A stretch of DNA of 64,000 bases from Anseongella ginsenosidimutans (lineage in GTDB: Bacteria; Bacteroidota; Bacteroidia; Sphingobacteriales; Sphingobacteriaceae): NCBI RefSeq assembly GCF_008033235.1, contig NZ_CP042432.1, positions 3,534,001-3,598,000 on the forward strand, written 5' to 3'. Made by a program: the position numbers and the translations under genes. Shown here in pieces: positions 1 through 64,000 of this stretch. The notes under the pieces were generated by a model that did no database searches, was not told the origin of the DNA, and worked only from the letters and a program-made list of their open reading frames with translations. Within the stretch, counting starts at the first letter, position 1, and each line of letters begins with the position of its first letter.

Positions 1-1467
1 GCAGCTCTTTCTTTTGCCTGTTTATCGCTGCCCGCCTTTGCACAGAATTACGAAGACGACGCCCTGGGGTATTCTCAATCGGAATTGATTGGGACCGCAC
101 GCATTCAGGCGATTGGCGGTGCGCAGGTTGCTTTGGGAGGCGATCTGGGTACATTCGGTATTAACCCGGCTGGGATTGCATTTTACAGGAGTTCTGATCT
201 GGGGATTACCTTTAATTTTAAAAACGTTTCCAACAAAGCAACCTATTTGGACAGCAACACGGATGATCCGTTCAGCAAATTCACGGTACCGCAATTCGGC
301 CTGGTGATCGCTAATGCGCGGAAGGAAAACGACGGCAGCTTCAACGGCCGCTGGAATAATTTTGCTTTCGGCCTCAGCTACATGAGAACAAATGACTTTA
401 ATAACAGGTACTCCTACCAGGGCTATAACGGAAGCAGTTCCATTACTTCTTTCTTTGCAGACCTTGCCTATAACAGGTACCAGGGCGACGAACTGCCTGA
501 TATCAATGATCCCTTCTACCTGGAAGACGTGGCTTATGCCGCGGGGATCATTGATGATGCGGAAATAGACGGACAGCCTACCTTTATCGGGCTGAGCGAA
601 TTCGGAGACCTCCAGCAATTCAGAGAAGTGGAAACCAAAGGCGGTATTTCGGAAACCAGCGTTACCCTGGGTGGAAATTATGGCAACCAGCTATTTCTGG
701 GCGCGGCGCTTACTTATGTAAATGTGCGGCAGGAAAACGAGTCCTATTACACGGAGTACGATATAAATGACCCTTCCTACCCGTTCGACATTACCTCGTT
801 CGATTATGTCAGGAATTACGAACAGCGGGGAGCAGGATTTAATGCGAAGCTGGGAGCGGTTTATCTCCCTGTTAAGGATGTCCGCATAGGACTCAGCGTG
901 CAAACGCCTACTTTTATTAAATTCGAAGAGGATAATTACGATGAAATAGTCACGCTTGAAAGTAACGGCGAATCCTATAATTCCAGCATAGAAGGAACGT
1001 TTGACTATGATATCCGCACTCCTTTAAAAGTGAATGCCGGACTCGCCAAATTCTTCGGCGACCAGGGTTTCCTCTCAGCGGATGTGGAATTTGTGGATTA
1101 TTCCCGGATCGATTTTGACAGTGAATTCCGTGATTTTAACAACGACATCAACCAGCGCGTTTCCGACCGCTTTAAAAATGCCGTTAATTTCCGTGTAGGC
1201 GGAGAGTACAAGCTGGACGCGATCAGCCTGCGCCTGGGCTACGCTTATTTCGGAAGCCCTTACAGCAATACAGAAGAAGATTTCTCCAGAAACTATTTCA
1301 CGGGCGGCCTGGGTTACCGGTATAGTAATGTTTACGTTGACCTGGCCGGAATTTACAACCAGTCTACGACTACGCAAGTCCCTTATGAAGCCGGAGACCT
1401 GAGCCCGGTGGCAGATATTGACCACAATAAGCTCGGAATCATGCTCACCGTAGGAACTCGTTTTTAA
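1..1467 (+). CDS. OMPP1/FadL/TodX-type outer membrane transport protein (5' truncated by window edge)
   Basis: The reading frame is open from base 1, so the true start lies before the window. The first codons read as the end of a signal peptide (hydrophobic, then LPAFAQ followed by NYEDDALGYSQ). The segment GTARIQAIGGAQVALGGD followed by GINPAGIAFY is the typical N-terminal hatch-like region of Bacteroidota FadL-type porins. The rest is alternating beta-strand sequence ending in a terminal strand with C-terminal Phe (MLTVGTRF), as expected for an outer-membrane barrel. The family moves hydrophobic compounds across the outer membrane; the substrate here is unknown. UbiD follows 36 bp downstream on the same strand. 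Confidence 0.85.
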   Translation, partial: AALSFACLSLPAFAQNYEDDALGYSQSELIGTARIQAIGGAQVALGGDLGTFGINPAGIAFYRSSDLGITFNFKNVSNKATYLDSNTDDPFSKFTVPQFGLVIANARKENDGSFNGRWNNFAFGLSYMRTNDFNNRYSYQGYNGSSSITSFFADLAYNRYQGDELPDINDPFYLEDVAYAAGIIDDAEIDGQPTFIGLSEFGDLQQFREVETKGGISETSVTLGGNYGNQLFLGAALTYVNVRQENESYYTEYDINDPSYPFDITSFDYVRNYEQRGAGFNAKLGAVYLPVKDVRIGLSVQTPTFIKFEEDNYDEIVTLESNGESYNSSIEGTFDYDIRTPLKVNAGLAKFFGDQGFLSADVEFVDYSRIDFDSEFRDFNNDINQRVSDRFKNAVNFRVGGEYKLDAISLRLGYAYFGSPYSNTEEDFSRNYFTGGLGYRYSNVYVDLAGIYNQSTTTQVPYEAGDLSPVADIDHNKLGIMLTVGTRF

Positions 1468-1503
1468 GCTAAGAAAACCCGGCACAGCTCTTCTTCAAGT
1501 GAA

Positions 1504-3417
1504 ATGGCATATAAAAATCTGCAACATTTTATTGACACCCTGGAAAAAAAGGGTGAATTGGTACGAATCAAAGAATATGTAGATCCCCGCCTGGAGATCA
1601 CGGAGATCACTGACCGGGTCTCCAAAAAATACGGTCCGGCCCTGCTATTTGAAAATACGGGGACGGACTTTCCCCTGCTCATTAATTCCATGGGAAATTA
1701 CAAGCGCATGTGCCTGGCATTGGGTGTCAAAAACATGGACGACGTTACCCGGGAAATTGAAACGCTTTTCAAGGAGCTTACCGGCCCCAAAGACAATATA
1801 CTGGATAAACTCAAAATGCTTCCCAGGTTGGGGAAGATCGCTTCCTGGATGCCAAAAGTGATCTCCGGGAAAGGAGCCTGCCAGGAAGTGGTCATGAAAG
1901 ACCCGGATATTACCCGCTTCCCGGTGCTTACCTGCTGGCCGGAAGACGGCGGGCCTTTTGTGACCTTACCCGTTATTCATACCAAAGATCCCCGTACCGG
2001 TATCCGGAATGTGGGGATGTACCGTATGCAGGTCTTCGGGCCGAAGTTAACGGCGATGCACTGGCACAAACACAAGGTATCCGCCAGGCATTTCAACGAA
2101 TACAAAAAGCTGGGACAGCGAATGCCCGTAGCCGTTGCCCTTGGAGGCGATCCGGTATATACCTATTGTTCTACGGCTCCGCTGCCAGACAATATCGATG
2201 AATACATGCTGGCGGGCTTCCTCCGGAAGCAGCGGGTTGAACTGGTGCAATGCCTCACCCAGGACGTGCAGGTTCCGGCCGATGCGGATATTATTATTGA
2301 AGGATATATTGATCCTGAAGAAGATCACATCCTCGAAGGTCCTTTCGGGGACCATACCGGCTATTATTCGCTGGCTGACTATTATCCCAAATTCCATATT
2401 ACCGCCATTACCCACAAGAAAAATGCGGTTTACCCCGCAACCATCGTAGGAATTCCTCCGCAGGAAGATGCCTGGATAGGGAAAGCCACGGAACGTATCT
2501 TCCTGGCCCCTATCAAAATGACAATGGTTCCGGAGATACTGGATATGGTGCTGCCGATGGAAGGAGTATTCCACAACCTGGTCATCGTAAAAATAAAGAA
2601 AGAATACCCGGGCCAGGCGCTGAAAGTAATGAATTCGCTTTGGGGAGCCGGCCAGATGATGTTCACAAAGATGATGGTCGTCGTGGACGGAGATGTGAAT
2701 ATTCATGATAACCTGGCCGTAGCCCGCCATATTTCGGCCCACGTGGACCCTGAAACGGATATTATCTTTACCCAGGGGCCAATGGATATTCTCGATCATG
2801 CCTGTACAAAACCTTCCTTCGGGGGAAAAATGGGCATTGACGCTACCCGCAAACTGGATGAGGAACTTCGCATAAGCGGGTATAAGCCCATCCCGCAAAT
2901 TTTTGCTTCGGCTGATAAAGATGAATTAACCACGCTGTTTCCCGAGATCACCGGGATTAACGATAGTTTGCTGAAATACGGAATTTCCCTGGTCTTTGTT
3001 TCCGTAAAAAAGGAGCGGAAAGGCCAGGTAGCCGAGCTGAACGAAAAATTATTTAAACACGAATTTTTCAGGGAAATAAAAGTGGTCATTTACCTGGAAC
3101 ATACAGTTGACATAGCACACATCGCAGATGCTGTATGGCGCTTCTCCAATAATGTCGACCCGCGGCGCGACAGCTTTATAATCAAAGCGGCGGATGAACG
3201 TTCCGTGTCACATATAGGCCTGGACGGTACGCGGAAGACCAAAGAACTGGACGGATTTTCGCGTGACTGGCCTAATATCCTGGCGTCCCGTCCCGAAACC
3301 ATTGAACACATCGATAAGCTATGGGATAAGCTTGGACTGGGAGAATTCATCTCTTCGCCTTCCCGCATATACCTTAAGCAGCTATACCGCGGCGGCGCCG
3401 TAGTGGAAGAAGACTAA
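1504..3417 (+). CDS. UbiD-family decarboxylase, menaquinone-biosynthesis type
   Basis: A 637-residue protein of the UbiD family, which uses prenylated FMN to decarboxylate aromatic or unsaturated acids. The conserved ILEGPFGDHTGYYS segment near residue 278 carries the acidic and His residues typical of the active site. It is longer than E. coli UbiD (about 500 residues) and matches the longer Bacteroidota proteins usually annotated as menaquinone biosynthesis decarboxylase, since these bacteria use menaquinone. No UbiX-like prenyltransferase is in the window. The start is the ATG at 1504, 36 bp after the porin. The exact substrate is inferred. Confidence 0.9.
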   Translation: MAYKNLQHFIDTLEKKGELVRIKEYVDPRLEITEITDRVSKKYGPALLFENTGTDFPLLINSMGNYKRMCLALGVKNMDDVTREIETLFKELTGPKDNILDKLKMLPRLGKIASWMPKVISGKGACQEVVMKDPDITRFPVLTCWPEDGGPFVTLPVIHTKDPRTGIRNVGMYRMQVFGPKLTAMHWHKHKVSARHFNEYKKLGQRMPVAVALGGDPVYTYCSTAPLPDNIDEYMLAGFLRKQRVELVQCLTQDVQVPADADIIIEGYIDPEEDHILEGPFGDHTGYYSLADYYPKFHITAITHKKNAVYPATIVGIPPQEDAWIGKATERIFLAPIKMTMVPEILDMVLPMEGVFHNLVIVKIKKEYPGQALKVMNSLWGAGQMMFTKMMVVVDGDVNIHDNLAVARHISAHVDPETDIIFTQGPMDILDHACTKPSFGGKMGIDATRKLDEELRISGYKPIPQIFASADKDELTTLFPEITGINDSLLKYGISLVFVSVKKERKGQVAELNEKLFKHEFFREIKVVIYLEHTVDIAHIADAVWRFSNNVDPRRDSFIIKAADERSVSHIGLDGTRKTKELDGFSRDWPNILASRPETIEHIDKLWDKLGLGEFISSPSRIYLKQLYRGGAVVEED

Positions 3418-3462
3418 AGGCTGCCAGTTCCCCTACGTACCTCCTTCGCATGCATGTGGATC

Positions 3463-3535
3463 CATGCAGGGCTCGCCCAGGCTCACATGCAGGACTCGCC
3501 CAGGCTCACATGCAGGGCTCGCATGCCGAGGCTCA
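3463..3535. repeat. Three-copy 23-bp tandem repeat between convergent genes
   Basis: The unit begins CATGCAGGGCTCGCCCAGG and ends CTCA. Copies lie at 3463-3485, 3486-3508 (one substitution) and 3509-3535 (small insertion). It sits between the UbiD stop and the end of the convergent desaturase. It is short, G/C-rich and without a recognisable coding role. Confidence 0.8.
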
Positions 3536-3555
3536 CTCCCTGGTTCCGCGCCGTT

Positions 3556-4658
3556 TCAGGCTTCTTCCAGGAGTGCCATATTCTCTTTGAAGCTATTTCT
3601 GCGCAGGAGCTTCCAGTGCGACATCAGCGCCTCTCCCAGAGAAAATGAACGGTACTCTATATTGAATTCGGCTGCGGTCTCCTTTAATATTTCGGTGAGG
3701 GCAGGATAATGAACATGCGAGACGTTTGGAAACAGGTGATGCACCACGTGGAGGTTAAAACCGCCCAGCAGAAATGTCACCAGGGATTATCCGCTGCATA
3801 ATCGGCGGTGGTGATCAGCTGATGTTCCGCCCAGGTATGCGGCAGCCGGCCTTCTTCATCCGGCTGCGGAAATACCGCGTTTTCTCCCACATGCGAGGAA
3901 ACAAGCGCGAATATGGTGACGAAACTGGTCGTAAAATGCATCAGCAGGAATGCCAGGAAAATAGTCCAGAAACTCACAGGGAGCAGCAGCACAGGTACCA
4001 CCAGGATATATAACACATAGGTAATCTTTGCCAGTATCATCCCCGCCACCTGGTACCAGGGATAGCGAACATTCACTTTAGGGCCCAGCCTTTTCTCCGT
4101 AATATCTTTAAAATCCCTGTATATTAACCAATTGAGGGTGTATACGAAATACACCACCGGCATGTACAAATGCTGAAACCTGTGAAAGCTCAGAAAAGGA
4201 CTGTTGTCGGCAATGCGCACAAGCGGCGACTGTTTTATATCCACATCCCATCCGAAAATATTCGGATATATATGGTGAGAATCAAGATGCCTGGTTCGCC
4301 ATAACCTGTTGTTTGTACCGAAAAGTTCAAGGAACCAGGTAAAAATCAGGTTCAGCTTCCTGCTTTTGAAAATAGCTTCATGGGCGGCGTCATGAACCAC
4401 ATTAAGAAAGATAAGAAACATAAATAATCCCATTCCCATATAGGAAAGGAATACCCCCTGTTTGCTCTCAACATTAAAAAGAAGGTTAAAGTAGAGCAGA
4501 AAATAGGCAACAATGAAAGATAAAGCTTTTACCTTAAAATATAAGGTCGCTTTTTTTTTGAGGCCCTTATCCTCGAAGTACTGGTTTACTCGTTGCCTTA
4601 ATACATGGTAGAAATCACCTGGAGCCTCTTTTTTAAACTTTACAGATAAAGTTTTCAT
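3556..4658 (-). CDS. Membrane fatty acid desaturase (single-base frameshift near 3783)
   Basis: A membrane desaturase with hydrophobic segments and di-iron histidine boxes HDAAHEA, HLDSHHIYP and, after the break, HVVHHLFP. The first frame runs from the ATG at 4658 to a stop at 3777, ending DYAADNPW. The remainder, including the third His box, is in another frame ending at 3556. Adding one base in the run at 3783-3785 restores DNPLVTFLLGG and a 367-residue protein, the normal size for the family. As sequenced, the product would lack an essential metal-ligand box. It likely introduces a double bond into membrane acyl chains; position specificity is unknown. An assembly error is more likely than a true pseudogene. 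Confidence 0.8.
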
Positions 4659-4691
4659 TTACCGGAATTGAAAGTTTTAGTTAGGATAGAA

Positions 4692-6074
4692 TTAACGTTT
4701 CTGCCGCACAAAAATACTAAAGGTTTCATGTTTTATTACCTCAATTTCTGTGCCTTTTACCAAAAAAGCACCTTCTGAAACAGCATCATAACGCTGCCCG
4801 TTAATCTCGATCTTGCCCGAAGGACGGAGATCGGTTACCGCCAGGCCTGAAAGGCCCGCCAGGTTATGGCTCTTTTCCGTTCCCACATAACCGTCTGAAG
4901 AGCGCTGTTCATCCATCAGGGATAGTTTTTTAAACATCCTGCTGGAAAAAATGTTTTTTCCAAATACAAAAGCAAGCACCGTTGTAATAACAATGGATGC
5001 CATCACGAGTAAAAGTGCATTCACAAGATTTCCTCCTCCTATTGAGAAATTAAAATAATCATTCAGAACAAGGCTGAAAGCCAGCCCGCATACGATAAAA
5101 AGGATTCCCAGTATCCCCGCTACGCCAAAACCGGGGATAATGAATAACTCAAGCACAAGCAGGGCCAGGCCTATCAGAAACAAGAGAATTTCCCAATTGG
5201 CAGCAAGCCCTTCAAGATACAGCGGCATAAAATAAAGCAATGCAGCTCCCACAGACACGGCAAGGGCAAATCCGATCCCCGGCGATTGCATCTCGAAATA
5301 AATTCCGCCGATAATAAGCATAAGCAGGATTCCGCTCACCATGGGATTTATCAGGAAGTCTATGAGGCGATCCATCCAGGTGATCTCCGGAACCACCAGC
5401 TCGTACTCTTCCAGGCCAGCCATATGCAACGCTTCTTCGATGCCGGAAACAATGCCGTCACAGTAATCATGCTTTAAAGCCTCCTCGCTCGTAAATGTCA
5501 GGACCTTTCCGGCCTGGATAATGCCGGGTATTTCAACTGCCGGGTCTACAAAGGCTTCAGCAATACGCGGATCGCGTCCCTGCACCTCGGCGGTGGCCCG
5601 CATCATGGAACGCATATAGGACTGGTATTTTTCGGGCATAATCTCCCCGGACTGGTTCACCACGCTCGCGGCCCCGATGGTAGCGCCCGGATGCATATAA
5701 ATGCTGTCGCAGGCGAGCGCTATTAAAGCGCCGGCTGAAGCGGCATTATTGTTGATATAGACGATCACCGGGATCTCTGACTGCAGGAGGCGGGTTCGCA
5801 TGGAATCAGCAGCGTCAAGCAAACCTCCATACGTATTCATATGGACAAGCAGATAAGAAGCGTTAACTTTGGGTGCTTCCTCAAAGGCCCTTTGCATTTT
5901 CCGGAGCGCGGCAGGGCCAATATTCTCCCTGATATCCAGCTGGTAAACAACGGGTACGCGTTGGGCGGCGCTATCCGGGGGAGACTGCGGGGAAGCAATT
6001 GACTGAATGCGGGCATGCCCGGAAAAACAACTGGATCCCGCCAGGAGCAAAAGGAACAACAAGGTCCGGTACAT
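4692..6074 (-). CDS. NfeD-family membrane serine protease
   Basis: A 460-residue long-form NfeD protein. It has an N-terminal signal or lipoprotein-like region, then a ClpP-like protease domain with the serine in NNNAASAGA (about residue 113) and the candidate general-base lysine in PEKYQSYMRS. Several transmembrane helices follow (about 240-380), then a C-terminal OB-like NfeD domain. The family clips membrane proteins such as stomatins and is linked to membrane quality control; no stomatin-like gene is adjacent here. The product would sit in the inner membrane with the protease domain outside the cytoplasm. Upstream and divergent is the DUF4905 gene. Confidence 0.88.
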   Translation of the reverse strand: MYRTLLFLLLLAGSSCFSGHARIQSIASPQSPPDSAAQRVPVVYQLDIRENIGPAALRKMQRAFEEAPKVNASYLLVHMNTYGGLLDAADSMRTRLLQSEIPVIVYINNNAASAGALIALACDSIYMHPGATIGAASVVNQSGEIMPEKYQSYMRSMMRATAEVQGRDPRIAEAFVDPAVEIPGIIQAGKVLTFTSEEALKHDYCDGIVSGIEEALHMAGLEEYELVVPEITWMDRLIDFLINPMVSGILLMLIIGGIYFEMQSPGIGFALAVSVGAALLYFMPLYLEGLAANWEILLFLIGLALLVLELFIIPGFGVAGILGILFIVCGLAFSLVLNDYFNFSIGGGNLVNALLLVMASIVITTVLAFVFGKNIFSSRMFKKLSLMDEQRSSDGYVGTEKSHNLAGLSGLAVTDLRPSGKIEINGQRYDAVSEGAFLVKGTEIEVIKHETFSIFVRQKR

Positions 6075-6111
6075 ATGAATAAGGTAATTTTTATAACAAA
6101 AATAGGCATAA

Positions 6112-6914
6112 ATGCTGAAAAAAGCTTTTCATAAGCAATTTGAGGGAATCATTTGGAAGATCCGGCCGGATGAGAGCGCCAGCCACCTGGCGCTGGAGGT
6201 GCGGAACACAGAAAAAAGATTGACTTCTTTCAGCTGTATCCGTACCACGGGGGGACATGGACGTTCGACGAACTGCAGCTTCAGGAACCTTGGTTCTGCG
6301 GGCTGGAAGGACTTGCTCACGGACATGCTTACCTTCATGGCTATCTGTCAGAAACGCTCCCGGAACACCGGGGTATCTTTGCCGTACGGCTTGAAAACGG
6401 GCAAATAGCCTGGGAGGATTATAATCTCGTTTTCAGCCATGCCACCGGCGAAGGCCTTATTGCATGGAACTATAAATCCGAACCGCGCCGTTATCAGCTG
6501 GTAGATCCGCAAACGGGAACAACGGTCCGGTCCTTTGCTTCGCGGGAAGAATCCGAACAGCTCAGCTCTCCCATTTCCGCGGCCGCCGTTTATCTTCCCT
6601 CCAAAGTAACCCTGGATGAGGAATGGCTGAGGCATCTGCCGCCGGACGCTTTGCCTGCCGCCGATCTCCTGCAATTCAATCAGCGATGGTTGCTGGCCTT
6701 CTATACCGCTGATGAAGGCGAAGAAACTGCTTCCCTTACGGAAAATAAAAAGATGGACCATCACCTGTATGTAATTAACAATGAACGACAGGTCATCCAT
6801 AAAGATTTACTGGGCGAAGGCATACTTCAACCCGCTATGGATACGTTTTTCGTAATGGGGAACCAACTTTATTATATCAAAAGTAAATCAGAAATTCTGG
6901 CTTATTTCTTATAA
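6112..6914 (+). CDS. DUF4905-like protein (single-base frameshift at 6212-6217)
   Basis: The ATG frame at 6112 gives a normal N-terminus (MLKKAFHKQFEGIIWKIR) but loses sense after an A6 run at 6212-6217. From there another frame is open to 6914 and continues as KIDFFQLYPYHGGTWTFDEL and later GHAYLHGYLSETLPEHRG. One extra A restores a 267-residue protein resembling the Bacteroidota-only DUF4905 family, which looks like a small beta-propeller fragment of unknown function. It is followed closely by the LysM gene and uridine kinase on the same strand, a likely operon. The family call is from sequence feel, not a search. Confidence 0.7.
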
Positions 6915-6942
6915 TTGCCACAGAAGAGAAAAGAGAGGTTAT

Positions 6943-7938
6943 ATGAAAAAGATCAACATACTACTGTTATTTGTGCTGTTTTTTGCAGGGATCACCGGGG
7001 CATCGGGCCATGTTACCGATTCACTCGGAATTGGCATATACAAGGGCGTAAAAGTGGTGATGCACAAGGTAACGCCTAAGGAAACTTTCTATTCGATCGC
7101 CCGGCATTACAATGTCCATCCCAAATACCTCATCCGCTTCAACAGCCATATCCAGGGCCTGAAGATAGGAGATACCATCCGCCTGGAAGTAGACAGCATG
7201 AACAACTTTCAGAACCTGGTACTGGTACCGGAAAATGATGCGCCGGCAAAGGAAGCCACCTTCCCTACTGCCAGCAATCCGCCTCAGAGTACGGTTACTG
7301 AACACGTAGTAGCGCCCCGGGAAACCCTGTTCGCCATTGCGCAGAAATACGGCCTTAAGGTAGCCGAGCTTCGCGCACTCAACGGCATCACCGACAGCCA
7401 TATTGAAACAGGACAGCGACTGATCGTTTCCGCGAGCGGCCCCATTGCCAGCAATCCGGATCAGTTATCAGAGGTAGCAAAGGCCGGCCAGAACGCCGCG
7501 GAAACAGGCAGTTCTGCGGAAACACTGCCAAAAACGGCTACTGAAAAGAAAGAGGAAGAAAAAGTGTACACCGCCGAACCTACGCCTATAATGAGTACGC
7601 CTGACCGAATGGCGCAGCAGGGCGATAACAAAAAGAACAAAGACCTCCCTAAGCTTGTCCGTGAAGTTAAAGAAAGCGGCTTAGCCGCCTGGATGAGCAA
7701 CTCGAGTTTAAACCAGGCAAAAAGTGTAGCCCTGCATAATACGGCTCCTTCCGGCACCATCATCAAGGTGACCAATCCGGCTACCCACAGGAGCGTTATG
7801 GTAAAAGTAGTTGGAGGTATTCCGCAAAATGCGGAAACGGAAAATGCCCTGATCGTGATTTCCCAGGCGGCCTCGCAGCTGTTAGGCATCCGGGATAACC
7901 GGTTCAGGGTAAGCCTCTCCTATGCAATCCAGGAATAA
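6943..7938 (+). CDS. Secreted LysM protein with C-terminal DPBB/RlpA-like domain
   Basis: Signal peptide (MKKINILLLFVLFFAGITG) followed by two LysM peptidoglycan-binding modules, about residues 41-87 and 118-163 (VTPKETFYSIARHYNVHPKY and VAPRETLFAIAQKYGL). A low-complexity Lys/Glu/Thr linker comes next, then a C-terminal domain (GLAAWMSNSSLNQAKSVALH...GTIIKVTNPATHRSV) like the double-psi beta-barrel of RlpA-type proteins. It is probably periplasmic or outer-membrane-associated and binds cell wall. Its 3' end overlaps the uridine kinase start by 17 bp, suggesting translational coupling. Confidence 0.85.
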   Translation: MKKINILLLFVLFFAGITGASGHVTDSLGIGIYKGVKVVMHKVTPKETFYSIARHYNVHPKYLIRFNSHIQGLKIGDTIRLEVDSMNNFQNLVLVPENDAPAKEATFPTASNPPQSTVTEHVVAPRETLFAIAQKYGLKVAELRALNGITDSHIETGQRLIVSASGPIASNPDQLSEVAKAGQNAAETGSSAETLPKTATEKKEEEKVYTAEPTPIMSTPDRMAQQGDNKKNKDLPKLVREVKESGLAAWMSNSSLNQAKSVALHNTAPSGTIIKVTNPATHRSVMVKVVGGIPQNAETENALIVISQAASQLLGIRDNRFRVSLSYAIQE

Positions 7939-8551
7939 AGATCGTCCTTTTGTAGTGGGCATTTGCGGGGGCAGCGGGTCCGGGAAGACGTATATCCTGG
8001 ACTTGCTTGCTATCCGTCTCGGGCACAATGCCTGCTTTTTATCCCAGGACCATTACTATAAACCGCTGGCCCTACAGGAAAGAGACGATAACGGCCAGGT
8101 AAACTTTGATCTTCCTTCAGCCATTGATGAAAGCCGGTTTGTCCGGGACCTGGACCTGCTGACAGGAGGCAATAGTATTACGCTGAAAGAATACACTTTT
8201 AATAATCCGTCCCTTCCGGCCCGCACATTGCAACTGAAACCTGCTCCGCTGATCATTGTCGAAGGCTTGTTTATTTTTCACGCTGAAGAGATCAGCAAAA
8301 GGCTTTCCCTGAAAGTATTTGTAGAATCCGGCGAAGCCCTTGCCCTGGAACGGCGGCTGGAACGGGATAGCCGGGAACGCGCCTATACGGAAGAAATGGT
8401 GCGGTATCAATGGAAATACCATGTGATGCCTGCTTATGAGCGTTACCTCCTTCCCTACAGGGACACCGCCGACGTCCTGATCCGCAACCCGGGTGAAAGC
8501 ATGCCTGACCTGCAGCCTTTACTGGATTTGCTCTATGAAAAATGTACGTAG
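7922..8551 (+). CDS. Uridine kinase family P-loop kinase
   Basis: A 209-residue P-loop kinase with Walker A GGSGSGKT at residues 16-23, the uridine/phosphoribulokinase-like motif FLSQDHYYKP, and RLERDSRER in the lid region. It likely phosphorylates uridine/cytidine in pyrimidine salvage. It starts inside the LysM gene, and its last 19 bp overlap the convergent 3' end of mutS2. It is divergent from classical Udk, so the exact substrate is not certain. Confidence 0.82.
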   Translation: MQSRNKDRPFVVGICGGSGSGKTYILDLLAIRLGHNACFLSQDHYYKPLALQERDDNGQVNFDLPSAIDESRFVRDLDLLTGGNSITLKEYTFNNPSLPARTLQLKPAPLIIVEGLFIFHAEEISKRLSLKVFVESGEALALERRLERDSRERAYTEEMVRYQWKYHVMPAYERYLLPYRDTADVLIRNPGESMPDLQPLLDLLYEKCT

Positions 8552-10898
8552 GTGATGCCGTCGCCGCCCCGGTCGGGATGCTCATCTTCCAGTTTTGCTA
8601 CCTGCGGATATTCGCTGAGGTAATTCCTGATCAGCTTTCGCAAAATGCCGTCTCCCTTTCCGTGGATGACTTTGAGTTTTCCAACCCCCAGCATGAGGGC
8701 CCGGTCCATCAGCTTTTCCAGCTCCGCAAGAGCTTCCTCGCCCCGCATACCGCGCAAATCAGCTTCATGGTTGAACTTCATGTTTTCAGATTGCTGGTAA
8801 ACGGTATAAGACGCTCTGGAACCAGCATTTCCGGGCTTGCTGCCGGCAACCTTCTCCAACTGTCCCAGCTTTGCCACCGTACGAAGGTTACCGATTGCAA
8901 TCACGGCATTCCCCTGGAGACCGAGATCACTTCACCCTTTGCCTCGCTGCCGGGAAGCTTCACCCAGTTGCCAGGGACAATCGCGGACTTAGCCGCCGCG
9001 ACGGGCTTCTCCTCTTCTTTCTTTGTTAACGCTCCCCCGGTTTCCTTTAGTTTCCGGCGGGCTTCGCGGGTCTGCTCTTTATCCGCACCTGACTGCCTGA
9101 TCTCGCTGATCGTGTTCTCCACCAGCTTATTCGCCCCGGAAATGATGCCGCGGGCTTCTTCCTTTGCTTCTTTCAGCAGCTTCTTCCGGTTCTCTTCAAA
9201 ATGCTGCTTCAGCGCCGTATTTTCCGACACCAATTGATCCAGCCGCTGCTGCTGCCGCTGCAGTTCCCGGCCCTGGTCAAGCAGTTCCTTCTTTTCCCGT
9301 TCCAGTTCTATCAGGAGCTTGTCCAGGTAGTTTTGCCCGGCGCCCGCTTTTTCCCTGGCCGTTTTCAGTACTTTGCCAGGCAACCCGATCTTTTCTGCTA
9401 TTTCAAAGGCGTAGGAACTTCCGGGTTTCCCCATTTCAAGCCGGTATAGTGGATTCAACCCCTTGCTGTCAAAGAGCATGCTGGCATTTACCAGGCCGGG
9501 GGTATTCCCGGCAAACAGCTTCAGGTTCGAATAATGAGTGGTTATGACACCCCGCACCTTCCGCGCGTTCAGTTCTTCCAGTACTGCTTCGGCCAGGGGC
9601 CCGCCGAACTGCGGATCCGTTCCGGTTCCAAACTCATCAATCAGTACCAAGGTACGCTCACCTGCCTGGGAAATAAACTCCTTCATCTTTGAAAGATGAG
9701 CGCTGTAAGTACTCAGATCACTCTCGATAGACTGATCGTCGCCGATGTCGGCAAGGATCTTATGGAAAATGCCCATCTCAGAAAACTCGCTGGCCGGCAC
9801 CAGCATGCCACTCTGGAGCATAAGCTGCAGTAAACCTACCGTTTTAAGACAAACCGATTTCCCTCCCGCATTCGGGCCGGACAAAACAAGGATACGCTCC
9901 TCCTCTTCAATCGTAAGCGTAAGGGGCTCCACGTCCTGCCCGCTCTCCTTATGGGAAAGCCATAGCAGGGGGTGCCGGGCATTCACCAGGCGCATGACGG
10001 GCTCATCGCTGAGCTTTGGTAGTTCGGCCTGCAAGCGGATAGCCAGGAGCGCTTTGGCGCGGATGAAATCCACATTCGTAAGCAGCTGCTGATAACTTTC
10101 CAGCTGAAACGTGAAAGGTTTCAGCTGCCCTGTCAGCTCAATAAGTATGCGGGTGATCTCGCGGCGTTTTTCAAATTCCAGGTCCCGGACGCGGTTATTC
10201 AGGTCGAACACCTCCGCCGGCTCAATAAAAACAGTTTGCCCGGTCGCGGATTCATCATGAATATATCCCTTTATTTTCCGCTTGAATTCCGCCTGAACAG
10301 GAATGACCATCCTGCCCTGGCGTATGGTGAGGTTACCATCAGCGATCCAGCCTTCCTTTATCGCCTGCCGGAAAATACTGTCCAGCCTTTTTCGTGACTC
10401 CAGTTCGCTCTTATGTATCTGCTGAAATATTCCGCTCAGTGCCTGGGAAGCATCGGGCCTGATCTCGCCTTTTTCATCAATGACCCTGCTGATCAGGGAA
10501 AGTATTTCCTTTTCAATTTGCGCCTTTTCAAATAATTGTTCAAGCGCCGGATAACGCCCTTCCCGCTCATTCATGTACCGGATCGCCTGGAACACGGTCT
10601 TCAGGACCAGCATTAAGTGAAACACTTCTTCTTCTGAAAGAAAGGCGTTTTCGGGTTTGATCTTATGAAGAAGCGGCCGGATATCAAGATAGTCGGAAGC
10701 AGGAAAAGGAGCATCATCTTGAAGGATCTGCCGGAACTCCCAGGTTTGCCGCAGCAGTTTTCCAAGCAAGTCCGCCCTGGCGATGAACTGCATTTTATCC
10801 ACACGCTCCCCTCCCATCGGGCTCAGGCAATACGATCTCAGCAAGCGCTTCACCTCCGTAAAGCCCAGCTTATCACCAATATTCACCGGGTAAAGCAT
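8533..10898 (-). CDS. mutS2: MutS2 ATPase/nuclease (single-base frameshift at 8911-8914)
   Basis: The first frame covers the MutS core and ATPase with Walker A GPNAGGKSV, Walker B LVLIDEFGTGTDP and a long coiled-coil, and stops at 8901 after EVISVSRGMP. The next frame resumes with VIAIGNLRTVAKL and holds the C-terminal Smr nuclease domain (HEADLRGMRGEEAL; HGKGDGILRK), ending GITYVHFS. One extra G in the GGGG run (plus 8911-8914) restores SRGNAVIAIG and a 788-residue protein, the usual length. MutS2 acts on branched DNA and on collided ribosomes in other bacteria. The DUF4296 gene lies 4 bp upstream on the same strand. Confidence 0.92.
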
Positions 10899-10902
10899 GC
10901 TG

Positions 10903-11261
10903 TTATTCCTCCCTTATCCGGCTTTCGCGCGCGTTCAAGCTGTCTATCATTGCCTGGTACATCTTATCAAGTACATCCGGATGCTCCACGTAGTAATTAA
11001 AGCTGCTATTAAATTCCGCCGTATCCACTCCATACTTTTCAAATATTTCAAGGTACATCCCCGCCGCCGCGCGGTAAATACTGTCCGCCCTGAATTCCTG
11101 GAATGCATAGGCATCGGCATAATGCATGTCCGTAAGTATTTCTTTCATTTTCCCCCGGGGATCAGGTTATCCGGCGCCGGATCCTTCTCCATACAGGAAG
11201 CCCCCAGGAACAGAAAAAGGGCCGGAGCCATCAGTACCGGGCGAAGAGACATGCTTCTCAT
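10903..11261 (-). CDS. DUF4296 lipoprotein (single-base frameshift at 11152-11156)
   Basis: The start at 11261 gives a lipoprotein signal with a lipobox at LGASC and then MEKDPAPDNLIPGGK before an early stop. The following frame begins at KMKEILTDMHYADAYAFQEF and ends at 10903. Adding one G in the G5 run (plus 11152-11156) joins them as LIPGGKMKEILTDMHYADAY, the characteristic opening of DUF4296, giving 119 residues. The family is a Bacteroidota outer-envelope lipoprotein of unknown function. It is co-directional with and 4 bp from mutS2. Confidence 0.82.
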
Positions 11262-11302
11262 TGTGTTAAAGTCAGAATTTCCCTTATTTTTGTGCAAAAT
11301 TA
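11261..11302. promoter_or_regulatory. Back-to-back divergent Bacteroidota-type promoters (yggS and DUF4296)
   Basis: On the plus strand TTG at 11261-11263, 21 bp, then TATTTTTG at 11285-11292 fits the TAnnTTTG -7 consensus and would start transcription about 11 nt before the YggS ATG. On the minus strand TAATTTTG at 11295-11302 is a -7-like box for DUF4296-mutS2. The two -7 boxes are only 2 bp apart. Confidence 0.5.
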
Positions 11303-11309
11303 CGGATAA

Positions 11310-11975
11310 ATGAGCATCTCTGATAATCTCAAGGCTTTTAAAATGGAACTCGACCCCATCTGGGTTAAGCTGATCGCTGTTTCCAAGACAAAGCCGGCAG
11401 AAAAGATCCGGGAAGCTTATGACACCGGCCATCGGGCCTTCGGTGAAAATATCGTCCAGGAAATGGTGGAAAAGCAGGCCGGCCTGCCCGCCGATATTGA
11501 ATGGCATATGATCGGGCACCTGCAAACCAATAAGGTAAAATACATCGCTCCCTTTATCCACATGGTCCATTCGGTAGACAGTTTGAAACTATTAAAAGAG
11601 ATTGATAAACAGGCCCTGAAGAACAAGCGGGTTATTGATTGCCTGTTCCAGGTTCATATTGCCGACGAAGATACCAAGTTCGGCTTTTACTTCGACGAAC
11701 TGGTGGAGGTGCTGCGCTCGGAAGAATTCAGCCTGATGAAAAATATTCGCATTACCGGCCTGATGGGCATTGCTACCAACACGGACAACCAAAATCACGT
11801 CCGGGAAGATTTCTATGAACTGGCCACCCTTTTTAAAGGGATTAAACAATCTTTTTTCCGGAAATCCCCCCATTTCAAGGAGTTATCCATGGGAATGACC
11901 CAGGACTATAAGCTGGCCATTGAACAGGGAAGCACTATGGTGCGCATAGGCTCGGCCATCTTCGGGGGAAGATGA
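11310..11975 (+). CDS. YggS-family pyridoxal 5'-phosphate homeostasis protein
   Basis: A 221-residue alanine-racemase-fold protein of the YggS/PROSC family. The PLP-binding lysine is in LIAVSKTKPAEKI near the N-terminus, and the family signatures FGENIVQEMVEK, IEWHMIGHLQTNKVKY and LSMGMTQDYKLAIEQGSTMVRIGSAIFG are all visible. These proteins carry PLP without being a classical enzyme and keep B6 pools balanced. The ATG at 11310 lies just downstream of a good promoter. A GNAT gene follows and is probably co-transcribed. Confidence 0.95.
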   Translation: MSISDNLKAFKMELDPIWVKLIAVSKTKPAEKIREAYDTGHRAFGENIVQEMVEKQAGLPADIEWHMIGHLQTNKVKYIAPFIHMVHSVDSLKLLKEIDKQALKNKRVIDCLFQVHIADEDTKFGFYFDELVEVLRSEEFSLMKNIRITGLMGIATNTDNQNHVREDFYELATLFKGIKQSFFRKSPHFKELSMGMTQDYKLAIEQGSTMVRIGSAIFGGR

Positions 11976-12008
11976 CCCGTGGACACGCTAAAATCTGATG
12001 TTTTGGAA

Positions 12009-12485
12009 ATGTTAATCGAAAGAACAGTTATCCGGAAGGCCGAAAAAAAGGACTGCGCCGCCATGCTGGAACTGGTAAGGGAACTGGCCGTATACGAGAA
12101 AGCCCCTGATGAAGTAACCGTTAGCCTGGACGAAATGAAGGAGGCCGGATTCGGGCCTTCACCGGTGTGGTGGGCCTTTGTGGCGGAAACCGATGGCAAA
12201 CTGGTAGGCATTTCCCTGTATTATATCCGTTATTCCACCTGGAAAGGAAGGCGCCTCTACCTGGAAGACATCGTGGTAAACGAAGCGTTCCGCGGTAAGG
12301 GCCTGGGGAAATTACTGTTTGACGCTACAGCCCGCGAGGCTGGGCGAATGGGGATGAAGGGGATGACCTGGCAGGTACTTGACTGGAATCAACCGGCCAT
12401 CAACTTTTATAAGCGATACCAGGCAAGTATTGAGAAGGGTTGGTTAAACGCCTCCCTTAGCGAAGAACAGCTCGCTAATTTTTAA
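12009..12485 (+). CDS. GNAT-family N-acetyltransferase (SSAT-like)
   Basis: About 158 residues with the GNAT fold: RKAEKKDCAAMLELVRELA, YEKAPDEV, acetyl-CoA-binding VNEAFRGKGLGKLL and WNQPAINFYKRYQA. The arrangement resembles diamine/thialysine acetyltransferases (SSAT family), but the substrate cannot be read from sequence. I chose the ATG at 12009 before IERTVIRKAEKKD; an in-frame GTG at 11979 would add ten residues. It lies between yggS and the aspartate kinase gene. Confidence 0.85.
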   Translation: MLIERTVIRKAEKKDCAAMLELVRELAVYEKAPDEVTVSLDEMKEAGFGPSPVWWAFVAETDGKLVGISLYYIRYSTWKGRRLYLEDIVVNEAFRGKGLGKLLFDATAREAGRMGMKGMTWQVLDWNQPAINFYKRYQASIEKGWLNASLSEEQLANF

Positions 12486-12513
12486 CATTACTCAGATTTC
12501 ATAAGGCTATTCG

Positions 12514-13781
12514 ATGAGGGTATTCAAATTCGGGGGCGCTTCCGTAAAAAACGCAGAGGGTGTAAGAAATATAACGGAAATCATCCGGAAATATTCCGGC
12601 GAGCCGCTGCTGGTCGTGATTTCCGCCATGGGCGAAACAACCAATGCGCTTGAAAAACTCTGCCAGGCATTTTTCCGCCGGGACCCGGAGGCCGGGGCCT
12701 TGCTGGAAGAAATAAAAGCCGCTCACAACGCAATAGCCGCAGAATTGATAAAAGACAAGAAAAACCCGGTTTTCGACGCGCTTAACAATCTTTTTGTGGA
12801 ACTGGAATGGATCCTTGAAGAGGAACCCCATGCCGATTTCAACTTTGTTTACGACCAGATCGTAAGCCTGGGAGAATTACTTTCCACGCGGATCGTCGCC
12901 GCCTTCCTGGGCCAGGAAGACATCAGAAGCCGCTGGATAGACGCTCGCAATTATATTCATACCGACAACACGTACCGGGAAGGCCGCCTGAAGTGGGAAC
13001 TTACCGAACACCGGATCCGGGAGGAACTCCTCCCGCTCCTCGGGACCAGGTGCTGATCACCCAGGGCTTTATCGGGAGTACCTCTGAGAACTATACGACA
13101 ACGCTGGGCCGGGACGGCTCCGATTATTCCGCCGCTATTTTTGCTTACTGCCTGAACGCGGATAGCCTGACAATATGGAAAGATGTGCAGGGCGTGCTGA
13201 ACGCCGACCCCAAGTGGTTCAATAATACGATAAAGATCAACAAGCTGACCTATAACGACGCCATTGAATTATCTTATTACGGAGCGAACGTGATCCATCC
13301 AAAAACGATCAAGCCCCTGCAGAACAAGAACATCCCCCTGTATGTACGCTCCTTCCTGGAGCCGGACAAGCCGGGAACGGTGGTCATGCATGCTTACGAG
13401 GACCAGCTGCCCATTCCCTGTTTTATTTTTAAAATGAACCAGCGGCTTATCTCCGTCCATGCCAGGGATTTCTCTTTTATTCATGAAGACGGGTTCAGCG
13501 AAATTTTCCGGTACTTTGCCGAAAGCGGGACAAGGATCAATGTAATGCAAAATACAGCTATCAGCTTTTCGGTATCGGTTGACGATAATGAAAAGGTTCC
13601 CGCCCTCGTTGAAAAACTGAGGGAAAAATACAAGGTACTTTACAATACGGGAATGGAACTGATAACGATCCGTTATTACAACCAGGAAACAATTGACAGG
13701 GTGCTGGAGAACAAGCAGTTGTACCTTGAGCAAAAAAGCCGGTATACCGTACAGCTCGTGGTGAAGGAAGTGGAAAAATAA
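12514..13781 (+). CDS. lysC: Aspartate kinase (single-base frameshift at 13042-13044)
   Basis: The N-terminal frame starts VFKFGGASVKNAEGV, the ATP-binding KFGG motif, and stops at 13056 after ELLPLLGTRC. The catalytic continuation (DQVLITQGFIGSTSENYTTT, GRDGSDYSAAI) and paired C-terminal ACT-like regions (INVMQNTAISFSVSVDD) are in the next frame to 13781. One extra G in the GGG at 13042-13044 restores LLGDQVLITQGFIG and 422 residues, a normal monofunctional aspartokinase. It catalyses the first step toward Lys/Thr/Met and likely supplies the same pathway as metX at 49-50 kb. A terminator follows directly. Confidence 0.92.
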
Positions 13782-13818
13782 AAGGGAGCCGGATGAACGG
13801 TTCCCTTTTATAATTTTT
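13780..13818 (+). terminator. Intrinsic terminator after aspartate kinase
   Basis: Stem AAAAGGGAGCCG pairs with CGGTTCCCTTTT (one G-T wobble) around a six-base loop and is followed by TATAATTTTTT. It overlaps the stop codon. Confidence 0.85.
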
Positions 13819-13868
13819 TCTCCCTTTTCGGGGAGATTAATCACACACAACAGCTAAGATACAAAATT

Positions 13869-15179
13869 TTGTTGAATTTAGAACTATTAAATCCGGAAGT
13901 ACAGGATTTCATTAATGAACACCTTGAACGTGATCCTGTGCAGCTCCTGCTAAAACCTTCTCCCTTCCCCCAAGTGAGTATGCAGGAAATCGCTGAGCAA
14001 ATTCAGGGGAAGCGAAAATGCCGGCAAAAACTCCCCCAATGGTACCGTACACGAGGTATTTATTACCCCCCGTCCCTTGCACTGGAGCAATGTTCCTCTT
14101 CCCTGACCGGCGCGTATAAAGCTTCGCTCTGCGCGGGAGATACCCTCGCCGACCTGACGGGAGGCGCCGGAGCAGACAGCTATTTTTTCTCAAAAAATTT
14201 CCGGAAAGTAATTCATATCGAACTGTCCGCCCACCTTTCGGCTACGGCCGCGCACAACCTTCCCCTGCTGGGGGCCGGTAATATCCGTTTCATTTGCGGG
14301 GACGGAATGGAGTTCCTTCGGAAGACAGCTCAGGGACAGACGCAGCCCGCAAGCCAGACGGAACAAGCAGCGCAGTCCCTAAGCCAGGCAGGGCAAGCAG
14401 CGCAGCCCCTAAGCCAGGCAGGGCAAGCGGCGCAGCCAGGGCAAGCGCAGCAGGAAGCGATGCCCGACTGCATCTACCTGGATCCCTCGCGCAGGACGCG
14501 GAATAACAAAAAAGTATTCCTGCCGAGTGACTATGAACCGGATTTTATTCCCAGCCTTGACCTCCTGGTATCCGCTGCCCGGCAGGTAATCATCAAAACT
14601 TCACCCCTGATCGATCTCCGCTTTGGCCTGAAGGCTTTCCGGTTTGTACGCGAGCTGCATGTGGTAGCGGTAAAAAACGAATGCAAGGAAATACTCTGGA
14701 TACTGGGCAAGGAACCGCTTCCGGATCCGCTGATCACCTGTGCAACTCTCCGGGAAGAATATACAAACAGGTTCGACTTTCGTCTTTCCATGGAAGAGAA
14801 CGCCGCTCCCGCGCCCCTTTCAAATCCGCTTACGTACCTTTACGAGCCGGGCGCTGCGCTCCTGAAAGCCGGCGCCTTTAAAACGCTGGGGATACATTTC
14901 GGCCTGGCAAAACTTCATGCGAACAGTCATTTATATACCAGCGAGGACCTGGTGGAGCAGTTCCCCGGTCGTTCATTTCGTCTTACCGGGAGAATGGCCG
15001 TGCGGGAATTCGGACAGCGATTTAAAGGGAAGCGTCTGCATATCAGCACCCGCAATTTCCCCGAGAGTACACCCGCGCTGTTAAAGAAGTATTCGATTAC
15101 GGAAGGCGGAACCGGTTACGCCTTTTTTACCACGTTGCAAAACGGAAAGCGGGTAGTTTTACTTTGTGAAAAAATATAA
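13869..15179 (+). CDS. THUMP-like class I SAM-dependent methyltransferase with repeat insertion
   Basis: A 436-residue protein with a Rossmann methyltransferase core: motif I LADLTGGAGADSYFF, a downstream ADSYFFSKNF segment and the catalytic-type DPSRR (IYLDPSRRTRNNKKVF). The C-terminus resembles the THUMP-like domain, so an RNA or nucleobase target is plausible. No ATG is near the homologous N-terminus; a TTG at 13869 is the likely start (MLNLELLNPEVQDFI). Residues about 153-198 are a Gln/Ala-rich insertion encoded by tandem repeats, placed just before DPSRR; neighbours have no such sequence. Specificity is unknown. Confidence 0.8.
   Translation: MLNLELLNPEVQDFINEHLERDPVQLLLKPSPFPQVSMQEIAEQIQGKRKCRQKLPQWYRTRGIYYPPSLALEQCSSSLTGAYKASLCAGDTLADLTGGAGADSYFFSKNFRKVIHIELSAHLSATAAHNLPLLGAGNIRFICGDGMEFLRKTAQGQTQPASQTEQAAQSLSQAGQAAQPLSQAGQAAQPGQAQQEAMPDCIYLDPSRRTRNNKKVFLPSDYEPDFIPSLDLLVSAARQVIIKTSPLIDLRFGLKAFRFVRELHVVAVKNECKEILWILGKEPLPDPLITCATLREEYTNRFDFRLSMEENAAPAPLSNPLTYLYEPGAALLKAGAFKTLGIHFGLAKLHANSHLYTSEDLVEQFPGRSFRLTGRMAVREFGQRFKGKRLHISTRNFPESTPALLKKYSITEGGTGYAFFTTLQNGKRVVLLCEKI
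14367..14456 (+). repeat. In-frame 30-bp tandem repeat inside the methyltransferase
   Basis: Two near-identical 30-bp units at 14367-14396 and 14397-14426 (one T/C difference) and a decayed third encode AAQSLSQAGQ and AAQPLSQAGQ. The unit length is a multiple of three, so the frame is kept. Confidence 0.9.
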
Positions 15180-15183
15180 AAAA

Positions 15184-15231
15184 AATGCCGGATAAGTGCC
15201 GCCCGTTTAAAGGCATTACCTGTCCGGCAAT
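15184..15231. terminator. Bidirectional terminator between methyltransferase and rplT
   Basis: TGCCGGA at the left pairs with TCCGGCA at the right, with an inner TGCC/GGCA pairing. It is flanked by an A7 run on the left. It sits between two convergent genes. Confidence 0.65.
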
Positions 15232-15250
15232 TATAAAAGGTCGTATAGCA

Positions 15251-15595
15251 TTATTTCGCGGCATCCACGATCGCCTTGAAGGCGTCGGGATTGTTCATGG
15301 CCAGGTCGGCCAGGACTTTACGGTTTAATTCAATGCCTTTACCATGCAATTTACCCATAAAGGCAGAATACGACATACCGTGCTGCCTTACCCCGGCATT
15401 AATACGCTGGATCCATAAAGCGCGGAATTCGCGTTTTTTGGTCTTGCGGTCACGGTAGGCATACTGCAAACCTTTTTCATAGGTGTTCTTGGCTACGGTA
15501 AAAACTTTACTCCTGGCACCCCAGTAACCACGGGCGGCTTTCAGGATCTTTTTCCGGCGACGGCGGGCCGCCACAACATTAACTGATCTTGGCAT
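15251..15595 (-). CDS. rplT: 50S ribosomal protein L20
   Basis: A 114-residue protein with the L20 sequence ([47 protein letters not shown]). It is the last gene of thrS-infC-rpmI-rplT. L20 binds 23S rRNA and is needed for early 50S assembly. A 99-bp gap separates it from rpmI; no clear L20 autoregulatory leader was recognised there. Confidence 0.98.
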
Positions 15596-15694
15596 TTTTG
15601 ATTTGTTTTTGGAGTTCAGCGTTCGCTTTGAAGCGATAACTTATCTGCGCATGCAGACTGAGATCCTGGTTTAAAAAAGTGACGAATCACTAAC

Positions 15695-15895
15695 CTATTT
15701 ACCTACGCGAAGCATGAATTTCACATTCTTCTCATCCGTCTTATCAACCAGGCCCGTTTGGGTCAGGTTGCGCTTGCGCTTAGTAGACTTCTTGGTCAGA
15801 ATGTGACTTTTATAAGCATGCTTCCTTTTGATCTTACCCGTTCCAGTGAGGGAAAATCGCTTTTTTGCACTGGAATTGGTTTTTACTTTTGGCAT
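15695..15895 (-). CDS. rpmI: 50S ribosomal protein L35
   Basis: A 66-residue basic protein starting [20 protein letters not shown] with the conserved [15 protein letters not shown] and RKRNL segments of L35. It lies 10 bp downstream of infC, as in most bacteria. Confidence 0.98.
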
Positions 15896-15905
15896 AACCT
15901 GTTAT

Positions 15906-16466
15906 TTATTTTTTTACTGTTTTGGGGGTAACTATCAGGAACATCCGCTTCCCTTCCAGTTTTGGCATCTGCTCCACCTTCCCGTATTCCTCCAGGGCCT
16001 GTGCGAAACGGAGCAGCAAAATCTCGCCCTGTTCCTTGTAAATAATGGAGCGTCCCCTGAAATGCACATAGGCGCGCACCTTGGCGCCGTCTTCTAAAAA
16101 CTTGATGGCATGTTTTAATTTAAACTCAAAATCATGGTCATCGGTATTAGGGCCGAAACGGATCTCCTTGATCACCGTTTTCTGCGCCTTTGATTTTATT
16201 TCCTTGAGCTTTTTCTTCTGCTCGTAGATAAACTTGTTATAGTCAACCACCCGGCAAACAGGCGGACTGGCCGACGGCGATATCTCCACCAGGTCAAGCC
16301 CCTCATCCTCGGCCATATTCAGAGCCATTTTGAGGGAGTACACACCCGGTTCTATATTTTCCCCAACTACCCTGACTTCCTGAGCCCTTATATGCTCGTT
16401 AATCCGGTGTTCGGGCTCACGCCTTCTTCTGAAATTACCTTTGTTAACCACTCGTTTTTTAGACAA
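15906..16466 (-). CDS. infC: Translation initiation factor IF-3, non-AUG start
   Basis: A 186-residue IF-3 with both domains ([19 protein letters not shown]; linker [19 protein letters not shown]-terminal [18 protein letters not shown]). No ATG exists at the correct N-terminus. The likely start is TTG at 16466 behind an AGGA Shine-Dalgarno-like box (AGGATTAATTTG); an in-frame ATT lies two codons earlier. Rare start codons are a known feature of infC in other bacteria, where IF-3 discriminates against them and limits its own synthesis. thrS ends 15 bp upstream. Confidence 0.96.
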
Positions 16467-16481
16467 ATTAATCCTTTCTTT

Positions 16482-18424
16482 TTATAACTTGCGCTGCAGC
16501 ATTCCATCGATCTCCGATCGGATCATCTCTGTAAATGCCGGGGGCTGCATGCTCCCCATATCGCCCTGCCCGTGTTTCCTAACAGAAACCGTTCCATTCT
16601 CCTGCTCCTTCTCCCCGATAATCAGCATGTAAGGGATCTTTTTTAATTCGGCATCCCTGATTTTCCGGCCGATCTTTTCGTCACGGTGGTCAATCAAGCC
16701 GCGAATATCGGAAAAATTTAAAGATTCTAAAACTTTTTCTGCGTAGCTGGTATATTTTTCACTGATGGGTAAAACGATAAATTGGTCGGGCGTCAGCCAT
16801 AGGGGGAAGTTACCGGCGCAATGCTCCGTAAGCACACCGATGAAGCGTTCCATAGAACCGAACGGCGCCCTATGAATCATTACCGGGCGATGCTTCTGGT
16901 TATCTGCGCCAATATATTCCAGCCCGAAGCGCTCCGGCAGGTTATAGTCCACCTGGATGGTGCCTAACTGCCATTTCCGGCCCAGGGCATCCTTAACCAT
17001 GAAGTCCAGTTTGGGCCCGTAAAAAGCAGCTTCGCCTGTTTCAGTGACCGTTTCCAGCCCTTTGTTTTTGCAGGCTTCGATAATCGCCGTTTCCGCCTTC
17101 TCCCATAATTCGTCACTACCCAGGTATTTTTTCTTATCCTCCGGGTCACGCAGCGACACCTGCGCCGTATATTTAGTGAATCCAAGGGAATTAAATACGT
17201 GCATGACCAGGTCAATTACCTGCTCGAATTCTTCCTGTACCTGCTCCGGCCGGCAGAAGAGGTGGGCGTCATCCTGGGTAAAGCCGCGTACCCGTACCAG
17301 CCCGTTCAGCTCTCCAGACTGTTCGTAACGGTATACCGTCCCGAATTCCGCGATACGCAGGGGGAGGTCCCTGTAAGACCGCGGTTTAGAGGCGTATATT
17401 TCACAATGATGAGGGCAGTTCATCGGCTTCAGCAGGAACTCTTCGCCTTCATGCGGGGTATGTATCGGCTGAAAAGAATCCTTGCCGTATTTTTCATAGT
17501 GCCCGGAAGTTACGTATAATTCCTTACGGCCAATATGCGGAGTGATCACTCCCTGATAGCCTGCCTTTTGCTGGGCTTTCCGTAAAAACTGTTCCAGACG
17601 CTCCCGTATTCCTGCTCCACGGGGAAGCCAGAGGGGAAGCCCCGCTCCCACCTTTTCCGAAAAAGTGAACAGTTCCAGTTCTTTTCCCAGCTTCCGGTGG
17701 TCGCGTTTCTTTGCCTCTTCCAGGAAATGAAGGTATTCATCCAGCTCCGATTGTTTAGGAAAACTGATGCCGTAAATCCGGGTAAGCTGGTTCCGGCTTT
17801 CATCTCCGCGCCAGTAGGCGCCGGCCACCGACGTTAGTTTAACTGCTTTAATGAGGCCGGTTTCAGGGATATGAGGCCCCTGCAGAGGTCGGTAAAATTC
17901 CCCTGGGTATAAAAGGTGATGGTCCCGTCCTTCAGGCCATCTATCAATTCCAGTTTGTACTCATCCCCTTTCCGGCTGAAATAATCCACCGCTTCGGCTT
18001 TGGAAACCTCCCGTCGTTCATAGGGAGAACGGGTTTTAGCCAGCTCTTTCATCCTGGCCTCTATCAGCGGCAAGTCATCCGATGAAAAAGGCTGTTCCCC
18101 GAAATCCACATCGTAATAAAAACCGTTCTCAATCGCGGGCCCTATCCCGAATTTCACCCCTGGATAAAGGGCTTCCAGGGCTTCGGCCATTAAATGCGCG
18201 GTAGAATGCCAGAAAGTTGCTTTCCCTGCATCATCTTTCCAGGTAAGTAATTTCACGGCAGCATTTTCCATAACAGGCCGGGAAAGGTCCCATACCTTCC
18301 CGTTCACTTCGGCTGCCACTACATTACGGGCCAGACCCTCGCTGATGCTGCGTGCAATTTCGTATGAAGTTATTCCTTCCGGGTATTCCCGGACCGAATC
18401 ATCAGGTAACGTTATATTGATCAT
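16482..18424 (-). CDS. thrS: Threonyl-tRNA synthetase (single-base frameshift at 17877-17880)
   Basis: The N-terminal frame carries the TGS domain and the editing domain with [13 protein letters not shown], and stops at 17834 after [13 protein letters not shown]. The catalytic part resumes in the next frame: [20 protein letters not shown], class II motifs [20 protein letters not shown] and [15 protein letters not shown], then the anticodon domain. Adding one G in the GGGG run (plus 17877-17880) restores [20 protein letters not shown] and a 647-residue protein, the normal length. The ATG at 18424 gives [10 protein letters not shown]; an in-frame TTG at 18442 is less likely. Because thrS is essential and no second copy is visible, the break is best read as a sequencing error. 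Confidence 0.95.
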
Positions 18425-18482
18425 TAAAAAAATATAGCTCAAAGAGGGTCAAATTTAAAGCATATGCCTGCTTTTACAAAAT

Positions 18483-19856
18483 CTATTCTGTCAGATGTTC
18501 CCAAATTACATCAAACACTTCCACAGCCTGGCAATTTCCGCTTTTTCCCCGCAGCGGCTGCCCGGTAATTAGTACAGGCTTTTCCTGGTCCGGCACATTG
18601 ATACGGCCATGGGAACCCTTTACCAGGGAGGCATCCAGGGGAATGATATCCATCAGCATCCGGAAACCGAGCTTTTTCCGCAGCAGCTTCCAGGCGATCA
18701 GCGGCATCAGGAACTTTATACCAGGATTGGTAAACATTTCCACCGGGTCATAACCCGGTTTACGATGAATATCCACCACACGCGCGAAATCCGGCGCCCG
18801 GCTATCGTCCATCCAGTAGTAATAATCAAACCAGTAACCTTCCGCCGCTACGGCCACCAGGTCACCCGCTCTTTCATGGCCGATCCCATATTGTTGTTTC
18901 CCTTCCCCGTCCAGGATCAGTTCAATACCTTCAGTATCCTCCAGCAGGCTTCGTACCTTGTTCATGCAGGTTGTGTCGTTCACATAGACATGCGCCACCT
19001 GGTGGTCTGCCAGGGCAAAGGCCCGGGACGCGCCCGGATCCAGTAATTCCAGCCCGTTCTCTACCCGGACCTGCAATAACCCTTTTTTTCTCAACAGCCG
19101 GTTAAGGGAAACAGCATGCTGCACCTGTGATATTCCGTATTCCGAAAGCAGGATCACCCTTGCATTTCTTCCTTCGTAATAAGTGATCAGGTCTTTGCAA
19201 ACCGCGTCTATTTCTTCCAGGTCGGCCATGACCGAAGGATGACCGGGCCCATGCCGCTGAGGGTTATAGTCCATATGCGGCAGGTAGATCAGCGTCAGCG
19301 TAGGATCATACATCGCATCGGTTTTCATCGACGCGTCCGCAATCCAGCGGCTGGAACGAATATGAGTGTTAGGCCCCCAGAAATTAAAAAGCGGGAATTG
19401 GCCCAGTTCCTTTTGCATCTGATCACGCAGCTCCGGGGGCTGGGAATAGACGTCCGGGATCTTTCTTCCGTCAGCACGGTACTGCGGCCGGGGTGTAAGG
19501 GTATAATCGGCTGTACTGTACATATTATACCACCAGAACATTTTGGAACAGGTGAATGAAGGATCCAGTTTTTTAGCCTTTTCCCATATCTTTTCGGCCT
19601 GCACCAATTTGTTGGACTGCTTCCAGAATTTTATTTCCGCATCATTCCGGTCGTACCAGCCATTGCCTACGATGCCATGTTCGGTGGGAAGCCGGCCGGT
19701 CACATAAGTGGATTGCGCGCTGGTAGTAAGGGCAGGCAGCACGGGGTCAATGACCGTAGTATTTTTCCGGGAAGCCCATTCTTCCAGGAAGGGCGTATGC
19801 CGCCCGATAAAACATTTAGTAAGGCCTACCACATCAATGACAACCGTCTTATTCAT
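18483..19856 (-). CDS. eboF: EboF-type alkaline phosphatase-superfamily phosphodiesterase
   Basis: A 457-residue nucleotide pyrophosphatase/phosphodiesterase-like protein. Metal and nucleophile positions are visible: IDVVG at the N-terminus, LPALTTSAQSTYVTG with the Thr/Ser nucleophile region, LPHMDYNPQRHG, LLSEYGI and ALADHQVAHVYV. No signal peptide is seen, so it is likely cytoplasmic. It is the last ebo gene and overlaps eboE by 8 bp, with thrS about 58 bp downstream. The ebo cluster acts in making or moving an unidentified metabolite in cyanobacteria, algal plastids and bacteria; the substrate of EboF is not known. Confidence 0.85.
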   Translation of the reverse strand: MNKTVVIDVVGLTKCFIGRHTPFLEEWASRKNTTVIDPVLPALTTSAQSTYVTGRLPTEHGIVGNGWYDRNDAEIKFWKQSNKLVQAEKIWEKAKKLDPSFTCSKMFWWYNMYSTADYTLTPRPQYRADGRKIPDVYSQPPELRDQMQKELGQFPLFNFWGPNTHIRSSRWIADASMKTDAMYDPTLTLIYLPHMDYNPQRHGPGHPSVMADLEEIDAVCKDLITYYEGRNARVILLSEYGISQVQHAVSLNRLLRKKGLLQVRVENGLELLDPGASRAFALADHQVAHVYVNDTTCMNKVRSLLEDTEGIELILDGEGKQQYGIGHERAGDLVAVAAEGYWFDYYYWMDDSRAPDFARVVDIHRKPGYDPVEMFTNPGIKFLMPLIAWKLLRKKLGFRMLMDIIPLDASLVKGSHGRINVPDQEKPVLITGQPLRGKSGNCQAVEVFDVIWEHLTE

Positions 19857-21066
19857 CGAATTTGAAATGACTTAACTGCGCTTTTACCCACTTCAGTTCC
19901 CGGCTGATCGATTCGGCCATATCCAGCCTTAATTCGTCAGGGAGAACGTCCCATGTATAGGTTTCTACTTCCAGGTAATTGGTAAACGGCTTTTCCGAAA
20001 ACAATTTCAGGACTTTAAGAATATCCTTCTGTGTCGAAAGGAGCAGGCCGTATTTTTCAATGAAAAGCGGTACGTGAAAATGCACGCGCCATTCTTTATG
20101 TTCTTCATTAAAATGCCGGAGCGCCGGGGGCATATCGTAAAAACGCCGTAGCCGCCTGGGGCCTAGTTTCGCTACCACCTGATGTAAATAAACAGGTTCA
20201 TTAAATAGCCCTAATTCTTTTATTTTTTGGCGGTTATACTTTCCAAACAGCACCTTCAATGCGGCACTTACCTGCAGCTTACCCACACGGATGCCCTTTT
20301 CGGAGAGCTTCTTCAGCAGGCTGCTGTGATTCTCATAAGACACGGCCACATGACAGATATCGTAACACAGCCGGATATGCTCCTTTAGCAACGCCTTTGC
20401 TTCCGCGGCCTTCAGGCCCATCTTTTTCCGGAAATACTTGACCCCTTCCGGGAGCAGGTATTCCTCGTACCACTCTATAAATTCCCGGGTGTTGCCCAGC
20501 AGCCCGTCCGGCTCCGGTTCTATGTCAAGGTGAAGGCATACGCCCGATTCCGCCTTTTCCCGCGCCAGGTATTCGGCTACTTCCAGGATATGGTAGGTTG
20601 ACTGGATAACCGCATTGGTAGCCGCTGACCGGGTAGAAAACCAGTCTTTATAAGATAAGGGTGAAGTGGAAATGCTTCCGTTCATACCTACGGGAAGCAA
20701 TTCCTTCAATTGCCCGAAAAGCCTGAGCGTATAATCCAGGCGATCCCGGCTGAGCCAGTCCGGGTAATGAACCAGGTCTTTTACCTTTTCATAATGAAAG
20801 GCCCCGTAAGGGAAACCGTTCATCGTGAAAACATAAAAATTATTCTTTTTCAGCCAGCTCTTAAACCGCGTAAGCTCCTTCGCATCCAGCTCCTGGGAAG
20901 CCTGGTTGGACAAACGCAGCCCTACTCCCATCAGAGCGTCCTTATCACCGGCCTTTTCCCGTACGCTGGGTAAATATTTTTTTAACTGGCTAAAGGTTTC
21001 GTTCCAGCTTTCTGCCGGATGAATATTGGTACAATAAGTCAGGTGACAATTATTAGCAAGTAACAT
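19849..21066 (-). CDS. eboE: EboE, TIM-barrel metabolite traffic protein
   Basis: A 405-residue protein with the EboE signature start (LANNCHLTYCTNIHPAESW) and internal CYDICHVAVSYE and HLDIEPEPDGL segments, consistent with a xylose-isomerase-like TIM barrel. The family is called metabolite traffic protein EboE; its reaction is unknown. Its ATG at 21066 overlaps the repaired end of eboD by 14 bp, and its end overlaps eboF by 8 bp, which suggests translational coupling of D, E and F. Confidence 0.9.
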   Translation of the reverse strand: MLLANNCHLTYCTNIHPAESWNETFSQLKKYLPSVREKAGDKDALMGVGLRLSNQASQELDAKELTRFKSWLKKNNFYVFTMNGFPYGAFHYEKVKDLVHYPDWLSRDRLDYTLRLFGQLKELLPVGMNGSISTSPLSYKDWFSTRSAATNAVIQSTYHILEVAEYLAREKAESGVCLHLDIEPEPDGLLGNTREFIEWYEEYLLPEGVKYFRKKMGLKAAEAKALLKEHIRLCYDICHVAVSYENHSSLLKKLSEKGIRVGKLQVSAALKVLFGKYNRQKIKELGLFNEPVYLHQVVAKLGPRRLRRFYDMPPALRHFNEEHKEWRVHFHVPLFIEKYGLLLSTQKDILKVLKLFSEKPFTNYLEVETYTWDVLPDELRLDMAESISRELKWVKAQLSHFKFDE

Positions 21067-22242
21067 TCGCTTGTTCTTCTACAGATGCTGATCCCAGGAA
21101 TTTTATCGCTTTCAACAAGAGGCCTTCATCCATTTCATGCACTTCGGCGCCTTTTCCAATGTCTTCCAGCAGCGTAATGGTCAGCTGTCCCCCAGGTGTT
21201 CACGGAACTCATGCAGCCCCGCAAGTACGGAACGACTCCTGTTTTCCGCATCCAGGTTCAGCATAAGCAGGGGATCATAAAACCGGAATCCAAGCCGAAG
21301 GAACAGGGAAAGCACCCTTGCCGCATCTTCCTGCGACAACATTCCTTTTAGCGTGGAATAGGTGACATCCAGGGCCATGCCTATCACCACCGCTTCTCCG
21401 TGGCGAAGGCGGTAGTCACTCATTTGTTCCAGTTTATGCGCCGACCAATGGCCGAAATCAAGCGGCCTGGAAGAGCCCTTTTCAAAAGGATCGCCTCCTC
21501 CGCGAATGTGATCGAGGTGAAGTTTCGCACAATGGTAAATGATCTCTTTCATTCCGCTCATATCCCTTGCGGCAAGAGACGCTGCATTGCTTTCGATATA
21601 CCGGAAGAAAGGCTCATCCTTTATAAGGGCAACCTTTATTGCCTCGGCAATACCTGAACGCCAGTCCCTGATGTGCAGCGTACGCAGGAACTCAAAATCA
21701 TTAAGAACGGCCACTGGCGGAACAAAGGTTCCCAGGAAGTTCTTCTTTCCGAAGTAATTAATCCCGTTCTTCACTCCCACACCGGAATCGTTTTGCGAAA
21801 GTACCGTAGTAGGAATACGGATATGCCTTACTCCGCGATGCGCGATCGCCGCCGCATAACCCACAAGGTCCAGCACGGCCCCGCCTCCGATGGCGGCCAC
21901 AAAAGAATGCCGGTCAATCCCATATTGGTTTACCGCTTCCAGGATTTGCCGGGTGTATGTCTCATCATTTTTACATTGTTCTCCGCCAGGGATCAGGAGC
22001 GGTTCGGCACAAAGCGCCGGCAAGCCCGGGTGACTTTCAAAATAACCGCGGATTTTCCCGATAAGATCCGGATGATGGCGGGCCGCGCCCTCATCAATAA
22101 CAAATAAAATCTTTGAAGAGCTGGTTGAAGTTAATTCTTTTAAAACGTTGTGAAGTAATTTGTTATTGGTATCAAAAAGATGTTCTGTAAAAAAGACACT
22201 ATATTGATATGCCACACTAAACTCCTGCTTGATCGCTTCCAT
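21053..22242 (-). CDS. eboD: EboD, 3-dehydroquinate-synthase-like cyclase (single-base frameshift at 21189-21193)
   Basis: A sugar-phosphate-cyclase superfamily protein with PGGEQCKND, AIGGGAVLDLVGYAAA, RIPTTVLSQNDSGVGVKNG and DFGHWSAHKLEQMSDYRLRH, including the Lys and His residues expected for NAD and metal binding. The first frame stops at 21181 after EFREHLGDS. Adding one G in the G5 run at plus 21189-21193 continues it as LGGQLTITLLEDIGKG to ANVTC at 21053, giving about 396 residues. The ATG at 22242 is preferred; a TTG at 22296 would add 18 residues. True AroB is expected elsewhere, so this probably makes a different cyclitol-like product. Confidence 0.85.
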
Positions 22243-22357
22243 ATCTGCTGCGCTATTAAAAGCGGGTAAGTTACGAAAAATCAGATTCGTCCCCAAGTAT
22301 CTCCTACTGAAGTTTTTTTGAAAGACCGCTCAGCGCTAACCGGTAAGGCGGCAAATA

Positions 22358-23746
22358 CTAAATCACCCCTCCGCTGATCAGCATCGAGAGCAGTACGGTA
22401 AGTAAAAAACCACAGACGGAAATAATGGTTTCCATCATGGACCAGGATCTTAACGTTTCTTTTTCAGTAAGGTACAAATACCGGTTTACAAGCCAGAAAC
22501 CGCTGTCGTTTACATGAGAAAGCGTCGTGGCGCCAGAAGCGATGGCAATTACTACCAGCGCGTTCTGCATATCGGGAAGCGCCATTAATTGAAGCGCCGG
22601 CGCCACCATGCCTGCCGCGGTGATCATCGCTACCGTCGCCGAGCCCTGGGTAACCCGTATGATCAGGGCCAGCAGGTAGGCCAGGACGATCATTGGTACG
22701 TTCAGCGAGGTCATGGTTTCGGCCAGGGCTGTTCCTACCCCGCTGTCAATAAGTATCTCCTTGAACATTCCCCCGGCGCCGGTTACCAGGATGATCAGGC
22801 CGGCAGGAGCAAGTGATTTATTGGCAATTTCCAGTACTTCCCGGGAATTATAGCCCATGCGGCTGCCAAAGAAATACATCGCTCCAAGGGTGGCCATTAG
22901 CAACGCGCTGAAGGGATGCCCGGCAAACTGAACGGCTTTTACCCAAAAAGATTCCGCATTAATCATGCCGTCGCCGGCCAGGATATCCGCCACGGTACCA
23001 AGCATGATCAGCAGTAAGGGAAGAAGGATCAGGGTCATTACTACCGTAAAGGAAGGCAGCTTTCCCCCGCCGGCCGCCTCATCGGGATCCGGCTCCGGAA
23101 CATCTTCCAGCGGAGGCGGATAGGCCATGATCCGTTTGGAAATAAATTTACCAAAGACAGGCCCCGCAATAATGGCTACCGGGATCCCGATAATTACGCC
23201 GAAAAAAATGACCCAGCCAAGAGGCACATTTAATATCTCGGCCACGGCTACCGGCCCCGGGGTAGGCGGGACAAAAGTATGGGTCACACCCAGTCCGGCC
23301 AGCAGGGGAATACCGTAATACAGCGTAGATTTCCCGGTCTTACGCGCCAGGGCGTACACGATGGTTACCAGCATAATAAAGCCGATATCCAGGAAAATAG
23401 GAATAGAAATAATAAAACCGGTAAGGGTCAGCGCCCAGGGAGATTTTTTCTCCCCGAACCATTGCAACAGCCTCCTGGCCATTACCTCGGCGCCCCCGGA
23501 GGCTTCCATGAGCTGCCCGAAAATGGCTCCCAGGCCCACGATCACCGCCACGAAACCAAGTACACTACCCATCCCGTCCTGGATACTGGTAAAAATTTCC
23601 CTGACAGGCATGCCTGTTCCTACTCCTACCGCGATGCTTGCTACCAGCAGCGCCAGGAAAGCATGGACGTTGAAGCGGATAACAAGGATGAGCAACAGGA
23701 TAATCGCCAGGAGCGTGATGCCTAAAAGATACGCCGAGTCGGTCAT
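22358..23746 (-). CDS. GntP-family gluconate:H+ symporter
   Basis: A 462-residue polytopic membrane protein of the GntP family: hydrophobic throughout, with GLGVTHTFVPPTPGPVAVAEIL and the C-terminal VTQGSATVAMITAAGM and SGATTLSHVNDSGFWLV motifs. Family members import gluconate and similar sugar acids with protons. It lies between eboD and a GH43-type lipoprotein, on the same strand, and so interrupts the ebo gene order. Whether it imports an ebo-related compound or simply uses the same transcript cannot be told from sequence. Confidence 0.92.
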   Translation of the reverse strand: MTDSAYLLGITLLAIILLLILVIRFNVHAFLALLVASIAVGVGTGMPVREIFTSIQDGMGSVLGFVAVIVGLGAIFGQLMEASGGAEVMARRLLQWFGEKKSPWALTLTGFIISIPIFLDIGFIMLVTIVYALARKTGKSTLYYGIPLLAGLGVTHTFVPPTPGPVAVAEILNVPLGWVIFFGVIIGIPVAIIAGPVFGKFISKRIMAYPPPLEDVPEPDPDEAAGGGKLPSFTVVMTLILLPLLLIMLGTVADILAGDGMINAESFWVKAVQFAGHPFSALLMATLGAMYFFGSRMGYNSREVLEIANKSLAPAGLIILVTGAGGMFKEILIDSGVGTALAETMTSLNVPMIVLAYLLALIIRVTQGSATVAMITAAGMVAPALQLMALPDMQNALVVIAIASGATTLSHVNDSGFWLVNRYLYLTEKETLRSWSMMETIISVCGFLLTVLLSMLISGGVI

Positions 23747-23816
23747 AGTGGTCTAATTTAGGTTTCCGGTGCAGGATGTTTCTGCTAAAGCCCGGATCAA
23801 GTGATCAGTTCAACAG

Positions 23817-24856
23817 TTAATTGAATGCCGGAACTTCCTGTTCTTCCAGCATGGGCTGTTTTCCCGCCATTGCAGGCCAGCCGTCCTTCCAGTTGATCTT
23901 ATCGAGCAGCATTACCCTTCCCTTGCCCGGATCCTTCCTGTCATAAGCGTGGTAAAGCATCCAGTCCTGCCCGCGGTCATCGGTGAAAATATCCCCGTTA
24001 TGGCCAGGGCCTGCAAAGGCCTCATTTCCTTCCAGAATAAGCGTCCCGCCGTTCTCCAGCAGGGCATTCCCCTCCCGGTCCACGTAAGGGCCTTTAAGAG
24101 AAGCCGCCCGCGCCACCTTTACGCGGTAAGTACTGCTGGCCCCTTCGCAGCAGGTACCCGTGGAACCAAAAAAATAATAGTGGCCTCCCTTCTTGAGAAT
24201 ATACGTGCCTTCGTATGCGTCTCCCGCGATCCGGAATTTCTCCCCCTTTATTTTGGTGCCGTCTTCTGATAATTCAATACCGTAGATCCCGTGGAAACTC
24301 CCCCAGAAGAGATAAGGCTTTCCTTCGTCTTCTATAAAGAAAGCGTCAATAGAATTATCCACACCTACGTCTTTACTATAAAACAACTTTCCCAGGTCGC
24401 GGAACGGCCCCTGGGGTTGCTCGCTTACCGCCAGGCCGATTCCCGGATTGGGGTCCCCCAGGTCGAAAAGGAATAATACAAACGGTAAAGCCCTTTATAG
24501 TAAACGGCGTCGGGCGCCCATATTCCGCCTTTCTCCTTCCAGTCCGGCTTCTTTTCCAATGCGGCCCCCACTTTCTCCCAGTTCACGAGGTCTTTCGACC
24601 GAAGTATGGGCATGACAAGCAAGCCCTCGCCCCAATTTGCCTGGGTGGAATAGGCATAAAAATAACCATCAGGAGCTTTGATCAGGTTCGGATCAGGAAA
24701 ATCTTTATTGAAAACAGGGTTCATAAACCCGCGGGGAGCGGTCTCAGGCTGCGTCTGGCTTGTATCTGCTTGCTCCGCTCCGCCCTGCTTTCCTCCCGAA
24801 AGGGAACAGGCCGCAAGGACAATTAGTAATCCAGGCAAATGAAAAATCGTCGTCAT
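23817..24856 (-). CDS. GH43-family lipoprotein glycosidase (single-base frameshift at 24455-24459)
   Basis: Lipoprotein signal with a lipobox at VLAAC, then a five-bladed GH43 fold: KDFPDPNLIKAPDGYFYAYS with the base Asp, IWAPDAVYY, VDNSIDAFFIEDEGKPYLFW with the second Asp, and AYEGTYILKKGGHYYFF with the acid Glu. The N-terminal frame stops at 24425 after STWGTPIRESAWR. One G added in the G5 run at plus 24455-24459 gives STWGDPNPGIGLAVSEQPQG and joins the C-terminal frame for a total of 346 residues. Members cleave arabinan- or xylan-type chains. It is placed between eboC and gntP. Confidence 0.88.
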
Positions 24857-25021
24857 GTTCACGTTGAAATATTGGTTCAGCCCCTAAAATAAGAATTTGT
24901 ACGTAAATGTCAGGCCGGGCTTGAATTTCCGTACGCAGTTTTACACGAAAGCCAAAAGCGGACAGCGAGTGTTGCGATCACGAGGGCCTGCTCCCGCAAG
25001 TGTAGCAAATACTAAATTGGT

Positions 25022-25912
25022 TCAGGTAACTGCGTAAAGCCTAGCAAGCAGCAGTGAAAGGGGAAACAAGGCCGCAATGGCCAGCGCCGGCAGCCAGCCG
25101 GCGAAAGCAGCGGCGTAAGACGCATTCAGAAAAATCAGGGAAAGCACGCCGGCCTTTACCGACAGGCGGATATCAGCCGGTTCCAGCGTTCGGAACGCCT
25201 TCCCAAGCGGGCGCGCCGCCATAAAGAACCAGCCTGCGGCAAAAAGAAGCGTATGAAGCACGGAATGCTGCCAGGCTCCAAGGGCAATCAGCCCGGCGGC
25301 CAGCAGGCAATACAGGAGAAAAGAAGTTTGAATAGCTTTCTTATTTCCGCCCACCACTTCTCCCCGGCTGATCACGGTAACAGCTGTTATAAAAATGAGC
25401 GGAAAAAGCCCCAGCCAGGACATTCGCCAGGTAAGTTCCGGGACAATGGAAATACCCAGCAGCAGGTTGAAGGAGCGGCAAAGCCCCATATTCAGCGGAC
25501 CAAACAGGGCATAGGATTTGCTGCGGATATTATAAAGCAGCACCAGCCCCGCTATACCTACCGCCAGCGTTCCGGGAACAGGCCCGGCGAGGAAAGCCAG
25601 CAGCACGCCGGCCGCGAGCAGCGAAAACCCAAGTATTCCCGCCTGTAATCGGCTCGCGTCTCCCCGTGGAATGGGGCGTTCGGGACGTTCCTTACTGTCC
25701 AGCGCCGCGTCAAAAAAATCATTCAGCACCACGCCGCCGCCGTAAAGGCAGGCGGTGGAACAGCTTAACAAAAACAGCGGGAAGGCCCATCCGCCTTTAT
25801 CAAGAAAAAAGCCCAGCAAACCGTAAGAAACGGCCGCTCCCGCCCATACATCGGCCACCGAAGTGACAATATTGGCCGGGCGCAACAATTGAAATAAGGC
25901 CTTAAACGTCAA
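25022..25912 (-). CDS. eboC: EboC, UbiA-like prenyltransferase
   Basis: A 296-residue polytopic membrane protein of the UbiA superfamily with the Asp-rich motif NDFFDAALDSKERPERPIP, where the Asp residues bind Mg-diphosphate. The second acidic motif is replaced by VISRGEVVGGNKKAI, an SRGE...GGNK pattern that I associate with the EboC subgroup. This suggests an unusual acceptor. It lies 13 bp after eboB. GH43 begins 165 bp downstream instead of eboD. The prenyl donor and acceptor are unknown. Confidence 0.88.
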   Translation of the reverse strand: MTFKALFQLLRPANIVTSVADVWAGAAVSYGLLGFFLDKGGWAFPLFLLSCSTACLYGGGVVLNDFFDAALDSKERPERPIPRGDASRLQAGILGFSLLAAGVLLAFLAGPVPGTLAVGIAGLVLLYNIRSKSYALFGPLNMGLCRSFNLLLGISIVPELTWRMSWLGLFPLIFITAVTVISRGEVVGGNKKAIQTSFLLYCLLAAGLIALGAWQHSVLHTLLFAAGWFFMAARPLGKAFRTLEPADIRLSVKAGVLSLIFLNASYAAAFAGWLPALAIAALFPLSLLLARLYAVT

Positions 25913-25925
25913 GACGCCTGTGTTT

Positions 25926-26828
25926 TCAGTTTTTAATGATCGGATCGTTCACCTTTGCCTGCTGACCGCCCCGCAGCACGGAATTTCCCTGGAAAAGCTG
26001 TGTTTGGTCTATGCCGGGGGCATTTTTCCAGTCTTCTTCCTTCATTTGCCCGCTCTGTCCGAAGGCATCCAGCGCGTTTTTATAGCAGACAAGCTCCACC
26101 TGGTCCAGGGGAATACCTCTTTCCAGCATCAGGGCAGCCGTCTTGGGAACGGCCAGGGGATCACTTACGCCCCAGTCGGCGGCACTGTTAATAATAATCC
26201 GTTCAGCACCGTATCGTTTCACGATTTCGACCATGCGCTCGTTACCCATTTTGGTATTAGGATATATAGTAAATGCCGTCCAGTACCCGCGGTTCAGTAC
26301 CTCTTCCACGGTTTCTTCATTATTGTGGTCTACAATTACTGAAGAAGGGTCTATCCCGTGTTCTTCGCAAACGTCCATGCTGCGGGTGGTACCGGTTTTC
26401 TTATCGCGGTGCGGTGTATGTATCTGAATGGGCATCGCCGTTTCCCGGGCAAGTTCTATCTGCGCCCGGAAGTATTTATCTTCCGCCGCAGTCTGATCAT
26501 CATAGCCAATCTCCCCGATACCTACCACCCCTTCTTTATAAATAAAAAGGGGAAGAAGGTCCATTACCTCTTCTGCCAGCGCCTCATTATTGGCCTCCTT
26601 TGAATTCAGGCCGATGGTGCAATAATGCCGGATGCCAAACTGGGAAGCGCGGAAACGCTCCCAGCCAATGAGCGTGCTGAAATAATCCTTAAAACTCCCT
26701 ACTGCCGTCCTGGGCTGTCCCAGCCAGAAAGCCGGTTCTATAACAGCCACTACACCTGCTTTTTGCATGGCTTCGTAGTCATCCGTTGTCCGGGACACCA
26801 TATGCACATGCGGATCGATAAATTTCAT
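25926..26828 (-). CDS. eboB: EboB, TatD-like metal-dependent hydrolase
   Basis: A 300-residue TIM-barrel hydrolase starting MKFIDPHVHMVSRTTDDY with the HxH metal site, a middle Glu in VVGIGEIGYDDQTA, then IQIHTPHRDKKTGT, VIVDHNNEETVEEV and the terminal Asp of INSAADWGVSD. These are the metal ligands expected in the TatD/amidohydrolase superfamily. It sits 20 bp after eboA and 13 bp before eboC. The substrate is unknown. Confidence 0.9.
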   Translation of the reverse strand: MKFIDPHVHMVSRTTDDYEAMQKAGVVAVIEPAFWLGQPRTAVGSFKDYFSTLIGWERFRASQFGIRHYCTIGLNSKEANNEALAEEVMDLLPLFIYKEGVVGIGEIGYDDQTAAEDKYFRAQIELARETAMPIQIHTPHRDKKTGTTRSMDVCEEHGIDPSSVIVDHNNEETVEEVLNRGYWTAFTIYPNTKMGNERMVEIVKRYGAERIIINSAADWGVSDPLAVPKTAALMLERGIPLDQVELVCYKNALDAFGQSGQMKEEDWKNAPGIDQTQLFQGNSVLRGGQQAKVNDPIIKN

Positions 26829-26848
26829 AACCTTATTACTTACAAATA

Positions 26849-27751
26849 CTATTTATAAAATGCCCCGCGTTCGCACGCAAGCCCTAGCGTATCCCAGGTC
26901 AACTCTCCCCTTTCGGCCTTTCCGGCCAATCCGGGATGCGCTGACAGCAGTTCCTTTGCTTCGGGATGATCACTGTCATAACAAGCCAGTACAGCCGCTT
27001 CCTCCCGGCAGGGATCATTTCCAGCCAGCAGGCGCCGGATATCGGCAAACAATTTTTCATCCATAAAAGGCCCGAAACACCGCCAGAGTTCCGGGCTTAC
27101 CTGGCGGCCGGCCGACCAGCGCTCATGCGCATAATCGGAAAGGATCCTTGCCAGGGAAGCATTTGCCCGCTGGTCAATCCCGTATATGCGGTAAATAGGG
27201 CGCTGCATAAATAAGGCCTTCAGCACCATCTGGTTCCAGGCAGCTTCCTCCAGGTAATCAAACGGATAAGGATTATCCAAAGCGATGGCGTCAAATACAT
27301 CCGTAATATTGGTCCGTATCCCGTCAGTAGTACGAAAGCGGAAGGCTTCCGGAAATCGGTACAAAGGCAGGGCCGAGTACAAAGCAACCTGCTCATATAC
27401 TTCAGCTGCACTGAACAATTCTTCCACCCTTGCAATGTATTCCTGCTGCCCTCCGGAAGGATCAAGGTGCAGTAATAAATATACCCTGCAAAAACGGTCT
27501 ATGGTCCAGCTGCCGGGATTAAACCCTTTTCTGCAGGCTTTCAACAGCGCCTGCTGTTCAGGTGTGATAGTCATCGGGGATTTCCCCACCAGGCGTGGAA
27601 TACTGCTGAAAAGAAGGTTGAACTTCATTTTCGCCTGCGTCTCCGATGCCTCGTTCAGCTTTTTTTCAAGCTGGCCAAAAGCGTCCTCCGGCAGATTTTG
27701 CCGGATAAGGGCATTAAAACATGCCTTTAACTCGCCGGTTTTAACTTCCAT
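26849..27751 (-). CDS. eboA: EboA domain protein
   Basis: A 300-residue soluble protein without a recognisable catalytic motif. Segments such as PGSWTIDRFCRVYLLLHLD, IRTNITDVFDAIALDNPYP and EAAWNQMVLKALFMQRPIY are typical of the EboA family, which is the helical first gene of ebo clusters. Position supports this: first in the order A-B-C with a 20-bp gap to eboB. It is preceded by a TMEM220 gene 13 bp upstream. Function is unknown. Confidence 0.87.
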   Translation of the reverse strand: MEVKTGELKACFNALIRQNLPEDAFGQLEKKLNEASETQAKMKFNLLFSSIPRLVGKSPMTITPEQQALLKACRKGFNPGSWTIDRFCRVYLLLHLDPSGGQQEYIARVEELFSAAEVYEQVALYSALPLYRFPEAFRFRTTDGIRTNITDVFDAIALDNPYPFDYLEEAAWNQMVLKALFMQRPIYRIYGIDQRANASLARILSDYAHERWSAGRQVSPELWRCFGPFMDEKLFADIRRLLAGNDPCREEAAVLACYDSDHPEAKELLSAHPGLAGKAERGELTWDTLGLACERGAFYK

Positions 27752-27764
27752 GGAAAGAACCTGA

Positions 27765-28136
27765 TTAACGGCCGGTCCCTTGCCGGCGCTTTCGATAATA
27801 GTGAAAAATGAAGACGATCACCAGAATTAACAAACCGAAGAACTCTCTTGTTTCCTCTATCCAGGGTTTGGTTGCTTTCATCGTCTGGGCAATATTCTCA
27901 TGCTCATGCTCGAAAAACCACGATTCCAACCCCGGGATAAACCGGATCATGTACACAAAGTAAATGACCAGGCCGGCCAGTATCATCCATTTATTATAAC
28001 GGTTCGCGGCTGCCATAAAACATACGACTGCTGCGTATCCATATATGGGCACCCAGATAACCGGGTCCATATCGTTGTATTGCAAGGCGGCAAAAACAAC
28101 GAAAAGTATTCCCAGAAAAATATTTAACGCTCTCAT
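27765..28136 (-). CDS. TMEM220-family membrane protein
   Basis: A 123-residue membrane protein with about four hydrophobic helices. The N-terminal ALQYNDMDPVIWVPIYGY motif is characteristic of the TMEM220 family, a small membrane family shared by bacteria and animals with no known activity. It lies 13 bp upstream of eboA and 79 bp downstream of the ThuA gene, all on the minus strand, so it probably shares a transcript with ebo genes. Confidence 0.85.
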   Translation of the reverse strand: MRALNIFLGILFVVFAALQYNDMDPVIWVPIYGYAAVVCFMAAANRYNKWMILAGLVIYFVYMIRFIPGLESWFFEHEHENIAQTMKATKPWIEETREFFGLLILVIVFIFHYYRKRRQGTGR

Positions 28137-28215
28137 TTTCTAAACTTAAACAGGGGGAAGTAACCTCCGCAGCACCCTTAACCCTGTATCCAATCTCAGA
28201 ACTTCAGGCACGCGC

Positions 28216-28953
28216 TCAGGAGCCTTCCAGCACATAGCGAATGCCCCCGGAAAGGTGTTTCAACACCAGGGGATTGCTAAAAGATTCCGGCATATGTCCC
28301 ATTAGCGTATAAAAGGCCCTCCCGCCGTCAAATTCGTGGTACCACGATACGGGATGCGCTTTGTTTTCACCATGATCATAACTGGTCTCGTCAATGGTCA
28401 CCAGAACGGTCACTTCAGAAGAAGAGGGATTCTTCCTGAAGTCATACCATTCATCCTTATGCATAAATTCCCGGGGAAGCCCCTTTGTAGAGGGATGCGA
28501 ATGATCTACCACTTTCAGCTTGCCCTTTGCGGTCGGGGGATGGCTTTTAAAATAGGCCCCGACCAGTTTCCCGTACCAGGGCCATTCGTATTCCGTATCC
28601 GTTGCCGAGTGGATCCCGACAAATCCGTGTCCCGCTTGTATATACCGCTCAAAAGCGGCCTGTTGTTCCTCGTCAAGGATATCCCCGGTCGTATTAAGAA
28701 AGATGACGGCATGGTAGGCGGCCAGCTTTTCATCGGTGAAAAAAGCAGCATCTTCCGTGGCCGTAATGCTAAAGCCCTGCTCCCGCCCCATCTTTTTAAG
28801 CGCTTCAATTCCGGCGGGAATTGAATTATGCCGGAACCCTGCCGTCTTTGAAAAGACAAGCAGCTGTTTATCCTGCCCCGCCGCTGCCGGCGCAAAGGCC
28901 GCCGCCATCAGGAAGAACACGCAGAAGCAGCTAATGAATCGGTGGCATTTCAT
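28216..28953 (-). CDS. Secreted ThuA-domain protein
   Basis: Signal peptide (FISCFCVFFLMAAAFAPAAAG) then a ThuA domain of the class I glutamine-amidotransferase-like fold: LLVFSKTAGFRHNSIPAGIE, GHGFVGIHSATDTEYEWPWYGKL with the family HSATDT motif, HKDEWYDFRKNP and PVSWYHEFDGGRAFYTLMGH. ThuA proteins accompany sugar oxidoreductases and DUF1080 proteins in Bacteroidota, which is the case here. It is predicted periplasmic; the reaction is not established. Confidence 0.9.
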   Translation of the reverse strand: MKCHRFISCFCVFFLMAAAFAPAAAGQDKQLLVFSKTAGFRHNSIPAGIEALKKMGREQGFSITATEDAAFFTDEKLAAYHAVIFLNTTGDILDEEQQAAFERYIQAGHGFVGIHSATDTEYEWPWYGKLVGAYFKSHPPTAKGKLKVVDHSHPSTKGLPREFMHKDEWYDFRKNPSSSEVTVLVTIDETSYDHGENKAHPVSWYHEFDGGRAFYTLMGHMPESFSNPLVLKHLSGGIRYVLEGS

Positions 28954-28970
28954 ACGACCGGGATTTGAAA

Positions 28971-29741
28971 TTAAAGTTGTTTTAACTTGATGTTACGGTA
29001 CCACACTTTATTTCCATGGTCCTGCAGGGCAATATGCCCCTTTTGCGACTTTCCAAAATCAGGCATGGAACTGAACTTGCTCCCTGCAATCAATTCGGCC
29101 CATTGGGGCGTATTGGTATCCACTTCCACGATCTTTACCCCATTCAGCCAGTGTTCGATTTTTCCGTCTTTTTGTACCAGCCTTACCTGGTTCCATTCGC
29201 CGACAGGTTTTACCGGCTCTTCGCTGCTTTTAATAAGATCATACAGATCGCCGGCGCGATGCTTCTCGATCTTTCCGTCAGGGTGGCCGTCATTGTCCAG
29301 TACCTGCATTTCAGGACCGGTGTGGTAAGTAGCGGGATGCTCCCCTTCCACGACGTTATAAATAATACCGCTGTTCCCGTTCGGGGAGATCTTCCACTCC
29401 AGGCGAAGTTCGTAATCCTCGTAAGCCGCTGCAGTCATAATATCTCCGCCGCCGGATCCAAGCTTCGCGGTATCAAGCGTAAGCGTTCCTTCTTCCACCA
29501 CCCAGGCCACCGGTACATCATCCCTGTTGTATCCTTTCCAGCCCTCGGTAGTCTGCCCGTTAAACAAGAGTACCCATCCTTCGGCCTTTTCCTGTTCGCT
29601 CAGCTGGTTTTGCCCGTTATTTGCTCCTGTTTCCACTGCTGTACTGTCTTTTTGTTCTTCTTCGTTTTTTGTTGACTGGCCGGTACATCCCCAGGCCAGC
29701 GCCGCGAATGCGGTTGCGTACGTTATATATGTTTTCTTCAT
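28971..29741 (-). CDS. DUF1080 lipoprotein (3-keto-glycoside hydrolase/lyase family)
   Basis: Lipoprotein with a lipobox at LAWGC, a Thr/Glu/Lys-rich spacer, then a concanavalin-like DUF1080 domain: EGWVLLFNGQTTEGWKGYN, YEDYELRLEWKISPNGNSGI, EMQVLDNDGHPDGK, GEWNQVRLVQKDGKIEHWLNG and a final IALQDHGNKVWYRNIKLK. The family has been linked to cleavage of 3-keto-glycosides after sugar oxidation. Its place between a secreted ThuA gene and a Gfo/Idh/MocA dehydrogenase supports that role. It is probably displayed in the periplasm or outer membrane. Confidence 0.9.
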   Translation of the reverse strand: MKKTYITYATAFAALAWGCTGQSTKNEEEQKDSTAVETGANNGQNQLSEQEKAEGWVLLFNGQTTEGWKGYNRDDVPVAWVVEEGTLTLDTAKLGSGGGDIMTAAAYEDYELRLEWKISPNGNSGIIYNVVEGEHPATYHTGPEMQVLDNDGHPDGKIEKHRAGDLYDLIKSSEEPVKPVGEWNQVRLVQKDGKIEHWLNGVKIVEVDTNTPQWAELIAGSKFSSMPDFGKSQKGHIALQDHGNKVWYRNIKLKQL

Positions 29742-29747
29742 ATTATT

Positions 29748-30800
29748 TTATATTCCAAGTATACGTTTGTTAAAAGCCTCATCCGGGCCGGTTCCTGCAA
29801 AATCGTCAAAGGTTTTTTCCGTTACCTTGATAATATGGTCATTTACAAAACCAACACCCTCGGTAGCTCCCTGAACAGGATCCTTTATACAGCATTCCCA
29901 CTCAATTACCGCCCATCCGTCAAAATCGTACCGGGATAATTTGGAAAAAATGCCTCCAAAGTCCACCTGCCCGTCGCCCAGGGAGCGGAAGCGCCCCGGC
30001 CTGTCAATCCAGTCCTGGTAGCCCCCGTAAACCCCCGATTTACCGGTAGGATTAAATTCCGCGTCCTTTACGTGGAACATTTTGATCCTTTCATGGTAAA
30101 AATCAATGAACTGGAGATAATCCAGCTGCTGCAGCACAAAATGACTGGGATCGTAGAGAATGTTCGCGCGTTTGTGATTGCCGGCGGCAGCCAGAAAGCG
30201 TTCAAAGGTAACGCCGTCATGAAGGTCTTCTCCGGGATGCAATTCAAAGCAGACATCTACCCCATGCTCCTCAAATACATCGAAAATAGGAACCCAGCGT
30301 TTGGCAAGTTCATCGAAACCGGCTTTCACCAGTCCCCCGGGACGCTGCGGCCAGGGATATACCGTATGCCACATTAAGGCGCCGGAAAAACTCGCGCAGG
30401 CTTTCAGCCCCAGGTTGGCGCTCGCCTTTGCCGCAAGCTTGAGCTGGTTGACAGCCCATTCTGTGCGGGCTTTAGGATTTTTATGGTATTCGGCAGGTGC
30501 AAATCCGTCAAAAAGTTCATCATAAACCGGCTGTACGGCCACCAGCTGGCCCTGCAGGTGGGTGGAAAGTTCCGTGATCTCCAGCCCGGCTTCTGCCACG
30601 GTGCCTTTAAGCTCATCGGCATAGTCGCGGCTTTCGGCAGCTTTGGCCAGGTCCATACAGCGCCCGTCCCAGGAAGGGATTTGTATCCCCTTGTATCCCA
30701 GATCGCCTAACCAGTTGCAAATATTCTTTAAATTATTAAATGGCTCCTTGTCATCCATGAACTGCGCAAGGAAAATAGCGGGTCCTTTGATCGTCTTCAT
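29748..30800 (-). CDS. Xylose-isomerase-like TIM-barrel sugar phosphate isomerase/epimerase
   Basis: A 350-residue AP-endonuclease-2/xylose-isomerase-like TIM barrel. Putative metal and base residues lie in CFELHPGEDLHDG, ANILYDPSHFVLQ, KMFHVKDAEFNPTG and GWAVIEWECCIKD. No signal peptide is seen. It starts 1 bp after the Gfo/Idh/MocA gene stops and ends 6 bp before DUF1080, so it is co-transcribed with them. It probably isomerises or epimerises the sugar released or oxidised by the neighbouring enzymes; the actual substrate is unknown. Confidence 0.9.
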   Translation of the reverse strand: MKTIKGPAIFLAQFMDDKEPFNNLKNICNWLGDLGYKGIQIPSWDGRCMDLAKAAESRDYADELKGTVAEAGLEITELSTHLQGQLVAVQPVYDELFDGFAPAEYHKNPKARTEWAVNQLKLAAKASANLGLKACASFSGALMWHTVYPWPQRPGGLVKAGFDELAKRWVPIFDVFEEHGVDVCFELHPGEDLHDGVTFERFLAAAGNHKRANILYDPSHFVLQQLDYLQFIDFYHERIKMFHVKDAEFNPTGKSGVYGGYQDWIDRPGRFRSLGDGQVDFGGIFSKLSRYDFDGWAVIEWECCIKDPVQGATEGVGFVNDHIIKVTEKTFDDFAGTGPDEAFNKRILGI

Positions 30801-30801
30801 A

Positions 30802-31956
30802 CTATTCGAATTTTGTCCACTTCTGATCGCTGGCAGATGATTCCACTACTTTATCTATAAACAGCATACCGCGCACGCCATCAGCCGCACCCGGGAAATC
30901 CAGCGCGGCAGCAGGCGGCTCCACACCGTCTATCCTGGCGGCAAGTGTTTGGGCAAAATTGCGGTAAAGGTTGGCAAATGCTTCCAGGTAACCCTCGGGG
31001 TGCCCGGCCGGCGTGCGGCAATTCGCTGCGGCGGCTTCCGACAGGTAACCGGTTCCCGCCCGCCAGATTTCAGCCGGTTTATCCAGCCACCGTACAATAA
31101 GAGTATTAGGCTCATGCTGCGCCCATTCAAGGCCGCCATTCTCACCGTAAATGCGAATTTTTAACGCGTTTTCTTCTCCGGCGGCCACCTGGGATGCCAT
31201 TAATACGCCCGCCGCGCCGTTATCAAAGCGAAGCAGTACGGCTCCGTCGTCGTCCAGTACCCGGCCTTCCACCAGGGTGTGCAGGTCCGCGCAGATCTGG
31301 CTGATCTTCAGGCCGGAAATATACTCCGCTAAATTCGCGGCGTGAGTCCCTATATCGCCCATGCAGCCGCTCTTCCCGGATTTTTTGGGATCGGTCCGCC
31401 AGGCTGCCTGCGCATTTCCTTCCCGTTCGGTAAGTTTGCTCAGCCAGCCCTGGGGATATTCTACCCATATTTTCCTTACTTTACCAAGTGCGCCGTCCTT
31501 AATAAGCTGCCGGGCTTGTTTTACCATTGGATAACCGGTATAAGTATGGGTCAGCAGCAGCGTCAGGCCTGTTTCTTCGACCTTGGCCTGCAGTTGCCGG
31601 GCTTCTTCAAGGGTAAAGGTCATGGGTTTTTCCACTACGACATGGAACCCTTTCTCCAATGCCAGCATGGCCGGCGCAAAGTGTACAAAATTCGGAGTCA
31701 CGATCGTAATGAAGTCAAGACGCTCCTCGGCAGGCTTGGCAGCTTCTTCTTCTAACATCGTTTTATAATCGGTATAGATCCGCGAGGGGTCAAGGAAAAG
31801 CATTTCACCAGATTCCTTAGCTATCTGAGGGTCAATACTCAGGGCGCCGGCCTTCAGTTCAATCTGGCCATCCATATTCAAAGCCAGGCGGTGGACAGCG
31901 CCGATAAAGGCGTCCTTGCCACCACCGATCATTCCCATTCGAAGTTTTCTTTCCAT
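30802..31956 (-). CDS. Gfo/Idh/MocA-family NAD(P)-dependent oxidoreductase
   Basis: A 384-residue cytoplasmic oxidoreductase with N-terminal Rossmann motif GMIGGGKDAFIGAVHRLAL, the family EKPMTF signature (VVVEKPMTFTLEEA) and an expected catalytic region GCMGDIGTHAANLAEYISG. It is the first gene of a tight minus-strand block (TIM barrel, DUF1080, ThuA). By analogy with such clusters it may oxidise a sugar at C3 or reduce a keto-sugar. A promoter-like element lies about 60 bp upstream. Confidence 0.92.
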   Translation of the reverse strand: MERKLRMGMIGGGKDAFIGAVHRLALNMDGQIELKAGALSIDPQIAKESGEMLFLDPSRIYTDYKTMLEEEAAKPAEERLDFITIVTPNFVHFAPAMLALEKGFHVVVEKPMTFTLEEARQLQAKVEETGLTLLLTHTYTGYPMVKQARQLIKDGALGKVRKIWVEYPQGWLSKLTEREGNAQAAWRTDPKKSGKSGCMGDIGTHAANLAEYISGLKISQICADLHTLVEGRVLDDDGAVLLRFDNGAAGVLMASQVAAGEENALKIRIYGENGGLEWAQHEPNTLIVRWLDKPAEIWRAGTGYLSEAAAANCRTPAGHPEGYLEAFANLYRNFAQTLAARIDGVEPPAAALDFPGAADGVRGMLFIDKVVESSASDQKWTKFE

Positions 31957-32018
31957 GCGTTTCTTAAAATTTTCAGTGATCCTATTTAATAATATTCTGA
32001 TTATGGCTTAAAGACGGA

Positions 32019-32048
32019 TAAATATACTGTATTTTTTACACGAAGCAA
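32019..32048 (-). promoter_or_regulatory. Candidate promoter for the sugar/ebo array
   Basis: On the minus strand TTG (plus 32046-32048), 19 bp, then TATATTTA (plus 32019-32026), close to the Bacteroidota TAnnTTTG consensus. Transcription would begin about 55 nt before the Gfo/Idh/MocA start. Confidence 0.45.
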
Positions 32049-32059
32049 TACCACCGCGT

Positions 32060-32779
32060 TCAGGCTTTTCCTACCAGGACATCGGCAATATGCAGCGTTT
32101 TCAGCGGCAGGTGATGCTTGTCAATATAGCCCTGAAGATGTAACAGGCAGGAAACATCCGTGGAAATGATATACTCTACTTCACGGCTCATGACATTATC
32201 TATTTTCTGCTGCGCCATCGCCGTGGAAATAGACTCGAACTTAACCGCGAAGGTTCCCCCGAAGCCGCAGCAGGTATCGGCATGAGGCAGGTCAACGAGT
32301 TCCAGGCCTTCCACGTTTTTTAGAAGCCGGAGCGGCTCGTCTTTAAGATGACATTCCCTTAAAGAAGCGCAGGAAGAATGATAAACCGCCCTTCCTTTAA
32401 GAGAAGCGCCCACTGCGTCCTTTTTCAACACGTTCACGATAAAGTCTGACAACTCGTACATGTTTTGCTGTACGGTACGGCACTTATTATGGGCGGCAGA
32501 ATTCAGGAACAGATCGGTGTAGTAATTTTTGATCATTCCCGCGCAGGATGCCGAAGGGCAAACTATATAATGTTCTTCGGAAAAGTCGTTCAGGAATTTT
32601 TGTCCGACTTCCTTGGCTTCGTCCCAGAATCCGGAGTTAAACGCCGGTTGCCCGCAGCAGGTTTGCTGGGGGTTATAAATGACTTCGCATCCCAGGTTTT
32701 CCAGTACTTTCACTGTATTCAATGCCGTTTGAGGAAAACATTGGTCAATAAAACAAGGGATGAATAATTCGACTTTCAT
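32060..32779 (-). CDS. LutA/YkgE-like CCG-domain (Fe-S)-associated protein
   Basis: A 239-residue protein with two Cys-rich CCG modules, NPQQTCCGQPAFNSG and HADTCCGFGGTF, plus upstream Cys residues in IPCFIDQCFP and HSSCASLREC. This is the layout of LutA, a subunit of the lactate utilisation LutABC system. The start is the ATG at 32779 (MKVELFIPCF), 28 bp after the transporter. LutB and LutC are not beside it, so the partner proteins must be elsewhere or absent. Confidence 0.9.
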   Translation of the reverse strand: MKVELFIPCFIDQCFPQTALNTVKVLENLGCEVIYNPQQTCCGQPAFNSGFWDEAKEVGQKFLNDFSEEHYIVCPSASCAGMIKNYYTDLFLNSAAHNKCRTVQQNMYELSDFIVNVLKKDAVGASLKGRAVYHSSCASLRECHLKDEPLRLLKNVEGLELVDLPHADTCCGFGGTFAVKFESISTAMAQQKIDNVMSREVEYIISTDVSCLLHLQGYIDKHHLPLKTLHIADVLVGKA

Positions 32780-32807
32780 ATTATTTTCTGTAAGGACAAT
32801 CCTCTTT

Positions 32808-34118
32808 TTAACCCGCTGCAAGCCGGCTGGCTTTTCCCGAAACATTTGCAAGAACGACCAGTAAAACCAAGCCAAATATAAAATAAGAACCCAGTATAAG
32901 TGTCGAAATACGCATATTTCCTGTAAGTTCTTCTACATAGCCGAAACTGAAAAGGCCGGCTACGATGGCAAGTTTTTCAGTCACATCATAAAAACTAAAA
33001 TAAGACGCGCTGTCCGGGGTGTTCTCCGGCAGGAACTTGGAAAAGGTAGACCGGGAAAGGGATTGTATTCCGCCCATTATCAGGCCCACCACCGCCGCAA
33101 GGGCGTAAAATTGATATTCGTTCGAAATAAAATAGGCAGAAATGCAAACGCCAATCCAGATCAGCACCACCCCGGCAAGCACCGGAACATTTCCATAGCG
33201 CCTCCCGGCCCCCGAGATAAGATAGGCGCCCGGGATGGCCACTAACTGGATCACCAGGATCGTTCCGATCAGCTTTTCCATACCCAGGTTCAGCTCTTTT
33301 TCACCAAAAGCAGCGGCCACCAGCATAACGGTTTGCACGCCCATGGAATAAAAGAAAAATGCAGGAAGGTAGTAAAGGAGTGACGGATGCTTCCGGACCT
33401 GCTTCCAGACCTTTAGCAGCTCCTGAAACCCGCTGTGTATTTTTCTCCTGTCAAGACGCTGGTAATTGGGACTCCCCTTGGGCAGTATAATAAAAGGGAT
33501 CAGGGCGAAACCGATCCACCATACGCCCACCAGGAGGAATGAAAGCCTGGCGGGAAGTCCGGGATCGCTGATTCCAAACCAGTCAGGCTTAAGTACGAAA
33601 ACAAAGCAAAGGATCTGCAGCAGTACGCTGCCGATATACCCATAGGCATATCCTTTTGCACTAATCCTGTCCTGCTGATCTTTGGTTGCGATTTCCGGAA
33701 GATAGGAATTGCTGAACACTACTCCTCCGCAATAGCCGATGGCGGCCACCGCAAAGCAGATAATGCCCAGTTCCAGGGTATCGGCGGTAAAATAAAACAG
33801 TCCTGCGCAGGCCAGCGAGCCCAGACAGGTGAAGAACATCAGAAAATTCCTTTTATTCCCCCTGAAATCTGCCGTTGCTGTAAGAATGGGCGTGATTAGG
33901 GCTACAATCAGGTAGGCGGCCGCGAGCGCGTAGTTCGACAACGCAGTGTTTACAAACTCCTTCCCGAAGAAGCGTACCTTGTCGGTATCCTGTGCGGAAG
34001 TAACCGCCACGTAATAAGCCGGGAAAATGGTGGAAGTGATCACCAGGTTATAGGCTGAATTAGCCCAGTCATACATGGCCCACGCGCGGATGGTTCGTTT
34101 GTTGTTCAGGATCGGCAT
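32808..34118 (-). CDS. UMF1/Atg22-type major facilitator transporter
   Basis: A 436-residue polytopic protein with about 12 hydrophobic helices. The N-terminal RAWAMYDWANSAYNLVITS motif is typical of the UMF1 (vacuole effluxer Atg22-like) branch of the major facilitator superfamily, as is SRSTFSKFLPENTPDSASYF. Substrates of bacterial members are unknown. It is co-directional with the LutA-like gene and divergent from the PLP decarboxylase. Confidence 0.9.
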   Translation of the reverse strand: MPILNNKRTIRAWAMYDWANSAYNLVITSTIFPAYYVAVTSAQDTDKVRFFGKEFVNTALSNYALAAAYLIVALITPILTATADFRGNKRNFLMFFTCLGSLACAGLFYFTADTLELGIICFAVAAIGYCGGVVFSNSYLPEIATKDQQDRISAKGYAYGYIGSVLLQILCFVFVLKPDWFGISDPGLPARLSFLLVGVWWIGFALIPFIILPKGSPNYQRLDRRKIHSGFQELLKVWKQVRKHPSLLYYLPAFFFYSMGVQTVMLVAAAFGEKELNLGMEKLIGTILVIQLVAIPGAYLISGAGRRYGNVPVLAGVVLIWIGVCISAYFISNEYQFYALAAVVGLIMGGIQSLSRSTFSKFLPENTPDSASYFSFYDVTEKLAIVAGLFSFGYVEELTGNMRISTLILGSYFIFGLVLLVVLANVSGKASRLAAG

Positions 34119-34292
34119 GCAATGCAGGAGCTACTTCCGGTGCGGGCAGCTTTTATTTTTGACCGCAATTATATCCACACCGGCGCTAAAAGTAGAAAAA
34201 TATTAGTGTCCTGTCAAGAATCCTGCAAAATGTCGTTTTTTTTCAATTCGGGCGCTGGCAAAGCGTTTACTTTTGTCAGAAATAATAAACGT

Positions 34293-35732
34293 ATGGACAA
34301 GGTGCTTAAAAACGATCTGGAAATATTGGAACAATTACTGGAAACAGCCGCCTCCCGCGGGGTTTCCTGGTTAAATAAAATTGACCGGACGCCTACCTCC
34401 GTTGCCCCCGGGCAATACGGCGGAACCGGGTCGGGCGGACAGAGAAGCAGCACGAAGGAAGGCAACGGACGCGTATTGGATCCGGAAGGAGCCGGAGGGC
34501 TGGAGGCTCTCAACGAATTTAACCGGCGATTCGAACCGATCATGGTGGCTTCAACCGGCCCCAGGTACTGGGGATTTGTAACCGGAGGGGCCACGCCTGC
34601 GGCCATTGTCGGAGACTGGCTGGCCGCCGTGTATGACCAAAACACCCAAACACCTAAAGGGCCAGGTGACGTATCGGCAGTTATTGAGCTGGAAACCATT
34701 AATTTATTACTTCAGTTATTTGACCTTCCCGGAGATTTTAAGGGCGGGTTTGTATCCGGGGCAATGATGTCGAATTTTACCTGTCTGGCCGTGGCCAGGC
34801 AATGGGCCGGAAGGCAGCTTGGCCGTGACGTCGCCCGGGAAGGGGTGCAACAATCGCTGAAGGTGTTGTCCGCGACGCCCCATTCTTCGGCGATTAAATC
34901 ACTTTCGCTGCTTGGGTTGGGAAGCGCCAATATCGTAACAGTAGATACGCTTTCCGGAAACCGGGAGGCCATAGATCCGGCCGCGCTCGAAAAAGCCATT
35001 CAGGGCCTGCAGGGGGAGCCCTTTATCCTCATCAGCAGTGGCGGAACCGTAAACACCGTTGATTATGATGACCTGCACGCGATTTCCCTTCTGAAAGAAA
35101 AATACCGGTTCTGGTGGCATATCGATGCAGCCTTCGGAGCTTTCGCGGCATTATCTCCGGAACACAAACACTTGCTGCGTGGTTGGGAAAACGCCGACAG
35201 CATTACCATTGATGCGCATAAATGGCTGAATGTGCCTTATGAAAACGCCTTTTTCCTGGTAAAGGAGAAACACAAAACGCTTCAGCTGGAAACCTTCCGG
35301 AATTCCAACGCCCCGTACCTGGGAGAACAGGCCGAAAATTTCAACTACCTAAATTACCTCCCGGAAAATTCCCGGCGGCTGAAAGCGCTGCCGGTTTGGT
35401 TCACCCTGCTGGCGTACGGCAGGGACGGTTACCGCTCCATTATAGAAAATAATATTTTGCTGGCGCGGGAGCTGGGCGCATACATCGAAAAAAGTGATGA
35501 TTTCCAGCTCCTTGCTCCCGTCCGGCTCAATACAGTATGTTTCACCCTGAAAGCAGAGCCTGACCGGGTACCCGTCTTTCTGGAAAGACTCAATGGTTCA
35601 GGGAAAGTATTCATGACACCAACGGTTTACGCCGGAAAAGCCGGTATCAGAGCCGCGCTTGTCAACTGGCGGACTACTGCGGATGATGTGCAGGTAGCTA
35701 TCCGCGAAATGGAGCGCGCGATTTCCGTATAA
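34293..35732 (+). CDS. Group II PLP-dependent amino acid decarboxylase
   Basis: About 479 residues. The PLP lysine is in ITIDAHKWLNVPYENAFFLV, preceded by WHIDAAFGAFAALSPE, which supplies the Asp that contacts the pyridine nitrogen; FVSGAMMSNFTCLAVARQW is the cofactor phosphate region. This is the group II decarboxylase family (glutamate, aromatic amino acid or diaminobutyrate). The ATG at 34293 fits the family N-terminus; the open frame extends upstream, but TACTTTTG at 34268-34275 looks like a -7 element just before it. Substrate is not assigned. A cupin and an AraC gene follow on the same strand. Confidence 0.88.
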   Translation: MDKVLKNDLEILEQLLETAASRGVSWLNKIDRTPTSVAPGQYGGTGSGGQRSSTKEGNGRVLDPEGAGGLEALNEFNRRFEPIMVASTGPRYWGFVTGGATPAAIVGDWLAAVYDQNTQTPKGPGDVSAVIELETINLLLQLFDLPGDFKGGFVSGAMMSNFTCLAVARQWAGRQLGRDVAREGVQQSLKVLSATPHSSAIKSLSLLGLGSANIVTVDTLSGNREAIDPAALEKAIQGLQGEPFILISSGGTVNTVDYDDLHAISLLKEKYRFWWHIDAAFGAFAALSPEHKHLLRGWENADSITIDAHKWLNVPYENAFFLVKEKHKTLQLETFRNSNAPYLGEQAENFNYLNYLPENSRRLKALPVWFTLLAYGRDGYRSIIENNILLARELGAYIEKSDDFQLLAPVRLNTVCFTLKAEPDRVPVFLERLNGSGKVFMTPTVYAGKAGIRAALVNWRTTADDVQVAIREMERAISV

Positions 35733-35763
35733 ATAATCACATACATAATATAATCACACACAC

Positions 35764-36197
35764 ATGACAACTGTTAACTTAAACGCGATCGAACTAAACG
35801 AGTTCACCGCGAAAGAAGATCCGAAACAACACTGCAAAGCGACCTTCCCCTTGTGGGCGCACATGGCTCCAGGCAGCTGGCCACTGTTTACGTTGAAATC
35901 GAGCCGGGCGATTCGCTCGGAGCGCACACCGACAGCGCCGAAGAACTCCTGGTTATCCTGCAGGGACAACTGAACGTCAGTATCGGCGGCGAAGAGACAA
36001 TCGTATCCGCGGGCGATATAACACTTGTGCCAAAAATGGTTACCCATAACCTTTGCAACGTCGGGCCAGGAAAGGCAAAAGTGCTTGGAGTATTCGGAGG
36101 AAGCAACCACATTGTGGCCACTTTTGAAAAAGAATGGCTGCCTGCGAACTCCAATGTGGTAGACACGGCGCTGCTATTTAAAGAATATTCTTCGTAA
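35764..36197 (+). CDS. Small cupin-domain protein (single-base frameshift at 35855-35857)
   Basis: The N-terminal frame reads KATFPLW and then diverges. The second frame starts GAHGSRQLATVYVEIEPGDS and holds the cupin barrel (GAHTDSAEELLVILQGQLNV, ITLVPKMVTHNLCNVGPG). Adding one G in the GGG at 35855-35857 joins them as PLWGAHGSRQLA, giving 144 residues. Metal-ligand His/Glu residues of the cupin motif are visible. The role is unknown; it sits between a decarboxylase and an AraC regulator and may sense or process a small molecule. Confidence 0.82.
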
Positions 36198-36214
36198 ATT
36201 GCACACCTCTGAGC

Positions 36215-37045
36215 ATGAGCAACTTACTCCGGCAATATCACCCTTGTCTTCCGCTGGCTGGTTTTGTACAAGCCTATTGGACCGGTGATTTCAACCGGAA
36301 CGGAACATCCGGTATTTCCCAACGGGTTGTCCCGAATGGTTGCCTTGAACTCATTATCCACCTTACCGGCGATCACTGCGCCCTGTCAAAGTATGAACAT
36401 TGGGATCGTTCACCCGATTTCACTTTGATAGGGCTTTTTACCCATGCTTATGAAGTCCGTTTCCCTACAAGAGTTCAGGTATTCGGTATCCGGTTTCATC
36501 CCGAAGGGATCCATACTGTTTTTGGTATTCCTCCGGCTGTTTTGCAGGGAAGCTATGAAGACAGTACGAAGGTACTTGGCCGCCGCTTCGGCGACTATTG
36601 TTCCCGTTTGAGAGATTGCCGCGACATCGGGGAAAAAATAGCGCTGACCGACAATTTCCTTATGAAGCAACTCGAAATGAACAGGTCCGGGTACGACTAC
36701 ACGGGCCAGGCAGCCGGTCTTATCCGTAAATGCCAGGGATTGTTACCCCTGGAAGCGTTAACCGGCCAGGTTGCTATCAGCCCCCGTCAGTTGCAGCGCG
36801 AATTTAAGAAGCGATACGGTATTACCGCCAAAGCATACATGCGACTTGCCCGCCTGAACGCTGTACAGGATTACCTGCAGCAGACAAACGTTCCCGATTT
36901 TTCATATATCGCCCACTTACACGGTTTTTCCGATCAGTCGCATTTTATCAGGGAATTCAAATCTTATACCGGGAACAACCCGGGGTCTTTTGCCAGAAAA
37001 CGCCAGGAATTCATTGTCAATGCGGCAAAAATGACATTCCAATGA
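36215..37045 (+). CDS. AraC-family transcriptional regulator with DUF6597-like N-terminus
   Basis: A 276-residue regulator. Residues 1-150 form a sensor domain beginning YHPCLPLAGFVQAYWTG and containing VVPNGCLELIIHL. The C-terminal AraC domain has two helix-turn-helix units (LEALTGQVAISPRQLQREFK and DFSYIAHLHGFSDQSHFIRE). The gene begins 17 bp after the cupin, so it is likely in the same operon and may regulate it; the effector is unknown. Confidence 0.92.
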   Translation: MSNLLRQYHPCLPLAGFVQAYWTGDFNRNGTSGISQRVVPNGCLELIIHLTGDHCALSKYEHWDRSPDFTLIGLFTHAYEVRFPTRVQVFGIRFHPEGIHTVFGIPPAVLQGSYEDSTKVLGRRFGDYCSRLRDCRDIGEKIALTDNFLMKQLEMNRSGYDYTGQAAGLIRKCQGLLPLEALTGQVAISPRQLQREFKKRYGITAKAYMRLARLNAVQDYLQQTNVPDFSYIAHLHGFSDQSHFIREFKSYTGNNPGSFARKRQEFIVNAAKMTFQ

Positions 37046-37082
37046 CATGATAAATGGTTAATTTTGGCGTCAAAACAGATAC

Positions 37083-39101
37083 ATGGCACGTGAGCGACTG
37101 AATAGTAGTAATCCGGCGGCACAAGAAGTTCCCAAAGCAAAGATCAATAAGCAGTCCCTGAATAAGATCAGCTATTTGCTAAAGTATCTTCGCCCCTACC
37201 GCTGGAAATTCAGCGCAGGAATATTTTTCCTGATGCTCACCTCCGTTGCCATGCTGCTCATCCCCAACCAGATGGGCAAGCTGATCGACGCGGCCACTCA
37301 ATCACTGGAAGGCGGGCCGGGATCCGTAGACCGGATTGCGCTGGTGCTGCTGGGCATCCTGGTAGTACAAGCTATTCTATCCTTCTTTCGTGTTTACTGG
37401 TTCGTGGAAGTGGCTGAAAAATCCCTGGCGCAGATCCGGAAAGACCTTTATAATAAGCTTATCCGGCTTCCCATGGAATTCTTTAACAAGAACCGGGTGG
37501 GCGAGCTGAGCAGCCGCATCTCGGCCGATCTTTCGCAGATACAGGATTCGGTGACCACCACCCTGGCCCAGTTCCTTCGCCAGCTCCTCTTCCTTGTTGG
37601 CGGGATCATTGCGCTCACCTTTGTTTCCGGGAAACTTACCCTGATGATGCTTTGCGTGCTACCCTTGCTGGTGGTCGTTGCCATCGTATTCGGAAGGTAT
37701 ATCCGGAAGCTTTCGCGTAAGGCCCAGGACCAGCTGGCGGAATCAAACGTGGTGGTTGAAGAAACTTTACAAGGGATCTCGAATGTAAAAGCCTTTACCA
37801 ATGAACCTTATGAGGCCAAACGCTATGCCGGGAATATTAACAGAGTGGTAAGTATCGCCCTTAAGAACGCAAAATTCCGGGCCGGATTTATTTCCTTTAT
37901 CAGTATTGGCCTGCTGGGCGTAATTCTCTGCGTTGTATGGTTCGGCTCCCGGATGGTCTATTCCGGCGAAATATCCATTGGTGATCTTACCAAATTTATC
38001 CTTTACTCCATGTTTGTGGGCGGCGCCATGGGCGGATTCGCGGAGCTTTACACGCAGCTTCAGAAAACGGTCGGCGCCTCCGAAAGGGTGTTGGAACTTC
38101 TGCAGGAAGGCCACGAACCCATTGAAGTATCCCTGGCGGAAGCAGAAACAGCTAAGGCAGAAGCTGCAACAGCCGGGATGAGAGCAGTTGCAACTCCGGC
38201 AGGAGTTGCAACGACCGGGACCGGGGGTGCAACGCAGGCAGGGCCAGTTACGGCAGGTGCCGGAGGTGAAGGGCACGCAGGACCTGCTACGTACGGAACG
38301 GGAGCAGGCAACCCGCAGGCAGCATCGGCAACAACTCCGCAGGAAAAAACGGCCGGGCACCAGCTGCGGGGAAGTATTATATTTGACCAGATCAGCTTTC
38401 AATATCCCGGCCGGGCCGAAGTGCCCGTTCTCCGCGACGTCAGTTTTGAAGCCGGCGTAGGTGAAAGGATCGCTCTGGTGGGGCCCAGCGGCGCCGGAAA
38501 GTCAACCATTGCTTCGCTTGTATTGCGGTTCTACGAACCTTCGGGCGGACGGATCCTTTTTGACAATATTCCTTCTACCGAATTCAGCCTTTCGGATATT
38601 CGCAGCCAGGTGGCTATCGTTCCCCAGGACGTCTTATTATTCGGCGGCAGTATCATGGAAAACATTTCCTACGGCAAGATCGGGTCCAGCCGGAAAGAAA
38701 TTGAGGAAGCGGCCCACCGGGCCAACGCCCATGAATTCATTATGTCCTTTCCCGAAGGCTATGATACCGTAGTAGGCGAACGCGGCGTAAAATTATCGGG
38801 CGGGCAGCGTCAGCGAATTGCCATTGCCCGCGCCCTGCTGAAAAACCCCGCCATCCTGATCCTGGACGAAGCTACCAGTTCCCTGGATTCCGAATCGGAA
38901 AGGCTGGTGCAGGAAGCGCTTGAAGAACTGATGAAAAACCGTACCTCCATTATCATTGCCCACCGCCTCTCCACCATCCGCGAAGCCGACAAGATCATTG
39001 TGCTGGACAAAGGAAAAGTCCAGGAGAGCGGCCGCCACCAGGACCTCATGCTTACAGACGGCCTGTACCGTTACCTTACCGGCCTGCAGCTCGAAGCGTA
39101 G
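37083..39101 (+). CDS. ABC exporter (fused membrane and ATPase) with low-complexity linker
   Basis: A 672-residue half-size exporter with an N-terminal six-helix domain (about 35-335) and an ATPase domain with Walker A VGPSGAGKST, Q-loop VPQDVL, signature LSGGQRQR, Walker B ILILDEATS and the H-loop IIIAHRLS. Between the domains, residues about 354-422 are a Gly/Ala/Thr-rich stretch (VATPAGVATTGTGGATQAGP) that ordinary exporters lack. Likely a homodimeric lipid or drug exporter in the inner membrane; TAATTTTG at 37059-37066 may be its -7 element. Confidence 0.92.
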   Translation: MARERLNSSNPAAQEVPKAKINKQSLNKISYLLKYLRPYRWKFSAGIFFLMLTSVAMLLIPNQMGKLIDAATQSLEGGPGSVDRIALVLLGILVVQAILSFFRVYWFVEVAEKSLAQIRKDLYNKLIRLPMEFFNKNRVGELSSRISADLSQIQDSVTTTLAQFLRQLLFLVGGIIALTFVSGKLTLMMLCVLPLLVVVAIVFGRYIRKLSRKAQDQLAESNVVVEETLQGISNVKAFTNEPYEAKRYAGNINRVVSIALKNAKFRAGFISFISIGLLGVILCVVWFGSRMVYSGEISIGDLTKFILYSMFVGGAMGGFAELYTQLQKTVGASERVLELLQEGHEPIEVSLAEAETAKAEAATAGMRAVATPAGVATTGTGGATQAGPVTAGAGGEGHAGPATYGTGAGNPQAASATTPQEKTAGHQLRGSIIFDQISFQYPGRAEVPVLRDVSFEAGVGERIALVGPSGAGKSTIASLVLRFYEPSGGRILFDNIPSTEFSLSDIRSQVAIVPQDVLLFGGSIMENISYGKIGSSRKEIEEAAHRANAHEFIMSFPEGYDTVVGERGVKLSGGQRQRIAIARALLKNPAILILDEATSSLDSESERLVQEALEELMKNRTSIIIAHRLSTIREADKIIVLDKGKVQESGRHQDLMLTDGLYRYLTGLQLEA

Positions 39102-39112
39102 CCTGTTAAATA

Positions 39113-39412
39113 CTAAACGGGGTAGCCAATTAAAATAATTACAGCTATTACCGAGATTACGATCGTCACTACCGGCCTGGACAACCATAGGAACAGTGCG
39201 CCGGCTGCTAAGGCACTTATTCCCAAAACAAGCATAAGAAAATGGGGCTGTGTCATTTCCCGGACCAGATCATAAGGAATTAAATCACTCGCAAACCGGT
39301 ATGGAAGCGTCCAATAAGCGATAAGATGACTGGACATAGCTATCGCGACCATTGCCATCGTCGCAATTGCCAGGATTAACATGGTATTGCCGCGATCTTT
39401 AACCTGCTTCAT
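39113..39412 (-). CDS. Small membrane protein of unknown function
   Basis: A 99-residue protein with three hydrophobic segments (MLILAIATMAMVAIAMSSHL, a middle FLMLVLGISALAAGALFLWL and a C-terminal VVTIVISVIAVIILIGY). No family was recognised. It lies immediately downstream of the DUF1015 gene on the minus strand and is probably part of that operon. Confidence 0.6.
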   Translation of the reverse strand: MKQVKDRGNTMLILAIATMAMVAIAMSSHLIAYWTLPYRFASDLIPYDLVREMTQPHFLMLVLGISALAAGALFLWLSRPVVTIVISVIAVIILIGYPV

Positions 39413-39417
39413 CGAAT

Positions 39418-40742
39418 TCAGTCTATATAATGTGTCAAAATTCCCAGGTCAAGTTTTGGCTCGAACCAGGTGGATTTAGGCGGCATCACCAGGCCGGCAT
39501 CGGCTACCGCCATTAATTGATGGATGGACGTTGGGTATAAGGAAAAGAGTACGGCAGCTGCGCCATTGTCCACTTCGCGGGCAAGCGCTTCCTGGACGGC
39601 ACCGCCCGAAAAACGAATCCTTTCATTCGTCCGGGGATCATTGATGCCTAGCAGTGGAGCAAGAATGCGTTCCTGCAATAAAGTTACATCCAGGGCCTTA
39701 ACGGGATCCATCGCGGTTCTTGCCTGGCTTTCCGGGCCGGCCTGTATTTCCGCCGCCCCGCTTTCTCCTGAACGTTCTTGCGGAATCCCGGCCGGAACAT
39801 CTCCTGGTTGTTCCACCGTATTCAGGGGAAGCAAAAAATACCATTGCCCGGCAAGGTACATTCCGAAGCAACCAGGCTCCGGAGCCGGCGGCGCAGCGCG
39901 TTCCGACACATGAAAATCAATAGAAAGTTTTTCGAGGAAAGTAGCGTTGCTCAGGCCGTTCAGGTCCTTAACCAGGCGGTTAAATGCCTTAATTTCCAGG
40001 GTTTCGGAAGAAAAATAAATGGAGGAAAAAAGTTGTATTCTTCTTCACCGGTATGTTTGAAATTGAACTTCCTCCGCTCCACTCCATAGGAAGATAGCGC
40101 GGCAGCGCGGTGGTGTCCGTCTGCAAGATAGGCGGCCGGAAGTTCATCAAAATAGCTGACAAGCAGCTGTATGTCAGTAGCCGAAGCAATCCGGCGCAGC
40201 GTGTGTTGCTTTCCTTCTTTGGAAAATGACAATGCGGGAGCTTGCTGCAGGTAACTGCCTGCCAGCCGGTCAATTCCCTGGTGCGGTTTATAAGCAATAA
40301 GTACGGGGTTGGCGTCAATGCCGGTCTGGCGGACGTAGTCTGCAATGCTATTTTCCCTTTCGATGCGCGTATATTCGTGTTTTCTGACGCGGTTATTCAG
40401 GTAATCATCAAAGAGGGTAACCGTCCAGATGCCCGTTTGCCGGGAGCCGGTTCCTTCAACCGTGTAAAGGTAAAGGCAGGGAACCTCTTCTTTCTGCAGA
40501 ATGCCGTTTTCAAGAAAAGTATGAAGATTTTCAGCAGCTTGTTTATAGATAAGGGCGTCCCGGGAACCCTGAAGAAATTCATTTGCAAGCGGAGGCGCTA
40601 CCAGGTTTAAGAAAGATTGAGGATTGGCCGACAACTGCGACAAGGCAGCTTCATCCAGCGGAAGATCAGGAGGAGAGGTAATGACGCGCTCAACATATTC
40701 CTGTACCGGGCGAATGCCGCAAAAAGGTTTAATATGAGGCAT
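39418..40742 (-). CDS. DUF1015 protein (single-base frameshift near 40020-40031)
   Basis: The N-terminal frame begins IKPFCGIRPVQEYVERVITS and stops at 39960. The second frame carries EIKAFNRLVKDLNG, SIDFHVSERAAPPAPEPGCF and WYFLLPLNTVEQ, ending TWFEPKLDLGILTHYID. One missing base between 40019 and 40031 (a run of six A on the plus strand or the adjacent GG pairs) restores a protein of about 441 residues. DUF1015 proteins carry a conserved HRAAALSSY-like segment (ADGHHRAAALSSYG here). It follows serA on the same strand, a common arrangement in Bacteroidota; function is unknown. Confidence 0.88.
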
Positions 40743-40821
40743 AGGGCAGCATGATTTTCTCTATGCCCTTTGCTGCCGTGCCGGTGAAGTAGTCGATCTC
40801 CGGCACGGCAGGAATGGCTGT

Positions 40822-41778
40822 TTATTTTTTAAAATGATCGATGATCAGGTTCGCAAGCTCCACCCCGATCCGCTCCTGGGCTTCCCCGGTGGCAGCGCCG
40901 ATATGAGGCGATACGGAGATCTTCGGGTGTTGCAATACCTTCTGCGAGGGCGATGGCTCATTCGCGAAAACGTCCAGGCCGGCAAACGAAAGCTTGCCGC
41001 TATCCAGGGCGGCAACGAGTGCTTCTTCGTCAATAACCCCGCCTCTTGCGCAATGTACCAGCGCGGAACCGTCTTTCATGAGGTCAAGTTCGGCCTTTCC
41101 TACGGCCGGCTCCCCGTTCGGCTGGGCCGGAACGTGGACGGTGACAAAATCCGCATTTTTCAAAAGCTCTTCCTTACTGGACGTTTTCACCCTCATTTTC
41201 AGGGTAGTATTATTAGCCAGATCAAGTGTTACTTCAGGGCTGAATTCAAAAAGATCGTAAGCGATCACGTCCATCCCTACCCCGAAGGCAACCTTAGCTA
41301 CTTCCCTTCCAATCCGGCCGAAGCCAAGGATACCCAGGGTTTTTCCGTGCAGCTCCCTGCCCTTGGCATATTTTTTCTTCAATCCGCCAAAGTTGGTATT
41401 GCCTTCAGCCGGTACCTGCCGGTTAGCGTCATAGAGGAAACGTACGCCTCCAAACAGGTGGGCAAATACAAGTTCCGCCACCGACAAGGAAGAAGAAGCC
41501 GGCGTATTTACTACCGCTATTCCCTTGCCGCGGGCATACTCAACGTCGATATTATCCATACCAACGCCGCCCCGGCCAATTAATTTGATATTCGGGCAGG
41601 CATCAATCAGGTCTTTGCGAATTTTCGTAGCCGACCGAACGGTTACCGCATCGTAATCGTTCAGGCGGGAAGCAAGTTCTTCCTGGGGAATATTTTGAGT
41701 GTCCACCTGGAAACCTGCTTTTTCAAGCATTTTCTTACCGATGGGATCGATGCCGTCGTTGGCCAGAATTTTAATCAT
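40822..41778 (-). CDS. serA: D-3-phosphoglycerate dehydrogenase, short form
   Basis: A 318-residue 2-hydroxyacid dehydrogenase with the NAD-binding GILGFGRIGREVAKVAFG, catalytic Arg in VHCARGGVIDEEAL, the Glu in FANEPSPSQ and the His in ISVSPHIGAATGEAQ. It lacks the C-terminal ACT domain of long SerA forms. Its immediate upstream neighbour is serC, making the first two steps of serine synthesis from 3-phosphoglycerate a small operon with DUF1015. Confidence 0.94.
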   Translation of the reverse strand: MIKILANDGIDPIGKKMLEKAGFQVDTQNIPQEELASRLNDYDAVTVRSATKIRKDLIDACPNIKLIGRGGVGMDNIDVEYARGKGIAVVNTPASSSLSVAELVFAHLFGGVRFLYDANRQVPAEGNTNFGGLKKKYAKGRELHGKTLGILGFGRIGREVAKVAFGVGMDVIAYDLFEFSPEVTLDLANNTTLKMRVKTSSKEELLKNADFVTVHVPAQPNGEPAVGKAELDLMKDGSALVHCARGGVIDEEALVAALDSGKLSFAGLDVFANEPSPSQKVLQHPKISVSPHIGAATGEAQERIGVELANLIIDHFKK

Positions 41779-41806
41779 TGTTTATTCTTGTTTGGGATTA
41801 ATGGTG

Positions 41807-42874
41807 TCAGCCTTTTTTCGATTCAAATTCCTTCATCAGGTCAACCAGTACCTGGACGCTTGACAAAGGCATGGCATTGTAAATAGAAGCCCTGAACCCG
41901 CCTACGCTGCGGTGTCCTTTAATACCTACGCAGCCGGCATCTTTGGCCATTTGCATGAATTCAGGTTCAAGGGAAGGGTCCTCCATTACAAAGCACACAT
42001 TCATATGGGAACGGTCTTCTGCCGCTGCAGTACCTTTAAACAAAGGGTTACGATCAATTTCCTCGTAAAGAAGCGCCGCCTTGGCATTATTCTGTTTCTC
42101 AATTTCCGCAATGCCGCCGATGGATTTTATCCAGCGAAGGGTAAGCATAGAAACATAGATCGCATACACAGATGGCGTATTGTACATGGAACCGCCTTCA
42201 GCATGTATCTTATAATTGAGCATGGAAGGGATCGTACGCTGAACTTTTCCAAGCATGTCCTCGCGAACTACGACCATGGTGGCGCCGGCAGGCCCCATGT
42301 TCTTTTGGGCGCCGGCATATATCAGGCCGAATTTATTAGCGTCAAAACTCCGGCTGAAAATATCGGAAGACATGTCGCTGACCATTGGCACCGGAGAAGC
42401 GGGAAATTCCTTTACCTGTGTCCCGTAAATGGTATTGTTGGACGTAATGTGGAAATAAGCCGCGTTTTCAGGAATCGCATAATCCTTGGGAATATAGGTG
42501 TAAGTAGATTCCTTTGAAGAGGCTACTACCTTCACATCTCCGAAATATTTGGCTTCTTTAATGGCCTTGGATGCCCAGGCTCCTGTATCCAGGTAGGCGG
42601 CCATTTTACCTTCATCAAGCAGGTTGTAGGGAACCATGGCAAATTGCAGGCTGGCTCCTCCCTGGAGGAATAAAACAGAATATCCTGCATCCAGGTTAAG
42701 AAGTTCCTTTACCAGTTGCTGCGCTTCGTCCATCACTGCCTGAAAATCTACTGAACGGTGAGATATTTCAAGGATCGATAAACCGGAATTATTAAAGTCT
42801 GTAACAGCCTTTGCAGCTTCCTGCAGTACCTCCTGTGATAAAATGCCGGGCCCGGCTCCGAAATTATATTTCAT
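41807..42874 (-). CDS. serC: Phosphoserine aminotransferase
   Basis: A 355-residue PLP enzyme with the family start ([17 protein letters not shown]), [15 protein letters not shown], and [18 protein letters not shown] with the PLP lysine. It converts phosphohydroxypyruvate to phosphoserine. serA follows 28 bp downstream. Confidence 0.97.
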
Positions 42875-42916
42875 GATTGCTTGAATATTAATGGTTGCGG
42901 CAAATTTATCATTATT

Positions 42917-43594
42917 TTATGCTTCCAGGATATCAATCCTGATTTTTTTCAACTCTGCTATTTCTTCCGCGGGATCTTCGGCTGAAAAAATGGAGTTTCC
43001 GGCAACCAGCACGTCGGCTCCGGCCTTCAGCAGCGCCAGGGCGTTATGCGAATTAACGCCGCCGTCCACCTCTATTAAGAAATCAGTACCCGTTGCCTTT
43101 CTCATTTCTTTGAGCGCCCGCAGTTTTCGATACGTATTTTCAATGAACTTCTGGCCGCCGAAACCGGGGTTTACCGACATAACCAGGACCAGGTCCGTTT
43201 CCGCAAGGATATCTTCCAGCACGTGAACGGGAGTATGCGGGTTAATGGCCACTCCCGCCTTCATGCCCAGTTCCTGAATGGCATTGACCGTTCGGTGAAG
43301 ATGGGTGCAGGCTTCGTAATGAACGGTAAGTATCTTTGCGCCGGCCCTTTTGAATTCTTCCAGGTAGCGTTCCGGCTGCACAATCATTAAATGTACATCC
43401 AGGGGCTTCCTTGCATAATGCTGCAGGGAAGAGATCACGGGAAAACCGAACGAAATATTGGGAACAAAACTGCCGTCCATCACGTCCACGTGGAACCAGT
43501 CCGCGCTGCTTTCATTGATCATTTTCACGTCGTCATACAAGTGTGCGAAATCCGCAGACAGTACAGAAGGGGCGATCAGGTGTTTCATCATCAT
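42917..43594 (-). CDS. rpe: Ribulose-phosphate 3-epimerase
   Basis: A 225-residue TIM barrel with APSVLSADFAHLYDDV, FHVDVMDGSFVPNISFG with metal-site His and Asp, MSVNPGFGGQKFIE and the second Asp in EVDGGVNSHNA. It interconverts ribulose-5-P and xylulose-5-P. Three start ATG codons lie in tandem (from 43594); MKHLIAPS at 43588 is the best-conserved start. Confidence 0.97.
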   Translation of the reverse strand: MMMKHLIAPSVLSADFAHLYDDVKMINESSADWFHVDVMDGSFVPNISFGFPVISSLQHYARKPLDVHLMIVQPERYLEEFKRAGAKILTVHYEACTHLHRTVNAIQELGMKAGVAINPHTPVHVLEDILAETDLVLVMSVNPGFGGQKFIENTYRKLRALKEMRKATGTDFLIEVDGGVNSHNALALLKAGADVLVAGNSIFSAEDPAEEIAELKKIRIDILEA

Positions 43595-43622
43595 ACTCGT
43601 TACATCTATTCCTAAACAAGTT

Positions 43623-43660
43623 TAATTTTGGATTGTTAGTCACAATACGGTCCAAAAATA
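43623..43660. promoter_or_regulatory. Crossed divergent -7 elements between rpe and yceI-type gene
   Basis: TAATTTTG at 43623-43630 (plus, for the YceI gene) and TATTTTTG on the minus strand at 43653-43660 (for rpe) both match TAnnTTTG. Each lies nearer to the other gene, so the two predicted 5' ends overlap by about 10 nt. No clear -33 boxes were found. Confidence 0.35.
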
Positions 43661-43670
43661 CAATAATATT

Positions 43671-44231
43671 ATGCTGCGGTACGCTTGCCTGGTCTTTCTT
43701 TTTTCCACATCGGTGGCAGCCCGGGCGCAAAGCATTTTCACCGCGCATGATTTGAACATCACCTTTTATTCCGACACTCCCAAAAAGAATTTCGAAGCTT
43801 ACTCAACCGGCGGAACGTCCATGCTCAATATTGCCAAACAGGAAATTACGTTCAGCGTGGACATCAGTTCGTTTATCTTTTACCGCCTGCTTATGCAGGA
43901 GCATTTTAATAAGAATTACATGGAAAGCGACCGTTTTCCAAAAGCTACTTTTAAGGGCCGTTTCACCGAAAATATCGACCTTTCAAGGAAAGGGAAACAA
44001 GCCGTTAAAGTGCAGGGAATACTTGAAATCCACGGAAAAAAGAGCAAAAGGGAAATTGAAGGCTTCCTCACGGTCAGGGACCAGGACATCCTGCTGGAAT
44101 CCTCTTTCATGGTAAGCACGACAGATCACGGGATCCGAATCCCTGAAGCCCTTTCAGACCAGATATCTCCCGATATACGGATACAAGTAAGGGGCGAATA
44201 CGCCCCTTACGATCAATTGGTTAAGAAATAA
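43671..44231 (+). CDS. Secreted YceI-family protein
   Basis: Signal peptide (CLVFLFSTSVAARAQS) then a lipocalin-like YceI domain: ITFSVDISSFIFYRLLMQEHF, FPKATFKGRF and a LEIHGKKSKREIEGFL strand. YceI proteins bind isoprenoid-like lipids. A basic C-terminus (QLVKK) ends it. It lies between rpe and pnp, divergent from rpe and convergent with pnp. Confidence 0.88.
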   Translation: MLRYACLVFLFSTSVAARAQSIFTAHDLNITFYSDTPKKNFEAYSTGGTSMLNIAKQEITFSVDISSFIFYRLLMQEHFNKNYMESDRFPKATFKGRFTENIDLSRKGKQAVKVQGILEIHGKKSKREIEGFLTVRDQDILLESSFMVSTTDHGIRIPEALSDQISPDIRIQVRGEYAPYDQLVKK

Positions 44232-44264
44232 CGTTAAACCTTCGAGGTTTTCCGTTGCAATTCT

Positions 44265-46616
44265 CTACAAGTCATTGTCTTCCTGCCGGGGAGCTTGCTC
44301 AGGATTTTCCTGCTGCGAGCCCTCCTGCCGCGGACGTTCCTCCTGCGGGCGGTCCTGCTGAGAGCGATCCTCGTAACGGCCGCGGTCCTGATCTCTTGGA
44401 CGATCCCGGTCCTGGTTTCTCGGACGGTCGCGGTCCTGCCGCTGCCCGCCATGGCGCGAATGCTGGTGGCCCTGCCGCTCCGGCCTGTCCTGAGGGGCGC
44501 CTTCGGGCTTAGGCAGCAATACTTTGCGGGAAAGCCTGAACTTGCCGGTCTTTTTATCGATCTCGATCAATTTCACCTTAACCGTATCGCCTACCTGGAA
44601 TACGCCGTCCATGCTTTCGAGGCGGCTCCAGTCAATTTCAGATATATGCAACAAGCCGTCTTTTCCCGGCATGAATTCCACGAAAGCGCCAAATGACATA
44701 ATGGTTTTGACGATACCATCGTAGACTTCTCCCACATCAGGGGTTGCCGTGATCATCCTGATCCGGTTGGCAGCATTATCGAGGGATTCCTTATCTGTGG
44801 CGAATATCTGCACCTTGCCTTCATCACCCACCTCTTCTATATTAACAGTCGTGCCCGTTTCGCGTTGAAGCTCCTGGATGTTCTTTCCGCCTGGTCCGAT
44901 AACGGCGCCGATAAATTCGCGTGGAATGGAAATCTCAACAATACGCGGTGCATGCGGTTTGTAATCCTCACGCGGGCCGGTAAGCGCTTTCTCCATTTCA
45001 CCCATGATATGCAGACGTCCCTGACGGGCCTGCTCAAGGGCTTCAGCCAGCACTTCATAGGAAAGGCCGTCCACTTTAATATCCATCTGGCAGGCAGTAA
45101 TACCATTTGCCGTCCCGGTAACCTTAAAGTCCATATCACCCAGGTGATCCTCGTCCCCAAGGATATCGGATAAGATGGCATATTTCCCTGAAGCCGAGTC
45201 GCTGATCATTCCCATGGCAATCCCTGAAACCGGTGATTTCAGTTTTACCCCGGCATCCATCAATGCGAGCGCTCCTGCGCAAACCGTAGCCATTGAAGAA
45301 GAGCCGTTTGATTCAAGAATGTCGGAAACGATGCGAATGGTATAAGGGTTTTCAGAATCCGGGGGAAGAACTTGTTTGAGCGCTCTTGCCGCCAGGTTAC
45401 CGTGTCCGATCTCCCTTCTTGCAGGAGCCCGGTTGGGTTTCACCTCACCTGTTGAAAAGCCAGGGAAATTATAATGCAGCAGGAACTTATTATAGCCATA
45501 GAACATCGCGCTATCGATCAGCTGCTCATCCATTTTCGCTCCCAGCGTAACGGTGGTAAGTGACTGGGTTTCTCCCCGGGTAAAAATGGCCGATCCGTGG
45601 GCGGAAGGAAGATAATCCACTTCGCACCAGATAGGCCGGATATCGGTTGCAGAACGTCCGTCAAGACGGGTCCGCTCATTCAGCACCATATCGCGCATCG
45701 CTTCCTTTTCCACATCGTGGTAATAGCGTTTGATCAGGAGTTCGCGCTCTTCATCAATTTCGCCCTGCGCCTCTTTAAACTCGTCCCGGAGCGCCTTAAA
45801 CTTTTCGGAACGTTCCTGCTTGGAAGAGCCCGATTTGGCGATCTCGTAGATCTTATCGTACAATTCGCTTTTAATGCGCTGCCTCAGCTCTTCGTCGTTG
45901 GTTTCATGCTCATATTCCCGCTTGGCCTTTCCAACCATTTCCGCCAGCTCCAGCTGTGCCCGCACTTGTATTTTAATCGCCTCGTGGGCAATTTTCAGGG
46001 CTTCCAGGAGGTCTGCTTCGGAACATTCCTGCATCTCGCCCTCTACCATGACTATATCTTTTTCAGAAGCAGCCACCATGATCTCAAAGTCCGCCTTTTC
46101 CAGGTCGGTAACCGTTGGATTTACCATGAATTGCCCGTCTACCCGCGCTACCCGCACTTCCGAGATCGGACCGTTGAAAGGTATATCGCTGATGGTCAGG
46201 GCAGCTGAGGCTGCCAGGCCGGCCAGGCAGTCAGGAGAAACCTCCTTATCGCCGGAGATCATTGTGATCATTATCTGTGTGTCGGCGTGATAATCATCCG
46301 GGAACATGGGGCGCAGAGCCCTGTCCACTAAACGGCTGATCAATACTTCATAATCGGAAAGCCTGGACTCACGTCTCATAAAACTACCCGGGATACGGCC
46401 CATTGCCGCAAATTTTTCCTGGTAATCAACAGACATAGGCAGAAAATCCGCGCCTGGTTTGGCTTCTTTTGACGATACGGCGGTTGCCAGCAGCATGGCG
46501 TCACCCATGCGGACAACTACTGCGCCGTCGGCTTGCTTTGCTAATCTTCCTGTTTCGATGGAAATCGTTCTTCCATCGCCCAAATCAAATGACTTGGTAA
46601 TTCCGCTTTGACTCAT
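44265..46616 (-). CDS. pnp: Polyribonucleotide nucleotidyltransferase with charged C-terminal tail
   Basis: A 783-residue PNPase with two RNase PH domains (including [15 protein letters not shown] and [16 protein letters not shown]), a KH domain ([20 protein letters not shown]) and an S1 domain ([20 protein letters not shown]). It degrades mRNA from the 3' end in the cytoplasm. The last ~80 residues (from 704) are a disordered Arg/Gln/Asp/Pro tail with repeated DRPR and QDR motifs, absent from E. coli PNPase and suggesting RNA or protein contacts. rpsO, often beside pnp, is about 2 kb away. Confidence 0.97.
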
Positions 46617-46693
46617 TTGCTTTATTTTTCCTAATATTTCGGAGCGAAAATACGTATTTTTTTTGTACCTGCGGGGCCGGGCCGGCGCAGCTA

Positions 46694-46725
46694 CAAAAAA
46701 ATCCGCCGGGCGGGGCGGACTTTTT
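46694..46725. terminator. Terminator between peroxiredoxin and pnp
   Basis: TCCGCC (46702-46707) pairs with GGCGGA (46714-46719) around GGGCGG, flanked by A7 on the left and T5 on the right. It can stop the minus-strand peroxiredoxin transcript. Confidence 0.7.
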
Positions 46726-46785
46726 AATCGCCATTTTGAGAAATAACCTTCCTTTACGGTTGGTAAGTGCTATATACGTCCAGCG

Positions 46786-47415
46786 TTAGTTAGCGGAAAA
46801 ATATTCCGAAACTCCTGAAAAACTTGCTTCCATGGCGGCTTCTCCCTGCTGCCAGTTGGCCGGGCAAACTTCGCCGTGTTCTTCAAAATGTGTTAAAGCG
46901 TCAAGGATCCGTAAAGCCTCGCTTACGCTCCGGCCCAGCGGGAAGTTATTTACCACCTGATGCTGCACCACACCTTCCTTATCTATCAGGAACAATCCCC
47001 GGTAAGCGATCATGGGACCGGTAGCTATTAAATTGCCTTCTTCATTATAATCATATTCGCCTGCCAGCACCCCGAAATTGGTGCTGATGGTTTTAGCGGT
47101 ATCCGCTACCAAGGGATAAGAAACGCCCTGGATGCCGCCTTTTTCTTTCGGTAACTGCAGCCAGTTCCAATGGGATTCTTCAGTATCAGTAGAACAAGCC
47201 ACTACCTCGCAGCCGCGCTCTTTGAACTCCTCCAACCTGGCCTGGAACGCATGCAGTTCCGTTGGGCAAACGAAGGTAAAATCTTTGGGATAAAAGAAAA
47301 ACAGCACATTGCTTTTCCCGATAAACTGTTCGAGTGAAAAATTTTCGACGATCTCCATGCCGTTAATTACGGCACTTGCTTTAAATAATGGTGCTTTTTT
47401 TCCTACTAATGACAT
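46786..47415 (-). CDS. 2-Cys peroxiredoxin (AhpC/TSA family)
   Basis: About 209 residues with DFTFVCPTELHAFQARLEE carrying the peroxidatic Cys, STDTEESHWNW, and a C-terminal GEVCPANWQQGEAAM with the resolving Cys. It reduces hydrogen peroxide and organic peroxides. The ATG at 47415 (MSLVGKKAPLFKA) fits the family; the open frame reaches 20 codons further up. The LodA-like oxidase in this window would make H2O2, but there is no direct linkage. Confidence 0.95.
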   Translation of the reverse strand: MSLVGKKAPLFKASAVINGMEIVENFSLEQFIGKSNVLFFFYPKDFTFVCPTELHAFQARLEEFKERGCEVVACSTDTEESHWNWLQLPKEKGGIQGVSYPLVADTAKTISTNFGVLAGEYDYNEEGNLIATGPMIAYRGLFLIDKEGVVQHQVVNNFPLGRSVSEALRILDALTHFEEHGEVCPANWQQGEAAMEASFSGVSEYFSAN

Positions 47416-47525
47416 ATTTACTCGTGTTTTTAATTTGGCGCAAAGGTACGTTTTTAAAGCCACTGGAACAATCATGGAAGAAACAGAAAATCTGTTATAT
47501 TTACGAAACGCTAATCAAACGCTCC

Positions 47526-48385
47526 ATGAAAAGAAAGATGATCCGATTATTTACCGGCAGTCTGCTGGTATTGCTCTTACCCGGGGGCCTGCTCGCCCAG
47601 GAAACGTTTCAACCTGAAATAGGCGTTACCGGCTCCCTTGACAATATCCCCTGCTCGCCAAAAACGGCTGCACATTCATCCAGCCTTCGGTAGGTTCCTT
47701 CCTGATGCCGGGTGAAGAAGAAAGCAAGTTTGAAAAAAACCTGGAGAAATATGCCGACGTGCCGGTTAATATTTTCGCCTGCAACGGTTTCATTCCAGGG
47801 TCATTAAAATCCGTAGGCCCCGAACACGACCAGGCAGCCGTCCTGGAATACGCGGAAAAAGTCTTTCAGCGGGCCCAAAAAGCCGACGTAGAAGTAATCG
47901 TTTTCGGAAGCGGCGGCTCCCGCGAGATCCCCGAAGGATTCAGCAAAGAAGAAGCCTTCCGGCAATTCATAGCGCTTGGAAAAAAAATGGCGCCCATCGC
48001 CCAAAAATACGGGATAATCATTTGCATGGAAAACCTGAACAGCACGGAAACGAACATGATCAATACCTTCGAAGAAGCCTACCAGGTAGCAAAAGCGATT
48101 GACCATCCCAATTTCCGGCTGACAGTAGATATTTATCATATGCTGATGGAAAACGAATCGCCTGAAATTATCCGGAAAGCAGCCGACTATATTTACCACT
48201 GCGACCTCGCAGAAAAAGAAGGCCGCGCGGCCCCCGGCGTGCATGGAGAGGATTTCCGCCCTTATTTTAAAGCGTTAAAAGACATTGGTTACAAAGGGAA
48301 AGTAGCCATAGAATGCCGCTGGGACGATATGGAAAAGGAACTTCCCACGGCCGTACAGACGATAAAACAACAAATTAAACTTTAA
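47526..48385 (+). CDS. Secreted xylose-isomerase-like TIM-barrel protein (single-base frameshift at 47648-47651)
   Basis: The first frame has a signal peptide (RLFTGSLLVLLLPGGLLAQ) and EIGVTGSLDNIPCSPK before a stop at 47693. The next frame continues FIQPSVGSFLMPGEEESKFE to 48385. One C added in the CCCC at 47648-47651 gives SLDNIPLLAKNGCTFIQPSV and 286 residues. Core motifs are VIVFGSGGSREIPEGF, GIIICMENLNSTETNMIN and LTVDIYHMLMENESPE, typical of the sugar-phosphate isomerase/epimerase family. A secretion signal is unusual for that family, though common in Bacteroidota. Substrate is unknown. Confidence 0.82.
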
Positions 48386-48414
48386 CAAAACTTAAAATAA
48401 GTTTTGTTAAAGTT
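48378..48414. repeat. Perfect 17-bp inverted repeat over a stop codon
   Basis: AACTTTAACAAAACTTA at 48378-48394 and its exact complement TAAGTTTTGTTAAAGTT at 48398-48414 are separated by AAA. The stop codon of the upstream gene (48383-48385) lies within the left arm. No T-tract follows, so it is not a standard terminator. Confidence 0.85.
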
Positions 48415-48644
48415 AGCTTAAAGTTTCAAGTTCAATGTTTAAAGTTTTTAGCTTTTAGTTTAATGTTAAAGGCTTTAAGTTTAAGGTTTGTAGTTTATAG
48501 TTCTAAGTTGCAAGTTTTGAGTTAGGGAGTTAAGGTGCAAAATGGATTACAAATTGGGCTTGAACTCCACCTTGCAACTTAAAGCGGTTGCGAAGCAACT
48601 TTGAACTTTAAACTGTTTGCGGAGCAAACTTGGAACTTTGAACC
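48415..48644. repeat. Gene-free AAGTT-rich quasi-repeat region with mini-hairpins
   Basis: From about 48415 to 48535 short variants of AAGTTT, TTAAGG and TTTAGTT recur every 6-12 bases. Then come two compact hairpins, GTTGCGAAGCAAC at 48587-48599 and GTTTGCGGAGCAAAC at 48615-48629, each flanked by GAACTTT-like repeats. No open frame of note is present. The GCGAAGC core is known to form an unusually stable small hairpin. Confidence 0.75.
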
Positions 48645-48679
48645 AAAAAAAATCCGGACAAGTCCGGATTTTTTTTTTA
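48645..48679. terminator. Bidirectional terminator between rpsO and the upstream gene
   Basis: AATCCGGAC (48651-48659) pairs perfectly with GTCCGGATT (48662-48670), flanked by A8 on the left and T9 on the right. It stops rpsO on the minus strand and could stop plus-strand transcription. Confidence 0.9.
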
Positions 48680-48946
48680 ACGGCGAAGGCCGAGTTTTTT
48701 GACGATTGCGCGGTAGCGTTCGATATCTTTTTTCATTAGATAATCGAGCTGGGCGCGACGCTTGCCAACCAGCTTCTGAAGTGCGAGCTGGGTAGAAAAG
48801 TCTTTCCTGTTCTTCTTGAGATGCTCAGTCAAATGACTGATCCTGTAAGAGAATAAAGCGATCTGCCCTTCCGGAGAGCCGGTATCTTGTTCGCCTTTTC
48901 CGTGATCCTTAAAGATTTCCTGTTTCTTTTCGGTACTTAAATACAT
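48677..48946 (-). CDS. rpsO: 30S ribosomal protein S15
   Basis: An 89-residue protein with the S15 sequence: DTGSPEGQIALFSYRISHLT, HLKKNRKDFSTQLALQKLVG and KRRAQLDYLMKKDIERY. It binds 16S rRNA during 30S assembly. A perfect terminator overlaps its stop codon. Confidence 0.98.
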   Translation of the reverse strand: MYLSTEKKQEIFKDHGKGEQDTGSPEGQIALFSYRISHLTEHLKKNRKDFSTQLALQKLVGKRRAQLDYLMKKDIERYRAIVKKLGLRR

Positions 48947-49011
48947 TTCCTGAATAATATTAAAGTAAAATCATTAGAAGCACTTTGCTTCTTTCAGGGC
49001 GCAAAGATAGG

Positions 49012-50057
49012 CTAACTACCTTGAAATTCAAACTTTTTGGCTGGTTTATTCAGAAACTCGCCAATGTGGCCGGCCAGCAGCCCGGTTTCTATCAGGAAAC
49101 CGTCATGCCCGTAAACAGAGTCGATTTCCACATAGCTTGCTCCCGGTATGCAGCGGGCAAGGAATTGCTGCTCCATAACTGGAAACAGGACATCGGAAGA
49201 AATGCCTATTACCAGGGTGCGGGCGGATATCCGGCCAAGCGCCTGTTCCAGCCCTTCCCTGCCCCTGCCCACGTTATGGGCATCCATTGTTTTTGAAAGG
49301 GTCCAGTACGAATAGGCATTGAAGCGGTTTACCAGCTTCTGTCCCTGGTATTGCTGGTAGGAAGAGGCCCGGTAATCGTCCAGCACTTCCCTGTCCTTGT
49401 CTGTTTGGGTAAGTTCGTAGGTTTTATAATTCCTGTAAGAAAGCATGGCAATGGAGCGAGCCGTTTTCAGACCTTTGGCGCCGGCATCCGCGGAAGGCAA
49501 GCCAAAGGTTTCGTCGGCCATGAGCGCCATGCGCTGGCTTTCATTGAAAGCGATCCCCCAGGGAGAATGGACGGCATTGGTGGCGATCAGCACGGCGTGC
49601 TGGATTTGCTGCGGTTCGGCAATTGCCCATTCCATGGCCTGCTGCCCCCGAGTGAGCCGCCAAGTACTGTATGGATTCGCTCTATTCCGAGATGCTTTGC
49701 CAAAAGCCGGTGCGCCTTAACCATATCCCGGACCGTTATGGCGGGAAAGCCGCCGTAATAAGGAAGGCCGCTGGCTGGGTTAACGGACAGGGGGCCGGTG
49801 GTCCCGTAGCAGGAACCTATAATATTGGCGCATACGATAAAATGATCGCGGGGATTAAAATAAGCATCTTCGCCAAACAGGCCGGGCCACCATTCCGCCA
49901 CATTAGAGTTGGCGGTAAGTGCATGACAAACCCATATTACATTATTTTTTTCCGGGTCAAAGTCTCCCCAGGTATGGTAGGCAATTTCAAGCTCCGGCAA
50001 ATGGCTTCCGGACTCCAGTTCAAACTTTTCACCGGAAAATATTTTCGCTGCTATCAC
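49012..50057 (-). CDS. metX: Homoserine O-acetyltransferase (single-base frameshift at 49645-49649)
   Basis: The N-terminal frame holds ELEIAYHTWGDFDPEKNNVI, ANSNVAEWWPGLFGEDAYFN and HTVLGGSLGG with the catalytic Ser, then stops at 49587. The second frame resumes MEWAIAEPQQIQHAVLIATN and carries SVYGHDGFLIE with the catalytic His. Adding one G in the G5 run at plus 49645-49649 gives GGSLGGQQAMEWAIAEP and 348 residues, normal for MetX. It acetylates homoserine for methionine synthesis. The start is a GTG at 50057, placed about 20 nt after an intrinsic terminator. Confidence 0.93.
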
Positions 50058-50176
50058 CTCGCAAAATTAATAAAAAAAATGCCTTACTCTCGTAAGGCAA
50101 TAAATATACTGGTTTAGGTTAGACCAGAGAATTAACGTCGCGTAAAGTTTTTTTAACCGCTCTCTAACGCTTGCTA
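50058..50176 (-). promoter_or_regulatory. Structured metX leader with intrinsic terminator (attenuator candidate)
   Basis: On the minus strand a hairpin with stem TGCCTTAC/GTAAGGCA and loop GAGA (plus 50080-50099) is followed by eight T and then, about 20 nt later, the metX GTG. No promoter fits between. Upstream, GTTAGA (plus 50163-50168) pairs with TCTAAC (plus 50118-50123) with an extra GAG/CTC extension, and an alternative CTGGT/ACCAG stem shares those bases, so two folds may compete. Confidence 0.55.
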
Positions 50177-50180
50177 TACA

Positions 50181-50212
50181 CAAATATGATAAAGAATGAC
50201 CTAAGCCGCAAA
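50181..50212 (-). promoter_or_regulatory. Candidate metX promoter
   Basis: Minus-strand TTTG (plus 50209-50212), 20 bp, then CATATTTG (plus 50181-50188), one base from the TAnnTTTG consensus. It would give a leader of about 115 nt. Confidence 0.5.
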
Positions 50213-50324
50213 TTTCCAGGTACTTTTATCAAATTTTCATTAAATCGAAGGTTTTTCGAATAAATTTTGAAATTATCTCAATATTTCTAATAAAATTTTA
50301 AAAACTAGACAATACTAAGGAAAT

Positions 50325-51320
50325 TCAATCGTTCCGGCGCGAGGCCTCTTCTATCAGGAGGGAATAAAATTCACCCATGCTCCTTCCGCTGGCTCTGATC
50401 TGACGCGGAAGAATGCTGTTTTCTGACTGGCCGGGTACCGTATTGACCTCTATAAAATACCAATGCCCTGTTTCTTCCTCTTGTATAAAATCCATTCGCA
50501 CCGCCCCACGGCAATTCAGCCGTTGGTATACCTCTTTTACCAGTTGTTCCAGCGTCAGCCTGGCATTCTCCGGCAAACGACCTGGAGTGATCTCTTCGGA
50601 GGCACCGGGGCTGTACTTGGCTTCAAAATCAAAAAAGTCCCTCCCGGGAATGATCTCGGTGGAAGGCAGTACTTCCAGTTCCCCTCCTACCCGGAAGGCT
50701 CCTACGCTGTACTCCCGCCCCTTTATATATTCCTCCACCAAAACCTGGCCGTCCTCGCGGAATGCCCTTTCCAGCGCTGGCTCCAGCTCCTCCCAGCTGC
50801 CGACCTTCGACATACCTATGCTGGACCCTCCGTTATTCGGCTTTACAAACAAAGGAAGCTGAAGGTGCCGGCAGCTTTCCAGCATGCCGGCGGCCCATTC
50901 ACGGAAAAGCTGTACGGAACCGGCAAGATGCAGTCCTTCGGTTCCCGCCAATATGTTCTTCGTATAGCTTTTATTCATGGTAATAGCAGAAGTAGTCACA
51001 TCGCAGGTGGTGTAGGGTATGTCAAGTAACTCCAGGTACCCCTGCAGCCGGCCGTCCTCACCGGGGCTGCCATGTATGGCGATCAGCGCGACATCGAAAA
51101 CCACCTTGCTCGTTTCTAACCGGATGGAAAAATCGTTTTTATCAACCGGCCAGCGCGTTCCCGCGCCGTCTTCATGAAACCAGCCCTCCCGGCTGATGAC
51201 CACTTTATACACTTCATATTTTTCTCTGTCTATATTCGCCGCAATCGTATCGGCTGTTTGCAGGGAAATCACATATTCGCCTGTGAATCCCCCGGCCAGA
51301 AGTGCTATCTTTTTTTTCAT
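50325..51320 (-). CDS. ddl: D-alanine--D-alanine ligase
   Basis: A 331-residue ATP-grasp ligase: KKIALLAGGFTGEYVISLQT, IHGSPGEDGRLQGYLELLDI, KPNNGGSSIGMSKVGSW, VEEYIKGREYSVGAFRV and FIEVNTVPGQSENSILPRQI with Mg-binding Glu/Asn. The start is the ATG at 51320. It makes the D-Ala-D-Ala end of peptidoglycan precursors. It lies directly upstream of metX and is divergent from the PASTA gene. Confidence 0.95.
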   Translation of the reverse strand: MKKKIALLAGGFTGEYVISLQTADTIAANIDREKYEVYKVVISREGWFHEDGAGTRWPVDKNDFSIRLETSKVVFDVALIAIHGSPGEDGRLQGYLELLDIPYTTCDVTTSAITMNKSYTKNILAGTEGLHLAGSVQLFREWAAGMLESCRHLQLPLFVKPNNGGSSIGMSKVGSWEELEPALERAFREDGQVLVEEYIKGREYSVGAFRVGGELEVLPSTEIIPGRDFFDFEAKYSPGASEEITPGRLPENARLTLEQLVKEVYQRLNCRGAVRMDFIQEEETGHWYFIEVNTVPGQSENSILPRQIRASGRSMGEFYSLLIEEASRRND

Positions 51321-51412
51321 TTCGCATACTAAAAACGTGAAAATATTTGTTAGTACCAAACGCGCAATAGCGTTGCGCCGGCACCTTATTAACCATCAAA
51401 ATTTATTTTTTT

Positions 51413-51420
51413 GCTATGTT
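51413..51420 (+). promoter_or_regulatory. -7-like element for the PASTA operon
   Basis: TATGTTTG matches TAnnTTTG and lies 24 bp before the PASTA start codon. No convincing -33 box was seen. Confidence 0.35.
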
Positions 51421-51443
51421 TGGGCCAAAATCATAAACAACGT

Positions 51444-52196
51444 ATGCAGAGACTGATATTGTTTTTGAAAACCCCTGAATTCCGAAAAAACCTGGTGTAC
51501 GCATTGTTGTTCTTCCTGGGTTTATTTCTCCTGATCATCTTCGGCCTCAGGATCTATACAAGACAGGACACCTTCCTGAGCGTACCGGATTTCAGAGGGC
51601 TTACCGAAGAACAGGCACAAAAGGCAGCGGGAAGTGATTTTAAACTGGATATCGGCTATACCTATGTAAATGATAAACCCCGCGGCGTTGTGCTGGATCA
51701 GTTCCCCCACCCCCAGGATAAAGTAAAACCCGGCCGTTCAATTTACCTGAATGTTGTTTCCACGGAAGAACCGGTAGTAAAGCTGCCCAACCTGCTTCAG
51801 GTTTCCAAGCGCGAAGCGGAAGCGGTATTACAGAGCTACGGCATCAAAATAAACGAACTTATCTATAAACGGGATGAAGCGCGCGATATGGTGCTGGAAG
51901 TAGAATACCAGGGCAAAAAGATAGAACCAGGCACGGAATTACCGAAAGGCGCCGAAGTAGTCCTTTACCTGGGCGACGGGTTTGGCAGTGAAATTGTAGT
52001 TGTTCCCGACTGTACCGGCCTCGAACTGGCGGAAGCGGAAATGCTCATCAAGGCGTTTACCCTTCTGGTTGGAAACGTGCATTATGATGACGACGTGAGA
52101 AATAAGGATAGGGCGGTAGTTTACCGTTTGGAACCGGCTGCCGGCGATTCGGTCGAATTCGGAACCCGGATAGACATATTTATGCAGCGGGATTAA
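51444..52196 (+). CDS. Membrane-anchored protein with three PASTA repeats
   Basis: An N-terminal transmembrane helix (NLVYALLFFLGLFLLIIFGL) is followed by three PASTA modules at about residues 50-110, 115-180 and 185-250 (VPDFRGLTEEQAQKAAG; LPNLLQVSKREAEAVLQSYG; VPDCTGLELAEAEMLI). PASTA domains bind peptidoglycan fragments; here there is no kinase or transpeptidase domain. The ATG at 51444 is preferred. It is followed by mltG, a thioesterase and a YihY protein on the same strand, and is divergent from ddl, so the local theme is cell wall. Confidence 0.92.
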   Translation: MQRLILFLKTPEFRKNLVYALLFFLGLFLLIIFGLRIYTRQDTFLSVPDFRGLTEEQAQKAAGSDFKLDIGYTYVNDKPRGVVLDQFPHPQDKVKPGRSIYLNVVSTEEPVVKLPNLLQVSKREAEAVLQSYGIKINELIYKRDEARDMVLEVEYQGKKIEPGTELPKGAEVVLYLGDGFGSEIVVVPDCTGLELAEAEMLIKAFTLLVGNVHYDDDVRNKDRAVVYRLEPAAGDSVEFGTRIDIFMQRD

Positions 52197-52301
52197 TCCT
52201 CCTGAGCCGCGAACCTGTTTGCCGCAAGCAGACCGCAAACAGGCCTTGTAGCAGGAACCCGAAGGCAGCAAGCCGGTGAGAGCCCATGAAATGCGATTTA
52301 A

Positions 52302-53339
52302 ATGAAAAAGAAAACGATTCTTTTGATCTTCCTGCTGCTACTGGTCCTTTGCCTGGGAGCGGCAGCCTGGTTTTACCTGCGTATATACGGCCCTAACGTA
52401 CAGCTGAAAAACGGCAAAGAAGCACATTATCTTTATATTCCTACCGGCGCTACGTTTGAAAACGTGGAAGACAGCCTGACCGGCAACAACTTCATTAAGA
52501 ATATAAATAGTTTCCGGTGGGTAGCCGAACTTATGGAATACCCTTCCTATGTCAAGGCAGGCCGGTACAAGATCAGCAAAGGGATGAGTAACCGCGCCCT
52601 CATCAGCAAGCTCAGGGCCGGGGAACAGGAAGCCGTGTCGCTTACCTTTAATAATATTCGCACAAAGGAAAATTTCGCAGCCTTTATAGGAAGGGAACTG
52701 GAGCCGGATTCACTGGACTTCCTTCAGATGCTGAATGATACCGCTTTTGCGGAAAAGCTCGGATTCAGTACGGAAACCATCTATACGATGTTCATCCCCA
52801 ATACCTACAAGGTATTCTGGAATACCCGGCCTGAAGACTTTTTAAATCGCATGCACCAGGAATACGAACGTTTCTGGAACAGCGGCCGGCGTGCTAAGGC
52901 CGAATCCATCGGGCTCAGCCCCCAGGAAGTAAGCATCCTCGCCTCCATCGTTGACCAGGAAACGAATAAAAAAGATGAAATGCCTACGGTGGCCGGGGTC
53001 TATATGAACCGGCTGAATGCCGGACGCCGCCTCGAAGCCGATCCGACCGTTATTTTCGCGCTGGGAGACTTCACGATTCGCCGGGTGCTTAACAGGCACC
53101 TGCGCTACCCTTCACCCTATAACACCTATGTACACCCGGGATTGCCGCCCGGCCCGATCACCATGCCCGCAGTAGCCGCGATCAATGCAGTTCTTGACTA
53201 CGAAAAACATAACTACTTTTATTTCTGCGCGAAAGCGGATTTTTCAGGATACCATGCTTTTGCTGAAACACACAGCCAGCACCTGCAAAATGCCAGAGCC
53301 TTTCAGAAAGCGCTGAACGAGCGCAATATTTTAAGATAA
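52302..53339 (+). CDS. mltG: Endolytic murein transglycosylase MltG
   Basis: A 345-residue protein with one N-terminal membrane helix, a LysM-like segment and the YceG catalytic domain. The catalytic Glu is in LASIVDQETNKKDEMPTVAG, and YPSPYNTYVHPGLPPGPI is conserved. It cuts nascent glycan strands and limits their length. Its TAA is immediately followed by the ATG of the thioesterase with no gap. Confidence 0.95.
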   Translation: MKKKTILLIFLLLLVLCLGAAAWFYLRIYGPNVQLKNGKEAHYLYIPTGATFENVEDSLTGNNFIKNINSFRWVAELMEYPSYVKAGRYKISKGMSNRALISKLRAGEQEAVSLTFNNIRTKENFAAFIGRELEPDSLDFLQMLNDTAFAEKLGFSTETIYTMFIPNTYKVFWNTRPEDFLNRMHQEYERFWNSGRRAKAESIGLSPQEVSILASIVDQETNKKDEMPTVAGVYMNRLNAGRRLEADPTVIFALGDFTIRRVLNRHLRYPSPYNTYVHPGLPPGPITMPAVAAINAVLDYEKHNYFYFCAKADFSGYHAFAETHSQHLQNARAFQKALNERNILR

Positions 53340-53750
53340 ATGTATATCCACGAATCACATATCCGTATCAGGTACAGCGAAACCGACCAGATGGGCTACA
53401 CCTATTACGGAAACTACGCTGCTTTTTACGAAGTAGGGCGCGTGGAAATGCTCCGGAGCCTGGGCCTGACATACCGCAGCTTCGAAGAAAACGGCATTAT
53501 GATGCCTGTGCTGGAATTACATTGCAAATTCATAAAGCCGGCCAGGTATGATGACAAGATCACCGTTCGCACCATATTAAAGGAGGCTCCTGCTGCGCGC
53601 ATACATTTCGATTATGAACTTTACAACGAGGCGGGCGTACTGATCAATACCGGGCATACCAAGCTGGTATTTATCGATATGCAAACAAACCGGCCCCGTA
53701 AGCCGCCCGCGGACTTTATGGAATTGCTGCAACCTTATTTTGAACAGTAG
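53340..53750 (+). CDS. Acyl-CoA thioesterase, hotdog fold
   Basis: A 136-residue 4HBT/YbgC-like thioesterase with RYSETDQMGYTYYGNYAAFYEVGR, where the Asp is the usual catalytic residue, and ELHCKFIKPARYDDKITVRT. Substrate is not defined. The gene starts directly at the mltG stop codon and 23 bp before the YihY gene. Confidence 0.92.
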   Translation: MYIHESHIRIRYSETDQMGYTYYGNYAAFYEVGRVEMLRSLGLTYRSFEENGIMMPVLELHCKFIKPARYDDKITVRTILKEAPAARIHFDYELYNEAGVLINTGHTKLVFIDMQTNRPRKPPADFMELLQPYFEQ

Positions 53751-53773
53751 TACGGATACCTGAAAGGTCAGTC

Positions 53774-54748
53774 ATGGATTGGATCTTTAAATTTCTGGAG
53801 CGCTATCGATTTTACCATTCTTTCCTGGAATGGACATCCCGGGTTATTCTCCCCGGCTTTAACGGGCTTCCCCTGTATACCGTATCCGTTTTCTTTTACA
53901 ACGAACTCCGGAAAGAAGCTCTTTTTACCAAAGCATCCTCCCTTGCCTTTCACTTTTTACTGGCCATTTTCCCCTTCATCATCTTTTTATTTACACTTAT
54001 TCCCCACGTACCCATCCCTGACTTTCAAACCAAGCTCTTCCTCCTGCTGCAGGAAGTGCTGCCCACGCACGCATTCCTGGCGGCGGAAAGCACCATCGGG
54101 GACATCATGAACAACCGTAAGTTTGACCTGCTGTCCATCGGTTTCCTTTCCTCCATGTACTTCTCCACAAACGGCATCGGCACGCTCATGAAAGCCTTCA
54201 ACAAATCCTCTCTTTCTCCCGAAACCCGGCCTTTCCTGAAACAACAATGGACCGCGATATGGCTGACCTTTACGATGGTGCTGCTTCTGGTTGTAAGCGT
54301 GACCAGCATCATCGCCAGTGAACTGCTGATCAGCTGGCTGCGGCGCGAACATATTTTCGTGGGAGGCCTGGTAAGCTTCAGCCTGCAATCCGCCCGCTGG
54401 CTCATTATTGCCGGACTTTACCTGCTGGCCGTGTCCCTGCTTTATTACTATGGACCCTCCCGGCACCGCGAACTGAAATTCTTCACTCCCGGCGCCATCT
54501 TCGCTACCATACTAGCCATTATTGCCTCTATCCTCTTTACCTTTTTCATTAGTAATTTCGGCACCTATAATAAGATCTACGGATCCATCGGCGCCTTGAT
54601 CATCATTATGCTTTGGCTTTATTTCAATTCGATCATCCTCCTGCTTGGTTTCGAACTAAACGCCAGCATAGAACTATCCAAACGAAGCATCAAGGTAGAG
54701 CCCCTGAAAAACACCTACCGGGGAACGGGAACCCAGGCCCAGGCCTGA
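53774..54748 (+). CDS. YihY/virulence factor BrkB family membrane protein
   Basis: A 324-residue polytopic protein of the YihY (formerly RNase BN) family: SSLAFHFLLAIFPFIIFLFT, STNGIGTLMKAFNKSSLSPE, YYYGPSRHRELKFFTPGAIF and YGSIGALIIIMLWLYFNSII. The annotation as ribonuclease was withdrawn, and function is unknown. It closes the PASTA-mltG-thioesterase operon. A tandem repeat follows downstream. Confidence 0.93.
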   Translation: MDWIFKFLERYRFYHSFLEWTSRVILPGFNGLPLYTVSVFFYNELRKEALFTKASSLAFHFLLAIFPFIIFLFTLIPHVPIPDFQTKLFLLLQEVLPTHAFLAAESTIGDIMNNRKFDLLSIGFLSSMYFSTNGIGTLMKAFNKSSLSPETRPFLKQQWTAIWLTFTMVLLLVVSVTSIIASELLISWLRREHIFVGGLVSFSLQSARWLIIAGLYLLAVSLLYYYGPSRHRELKFFTPGAIFATILAIIASILFTFFISNFGTYNKIYGSIGALIIIMLWLYFNSIILLLGFELNASIELSKRSIKVEPLKNTYRGTGTQAQA

Positions 54749-54792
54749 AGCCGACATTCTATGCCTGCAGGCTGACAGCCGGGAAAAACCCT

Positions 54793-54882
54793 GCAGCCGG
54801 AAGCCCCGCAGCCGGAAGCCCCGCAGCCGGAAGCCCCGCAGCAGGAAGCCCCGCAGCCGGAAGCCCCGCAGCAGGAAGCTTT
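54793..54882. repeat. Six-copy 15-bp tandem repeat
   Basis: Six units of GCAGCCGGAAGCCCC or the variant GCAGCAGGAAGCCCC (units 4 and 6; the last ends CTTT) lie head to tail between the convergent YihY and LodB-like genes. Both strands read open (AAGSP or GLPAA) because 15 is a multiple of three, but no start or family supports a gene. Confidence 0.92.
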
Positions 54883-54931
54883 ACGGCCGAGAAAGCCGCC
54901 GCCGGAACAATCACTTCACGCAGCAAGTGCG

Positions 54932-56038
54932 CTAATTCCTGCGCATCCAAAAATCAGACGAAGCCCAGCGTTTTTCCTGCTGGTAGAACAAGCGTCGCAG
55001 CCCCAGGTAATGTTCGAAGTTTCGCGAAATGTCCTGCTGGTAAGTAAGCAATTCCTGCCGGCCTTCACCGGATAACCCTGCCTGTATAACTCCAGCCGCC
55101 CGGCAGGCAGAAGAAATGGCAAATCCAAGCCCCATGGAAGAAACAGGATCGAAGGAAGAAGCCGCGTCGCCGATCGCGATAAAGTTTTCCCGCTGCGAAA
55201 AATCGGACAATTGTGTAAATGCGCTGCGAACCCAGGGGTGGCCATCGCTGCAGGTAGTGCCCGCAGTCCGGCGTTTGATTTGTTTCGTTTGGCTCAAGAA
55301 CGAGTTCCATCCACTGCTTTTGTTCAATTTATACCGCGAAATAATATCTGCGTCGGAAAAGAAAACAACGGCAAGAACGTTCCCGGGCAGAATATTACTA
55401 TACCACCAGCCATGCGGCGCCGACTCCAGGACCAGACCCGGGCCGGCAACTTCCGGATCGGCAACCGTTAAAAATGCACCGGCGCCCATCAGGGAGTCCA
55501 TTTTCTTACAGGGAACAGCGGTTTGCCGGCATACGTTCGCCTGGCGGCCGGTAGCGTCTACCAGAAACCGTGCATTAACGGTAAACTTGCCCTTCTCCAC
55601 ATGTTCCAGTTCAATTTCCCAATGCTCACCGGCAGTCTGATGGTATCGAAGGCATTTGGTCCGGGGAAAAACCCGGCCACCTCTTTCAGCGACCTTTTTT
55701 ACCAGCAGCAGATCAAACTTTTCCCGATCCAGCTGGTAACTAGCTTGTTCGGTTGTAAAAATGGCATCGCGGTTCACCGGCAAGTCGCTTCCCCAATAAG
55801 AAACACTTCCGTAAGTCGGAAAGAAACTGCCGGGCTCAAACTCATCCCGGTCAATTTTCAGATACCGGGCAAGGTCAAAAATACTGGCGGAAACGTGTTC
55901 ACCCGGACGCAGCCTGTCCAGCGAAGATTGTTCCACCAGCGTCACCTGCACATCTGAATAAGTTAAAAGGCTTAAAGCGGCGGAGGCGCCTGCCGGCCCT
56001 CCGCCAACAATAAGCACATCTGTTTCCATCTTCCTCAT
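54932..56038 (-). CDS. LodB-like FAD-dependent maturase of a quinone-cofactor oxidase
   Basis: A 368-residue flavoprotein with the FAD-binding motif VLIVGGGPAGASAALSLL at the start, a mid-protein DATGRQANV and the C-terminal FIAIGDAASSFDPVSSMGLG motif shared by tryptophan-modifying flavoproteins (LodB, halogenase-like). In the Lod/Gox systems this partner hydroxylates the tryptophan that becomes the cysteine tryptophylquinone of the oxidase. Its gene begins 9 bp after the LodA-like gene, which strongly supports that role. An in-frame ATG at 56029 (METDVLIVGGG) is an alternative start. Confidence 0.85.
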   Translation of the reverse strand: MRKMETDVLIVGGGPAGASAALSLLTYSDVQVTLVEQSSLDRLRPGEHVSASIFDLARYLKIDRDEFEPGSFFPTYGSVSYWGSDLPVNRDAIFTTEQASYQLDREKFDLLLVKKVAERGGRVFPRTKCLRYHQTAGEHWEIELEHVEKGKFTVNARFLVDATGRQANVCRQTAVPCKKMDSLMGAGAFLTVADPEVAGPGLVLESAPHGWWYSNILPGNVLAVVFFSDADIISRYKLNKSSGWNSFLSQTKQIKRRTAGTTCSDGHPWVRSAFTQLSDFSQRENFIAIGDAASSFDPVSSMGLGFAISSACRAAGVIQAGLSGEGRQELLTYQQDISRNFEHYLGLRRLFYQQEKRWASSDFWMRRN

Positions 56039-56047
56039 CCCTGCGCG

Positions 56048-58093
56048 CTATCGCCTGGCCCTGGTCCCGGAACGCGGCAGTCCCAGTCCTTCCGGCGCCA
56101 CTTTGATCTCATTAAAGGAACGGCTCTCAAGGAATTTCACAAGCTTCACTGCACGTTCACCTCTTTCCTTGACCTTTCGCCAGTTATCTTCGATATAAAA
56201 CACCGGGATAGTCGTTTCATTATCTTCACTGTTCCCGCTGACAAACCCTACCGGCACCTCTTTATAAGAAAATAACTCATTGGTACGCTCGGTTTCGGTA
56301 AAGAACGGAAATCCTTTATCCGACGCATTGTTATCGCGGATAAAAGCCAAAGCGGACCAATGCTCCACCATCTGCACAAAGCTGTTGATCCCCCTCGCAT
56401 AGTTCATCTGCTGTCCTGCAGGCAAATGTGACATTATCTGCGCTCCCAGCGTAAAATCTCCCGTCAGCACATCCCACGGACTTTGAGGCGGCCACCAGTA
56501 AGCGTAGTAAGTTGGAGGCAGGGGAATAGGATTCGCACTATTTGTTTTATTTTGAGAGGGATTCGTAAAATTAACATACTGAATCGTACACTGGAAGAAA
56601 TCAGCCTGCCAGGGACAAGCCATCCGCTTCGTAAGGTCCCCCGGTTCACATCCCCCGCCTTCGCTTTCATCACGTGAAGGTGTAAGCCCTGTATGCTGAT
56701 AACCTCCCGGCCCTCTTTCGTCCAGTATCCTGAAAGGCCCTGCATAAATCTCCTTATTCTGCAAGCTCCAGGTCACTTCAATGCCCGGGCACATGGGCAA
56801 GCCCACGCAATTCCCTACGCTGGCCATATCTTCCGGACTCACAGGATAAGGCTGAAAATCCGGGTCGCTGACAAAAATCCCTTTCGCCCACTGCCCCAGC
56901 AGGAAATACTGCGTATCGTTCAGCGCAAGAAACTTCACGATATTCATATTGCTCACGGAGTTACTTCCCGAATTCAGGGGCAGCATAGGAAAGATATCCG
57001 GACCATTTTCCCTGAACAACTGTTCCTGCGGCTGGTCAGGCGACGGATTTGATTTATCATTAGGCTGCCGGAAATAAGAAAAATAATTCTCCCGGTTATT
57101 CCTGTTAGCCTCGCTATTATCCGAAAAGTCGAAAATATTGGAGGTAAAAGCCAGCATCGGCTGGATATTCGCCACCCACTGATAACGTCCCAGCCGCGTA
57201 ATAATGGGCAAAATGTCCCGCTGGTAATTCGCGGTATACGACTCATTGAAACTCCCGTTCGAAAACATCTCCGGCACAAGATTAAAATACCGTATACCCA
57301 CATCAAGCATGGTATCGCTCAAAGCAGAAATATTCACAATTTCCGGCGCATAATCCGGAGACCCAACGATCACCCAGGCCTGCATGGATACCGAAGGAGA
57401 ACCATCATTGAAAGTAACCGTACAGTAAACCGGGCCATCGGATATATCATCATGCCAGGTATCCGATCCGCCATAGCTGGTCAGCGGCTTGTTACCGCCT
57501 GCATGTCCGTAGCCGCCCAACACAATCAGCCGACCCTGGTCATCCGTCAAAAGATCACCCAAGGTTTTAACAGGAGACCCATGGTCAACCTTTTCAGGAG
57601 GAAACTGAGCCGGATAACCCGACGGCACATTATGCGCATCAAAGGGAACCGATTGCCGGGGCCCCGTAACCGATCTGGGCCCCGGATCAACGATCAGCGT
57701 TTGCCGGTCATCACCCGCAACATTCGGATTCCGCAAAGCGACGTTCCTGTTAGTATAACTATTTTGAGAACCATACAGTAAGTTCCCTTCCAGCTCACTA
57801 TATTGATACCAGGCCGCTTTTTTATTGGCCAGATGCACCGTCCACTGAATAGAAGCCACATTAGGCGAATCCAAAGTAAGCTCCGTACCGTCTTCGTGAA
57901 AAATCTTAAAAGGCTGCCCCTGCCGCCGCACCTGCCCCGCCTCATCTTTAAACTTCCTGACCGGCCCCTGCTGGTTCCCATACTGGTCGGCTTCATAAGG
58001 CAAGCCGCCAATCGAGTCAGGAGAAAGACAAAACTGCCCACGACTGTTCCCCAGCCGGGCAACCCCAATTGAGGGCTTAATAGTTAAATTCAT
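56048..58093 (-). CDS. LodA/GoxA-like cysteine tryptophylquinone oxidase
   Basis: A 681-residue protein with the LodA-like start (TIKPSIGVARLGNS), VLGGYGHAGGNK, and a conserved segment GDLTKRMACPWQADFFQC followed by YYAYWWPPQSPWDVLTGDF. Known LodA is an L-lysine epsilon-oxidase and GoxA a glycine oxidase; both make H2O2 and carry a Cys-Trp quinone made by the LodB-type partner. Candidate cofactor residues here are Cys502 (or Cys493) and Trp534, spaced more closely than I recall in LodA. No signal peptide is visible. Substrate is unknown. The ATG at 58093 is preferred over one at 58144. Confidence 0.85.
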   Translation of the reverse strand: MNLTIKPSIGVARLGNSRGQFCLSPDSIGGLPYEADQYGNQQGPVRKFKDEAGQVRRQGQPFKIFHEDGTELTLDSPNVASIQWTVHLANKKAAWYQYSELEGNLLYGSQNSYTNRNVALRNPNVAGDDRQTLIVDPGPRSVTGPRQSVPFDAHNVPSGYPAQFPPEKVDHGSPVKTLGDLLTDDQGRLIVLGGYGHAGGNKPLTSYGGSDTWHDDISDGPVYCTVTFNDGSPSVSMQAWVIVGSPDYAPEIVNISALSDTMLDVGIRYFNLVPEMFSNGSFNESYTANYQRDILPIITRLGRYQWVANIQPMLAFTSNIFDFSDNSEANRNNRENYFSYFRQPNDKSNPSPDQPQEQLFRENGPDIFPMLPLNSGSNSVSNMNIVKFLALNDTQYFLLGQWAKGIFVSDPDFQPYPVSPEDMASVGNCVGLPMCPGIEVTWSLQNKEIYAGPFRILDERGPGGYQHTGLTPSRDESEGGGCEPGDLTKRMACPWQADFFQCTIQYVNFTNPSQNKTNSANPIPLPPTYYAYWWPPQSPWDVLTGDFTLGAQIMSHLPAGQQMNYARGINSFVQMVEHWSALAFIRDNNASDKGFPFFTETERTNELFSYKEVPVGFVSGNSEDNETTIPVFYIEDNWRKVKERGERAVKLVKFLESRSFNEIKVAPEGLGLPRSGTRARR

Positions 58094-58462
58094 AGTATTA
58101 AATATTAAAGGTTTACATTTTGACAGATGAACATTCGTAAGCAAGACGTTGCAGAGAAATCATAGGAATAAATTCAAGGTTAAGCGTTTATTAAGTATCA
58201 AGGTAGCAATATAAGTTATTCTTTATTTATAACAAAATTTTAGGCAATAAATTTGCGTTTTATGGATTTCCTTATACTTAGTAAACTTGCATTTACTGCC
58301 TGGTTCACAAACAAGTAGCGCCGCCTTAGGATAAGCGGTTGCCGCCCAGATATTCGTCCTTCGAAAATCTCCATTTTGGGTCAGTTGAATTCCCGCTAAG
58401 CCCCTCCTCTTCCAGCCCGCTTAACCCCTCACAGCAAGTCCGGAAAAATTTGCATTTAACAA
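58094..58462. other. Gene-free region upstream of the LodA-like gene
   Basis: An AT-rich stretch at about 58140-58300 contains a minus-strand promoter candidate. The rest has no convincing open frame or repeat, and no other RNA gene was seen. Confidence 0.6.
58206..58236 (-). promoter_or_regulatory. Candidate promoter of the LodA/LodB-like pair
   Basis: Minus-strand TTTG (plus 58233-58236), 19 bp, then TATATTGC (plus 58206-58213), a partial TAnnTTTG match. The leader would be about 105 nt. Confidence 0.4.
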
Positions 58463-58493
58463 TTGGGGATAACACTCAGGTTTTGTACTTTTG
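58463..58493 (+). promoter_or_regulatory. tRNA-Ser promoter
   Basis: TTG at 58463-58465, 20 bp, then TACTTTTG at 58486-58493, an exact TAnnTTTG match, 30 bp before the tRNA 5' end. Confidence 0.65.
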
Positions 58494-58523
58494 CGCCTGC
58501 CCGCAGAAAAGCAGACCCAAACC

Positions 58524-58611
58524 GGAGAGGTGGCAGAGTGGTCGAATGCGGCGGTCTTGAAAACCGTTGAGGGTAACACCTCCGGGGGTTCGAATCCCTC
58601 CCTCTCCGCCA
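58524..58611 (+). tRNA. tRNA-Ser (anticodon UGA)
   Basis: An 88-nt class II tRNA with a long variable arm. Acceptor GGAGAGG pairs with CCTCTCC (58601-58607), the anticodon loop CTTGAAA gives TGA, the T-arm is GGGGTTCGAATCCC, and CCA is encoded at 58609-58611. It reads UCA-type serine codons. Confidence 0.97.
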
Positions 58612-58624
58612 AGCATCAATTTTT

Positions 58625-58651
58625 CCCCGCCACCGGCGGGGTTTTTTATTT
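58625..58651 (+). terminator. tRNA-Ser terminator
   Basis: CCCCGCC (58625-58631) pairs with GGCGGGG (58635-58641), loop ACC, followed by TTTTTTATTTTT. Confidence 0.92.
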
Positions 58652-59036
58652 TTGGAGCGTTGGCGAAGCGTGCTTCGACAAAAGCGGAAAAAATAAAAAA
58701 GAAGAGAGCGGCAGCGAACGAAAAATTGATTGCTTGAACCGCCTCCCCACTTAGGGATCAATGAAGGCGAGCGAAGCGATGCCGGAATTAATCCCGCCCA
58801 CCCAAAGCCGGTTTTTGCCGGAGAACCCCTGGATTAATGCCGGCGTGGATGGCGATACTAGGAATCTTAAGAAACTCGAAGTCGTTAATAAGGCGTACAG
58901 GTCGTATCGGTGAACGAATTCCAGAATTTCCGAATGTACGGTGCCCCTCCCCCTTCTTCGCCCGGAACCTGCTTGGCACCTGATGCGCTCATTGCACTTG
59001 GTACTCCAATGCATACAGATAATGTTCTTAGAACAC
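58652..59036. other. Gene-free region between tRNA-Ser and the glycosidase
   Basis: Minus-strand open frames of 60-97 codons run through it, but none shows a family signature or a good start. The segment has unremarkable composition and a few GCGAAGC-type short palindromes (for example near 58663 and 58775). It could be a decayed gene next to a tRNA. Confidence 0.4.
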
Positions 59037-61214
59037 CTACTCAACCGTCAGCCAGGTGTATCCTTTACCGGGAATAGTCACCTGGATACCCACCGTGTAA
59101 TTTCTGTCCAGGGAATAAACCCGGGAAGGGCCTTCCTCCACGCGGACGGCGGCCGTTTTCGTTAAGCCGGTGTAATACAAGGGAAGGTGGATTGTCTGGC
59201 TTATTTCGGTGTCCAGCGGATTGTACAGCATGACAAGGCCTTTCGTTGCCAGGTTCGGATCAACATGCATGATGCCGTCCCAGTCGCGTCCGTCGGGCCG
59301 GCGCAGATGGATAATGTCGGCGTTGAGGATATCCCGGTATTTCTTGTACCAGCTGACCACTTCTTTCACCAGCTGTTTGGTTTCTTCGGAATCATAAAGA
59401 CGGGGACCGCGATAGCAGGCCTGTACGCCGGCACCGTAGTATTGCATCATCAGTTGCTCGTAGGCGTCCAGGTGTTCTTTGAGGGGTTCCAGCGTAGCCG
59501 CGGCGCCTCCACCGTGGTATTGAGTGAGCGGTACAAACCCCCAGCCCATCGAGGGGGTCTTTTCCCAGGTGCCGTCGTAAATGTTCTGGCGGTTGAGGAT
59601 GATCTGCTGGGCGCGCGGCAGCGAGAAGTTTACTTCACGGTAACCGAGTGCAATTTTATGTGTCCCATCCAGAAAATACCAGTCTGGCGCGTTGATGTAA
59701 ACACCTCGTTCATTCAACCAGTGGTACAGCCCTTTTTGCAATTCCATCTGCTTCCACTGAGAGTCTTGCAGACCCTGGTGGCCCGGATGGGAGGCAGAAG
59801 CGCAGACGTCACCCGGATAGGGGCCGTCATTTTCGAAAATATCAAAGCCGGTTTCCTCGAAAAAGTATTTAAGCTTTTCAAGGTAATCCAATCCCCACTG
59901 ACTCCCCAGGCACGGCGCATTGCCAAAAAAGGCGCCGCCTGGTTTACCGGTTTTTGGATCGATCACGTCAGTCTCGGGGCCGATGCTACGGCTGGAGAAC
60001 AGGGAATACCCACCCAGCAAAACACCCCTTTCATGTGCATATTCGGCCAGATCCCGGTATTTTTGGATGTTAGCGGCAGATGTATCTTCCATATTCAGCC
60101 CGCTGCCAAAACTTAAAATAATTCCTTCATAACCGGTTTCGGCACACTGATCAACGGCAGCCCGCACCTGGGCGGGCTCGGTGCTGACCAAATGCATGAA
60201 AATGGGATTTTGTGTGATCCAGGGAGCAATCGTGCGATACATCTTACGACGTGCCAGCCCGTTGCGCTCGCGATCGTAACTGTCAAGCAACAGTTCATAG
60301 GTACGGATGGAATGAAAGACTTCGCCAGGATCAAGTGTAATACCGATGCCTCTGCCGGGATAAACTTCCAGCAGACAAGGCGTTTCGTAATTATAATTTA
60401 CCTGCGAGGTATAGGTGCTGTCCGTTTTCCAGTGGGTGGTTTGGTCGCTCAGGTCGGCGCGCATGGCATTGTTGAATGCAAAATTGCTTTCTATATAAAT
60501 GCCGTGCGGCTTTGCCATTTCCTCAGGGCTTCCAACAACGGCCGACTCTTCTTCAGGAGTAGCCAGTATTTCATTTACCACCTGGTCGATCTTTAAATGC
60601 GTTGAACCGCCGTTTTCAATACTCAGCCGCTTGGCGATCAGCGGCAGGCCGTCGTATATCGCATAATAAACCTTTACAATGATATCCTTTAATTCCGGCA
60701 GCCCTGAACGATAGCTAAAGATCAGTACTTTTCCACTACGCTGATCTTTATTGCCTGTCCACGTCCCGGGCTTCCATTCGATATTGGGTTGTATATCCTT
60801 TAGCTCGTGGGAGACATACTGGAAATCTGCTTCGCGGCCTTTGAGTTCATCCAGCCATTCGGGCAAGAAATAAGCATTTTCCTTTTGCCCGTACAAGCCG
60901 CCAACATTATAGGTTTTCCCGTTCAGGACCAGCCTGGCCTCGGCTTTAACGGCACGAAGCAGTTGCTCGCCTGAAGTCAGGTTTTTATAATCGAAACATA
61001 CCAGGTTTGGCCCGCGGTAGAAACTGCGGCTTAGCAAACCGTTGGTAAGCGTCAACGTCTTTCCATTTTCTTCCAGCCGGGCAGCGGCAGGTGATTTCCC
61101 AAGCAGCCAATCGCTTTTTGTAATGGCAGGCACCATGTATTGGGCAACTGCCGGAAAACACTGGCTAAGGCCAGTAAGAAGTACAAAAACGAAAAATATA
61201 TCAATTCTTTTCAT
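59037..61214 (-). CDS. Secreted clan GH-D-like (alpha-galactosidase-type) glycosidase
   Basis: A 725-residue protein with a signal peptide (IFFVFVLLTGLSQCFPAVAQ). An N-terminal beta-sandwich (about 30-320) is followed by a TIM barrel with GYEGIILSFGSGLNMEDTSA, GVLLGGYSLFSSR, TGFDIFENDGPYPGDVCASA (the Asp is a candidate nucleophile) and GYREVNFSLPRAQQIILNRQ. A final beta domain closes it. The layout resembles GH36/GH27-type alpha-galactosidases, but I am not certain of the family. It likely acts in the periplasm on a plant-type glycan. The start is the ATG at 61214. Confidence 0.75.
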   Translation of the reverse strand: MKRIDIFFVFVLLTGLSQCFPAVAQYMVPAITKSDWLLGKSPAAARLEENGKTLTLTNGLLSRSFYRGPNLVCFDYKNLTSGEQLLRAVKAEARLVLNGKTYNVGGLYGQKENAYFLPEWLDELKGREADFQYVSHELKDIQPNIEWKPGTWTGNKDQRSGKVLIFSYRSGLPELKDIIVKVYYAIYDGLPLIAKRLSIENGGSTHLKIDQVVNEILATPEEESAVVGSPEEMAKPHGIYIESNFAFNNAMRADLSDQTTHWKTDSTYTSQVNYNYETPCLLEVYPGRGIGITLDPGEVFHSIRTYELLLDSYDRERNGLARRKMYRTIAPWITQNPIFMHLVSTEPAQVRAAVDQCAETGYEGIILSFGSGLNMEDTSAANIQKYRDLAEYAHERGVLLGGYSLFSSRSIGPETDVIDPKTGKPGGAFFGNAPCLGSQWGLDYLEKLKYFFEETGFDIFENDGPYPGDVCASASHPGHQGLQDSQWKQMELQKGLYHWLNERGVYINAPDWYFLDGTHKIALGYREVNFSLPRAQQIILNRQNIYDGTWEKTPSMGWGFVPLTQYHGGGAAATLEPLKEHLDAYEQLMMQYYGAGVQACYRGPRLYDSEETKQLVKEVVSWYKKYRDILNADIIHLRRPDGRDWDGIMHVDPNLATKGLVMLYNPLDTEISQTIHLPLYYTGLTKTAAVRVEEGPSRVYSLDRNYTVGIQVTIPGKGYTWLTVE

Positions 61215-61266
61215 GTTTAAGCCCTTAGCAGCGAACAGGAAATCAGGTAAGCTCGTCAAAGCAAGT

Positions 61267-62136
61267 TTAGTCTAAATGCCCGAATTTTCCTAGATTATAA
61301 TCCAGGATCGCTTGCTTGATCTCTTCTTCCGTGTTCATTACAAAAGGCCCGTAACTAACTACCGGCTCGTTAATCGGCTCGCCGCTTAGCAACAAGACGA
61401 CGCTTTCATTCCCTGCCTTGATGGCAATCTCCTCGCCTTCGTTCTTAAATAATACGAAACTATGTTCGGCAACCTTCGTATCGTTCACCAGAACGTCCCC
61501 GTTAATAACCAACAGCGCGGTATTGTGGTCCGGGCTGATCCGGGCAGTAAATTCACCGCCGGCGGCCAGCCGGATGTCAAACAGATTGACCGGCGTATAG
61601 GTGTCGGCCGGGCCTTTTACGCCTTCTGCTTCACCGGCGATCACGTTCACTACTCCGCCGTCTTCGCTCAGGACCAGCTTTCCCATCCGATCAGCGGTCA
61701 AAGTTTGATAATGAGGAGGAACGGATTTATCGATCTTGGGAAGATTAACCCACAGCTGCACCATTTCAAACGCCCCCCCTGTCCTGGAAAACGTTTCCTC
61801 ATGGTATTCCTTATGAAGGATCCCGCTCCCTGCCGTCATCCATTGTACGTCTCCCGGGCGAATTATCCCGGTGTTTCCGGCACTATCATGATGGGCTACA
61901 CTACCCTTATAGGCGATGGTAACGGTTTCAAACCCCTTGTGAGGATGAGCATCAACTCCACGAACATGTTCAGAAGGACCGAAATCATGTTCCGCGTTAA
62001 AGTCAAGCAACAGAAAAGGGCTGATTCTCCGCTGGCTGATGCCTCCGCGTGGAATGTAATTGAATACCCGGAATCCGTTGCCGACCATACCCGGGTTGGC
62101 CGGCTTGCTCAAAATATTTTCAATTGCCTTTTTCAT
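61267..62136 (-). CDS. Pirin family protein
   Basis: A 289-residue bicupin with the N-terminal metal site RGVDAHPHKGFETVTIAYKG and GSGILHKEYHEETFSRTGG (His and Glu ligands) and a C-terminal second cupin (LLLSGEPINEPVVSYGPFVM). Some bacterial pirins are quercetinases or metabolic regulators; the role here is unknown. It lies downstream of none of the genes above in an obvious operon. Confidence 0.93.
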   Translation of the reverse strand: MKKAIENILSKPANPGMVGNGFRVFNYIPRGGISQRRISPFLLLDFNAEHDFGPSEHVRGVDAHPHKGFETVTIAYKGSVAHHDSAGNTGIIRPGDVQWMTAGSGILHKEYHEETFSRTGGAFEMVQLWVNLPKIDKSVPPHYQTLTADRMGKLVLSEDGGVVNVIAGEAEGVKGPADTYTPVNLFDIRLAAGGEFTARISPDHNTALLVINGDVLVNDTKVAEHSFVLFKNEGEEIAIKAGNESVVLLLSGEPINEPVVSYGPFVMNTEEEIKQAILDYNLGKFGHLD

Positions 62137-62390
62137 AATTTACCTTTCTTTTCACAAATGTATAGATAAGGATAAGCCACCCGGTTAACCTAAGTTAAGA
62201 AAAGTGATCATGATATTCAGCGATCCTCGTGAACAGATTAAGAAAGGTGCTTGATGATCTGCCCGACAGCTAGTAGTTATTTGAAATTTCATTAATATTG
62301 GTAAATATTGAAATCACTAGGCTCTTTTATGGGTTGTTTATCGTCATCTGATGTAAATTAACTAATTTAACCTTTAAAGTTATAGCTTCA

Positions 62391-63809
62391 ATGAAGTACT
62401 TTCGGAATGCTAACGCTATTAAAAATCTTTTTTTACTAGCCTTACTCGTACCGGCAGCTGGTACAGCGTCTTATGCCCAGAAACGCCAGCTCAAGCCGCG
62501 GATCGTTGTACTCACCGATATCGCTCCTAATGACCATGAGCCCGACGATATGGAGTCGATGGTGCGGTTGCTTGTCCATGCCGATCAGTTTGAGATTGAA
62601 GCGCTCATTGCCACCACGGGCTGGAACAATACCGGAGGAAGTGAACGTATTGACTTCATCCATGATGCGTTAAATGCATATGAAAAAGATCTGCCAAATC
62701 TAAAAAAACGGTCTGATCAGGAACGATTTACGGGCGATGAATCCAGGCAGCAAATTGGTTACTGGCCTGCTGCCGATTATTTGCGTTCGCGAACCGTGAT
62801 GGGAAGCACAAAAATGGGGATGAAATTCATTGGGGAAGGCAACGATTCAAAGGGCAGTAACCTGATCATTGAGATGGCCGACGAAAATGACGACCGCCCG
62901 ATTTGGGTTTCTGTATGGGGCGGCGCCAACACCTTTGCTCAGGCCATCTGGCGCGTGCAACAGGAACGGACACCAGAAGAGCTAAAGGCTTTTTTGAATA
63001 AATTCCGTGTTTACACAATCACGGACCAGGACAGACCATGGTCCGAAGGCGATACGGTTTCTTATGCAATAAGCGCTCATCAGTGGATACGGAAGTTCGA
63101 AGAAGACCTTTTGTTTCTTTGGTGCGAATCCGCCTGGAAACATCAAAACGGTATAGGCAGGAGTAATTGGGATGACTACGCCCTTCACATCCAAAAACAT
63201 GGCAACCTTGGCGCGATATATCCAAAATATAAATGGGGTGTTGAAGGCGACACACCGGCTTTTATGCACGTCATGCCAAATGGTTTGTCCGATCCGGATA
63301 TCCCAACGCAGGTTAGTTGGAGTGGCTATTTTGAATTTGGCTTAAGCCCCGACAACCTGACCCATTGTTACACCAATTATACCGGAGAACCTTACAACAT
63401 TGCCACGGCATATTTTAAATATTTCTATCCGGCTATTTTCAACAATTTTGCCGCACGTATGGATTGGGCCAAAGAAGGAAAGGGTAACCGCAACCCGGTT
63501 ATTATCATTAACAGGGATAAAGGCATCAGTCCCATTGAGATTGCATGCAAAACAGGAAAAAAGATAAAGCTTGATGCCTCAAAAACATTCGATCCGGATG
63601 GCGATCGATTGCGTTATAAATGGTGGGTAGTACCTGAAGCTGGTACATACTCAGAAAAGATTGAAATTTCAAATAGCGAATCAAAAATTGCTACCATTCA
63701 TATACCCTCTGACTCAGATGGAAAAAAATTTCATGTAATTTGTGAAGTGATCGATGATGGAACCCATAACCTAACCAGCTACCGCCGGATCATCTTTGAA
63801 CCAAAATAA
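62391..63809 (+). CDS. Secreted Sde182-like (DUF1593) nucleoside-hydrolase-fold protein
   Basis: A 472-residue protein with a signal peptide (NLFLLALLVPAAGTASYAQ). It has an N-terminal nucleoside-hydrolase-like domain (RIVVLTDIAPNDHEPDDMES, VSVWGGANTFAQAIWRVQQE) and a C-terminal beta domain (DASKTFDPDGDRLRYKWWVV) resembling the Sde182 carbohydrate-associated module. DUF1593 proteins are linked to polysaccharide use, which fits the neighbouring glycosidase. Catalysis is not shown. The ATG at 62391 follows an AT-rich upstream region. Confidence 0.88.
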   Translation: MKYFRNANAIKNLFLLALLVPAAGTASYAQKRQLKPRIVVLTDIAPNDHEPDDMESMVRLLVHADQFEIEALIATTGWNNTGGSERIDFIHDALNAYEKDLPNLKKRSDQERFTGDESRQQIGYWPAADYLRSRTVMGSTKMGMKFIGEGNDSKGSNLIIEMADENDDRPIWVSVWGGANTFAQAIWRVQQERTPEELKAFLNKFRVYTITDQDRPWSEGDTVSYAISAHQWIRKFEEDLLFLWCESAWKHQNGIGRSNWDDYALHIQKHGNLGAIYPKYKWGVEGDTPAFMHVMPNGLSDPDIPTQVSWSGYFEFGLSPDNLTHCYTNYTGEPYNIATAYFKYFYPAIFNNFAARMDWAKEGKGNRNPVIIINRDKGISPIEIACKTGKKIKLDASKTFDPDGDRLRYKWWVVPEAGTYSEKIEISNSESKIATIHIPSDSDGKKFHVICEVIDDGTHNLTSYRRIIFEPK

Positions 63810-64000
63810 AGCAAAAACAATGAATGATTACCGGATCTTTTGAACCGGTTAAGCATTTCTTCCGCATTGCCTGTTCCATATCCGGGAATCTGCATTCCGC
63901 AGGCCTGCATGCGGGCTTCATTTGCCTCCTAAGCGGTGATATGGTAGATGTATTGCTTTATTACGAAACAGTAAGCCTTACCCAAAAAAAAGATGCAGGA
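63810..64000. other. 3' edge of window, nothing supported
   Basis: Only a seven-codon open frame (ATG at 63820) follows the Sde182-like gene before a stop. A next gene may begin past the window. Confidence 0.4.

Follow-up and report, generated by a model that had tools for sequence, protein, structure and literature searches.

The ebo operon is widespread, and it has been proposed to help metabolites across the inner membrane. In Nostoc ebo mutants the scytonemin monomer remains cytoplasmic, and the authors of that study put forward a prenylated cyclitol as the carrier (PMC6282210, available part). An isoprenoid-cyclitol product of EboD and EboC was proposed by Yurchenko et al. 2016 (PMC5133447, available part), and quinoline derivatives were farnesylated by EboC-type enzymes in a heterologous host (PMC9235831, available part). 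Human TMEM220 is reported to be a Golgi-resident protein whose knockdown alters Golgi form and glycoprotein secretion (PMC6979480, available part). An earlier sequence-only reading of the DNA analysed here held that TMEM220, a small membrane protein family also present in animals, has no known activity; this is slightly out of date, because the human protein is reported to be needed for glycoprotein secretion.

The stretch of DNA analysed here, called the window, comprises 64,000 nucleotides of the Anseongella ginsenosidimutans genome. It shares with the described ebo operon (Yurchenko et al. 2016 PMC5133447; Klicki et al. 2018 PMC6282210) the complete set A-B-C-D-E-F on one strand; it differs in that a TMEM220 gene stands at its 5' end and that C is separated from D by GH43 and GntP genes. 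TMEM220 and eboA were counted in a phylum sample of 392 Bacteroidota genomes and in three families: f1, the family of the window (181 genomes), f4 (179 genomes, nearly one per genus) and f5 (150 genomes). Judged from its many genera, f4 is probably Flavobacteriaceae.

TMEM220 and eboA in a complete ebo block

The sequence-only reading had placed a TMEM220 gene beside eboA at 27751-27765. This was confirmed: the two positions are the edges of two genes on the same strand, with TMEM220 first and a 13-bp gap between them (Table 1). The TMEM220 ORF matched PF15071 with an E value of 2.4e-23 (83.1 bits against a cut-off of 27, model positions 1-99 of 100), and it was the only TMEM220 in the window genome, which is a single contig of 4.32 Mb. 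The eboA product matched the NCBIfam EboA domain NF035938 (3.7e-52, 176.3 bits, above the cut-off of 50) and scored 249.7 bits with the narrower NF035937 (EboA_family), below the subfamily cut-off of 320; by these scores it is classed as an EboA-domain protein only, outside EboA_family NF035937.

Table 1 Features of the ebo block and its upstream neighbours in the window
Feature	Coordinates	Strand	Evidence
TMEM220 (PF15071), 123 aa, first gene of ebo block	27765..28136	-	Pfam
Spacer, TMEM220 stop to eboA start, 13 bp	27752..27764	-	sequence
eboA, EboA-domain protein, 300 aa	26849..27751	-	NF035938
eboB, TatD-like metal-dependent hydrolase, 300 aa	25926..26828	-	PF01026 2.1e-17; Ebo name from position and family
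eboC, UbiA-like prenyltransferase, 296 aa	25022..25912	-	NF035940 (UbiA-like protein EboC) 329.9 bits, cut-off 250
GH43 glycosidase gene between eboC and eboD, two ORFs (24425-24862, 23817-24386)	23817..24862	-	PF04616 in each piece
GntP-family permease between eboC and eboD	22358..23746	-	PF02447 3.1e-146; present in L250 too
eboD, 3-dehydroquinate-synthase-like sugar phosphate cyclase	21181..22296	-	PF01761, PF24621
eboE, TIM-barrel protein	19849..21066	-	NF035939 476.9 bits, cut-off 250
eboF, type I phosphodiesterase / nucleotide pyrophosphatase family	18483..19856	-	PF01663 2.3e-60
ThuA, next gene upstream of TMEM220, 79 bp away	28216..28953	-	Pfam
3-keto-disaccharide hydrolase family protein	28971..29741	-	Pfam
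AP_endonuc_2 TIM barrel	29748..30800	-	Pfam
Gfo/Idh oxidoreductase	30802..31956	-	Pfam; similarity to L108

All six genes eboA-F were clustered in the window on the minus strand in the order A-B-C-D-E-F, and their families were matched by NCBIfam for A, C and E and by Pfam for B, D and F. The layout keeps to a single strand throughout, yet GH43 and GntP separate eboC from eboD. Around the operon, counts of Bacteroidota-type and sigma-70-type promoter patterns and of terminators were not above those of shuffles.

The TMEM220-eboA arrangement recurs in G398 (locus L250), which belongs to the same genus as the window genome; its gap is 12 bp, and the two TMEM220s are 77% identical. The pair is thus not a chance one, since it is kept in this second genome and recurs at 44 of the 62 eboA loci of f1. 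GH43 and GntP also lie between eboC and eboD in L250, so this insertion is common to the genus. L250, which begins inside the TIM-barrel gene, carries ThuA, the 3-keto-disaccharide hydrolase and the TIM barrel as well, and its GH43 is a single 336-aa ORF that matches the window GH43 region in two frames.

In the window, the threonyl-tRNA synthetase (16482-18442), aspartokinase-like (12514-13781) and GH43 (23817-24862) genes were each found in two ORFs. Because housekeeping genes are among them, frameshift errors in the assembly are suggested rather than real pseudogenes; TMEM220 and eboA-F are unaffected. The Gfo/Idh and 3-keto-disaccharide hydrolase genes were also seen upstream of ebo in several f1 genera, together with the TIM barrel where this was checked, and these sugar genes occur with TMEM220 (L251, L252, window 28216-31956) or without it (L219-L222).

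Linkage of TMEM220 to ebo operons in other genomes

A functional link had been suggested from the 13-bp spacing, and neighbourhood statistics across Bacteroidota had been named as the check, with TMEM220 rarely near eboA as the contrary outcome. At 44 of the 62 eboA loci of f1, TMEM220 lay immediately 5' on the same strand; it was on another contig in 12 and absent in 6. At 28 of the 31 eboA loci of f4, it was part of the operon or adjoined it, again on the same strand, and here the position differed: among the 31 eboA genomes TMEM220 was downstream in 24, directly 5' of eboA in 4, on another contig in 2 and lacking in 1. Of the downstream genes, 22 were 5.4-6.2 kb and two were 9-10 kb from eboA, and in the loci inspected TMEM220 directly followed eboF, except in G604 (L243), where two genes lie between. 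These f1 and f4 counts include broken or partial TMEM220 genes above the cut-off (G541, G559 and the second copy of G483); G488 and G646 each enter without their second hit, which scored below the cut-off.

A third arrangement was found in f36, where the operon is rearranged to E-F-A-B and TMEM220 stands 29 bp before eboE. In the phylum sample, from which the below-cut-off matches in G085 (TMEM220) and G368 (EboA) were excluded, 10 of the 27 genomes with both TMEM220 and EboA had them linked: 4 of f1 at the 5' end of eboA, 5 of f4 at the 3' end of eboF, and 1 of f36 before eboE. Tight linkage therefore recurs in three positions, namely before eboA, after eboF and before eboE, and where the genes were neighbours in the loci inspected, the spacing to eboA ranged from -41 to 220 bp and the spacing after eboF from -8 to 89 bp.

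The contrary outcome was not seen in f1 or f4, and the functional link gained support at the level of families. Viewed from the TMEM220 side, linkage was the minority state (10/53 in the phylum sample, 4/80 among the database loci described below and 0/91 in f5). What supports the link is its repetition in different positions; the gap in a single genome proves little.

Co-occurrence of TMEM220 and eboA

Presence of the two genes was also compared across whole genomes, and kinship between genomes was ignored in all of these counts. In f1, EboA was found in 62 genomes, TMEM220 in 74 and both in 56, which means that TMEM220 was present in 56/62 genomes with eboA vs 18/119 without it (kinship ignored). 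The figures for f4, with kinship likewise ignored, were 31, 42 and 30, or 30/31 vs 12/148, giving an odds ratio of 340 (p 3e-23). TMEM220 was over the cut-off in 53 genomes of the phylum sample, EboA in 35 and both in 27 (27/35 vs 26/357, kinship ignored). Counting by genus (n = 179) gave 33 with TMEM220, 21 with EboA and 18 with both (18/21 vs 15/158, Fisher p 5e-13, kinship again ignored). Two TMEM220 hits were found in 16 f1 genomes, and 15 of these had eboA. On the other hand, eboA occurred without TMEM220 in 6 f1 genomes, 1 f4 genome and 8 of the 35 phylum-sample genomes.

The ThuA family was used as a control in the same f4 genomes. It occurred in 29/31 genomes with eboA vs 85/148 without, an odds ratio of 10.7 (p 6e-5), which is far weaker than the association of TMEM220. 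Among the 114 ThuA-positive f4 genomes, 29 had TMEM220 and EboA, 11 had TMEM220 only, none had EboA only and 74 had neither.

TMEM220 away from ebo operons

The tie between TMEM220 and ebo is not exclusive. In f5, TMEM220 was found in 91 of 150 genomes and EboA in 8, all of which carried both (Fisher p 0.02, kinship ignored), and eboA adjoined TMEM220 at 0/91, not even in the 8 genomes with both. The remaining 83 of the 91 belong to the 142 f5 genomes that lack eboA. In the phylum sample, 26 of the 53 TMEM220 genomes had no ebo. Among the 80 database loci nearest to the window TMEM220, which were chosen by the one pattern [AVF][LV]QYNDPD and come mostly from Chitinophagaceae and Mucilaginibacter, ebo adjoined TMEM220 in 4 and not in 76. 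The four were two Segetibacter loci with TMEM220 at both operon ends and two Chitinophaga loci with a divergent TMEM220 upstream. In the Segetibacter loci L144 and L149, the TMEM220 genes at the two ends of the ebo operon differ and fall on separate branches in the tree of the family.

A TIM barrel of the family found at window 29748-30800 was located upstream of TMEM220 in eight other loci of the phylum sample (n = 53), at distances of 0-3 bp in L097, L099, L100 and L103, 7 bp in L110 and 229 bp in L108, and with one gene between in L083 and L088. Together with the 83/142 eboA-lacking f5 genomes that carry TMEM220, this recurrence is what would be expected if TMEM220 were a general envelope helper of many modules for amphipathic molecules or sugars, with ebo as one partner among them and no special tie to it. 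We consider this possible, and clearly less probable than a real tie: a general helper does not readily account for a linked TMEM220 at 28/31 (f4) and 44/62 (f1) eboA loci in different positions, nor for its presence in 30/31 f4 genomes with eboA when it is missing from 136/148 of the others.

Outside these samples, neither TMEM220 nor the EboA domain was found in any of 14 control genomes. In a plasmid collection, eboA was found in 42 records and a tblastn search gave no TMEM220 match; TMEM220 was not listed in the annotated eboA surroundings of 3 plasmid records, for which the plasmid gene table is incomplete.

Other neighbours of ebo genes

A gene pair was observed directly upstream of ebo or its eboD in L223, L132, L279 and L281; one gene encodes a ferritin-like protein and the other an uncharacterised protein some 590-680 aa long. 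These are eboA loci without an adjacent TMEM220, and two of them (G712, G166) are from genomes without a TMEM220 match. The pair, which may resemble VioB, occurs in Bacteroidota and in Mycetohabitans plasmid DNA; PF12902 was confirmed in L223, and the pair is possibly a metabolite module that Ebo serves. In Mycetohabitans L281, a gene of the TMEM165/GDT1 family (10914-11495), another family common to bacteria and the animal Golgi, follows the ebo genes.

One origin of the linkage or several

A tree of TMEM220 (179 sequences) separated the 5' type of f1, the 3' and 5' types of f4 and the f36 gene from one another. Left out of this tree were L155 and L167, which duplicate the records of L071 and L074, the repeats L273 and L274 and the window copy of L070. 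IQ-TREE analysis of 101 rows, from which 19 named near-copies and four in five database rows were omitted, required 9 changes for the linked label, and 0 of 200 bootstrap trees needed only one. Forcing all linked rows into one clade cost 82 log units (AU p 4.3e-6), in a test that also took in five unlinked rows nested among or close to the linked ones; the groups for this and the other AU tests were defined after the first tree was seen. Because the linked TMEM220s reject a single clade in the AU test, linkage probably arose more than once. The number of origins is not fixed by these tests, since pairwise AU tests were weak: p 0.032 for f4 3' with f4 5', 0.084 for f1 5' with f4 5', and 0.21 for f1 5' with the genus of the window.

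Within f4, a dnaX-like gene (Pfam) lies convergent to TMEM220 even when ebo is missing (L079, L276) or located elsewhere (L236), so the f4 linkage may go back to a single old event that descent has preserved. In L276, TMEM220 directly adjoins a 193-aa gene whose length matches that of the usual eboA neighbour, as is expected if ebo was lost and TMEM220 retained. The fixed dnaX site could also mean that linkage carries no function at all: each family would have received ebo once, next to a TMEM220 site that was fixed, and descent would have kept it there, and co-occurrence would reflect genome size and lineage, in line with the correlation of the unrelated ThuA family with eboA in f4. We regard this as improbable, because most ebo-lacking f4 genomes (136/148) lack TMEM220 as well, because f4 operons have two distant TMEM220 types at opposite ends (one clade, p 0.032), and because a second TMEM220 copy in f1 nearly always goes with eboA (15/16 genomes).

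Predicted structure and conserved residues of TMEM220

AlphaFold2 modelling with 60 aligned sequences gave a mean pLDDT of 89.8 and a pTM of 0.80, with helices at 2-21, 25-43, 49-64, 67-76 and 91-120, of which four are long and the short 67-76 lies in the last loop. TMEM220 is thus predicted to be a four-helix (four-TM) membrane bundle. Across the 179 sequences, N21, D22, W28, E94 and E98 were conserved in all 179, G101 and Y32 in 178, R97 in 177 and D24 in 176, and the window TMEM220 has all nine. By the modelled helix limits, the first turn would hold N21-D24, and E94-G101 would sit where the last long helix begins.

The first loop had on average 0.10 Lys/Arg and 2.04 Asp/Glu, and the mean number of Lys/Arg was 1.6 at the N-terminus, 2.0 in the second loop and 3.3 at the C-terminus. 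This charge distribution suggests that both polar motifs face the periplasm; the positive-inside rule was clear for the unlinked TMEM220s (132/133) but left the linked ones undecided (25/46).

The nine near-invariant residues could form a reaction site, and VIA-align gave Z values of 6.2-7.3 to many unrelated helix bundles; membrane enzymes and binders with four helices were among them, for instance VKOR (Z 7.3) and the sigma-2 receptor (Z 6.2). TMEM220 might accordingly be an intramembrane enzyme with a chemical action on the Ebo product, perhaps as an isomerase, reductase or hydrolase of the prenylated cyclitol, instead of a carrier or binding subunit. We are doubtful of this, because such Z values are ordinary for helix bundles, a Foldseek search with the model returned nothing under E 0.3 (best E 0.31), no Cys or His is conserved across the family and no cofactor motif was seen in TMEM220. 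A profile search of solved structures gave COX7c as the sole match (E 0.66), which was judged to be chance.

Discussion

We conclude that TMEM220 genuinely and repeatedly joins Bacteroidota ebo operons as a component beyond EboA-F. To the whole explanation, including a periplasmic role, we give a probability of roughly 0.55, and its parts differ in strength. A functional link between TMEM220 and Ebo is very probable, action at the periplasmic face is close to an even bet, and the handling of the particular Ebo lipid or cargo is a tentative proposal against which the odds still lie. In this proposal, the polar site formed by N21, D22, D24, W28 and Y32 with E94, R97, E98 and G101 would open at the periplasmic face of the inner membrane, where it would bind, or hand on, either the polar head group carried by the prenylated product of EboC and EboD or an accompanying cargo. 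Such a step would let the Ebo pathway deliver its product on the periplasmic side, and TMEM220 encoded away from ebo operons would play a corresponding part for other molecules that are lipid-linked or amphipathic.

Human TMEM220, which we take to be the namesake of Pfam PF15071, invites a parallel. The Golgi lumen corresponds topologically to the periplasm, and the parallel between the human and bacterial proteins is suggestive only. Taken furthest, TMEM220 would be an ancient exoplasmic-face factor that receives lipid-linked or amphipathic molecules after they have crossed, completing Ebo export in Bacteroidota and an equivalent step of glycoprotein secretion in the animal Golgi through the same N-D-x-D / E-x-x-R-E site; this is a speculation to which we give little credence.

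The main text of PMC5133447 does not mention TMEM220, nor does the available part of PMC9235831 mention 'TMEM', and in a search of the text of openly available papers, we found no paper combining TMEM220, bacteria and operon. A membrane-embedded partner with a conserved polar site would be a handle on how Ebo faces the periplasm. TMEM220, a family with a secretion-linked animal member, thereby gains a testable bacterial setting, in which a knockout could be read chemically.

A described gene that invites comparison is eboG (a provisional name, PMC5133447, available part), which like TMEM220 is a further short, uncharacterised ebo-associated gene. By its description there, eboG replaces eboA in genomes that lack eboA, whereas TMEM220 here adjoins eboA. 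By this positional definition the window TMEM220 does not qualify as EboG, because the window operon has eboA (definition in PMC5133447, available part). The name eboG is already used for another gene. The Edb cluster of Pseudomonas fluorescens, known from a nematode-feeding phenotype, includes a full ebo cluster (PMC6282210, available part). On the animal side, the likeness runs through the PF15071 family name to human TMEM220, reported as Golgi-resident and with a role in secretion (PMC6979480, available part).
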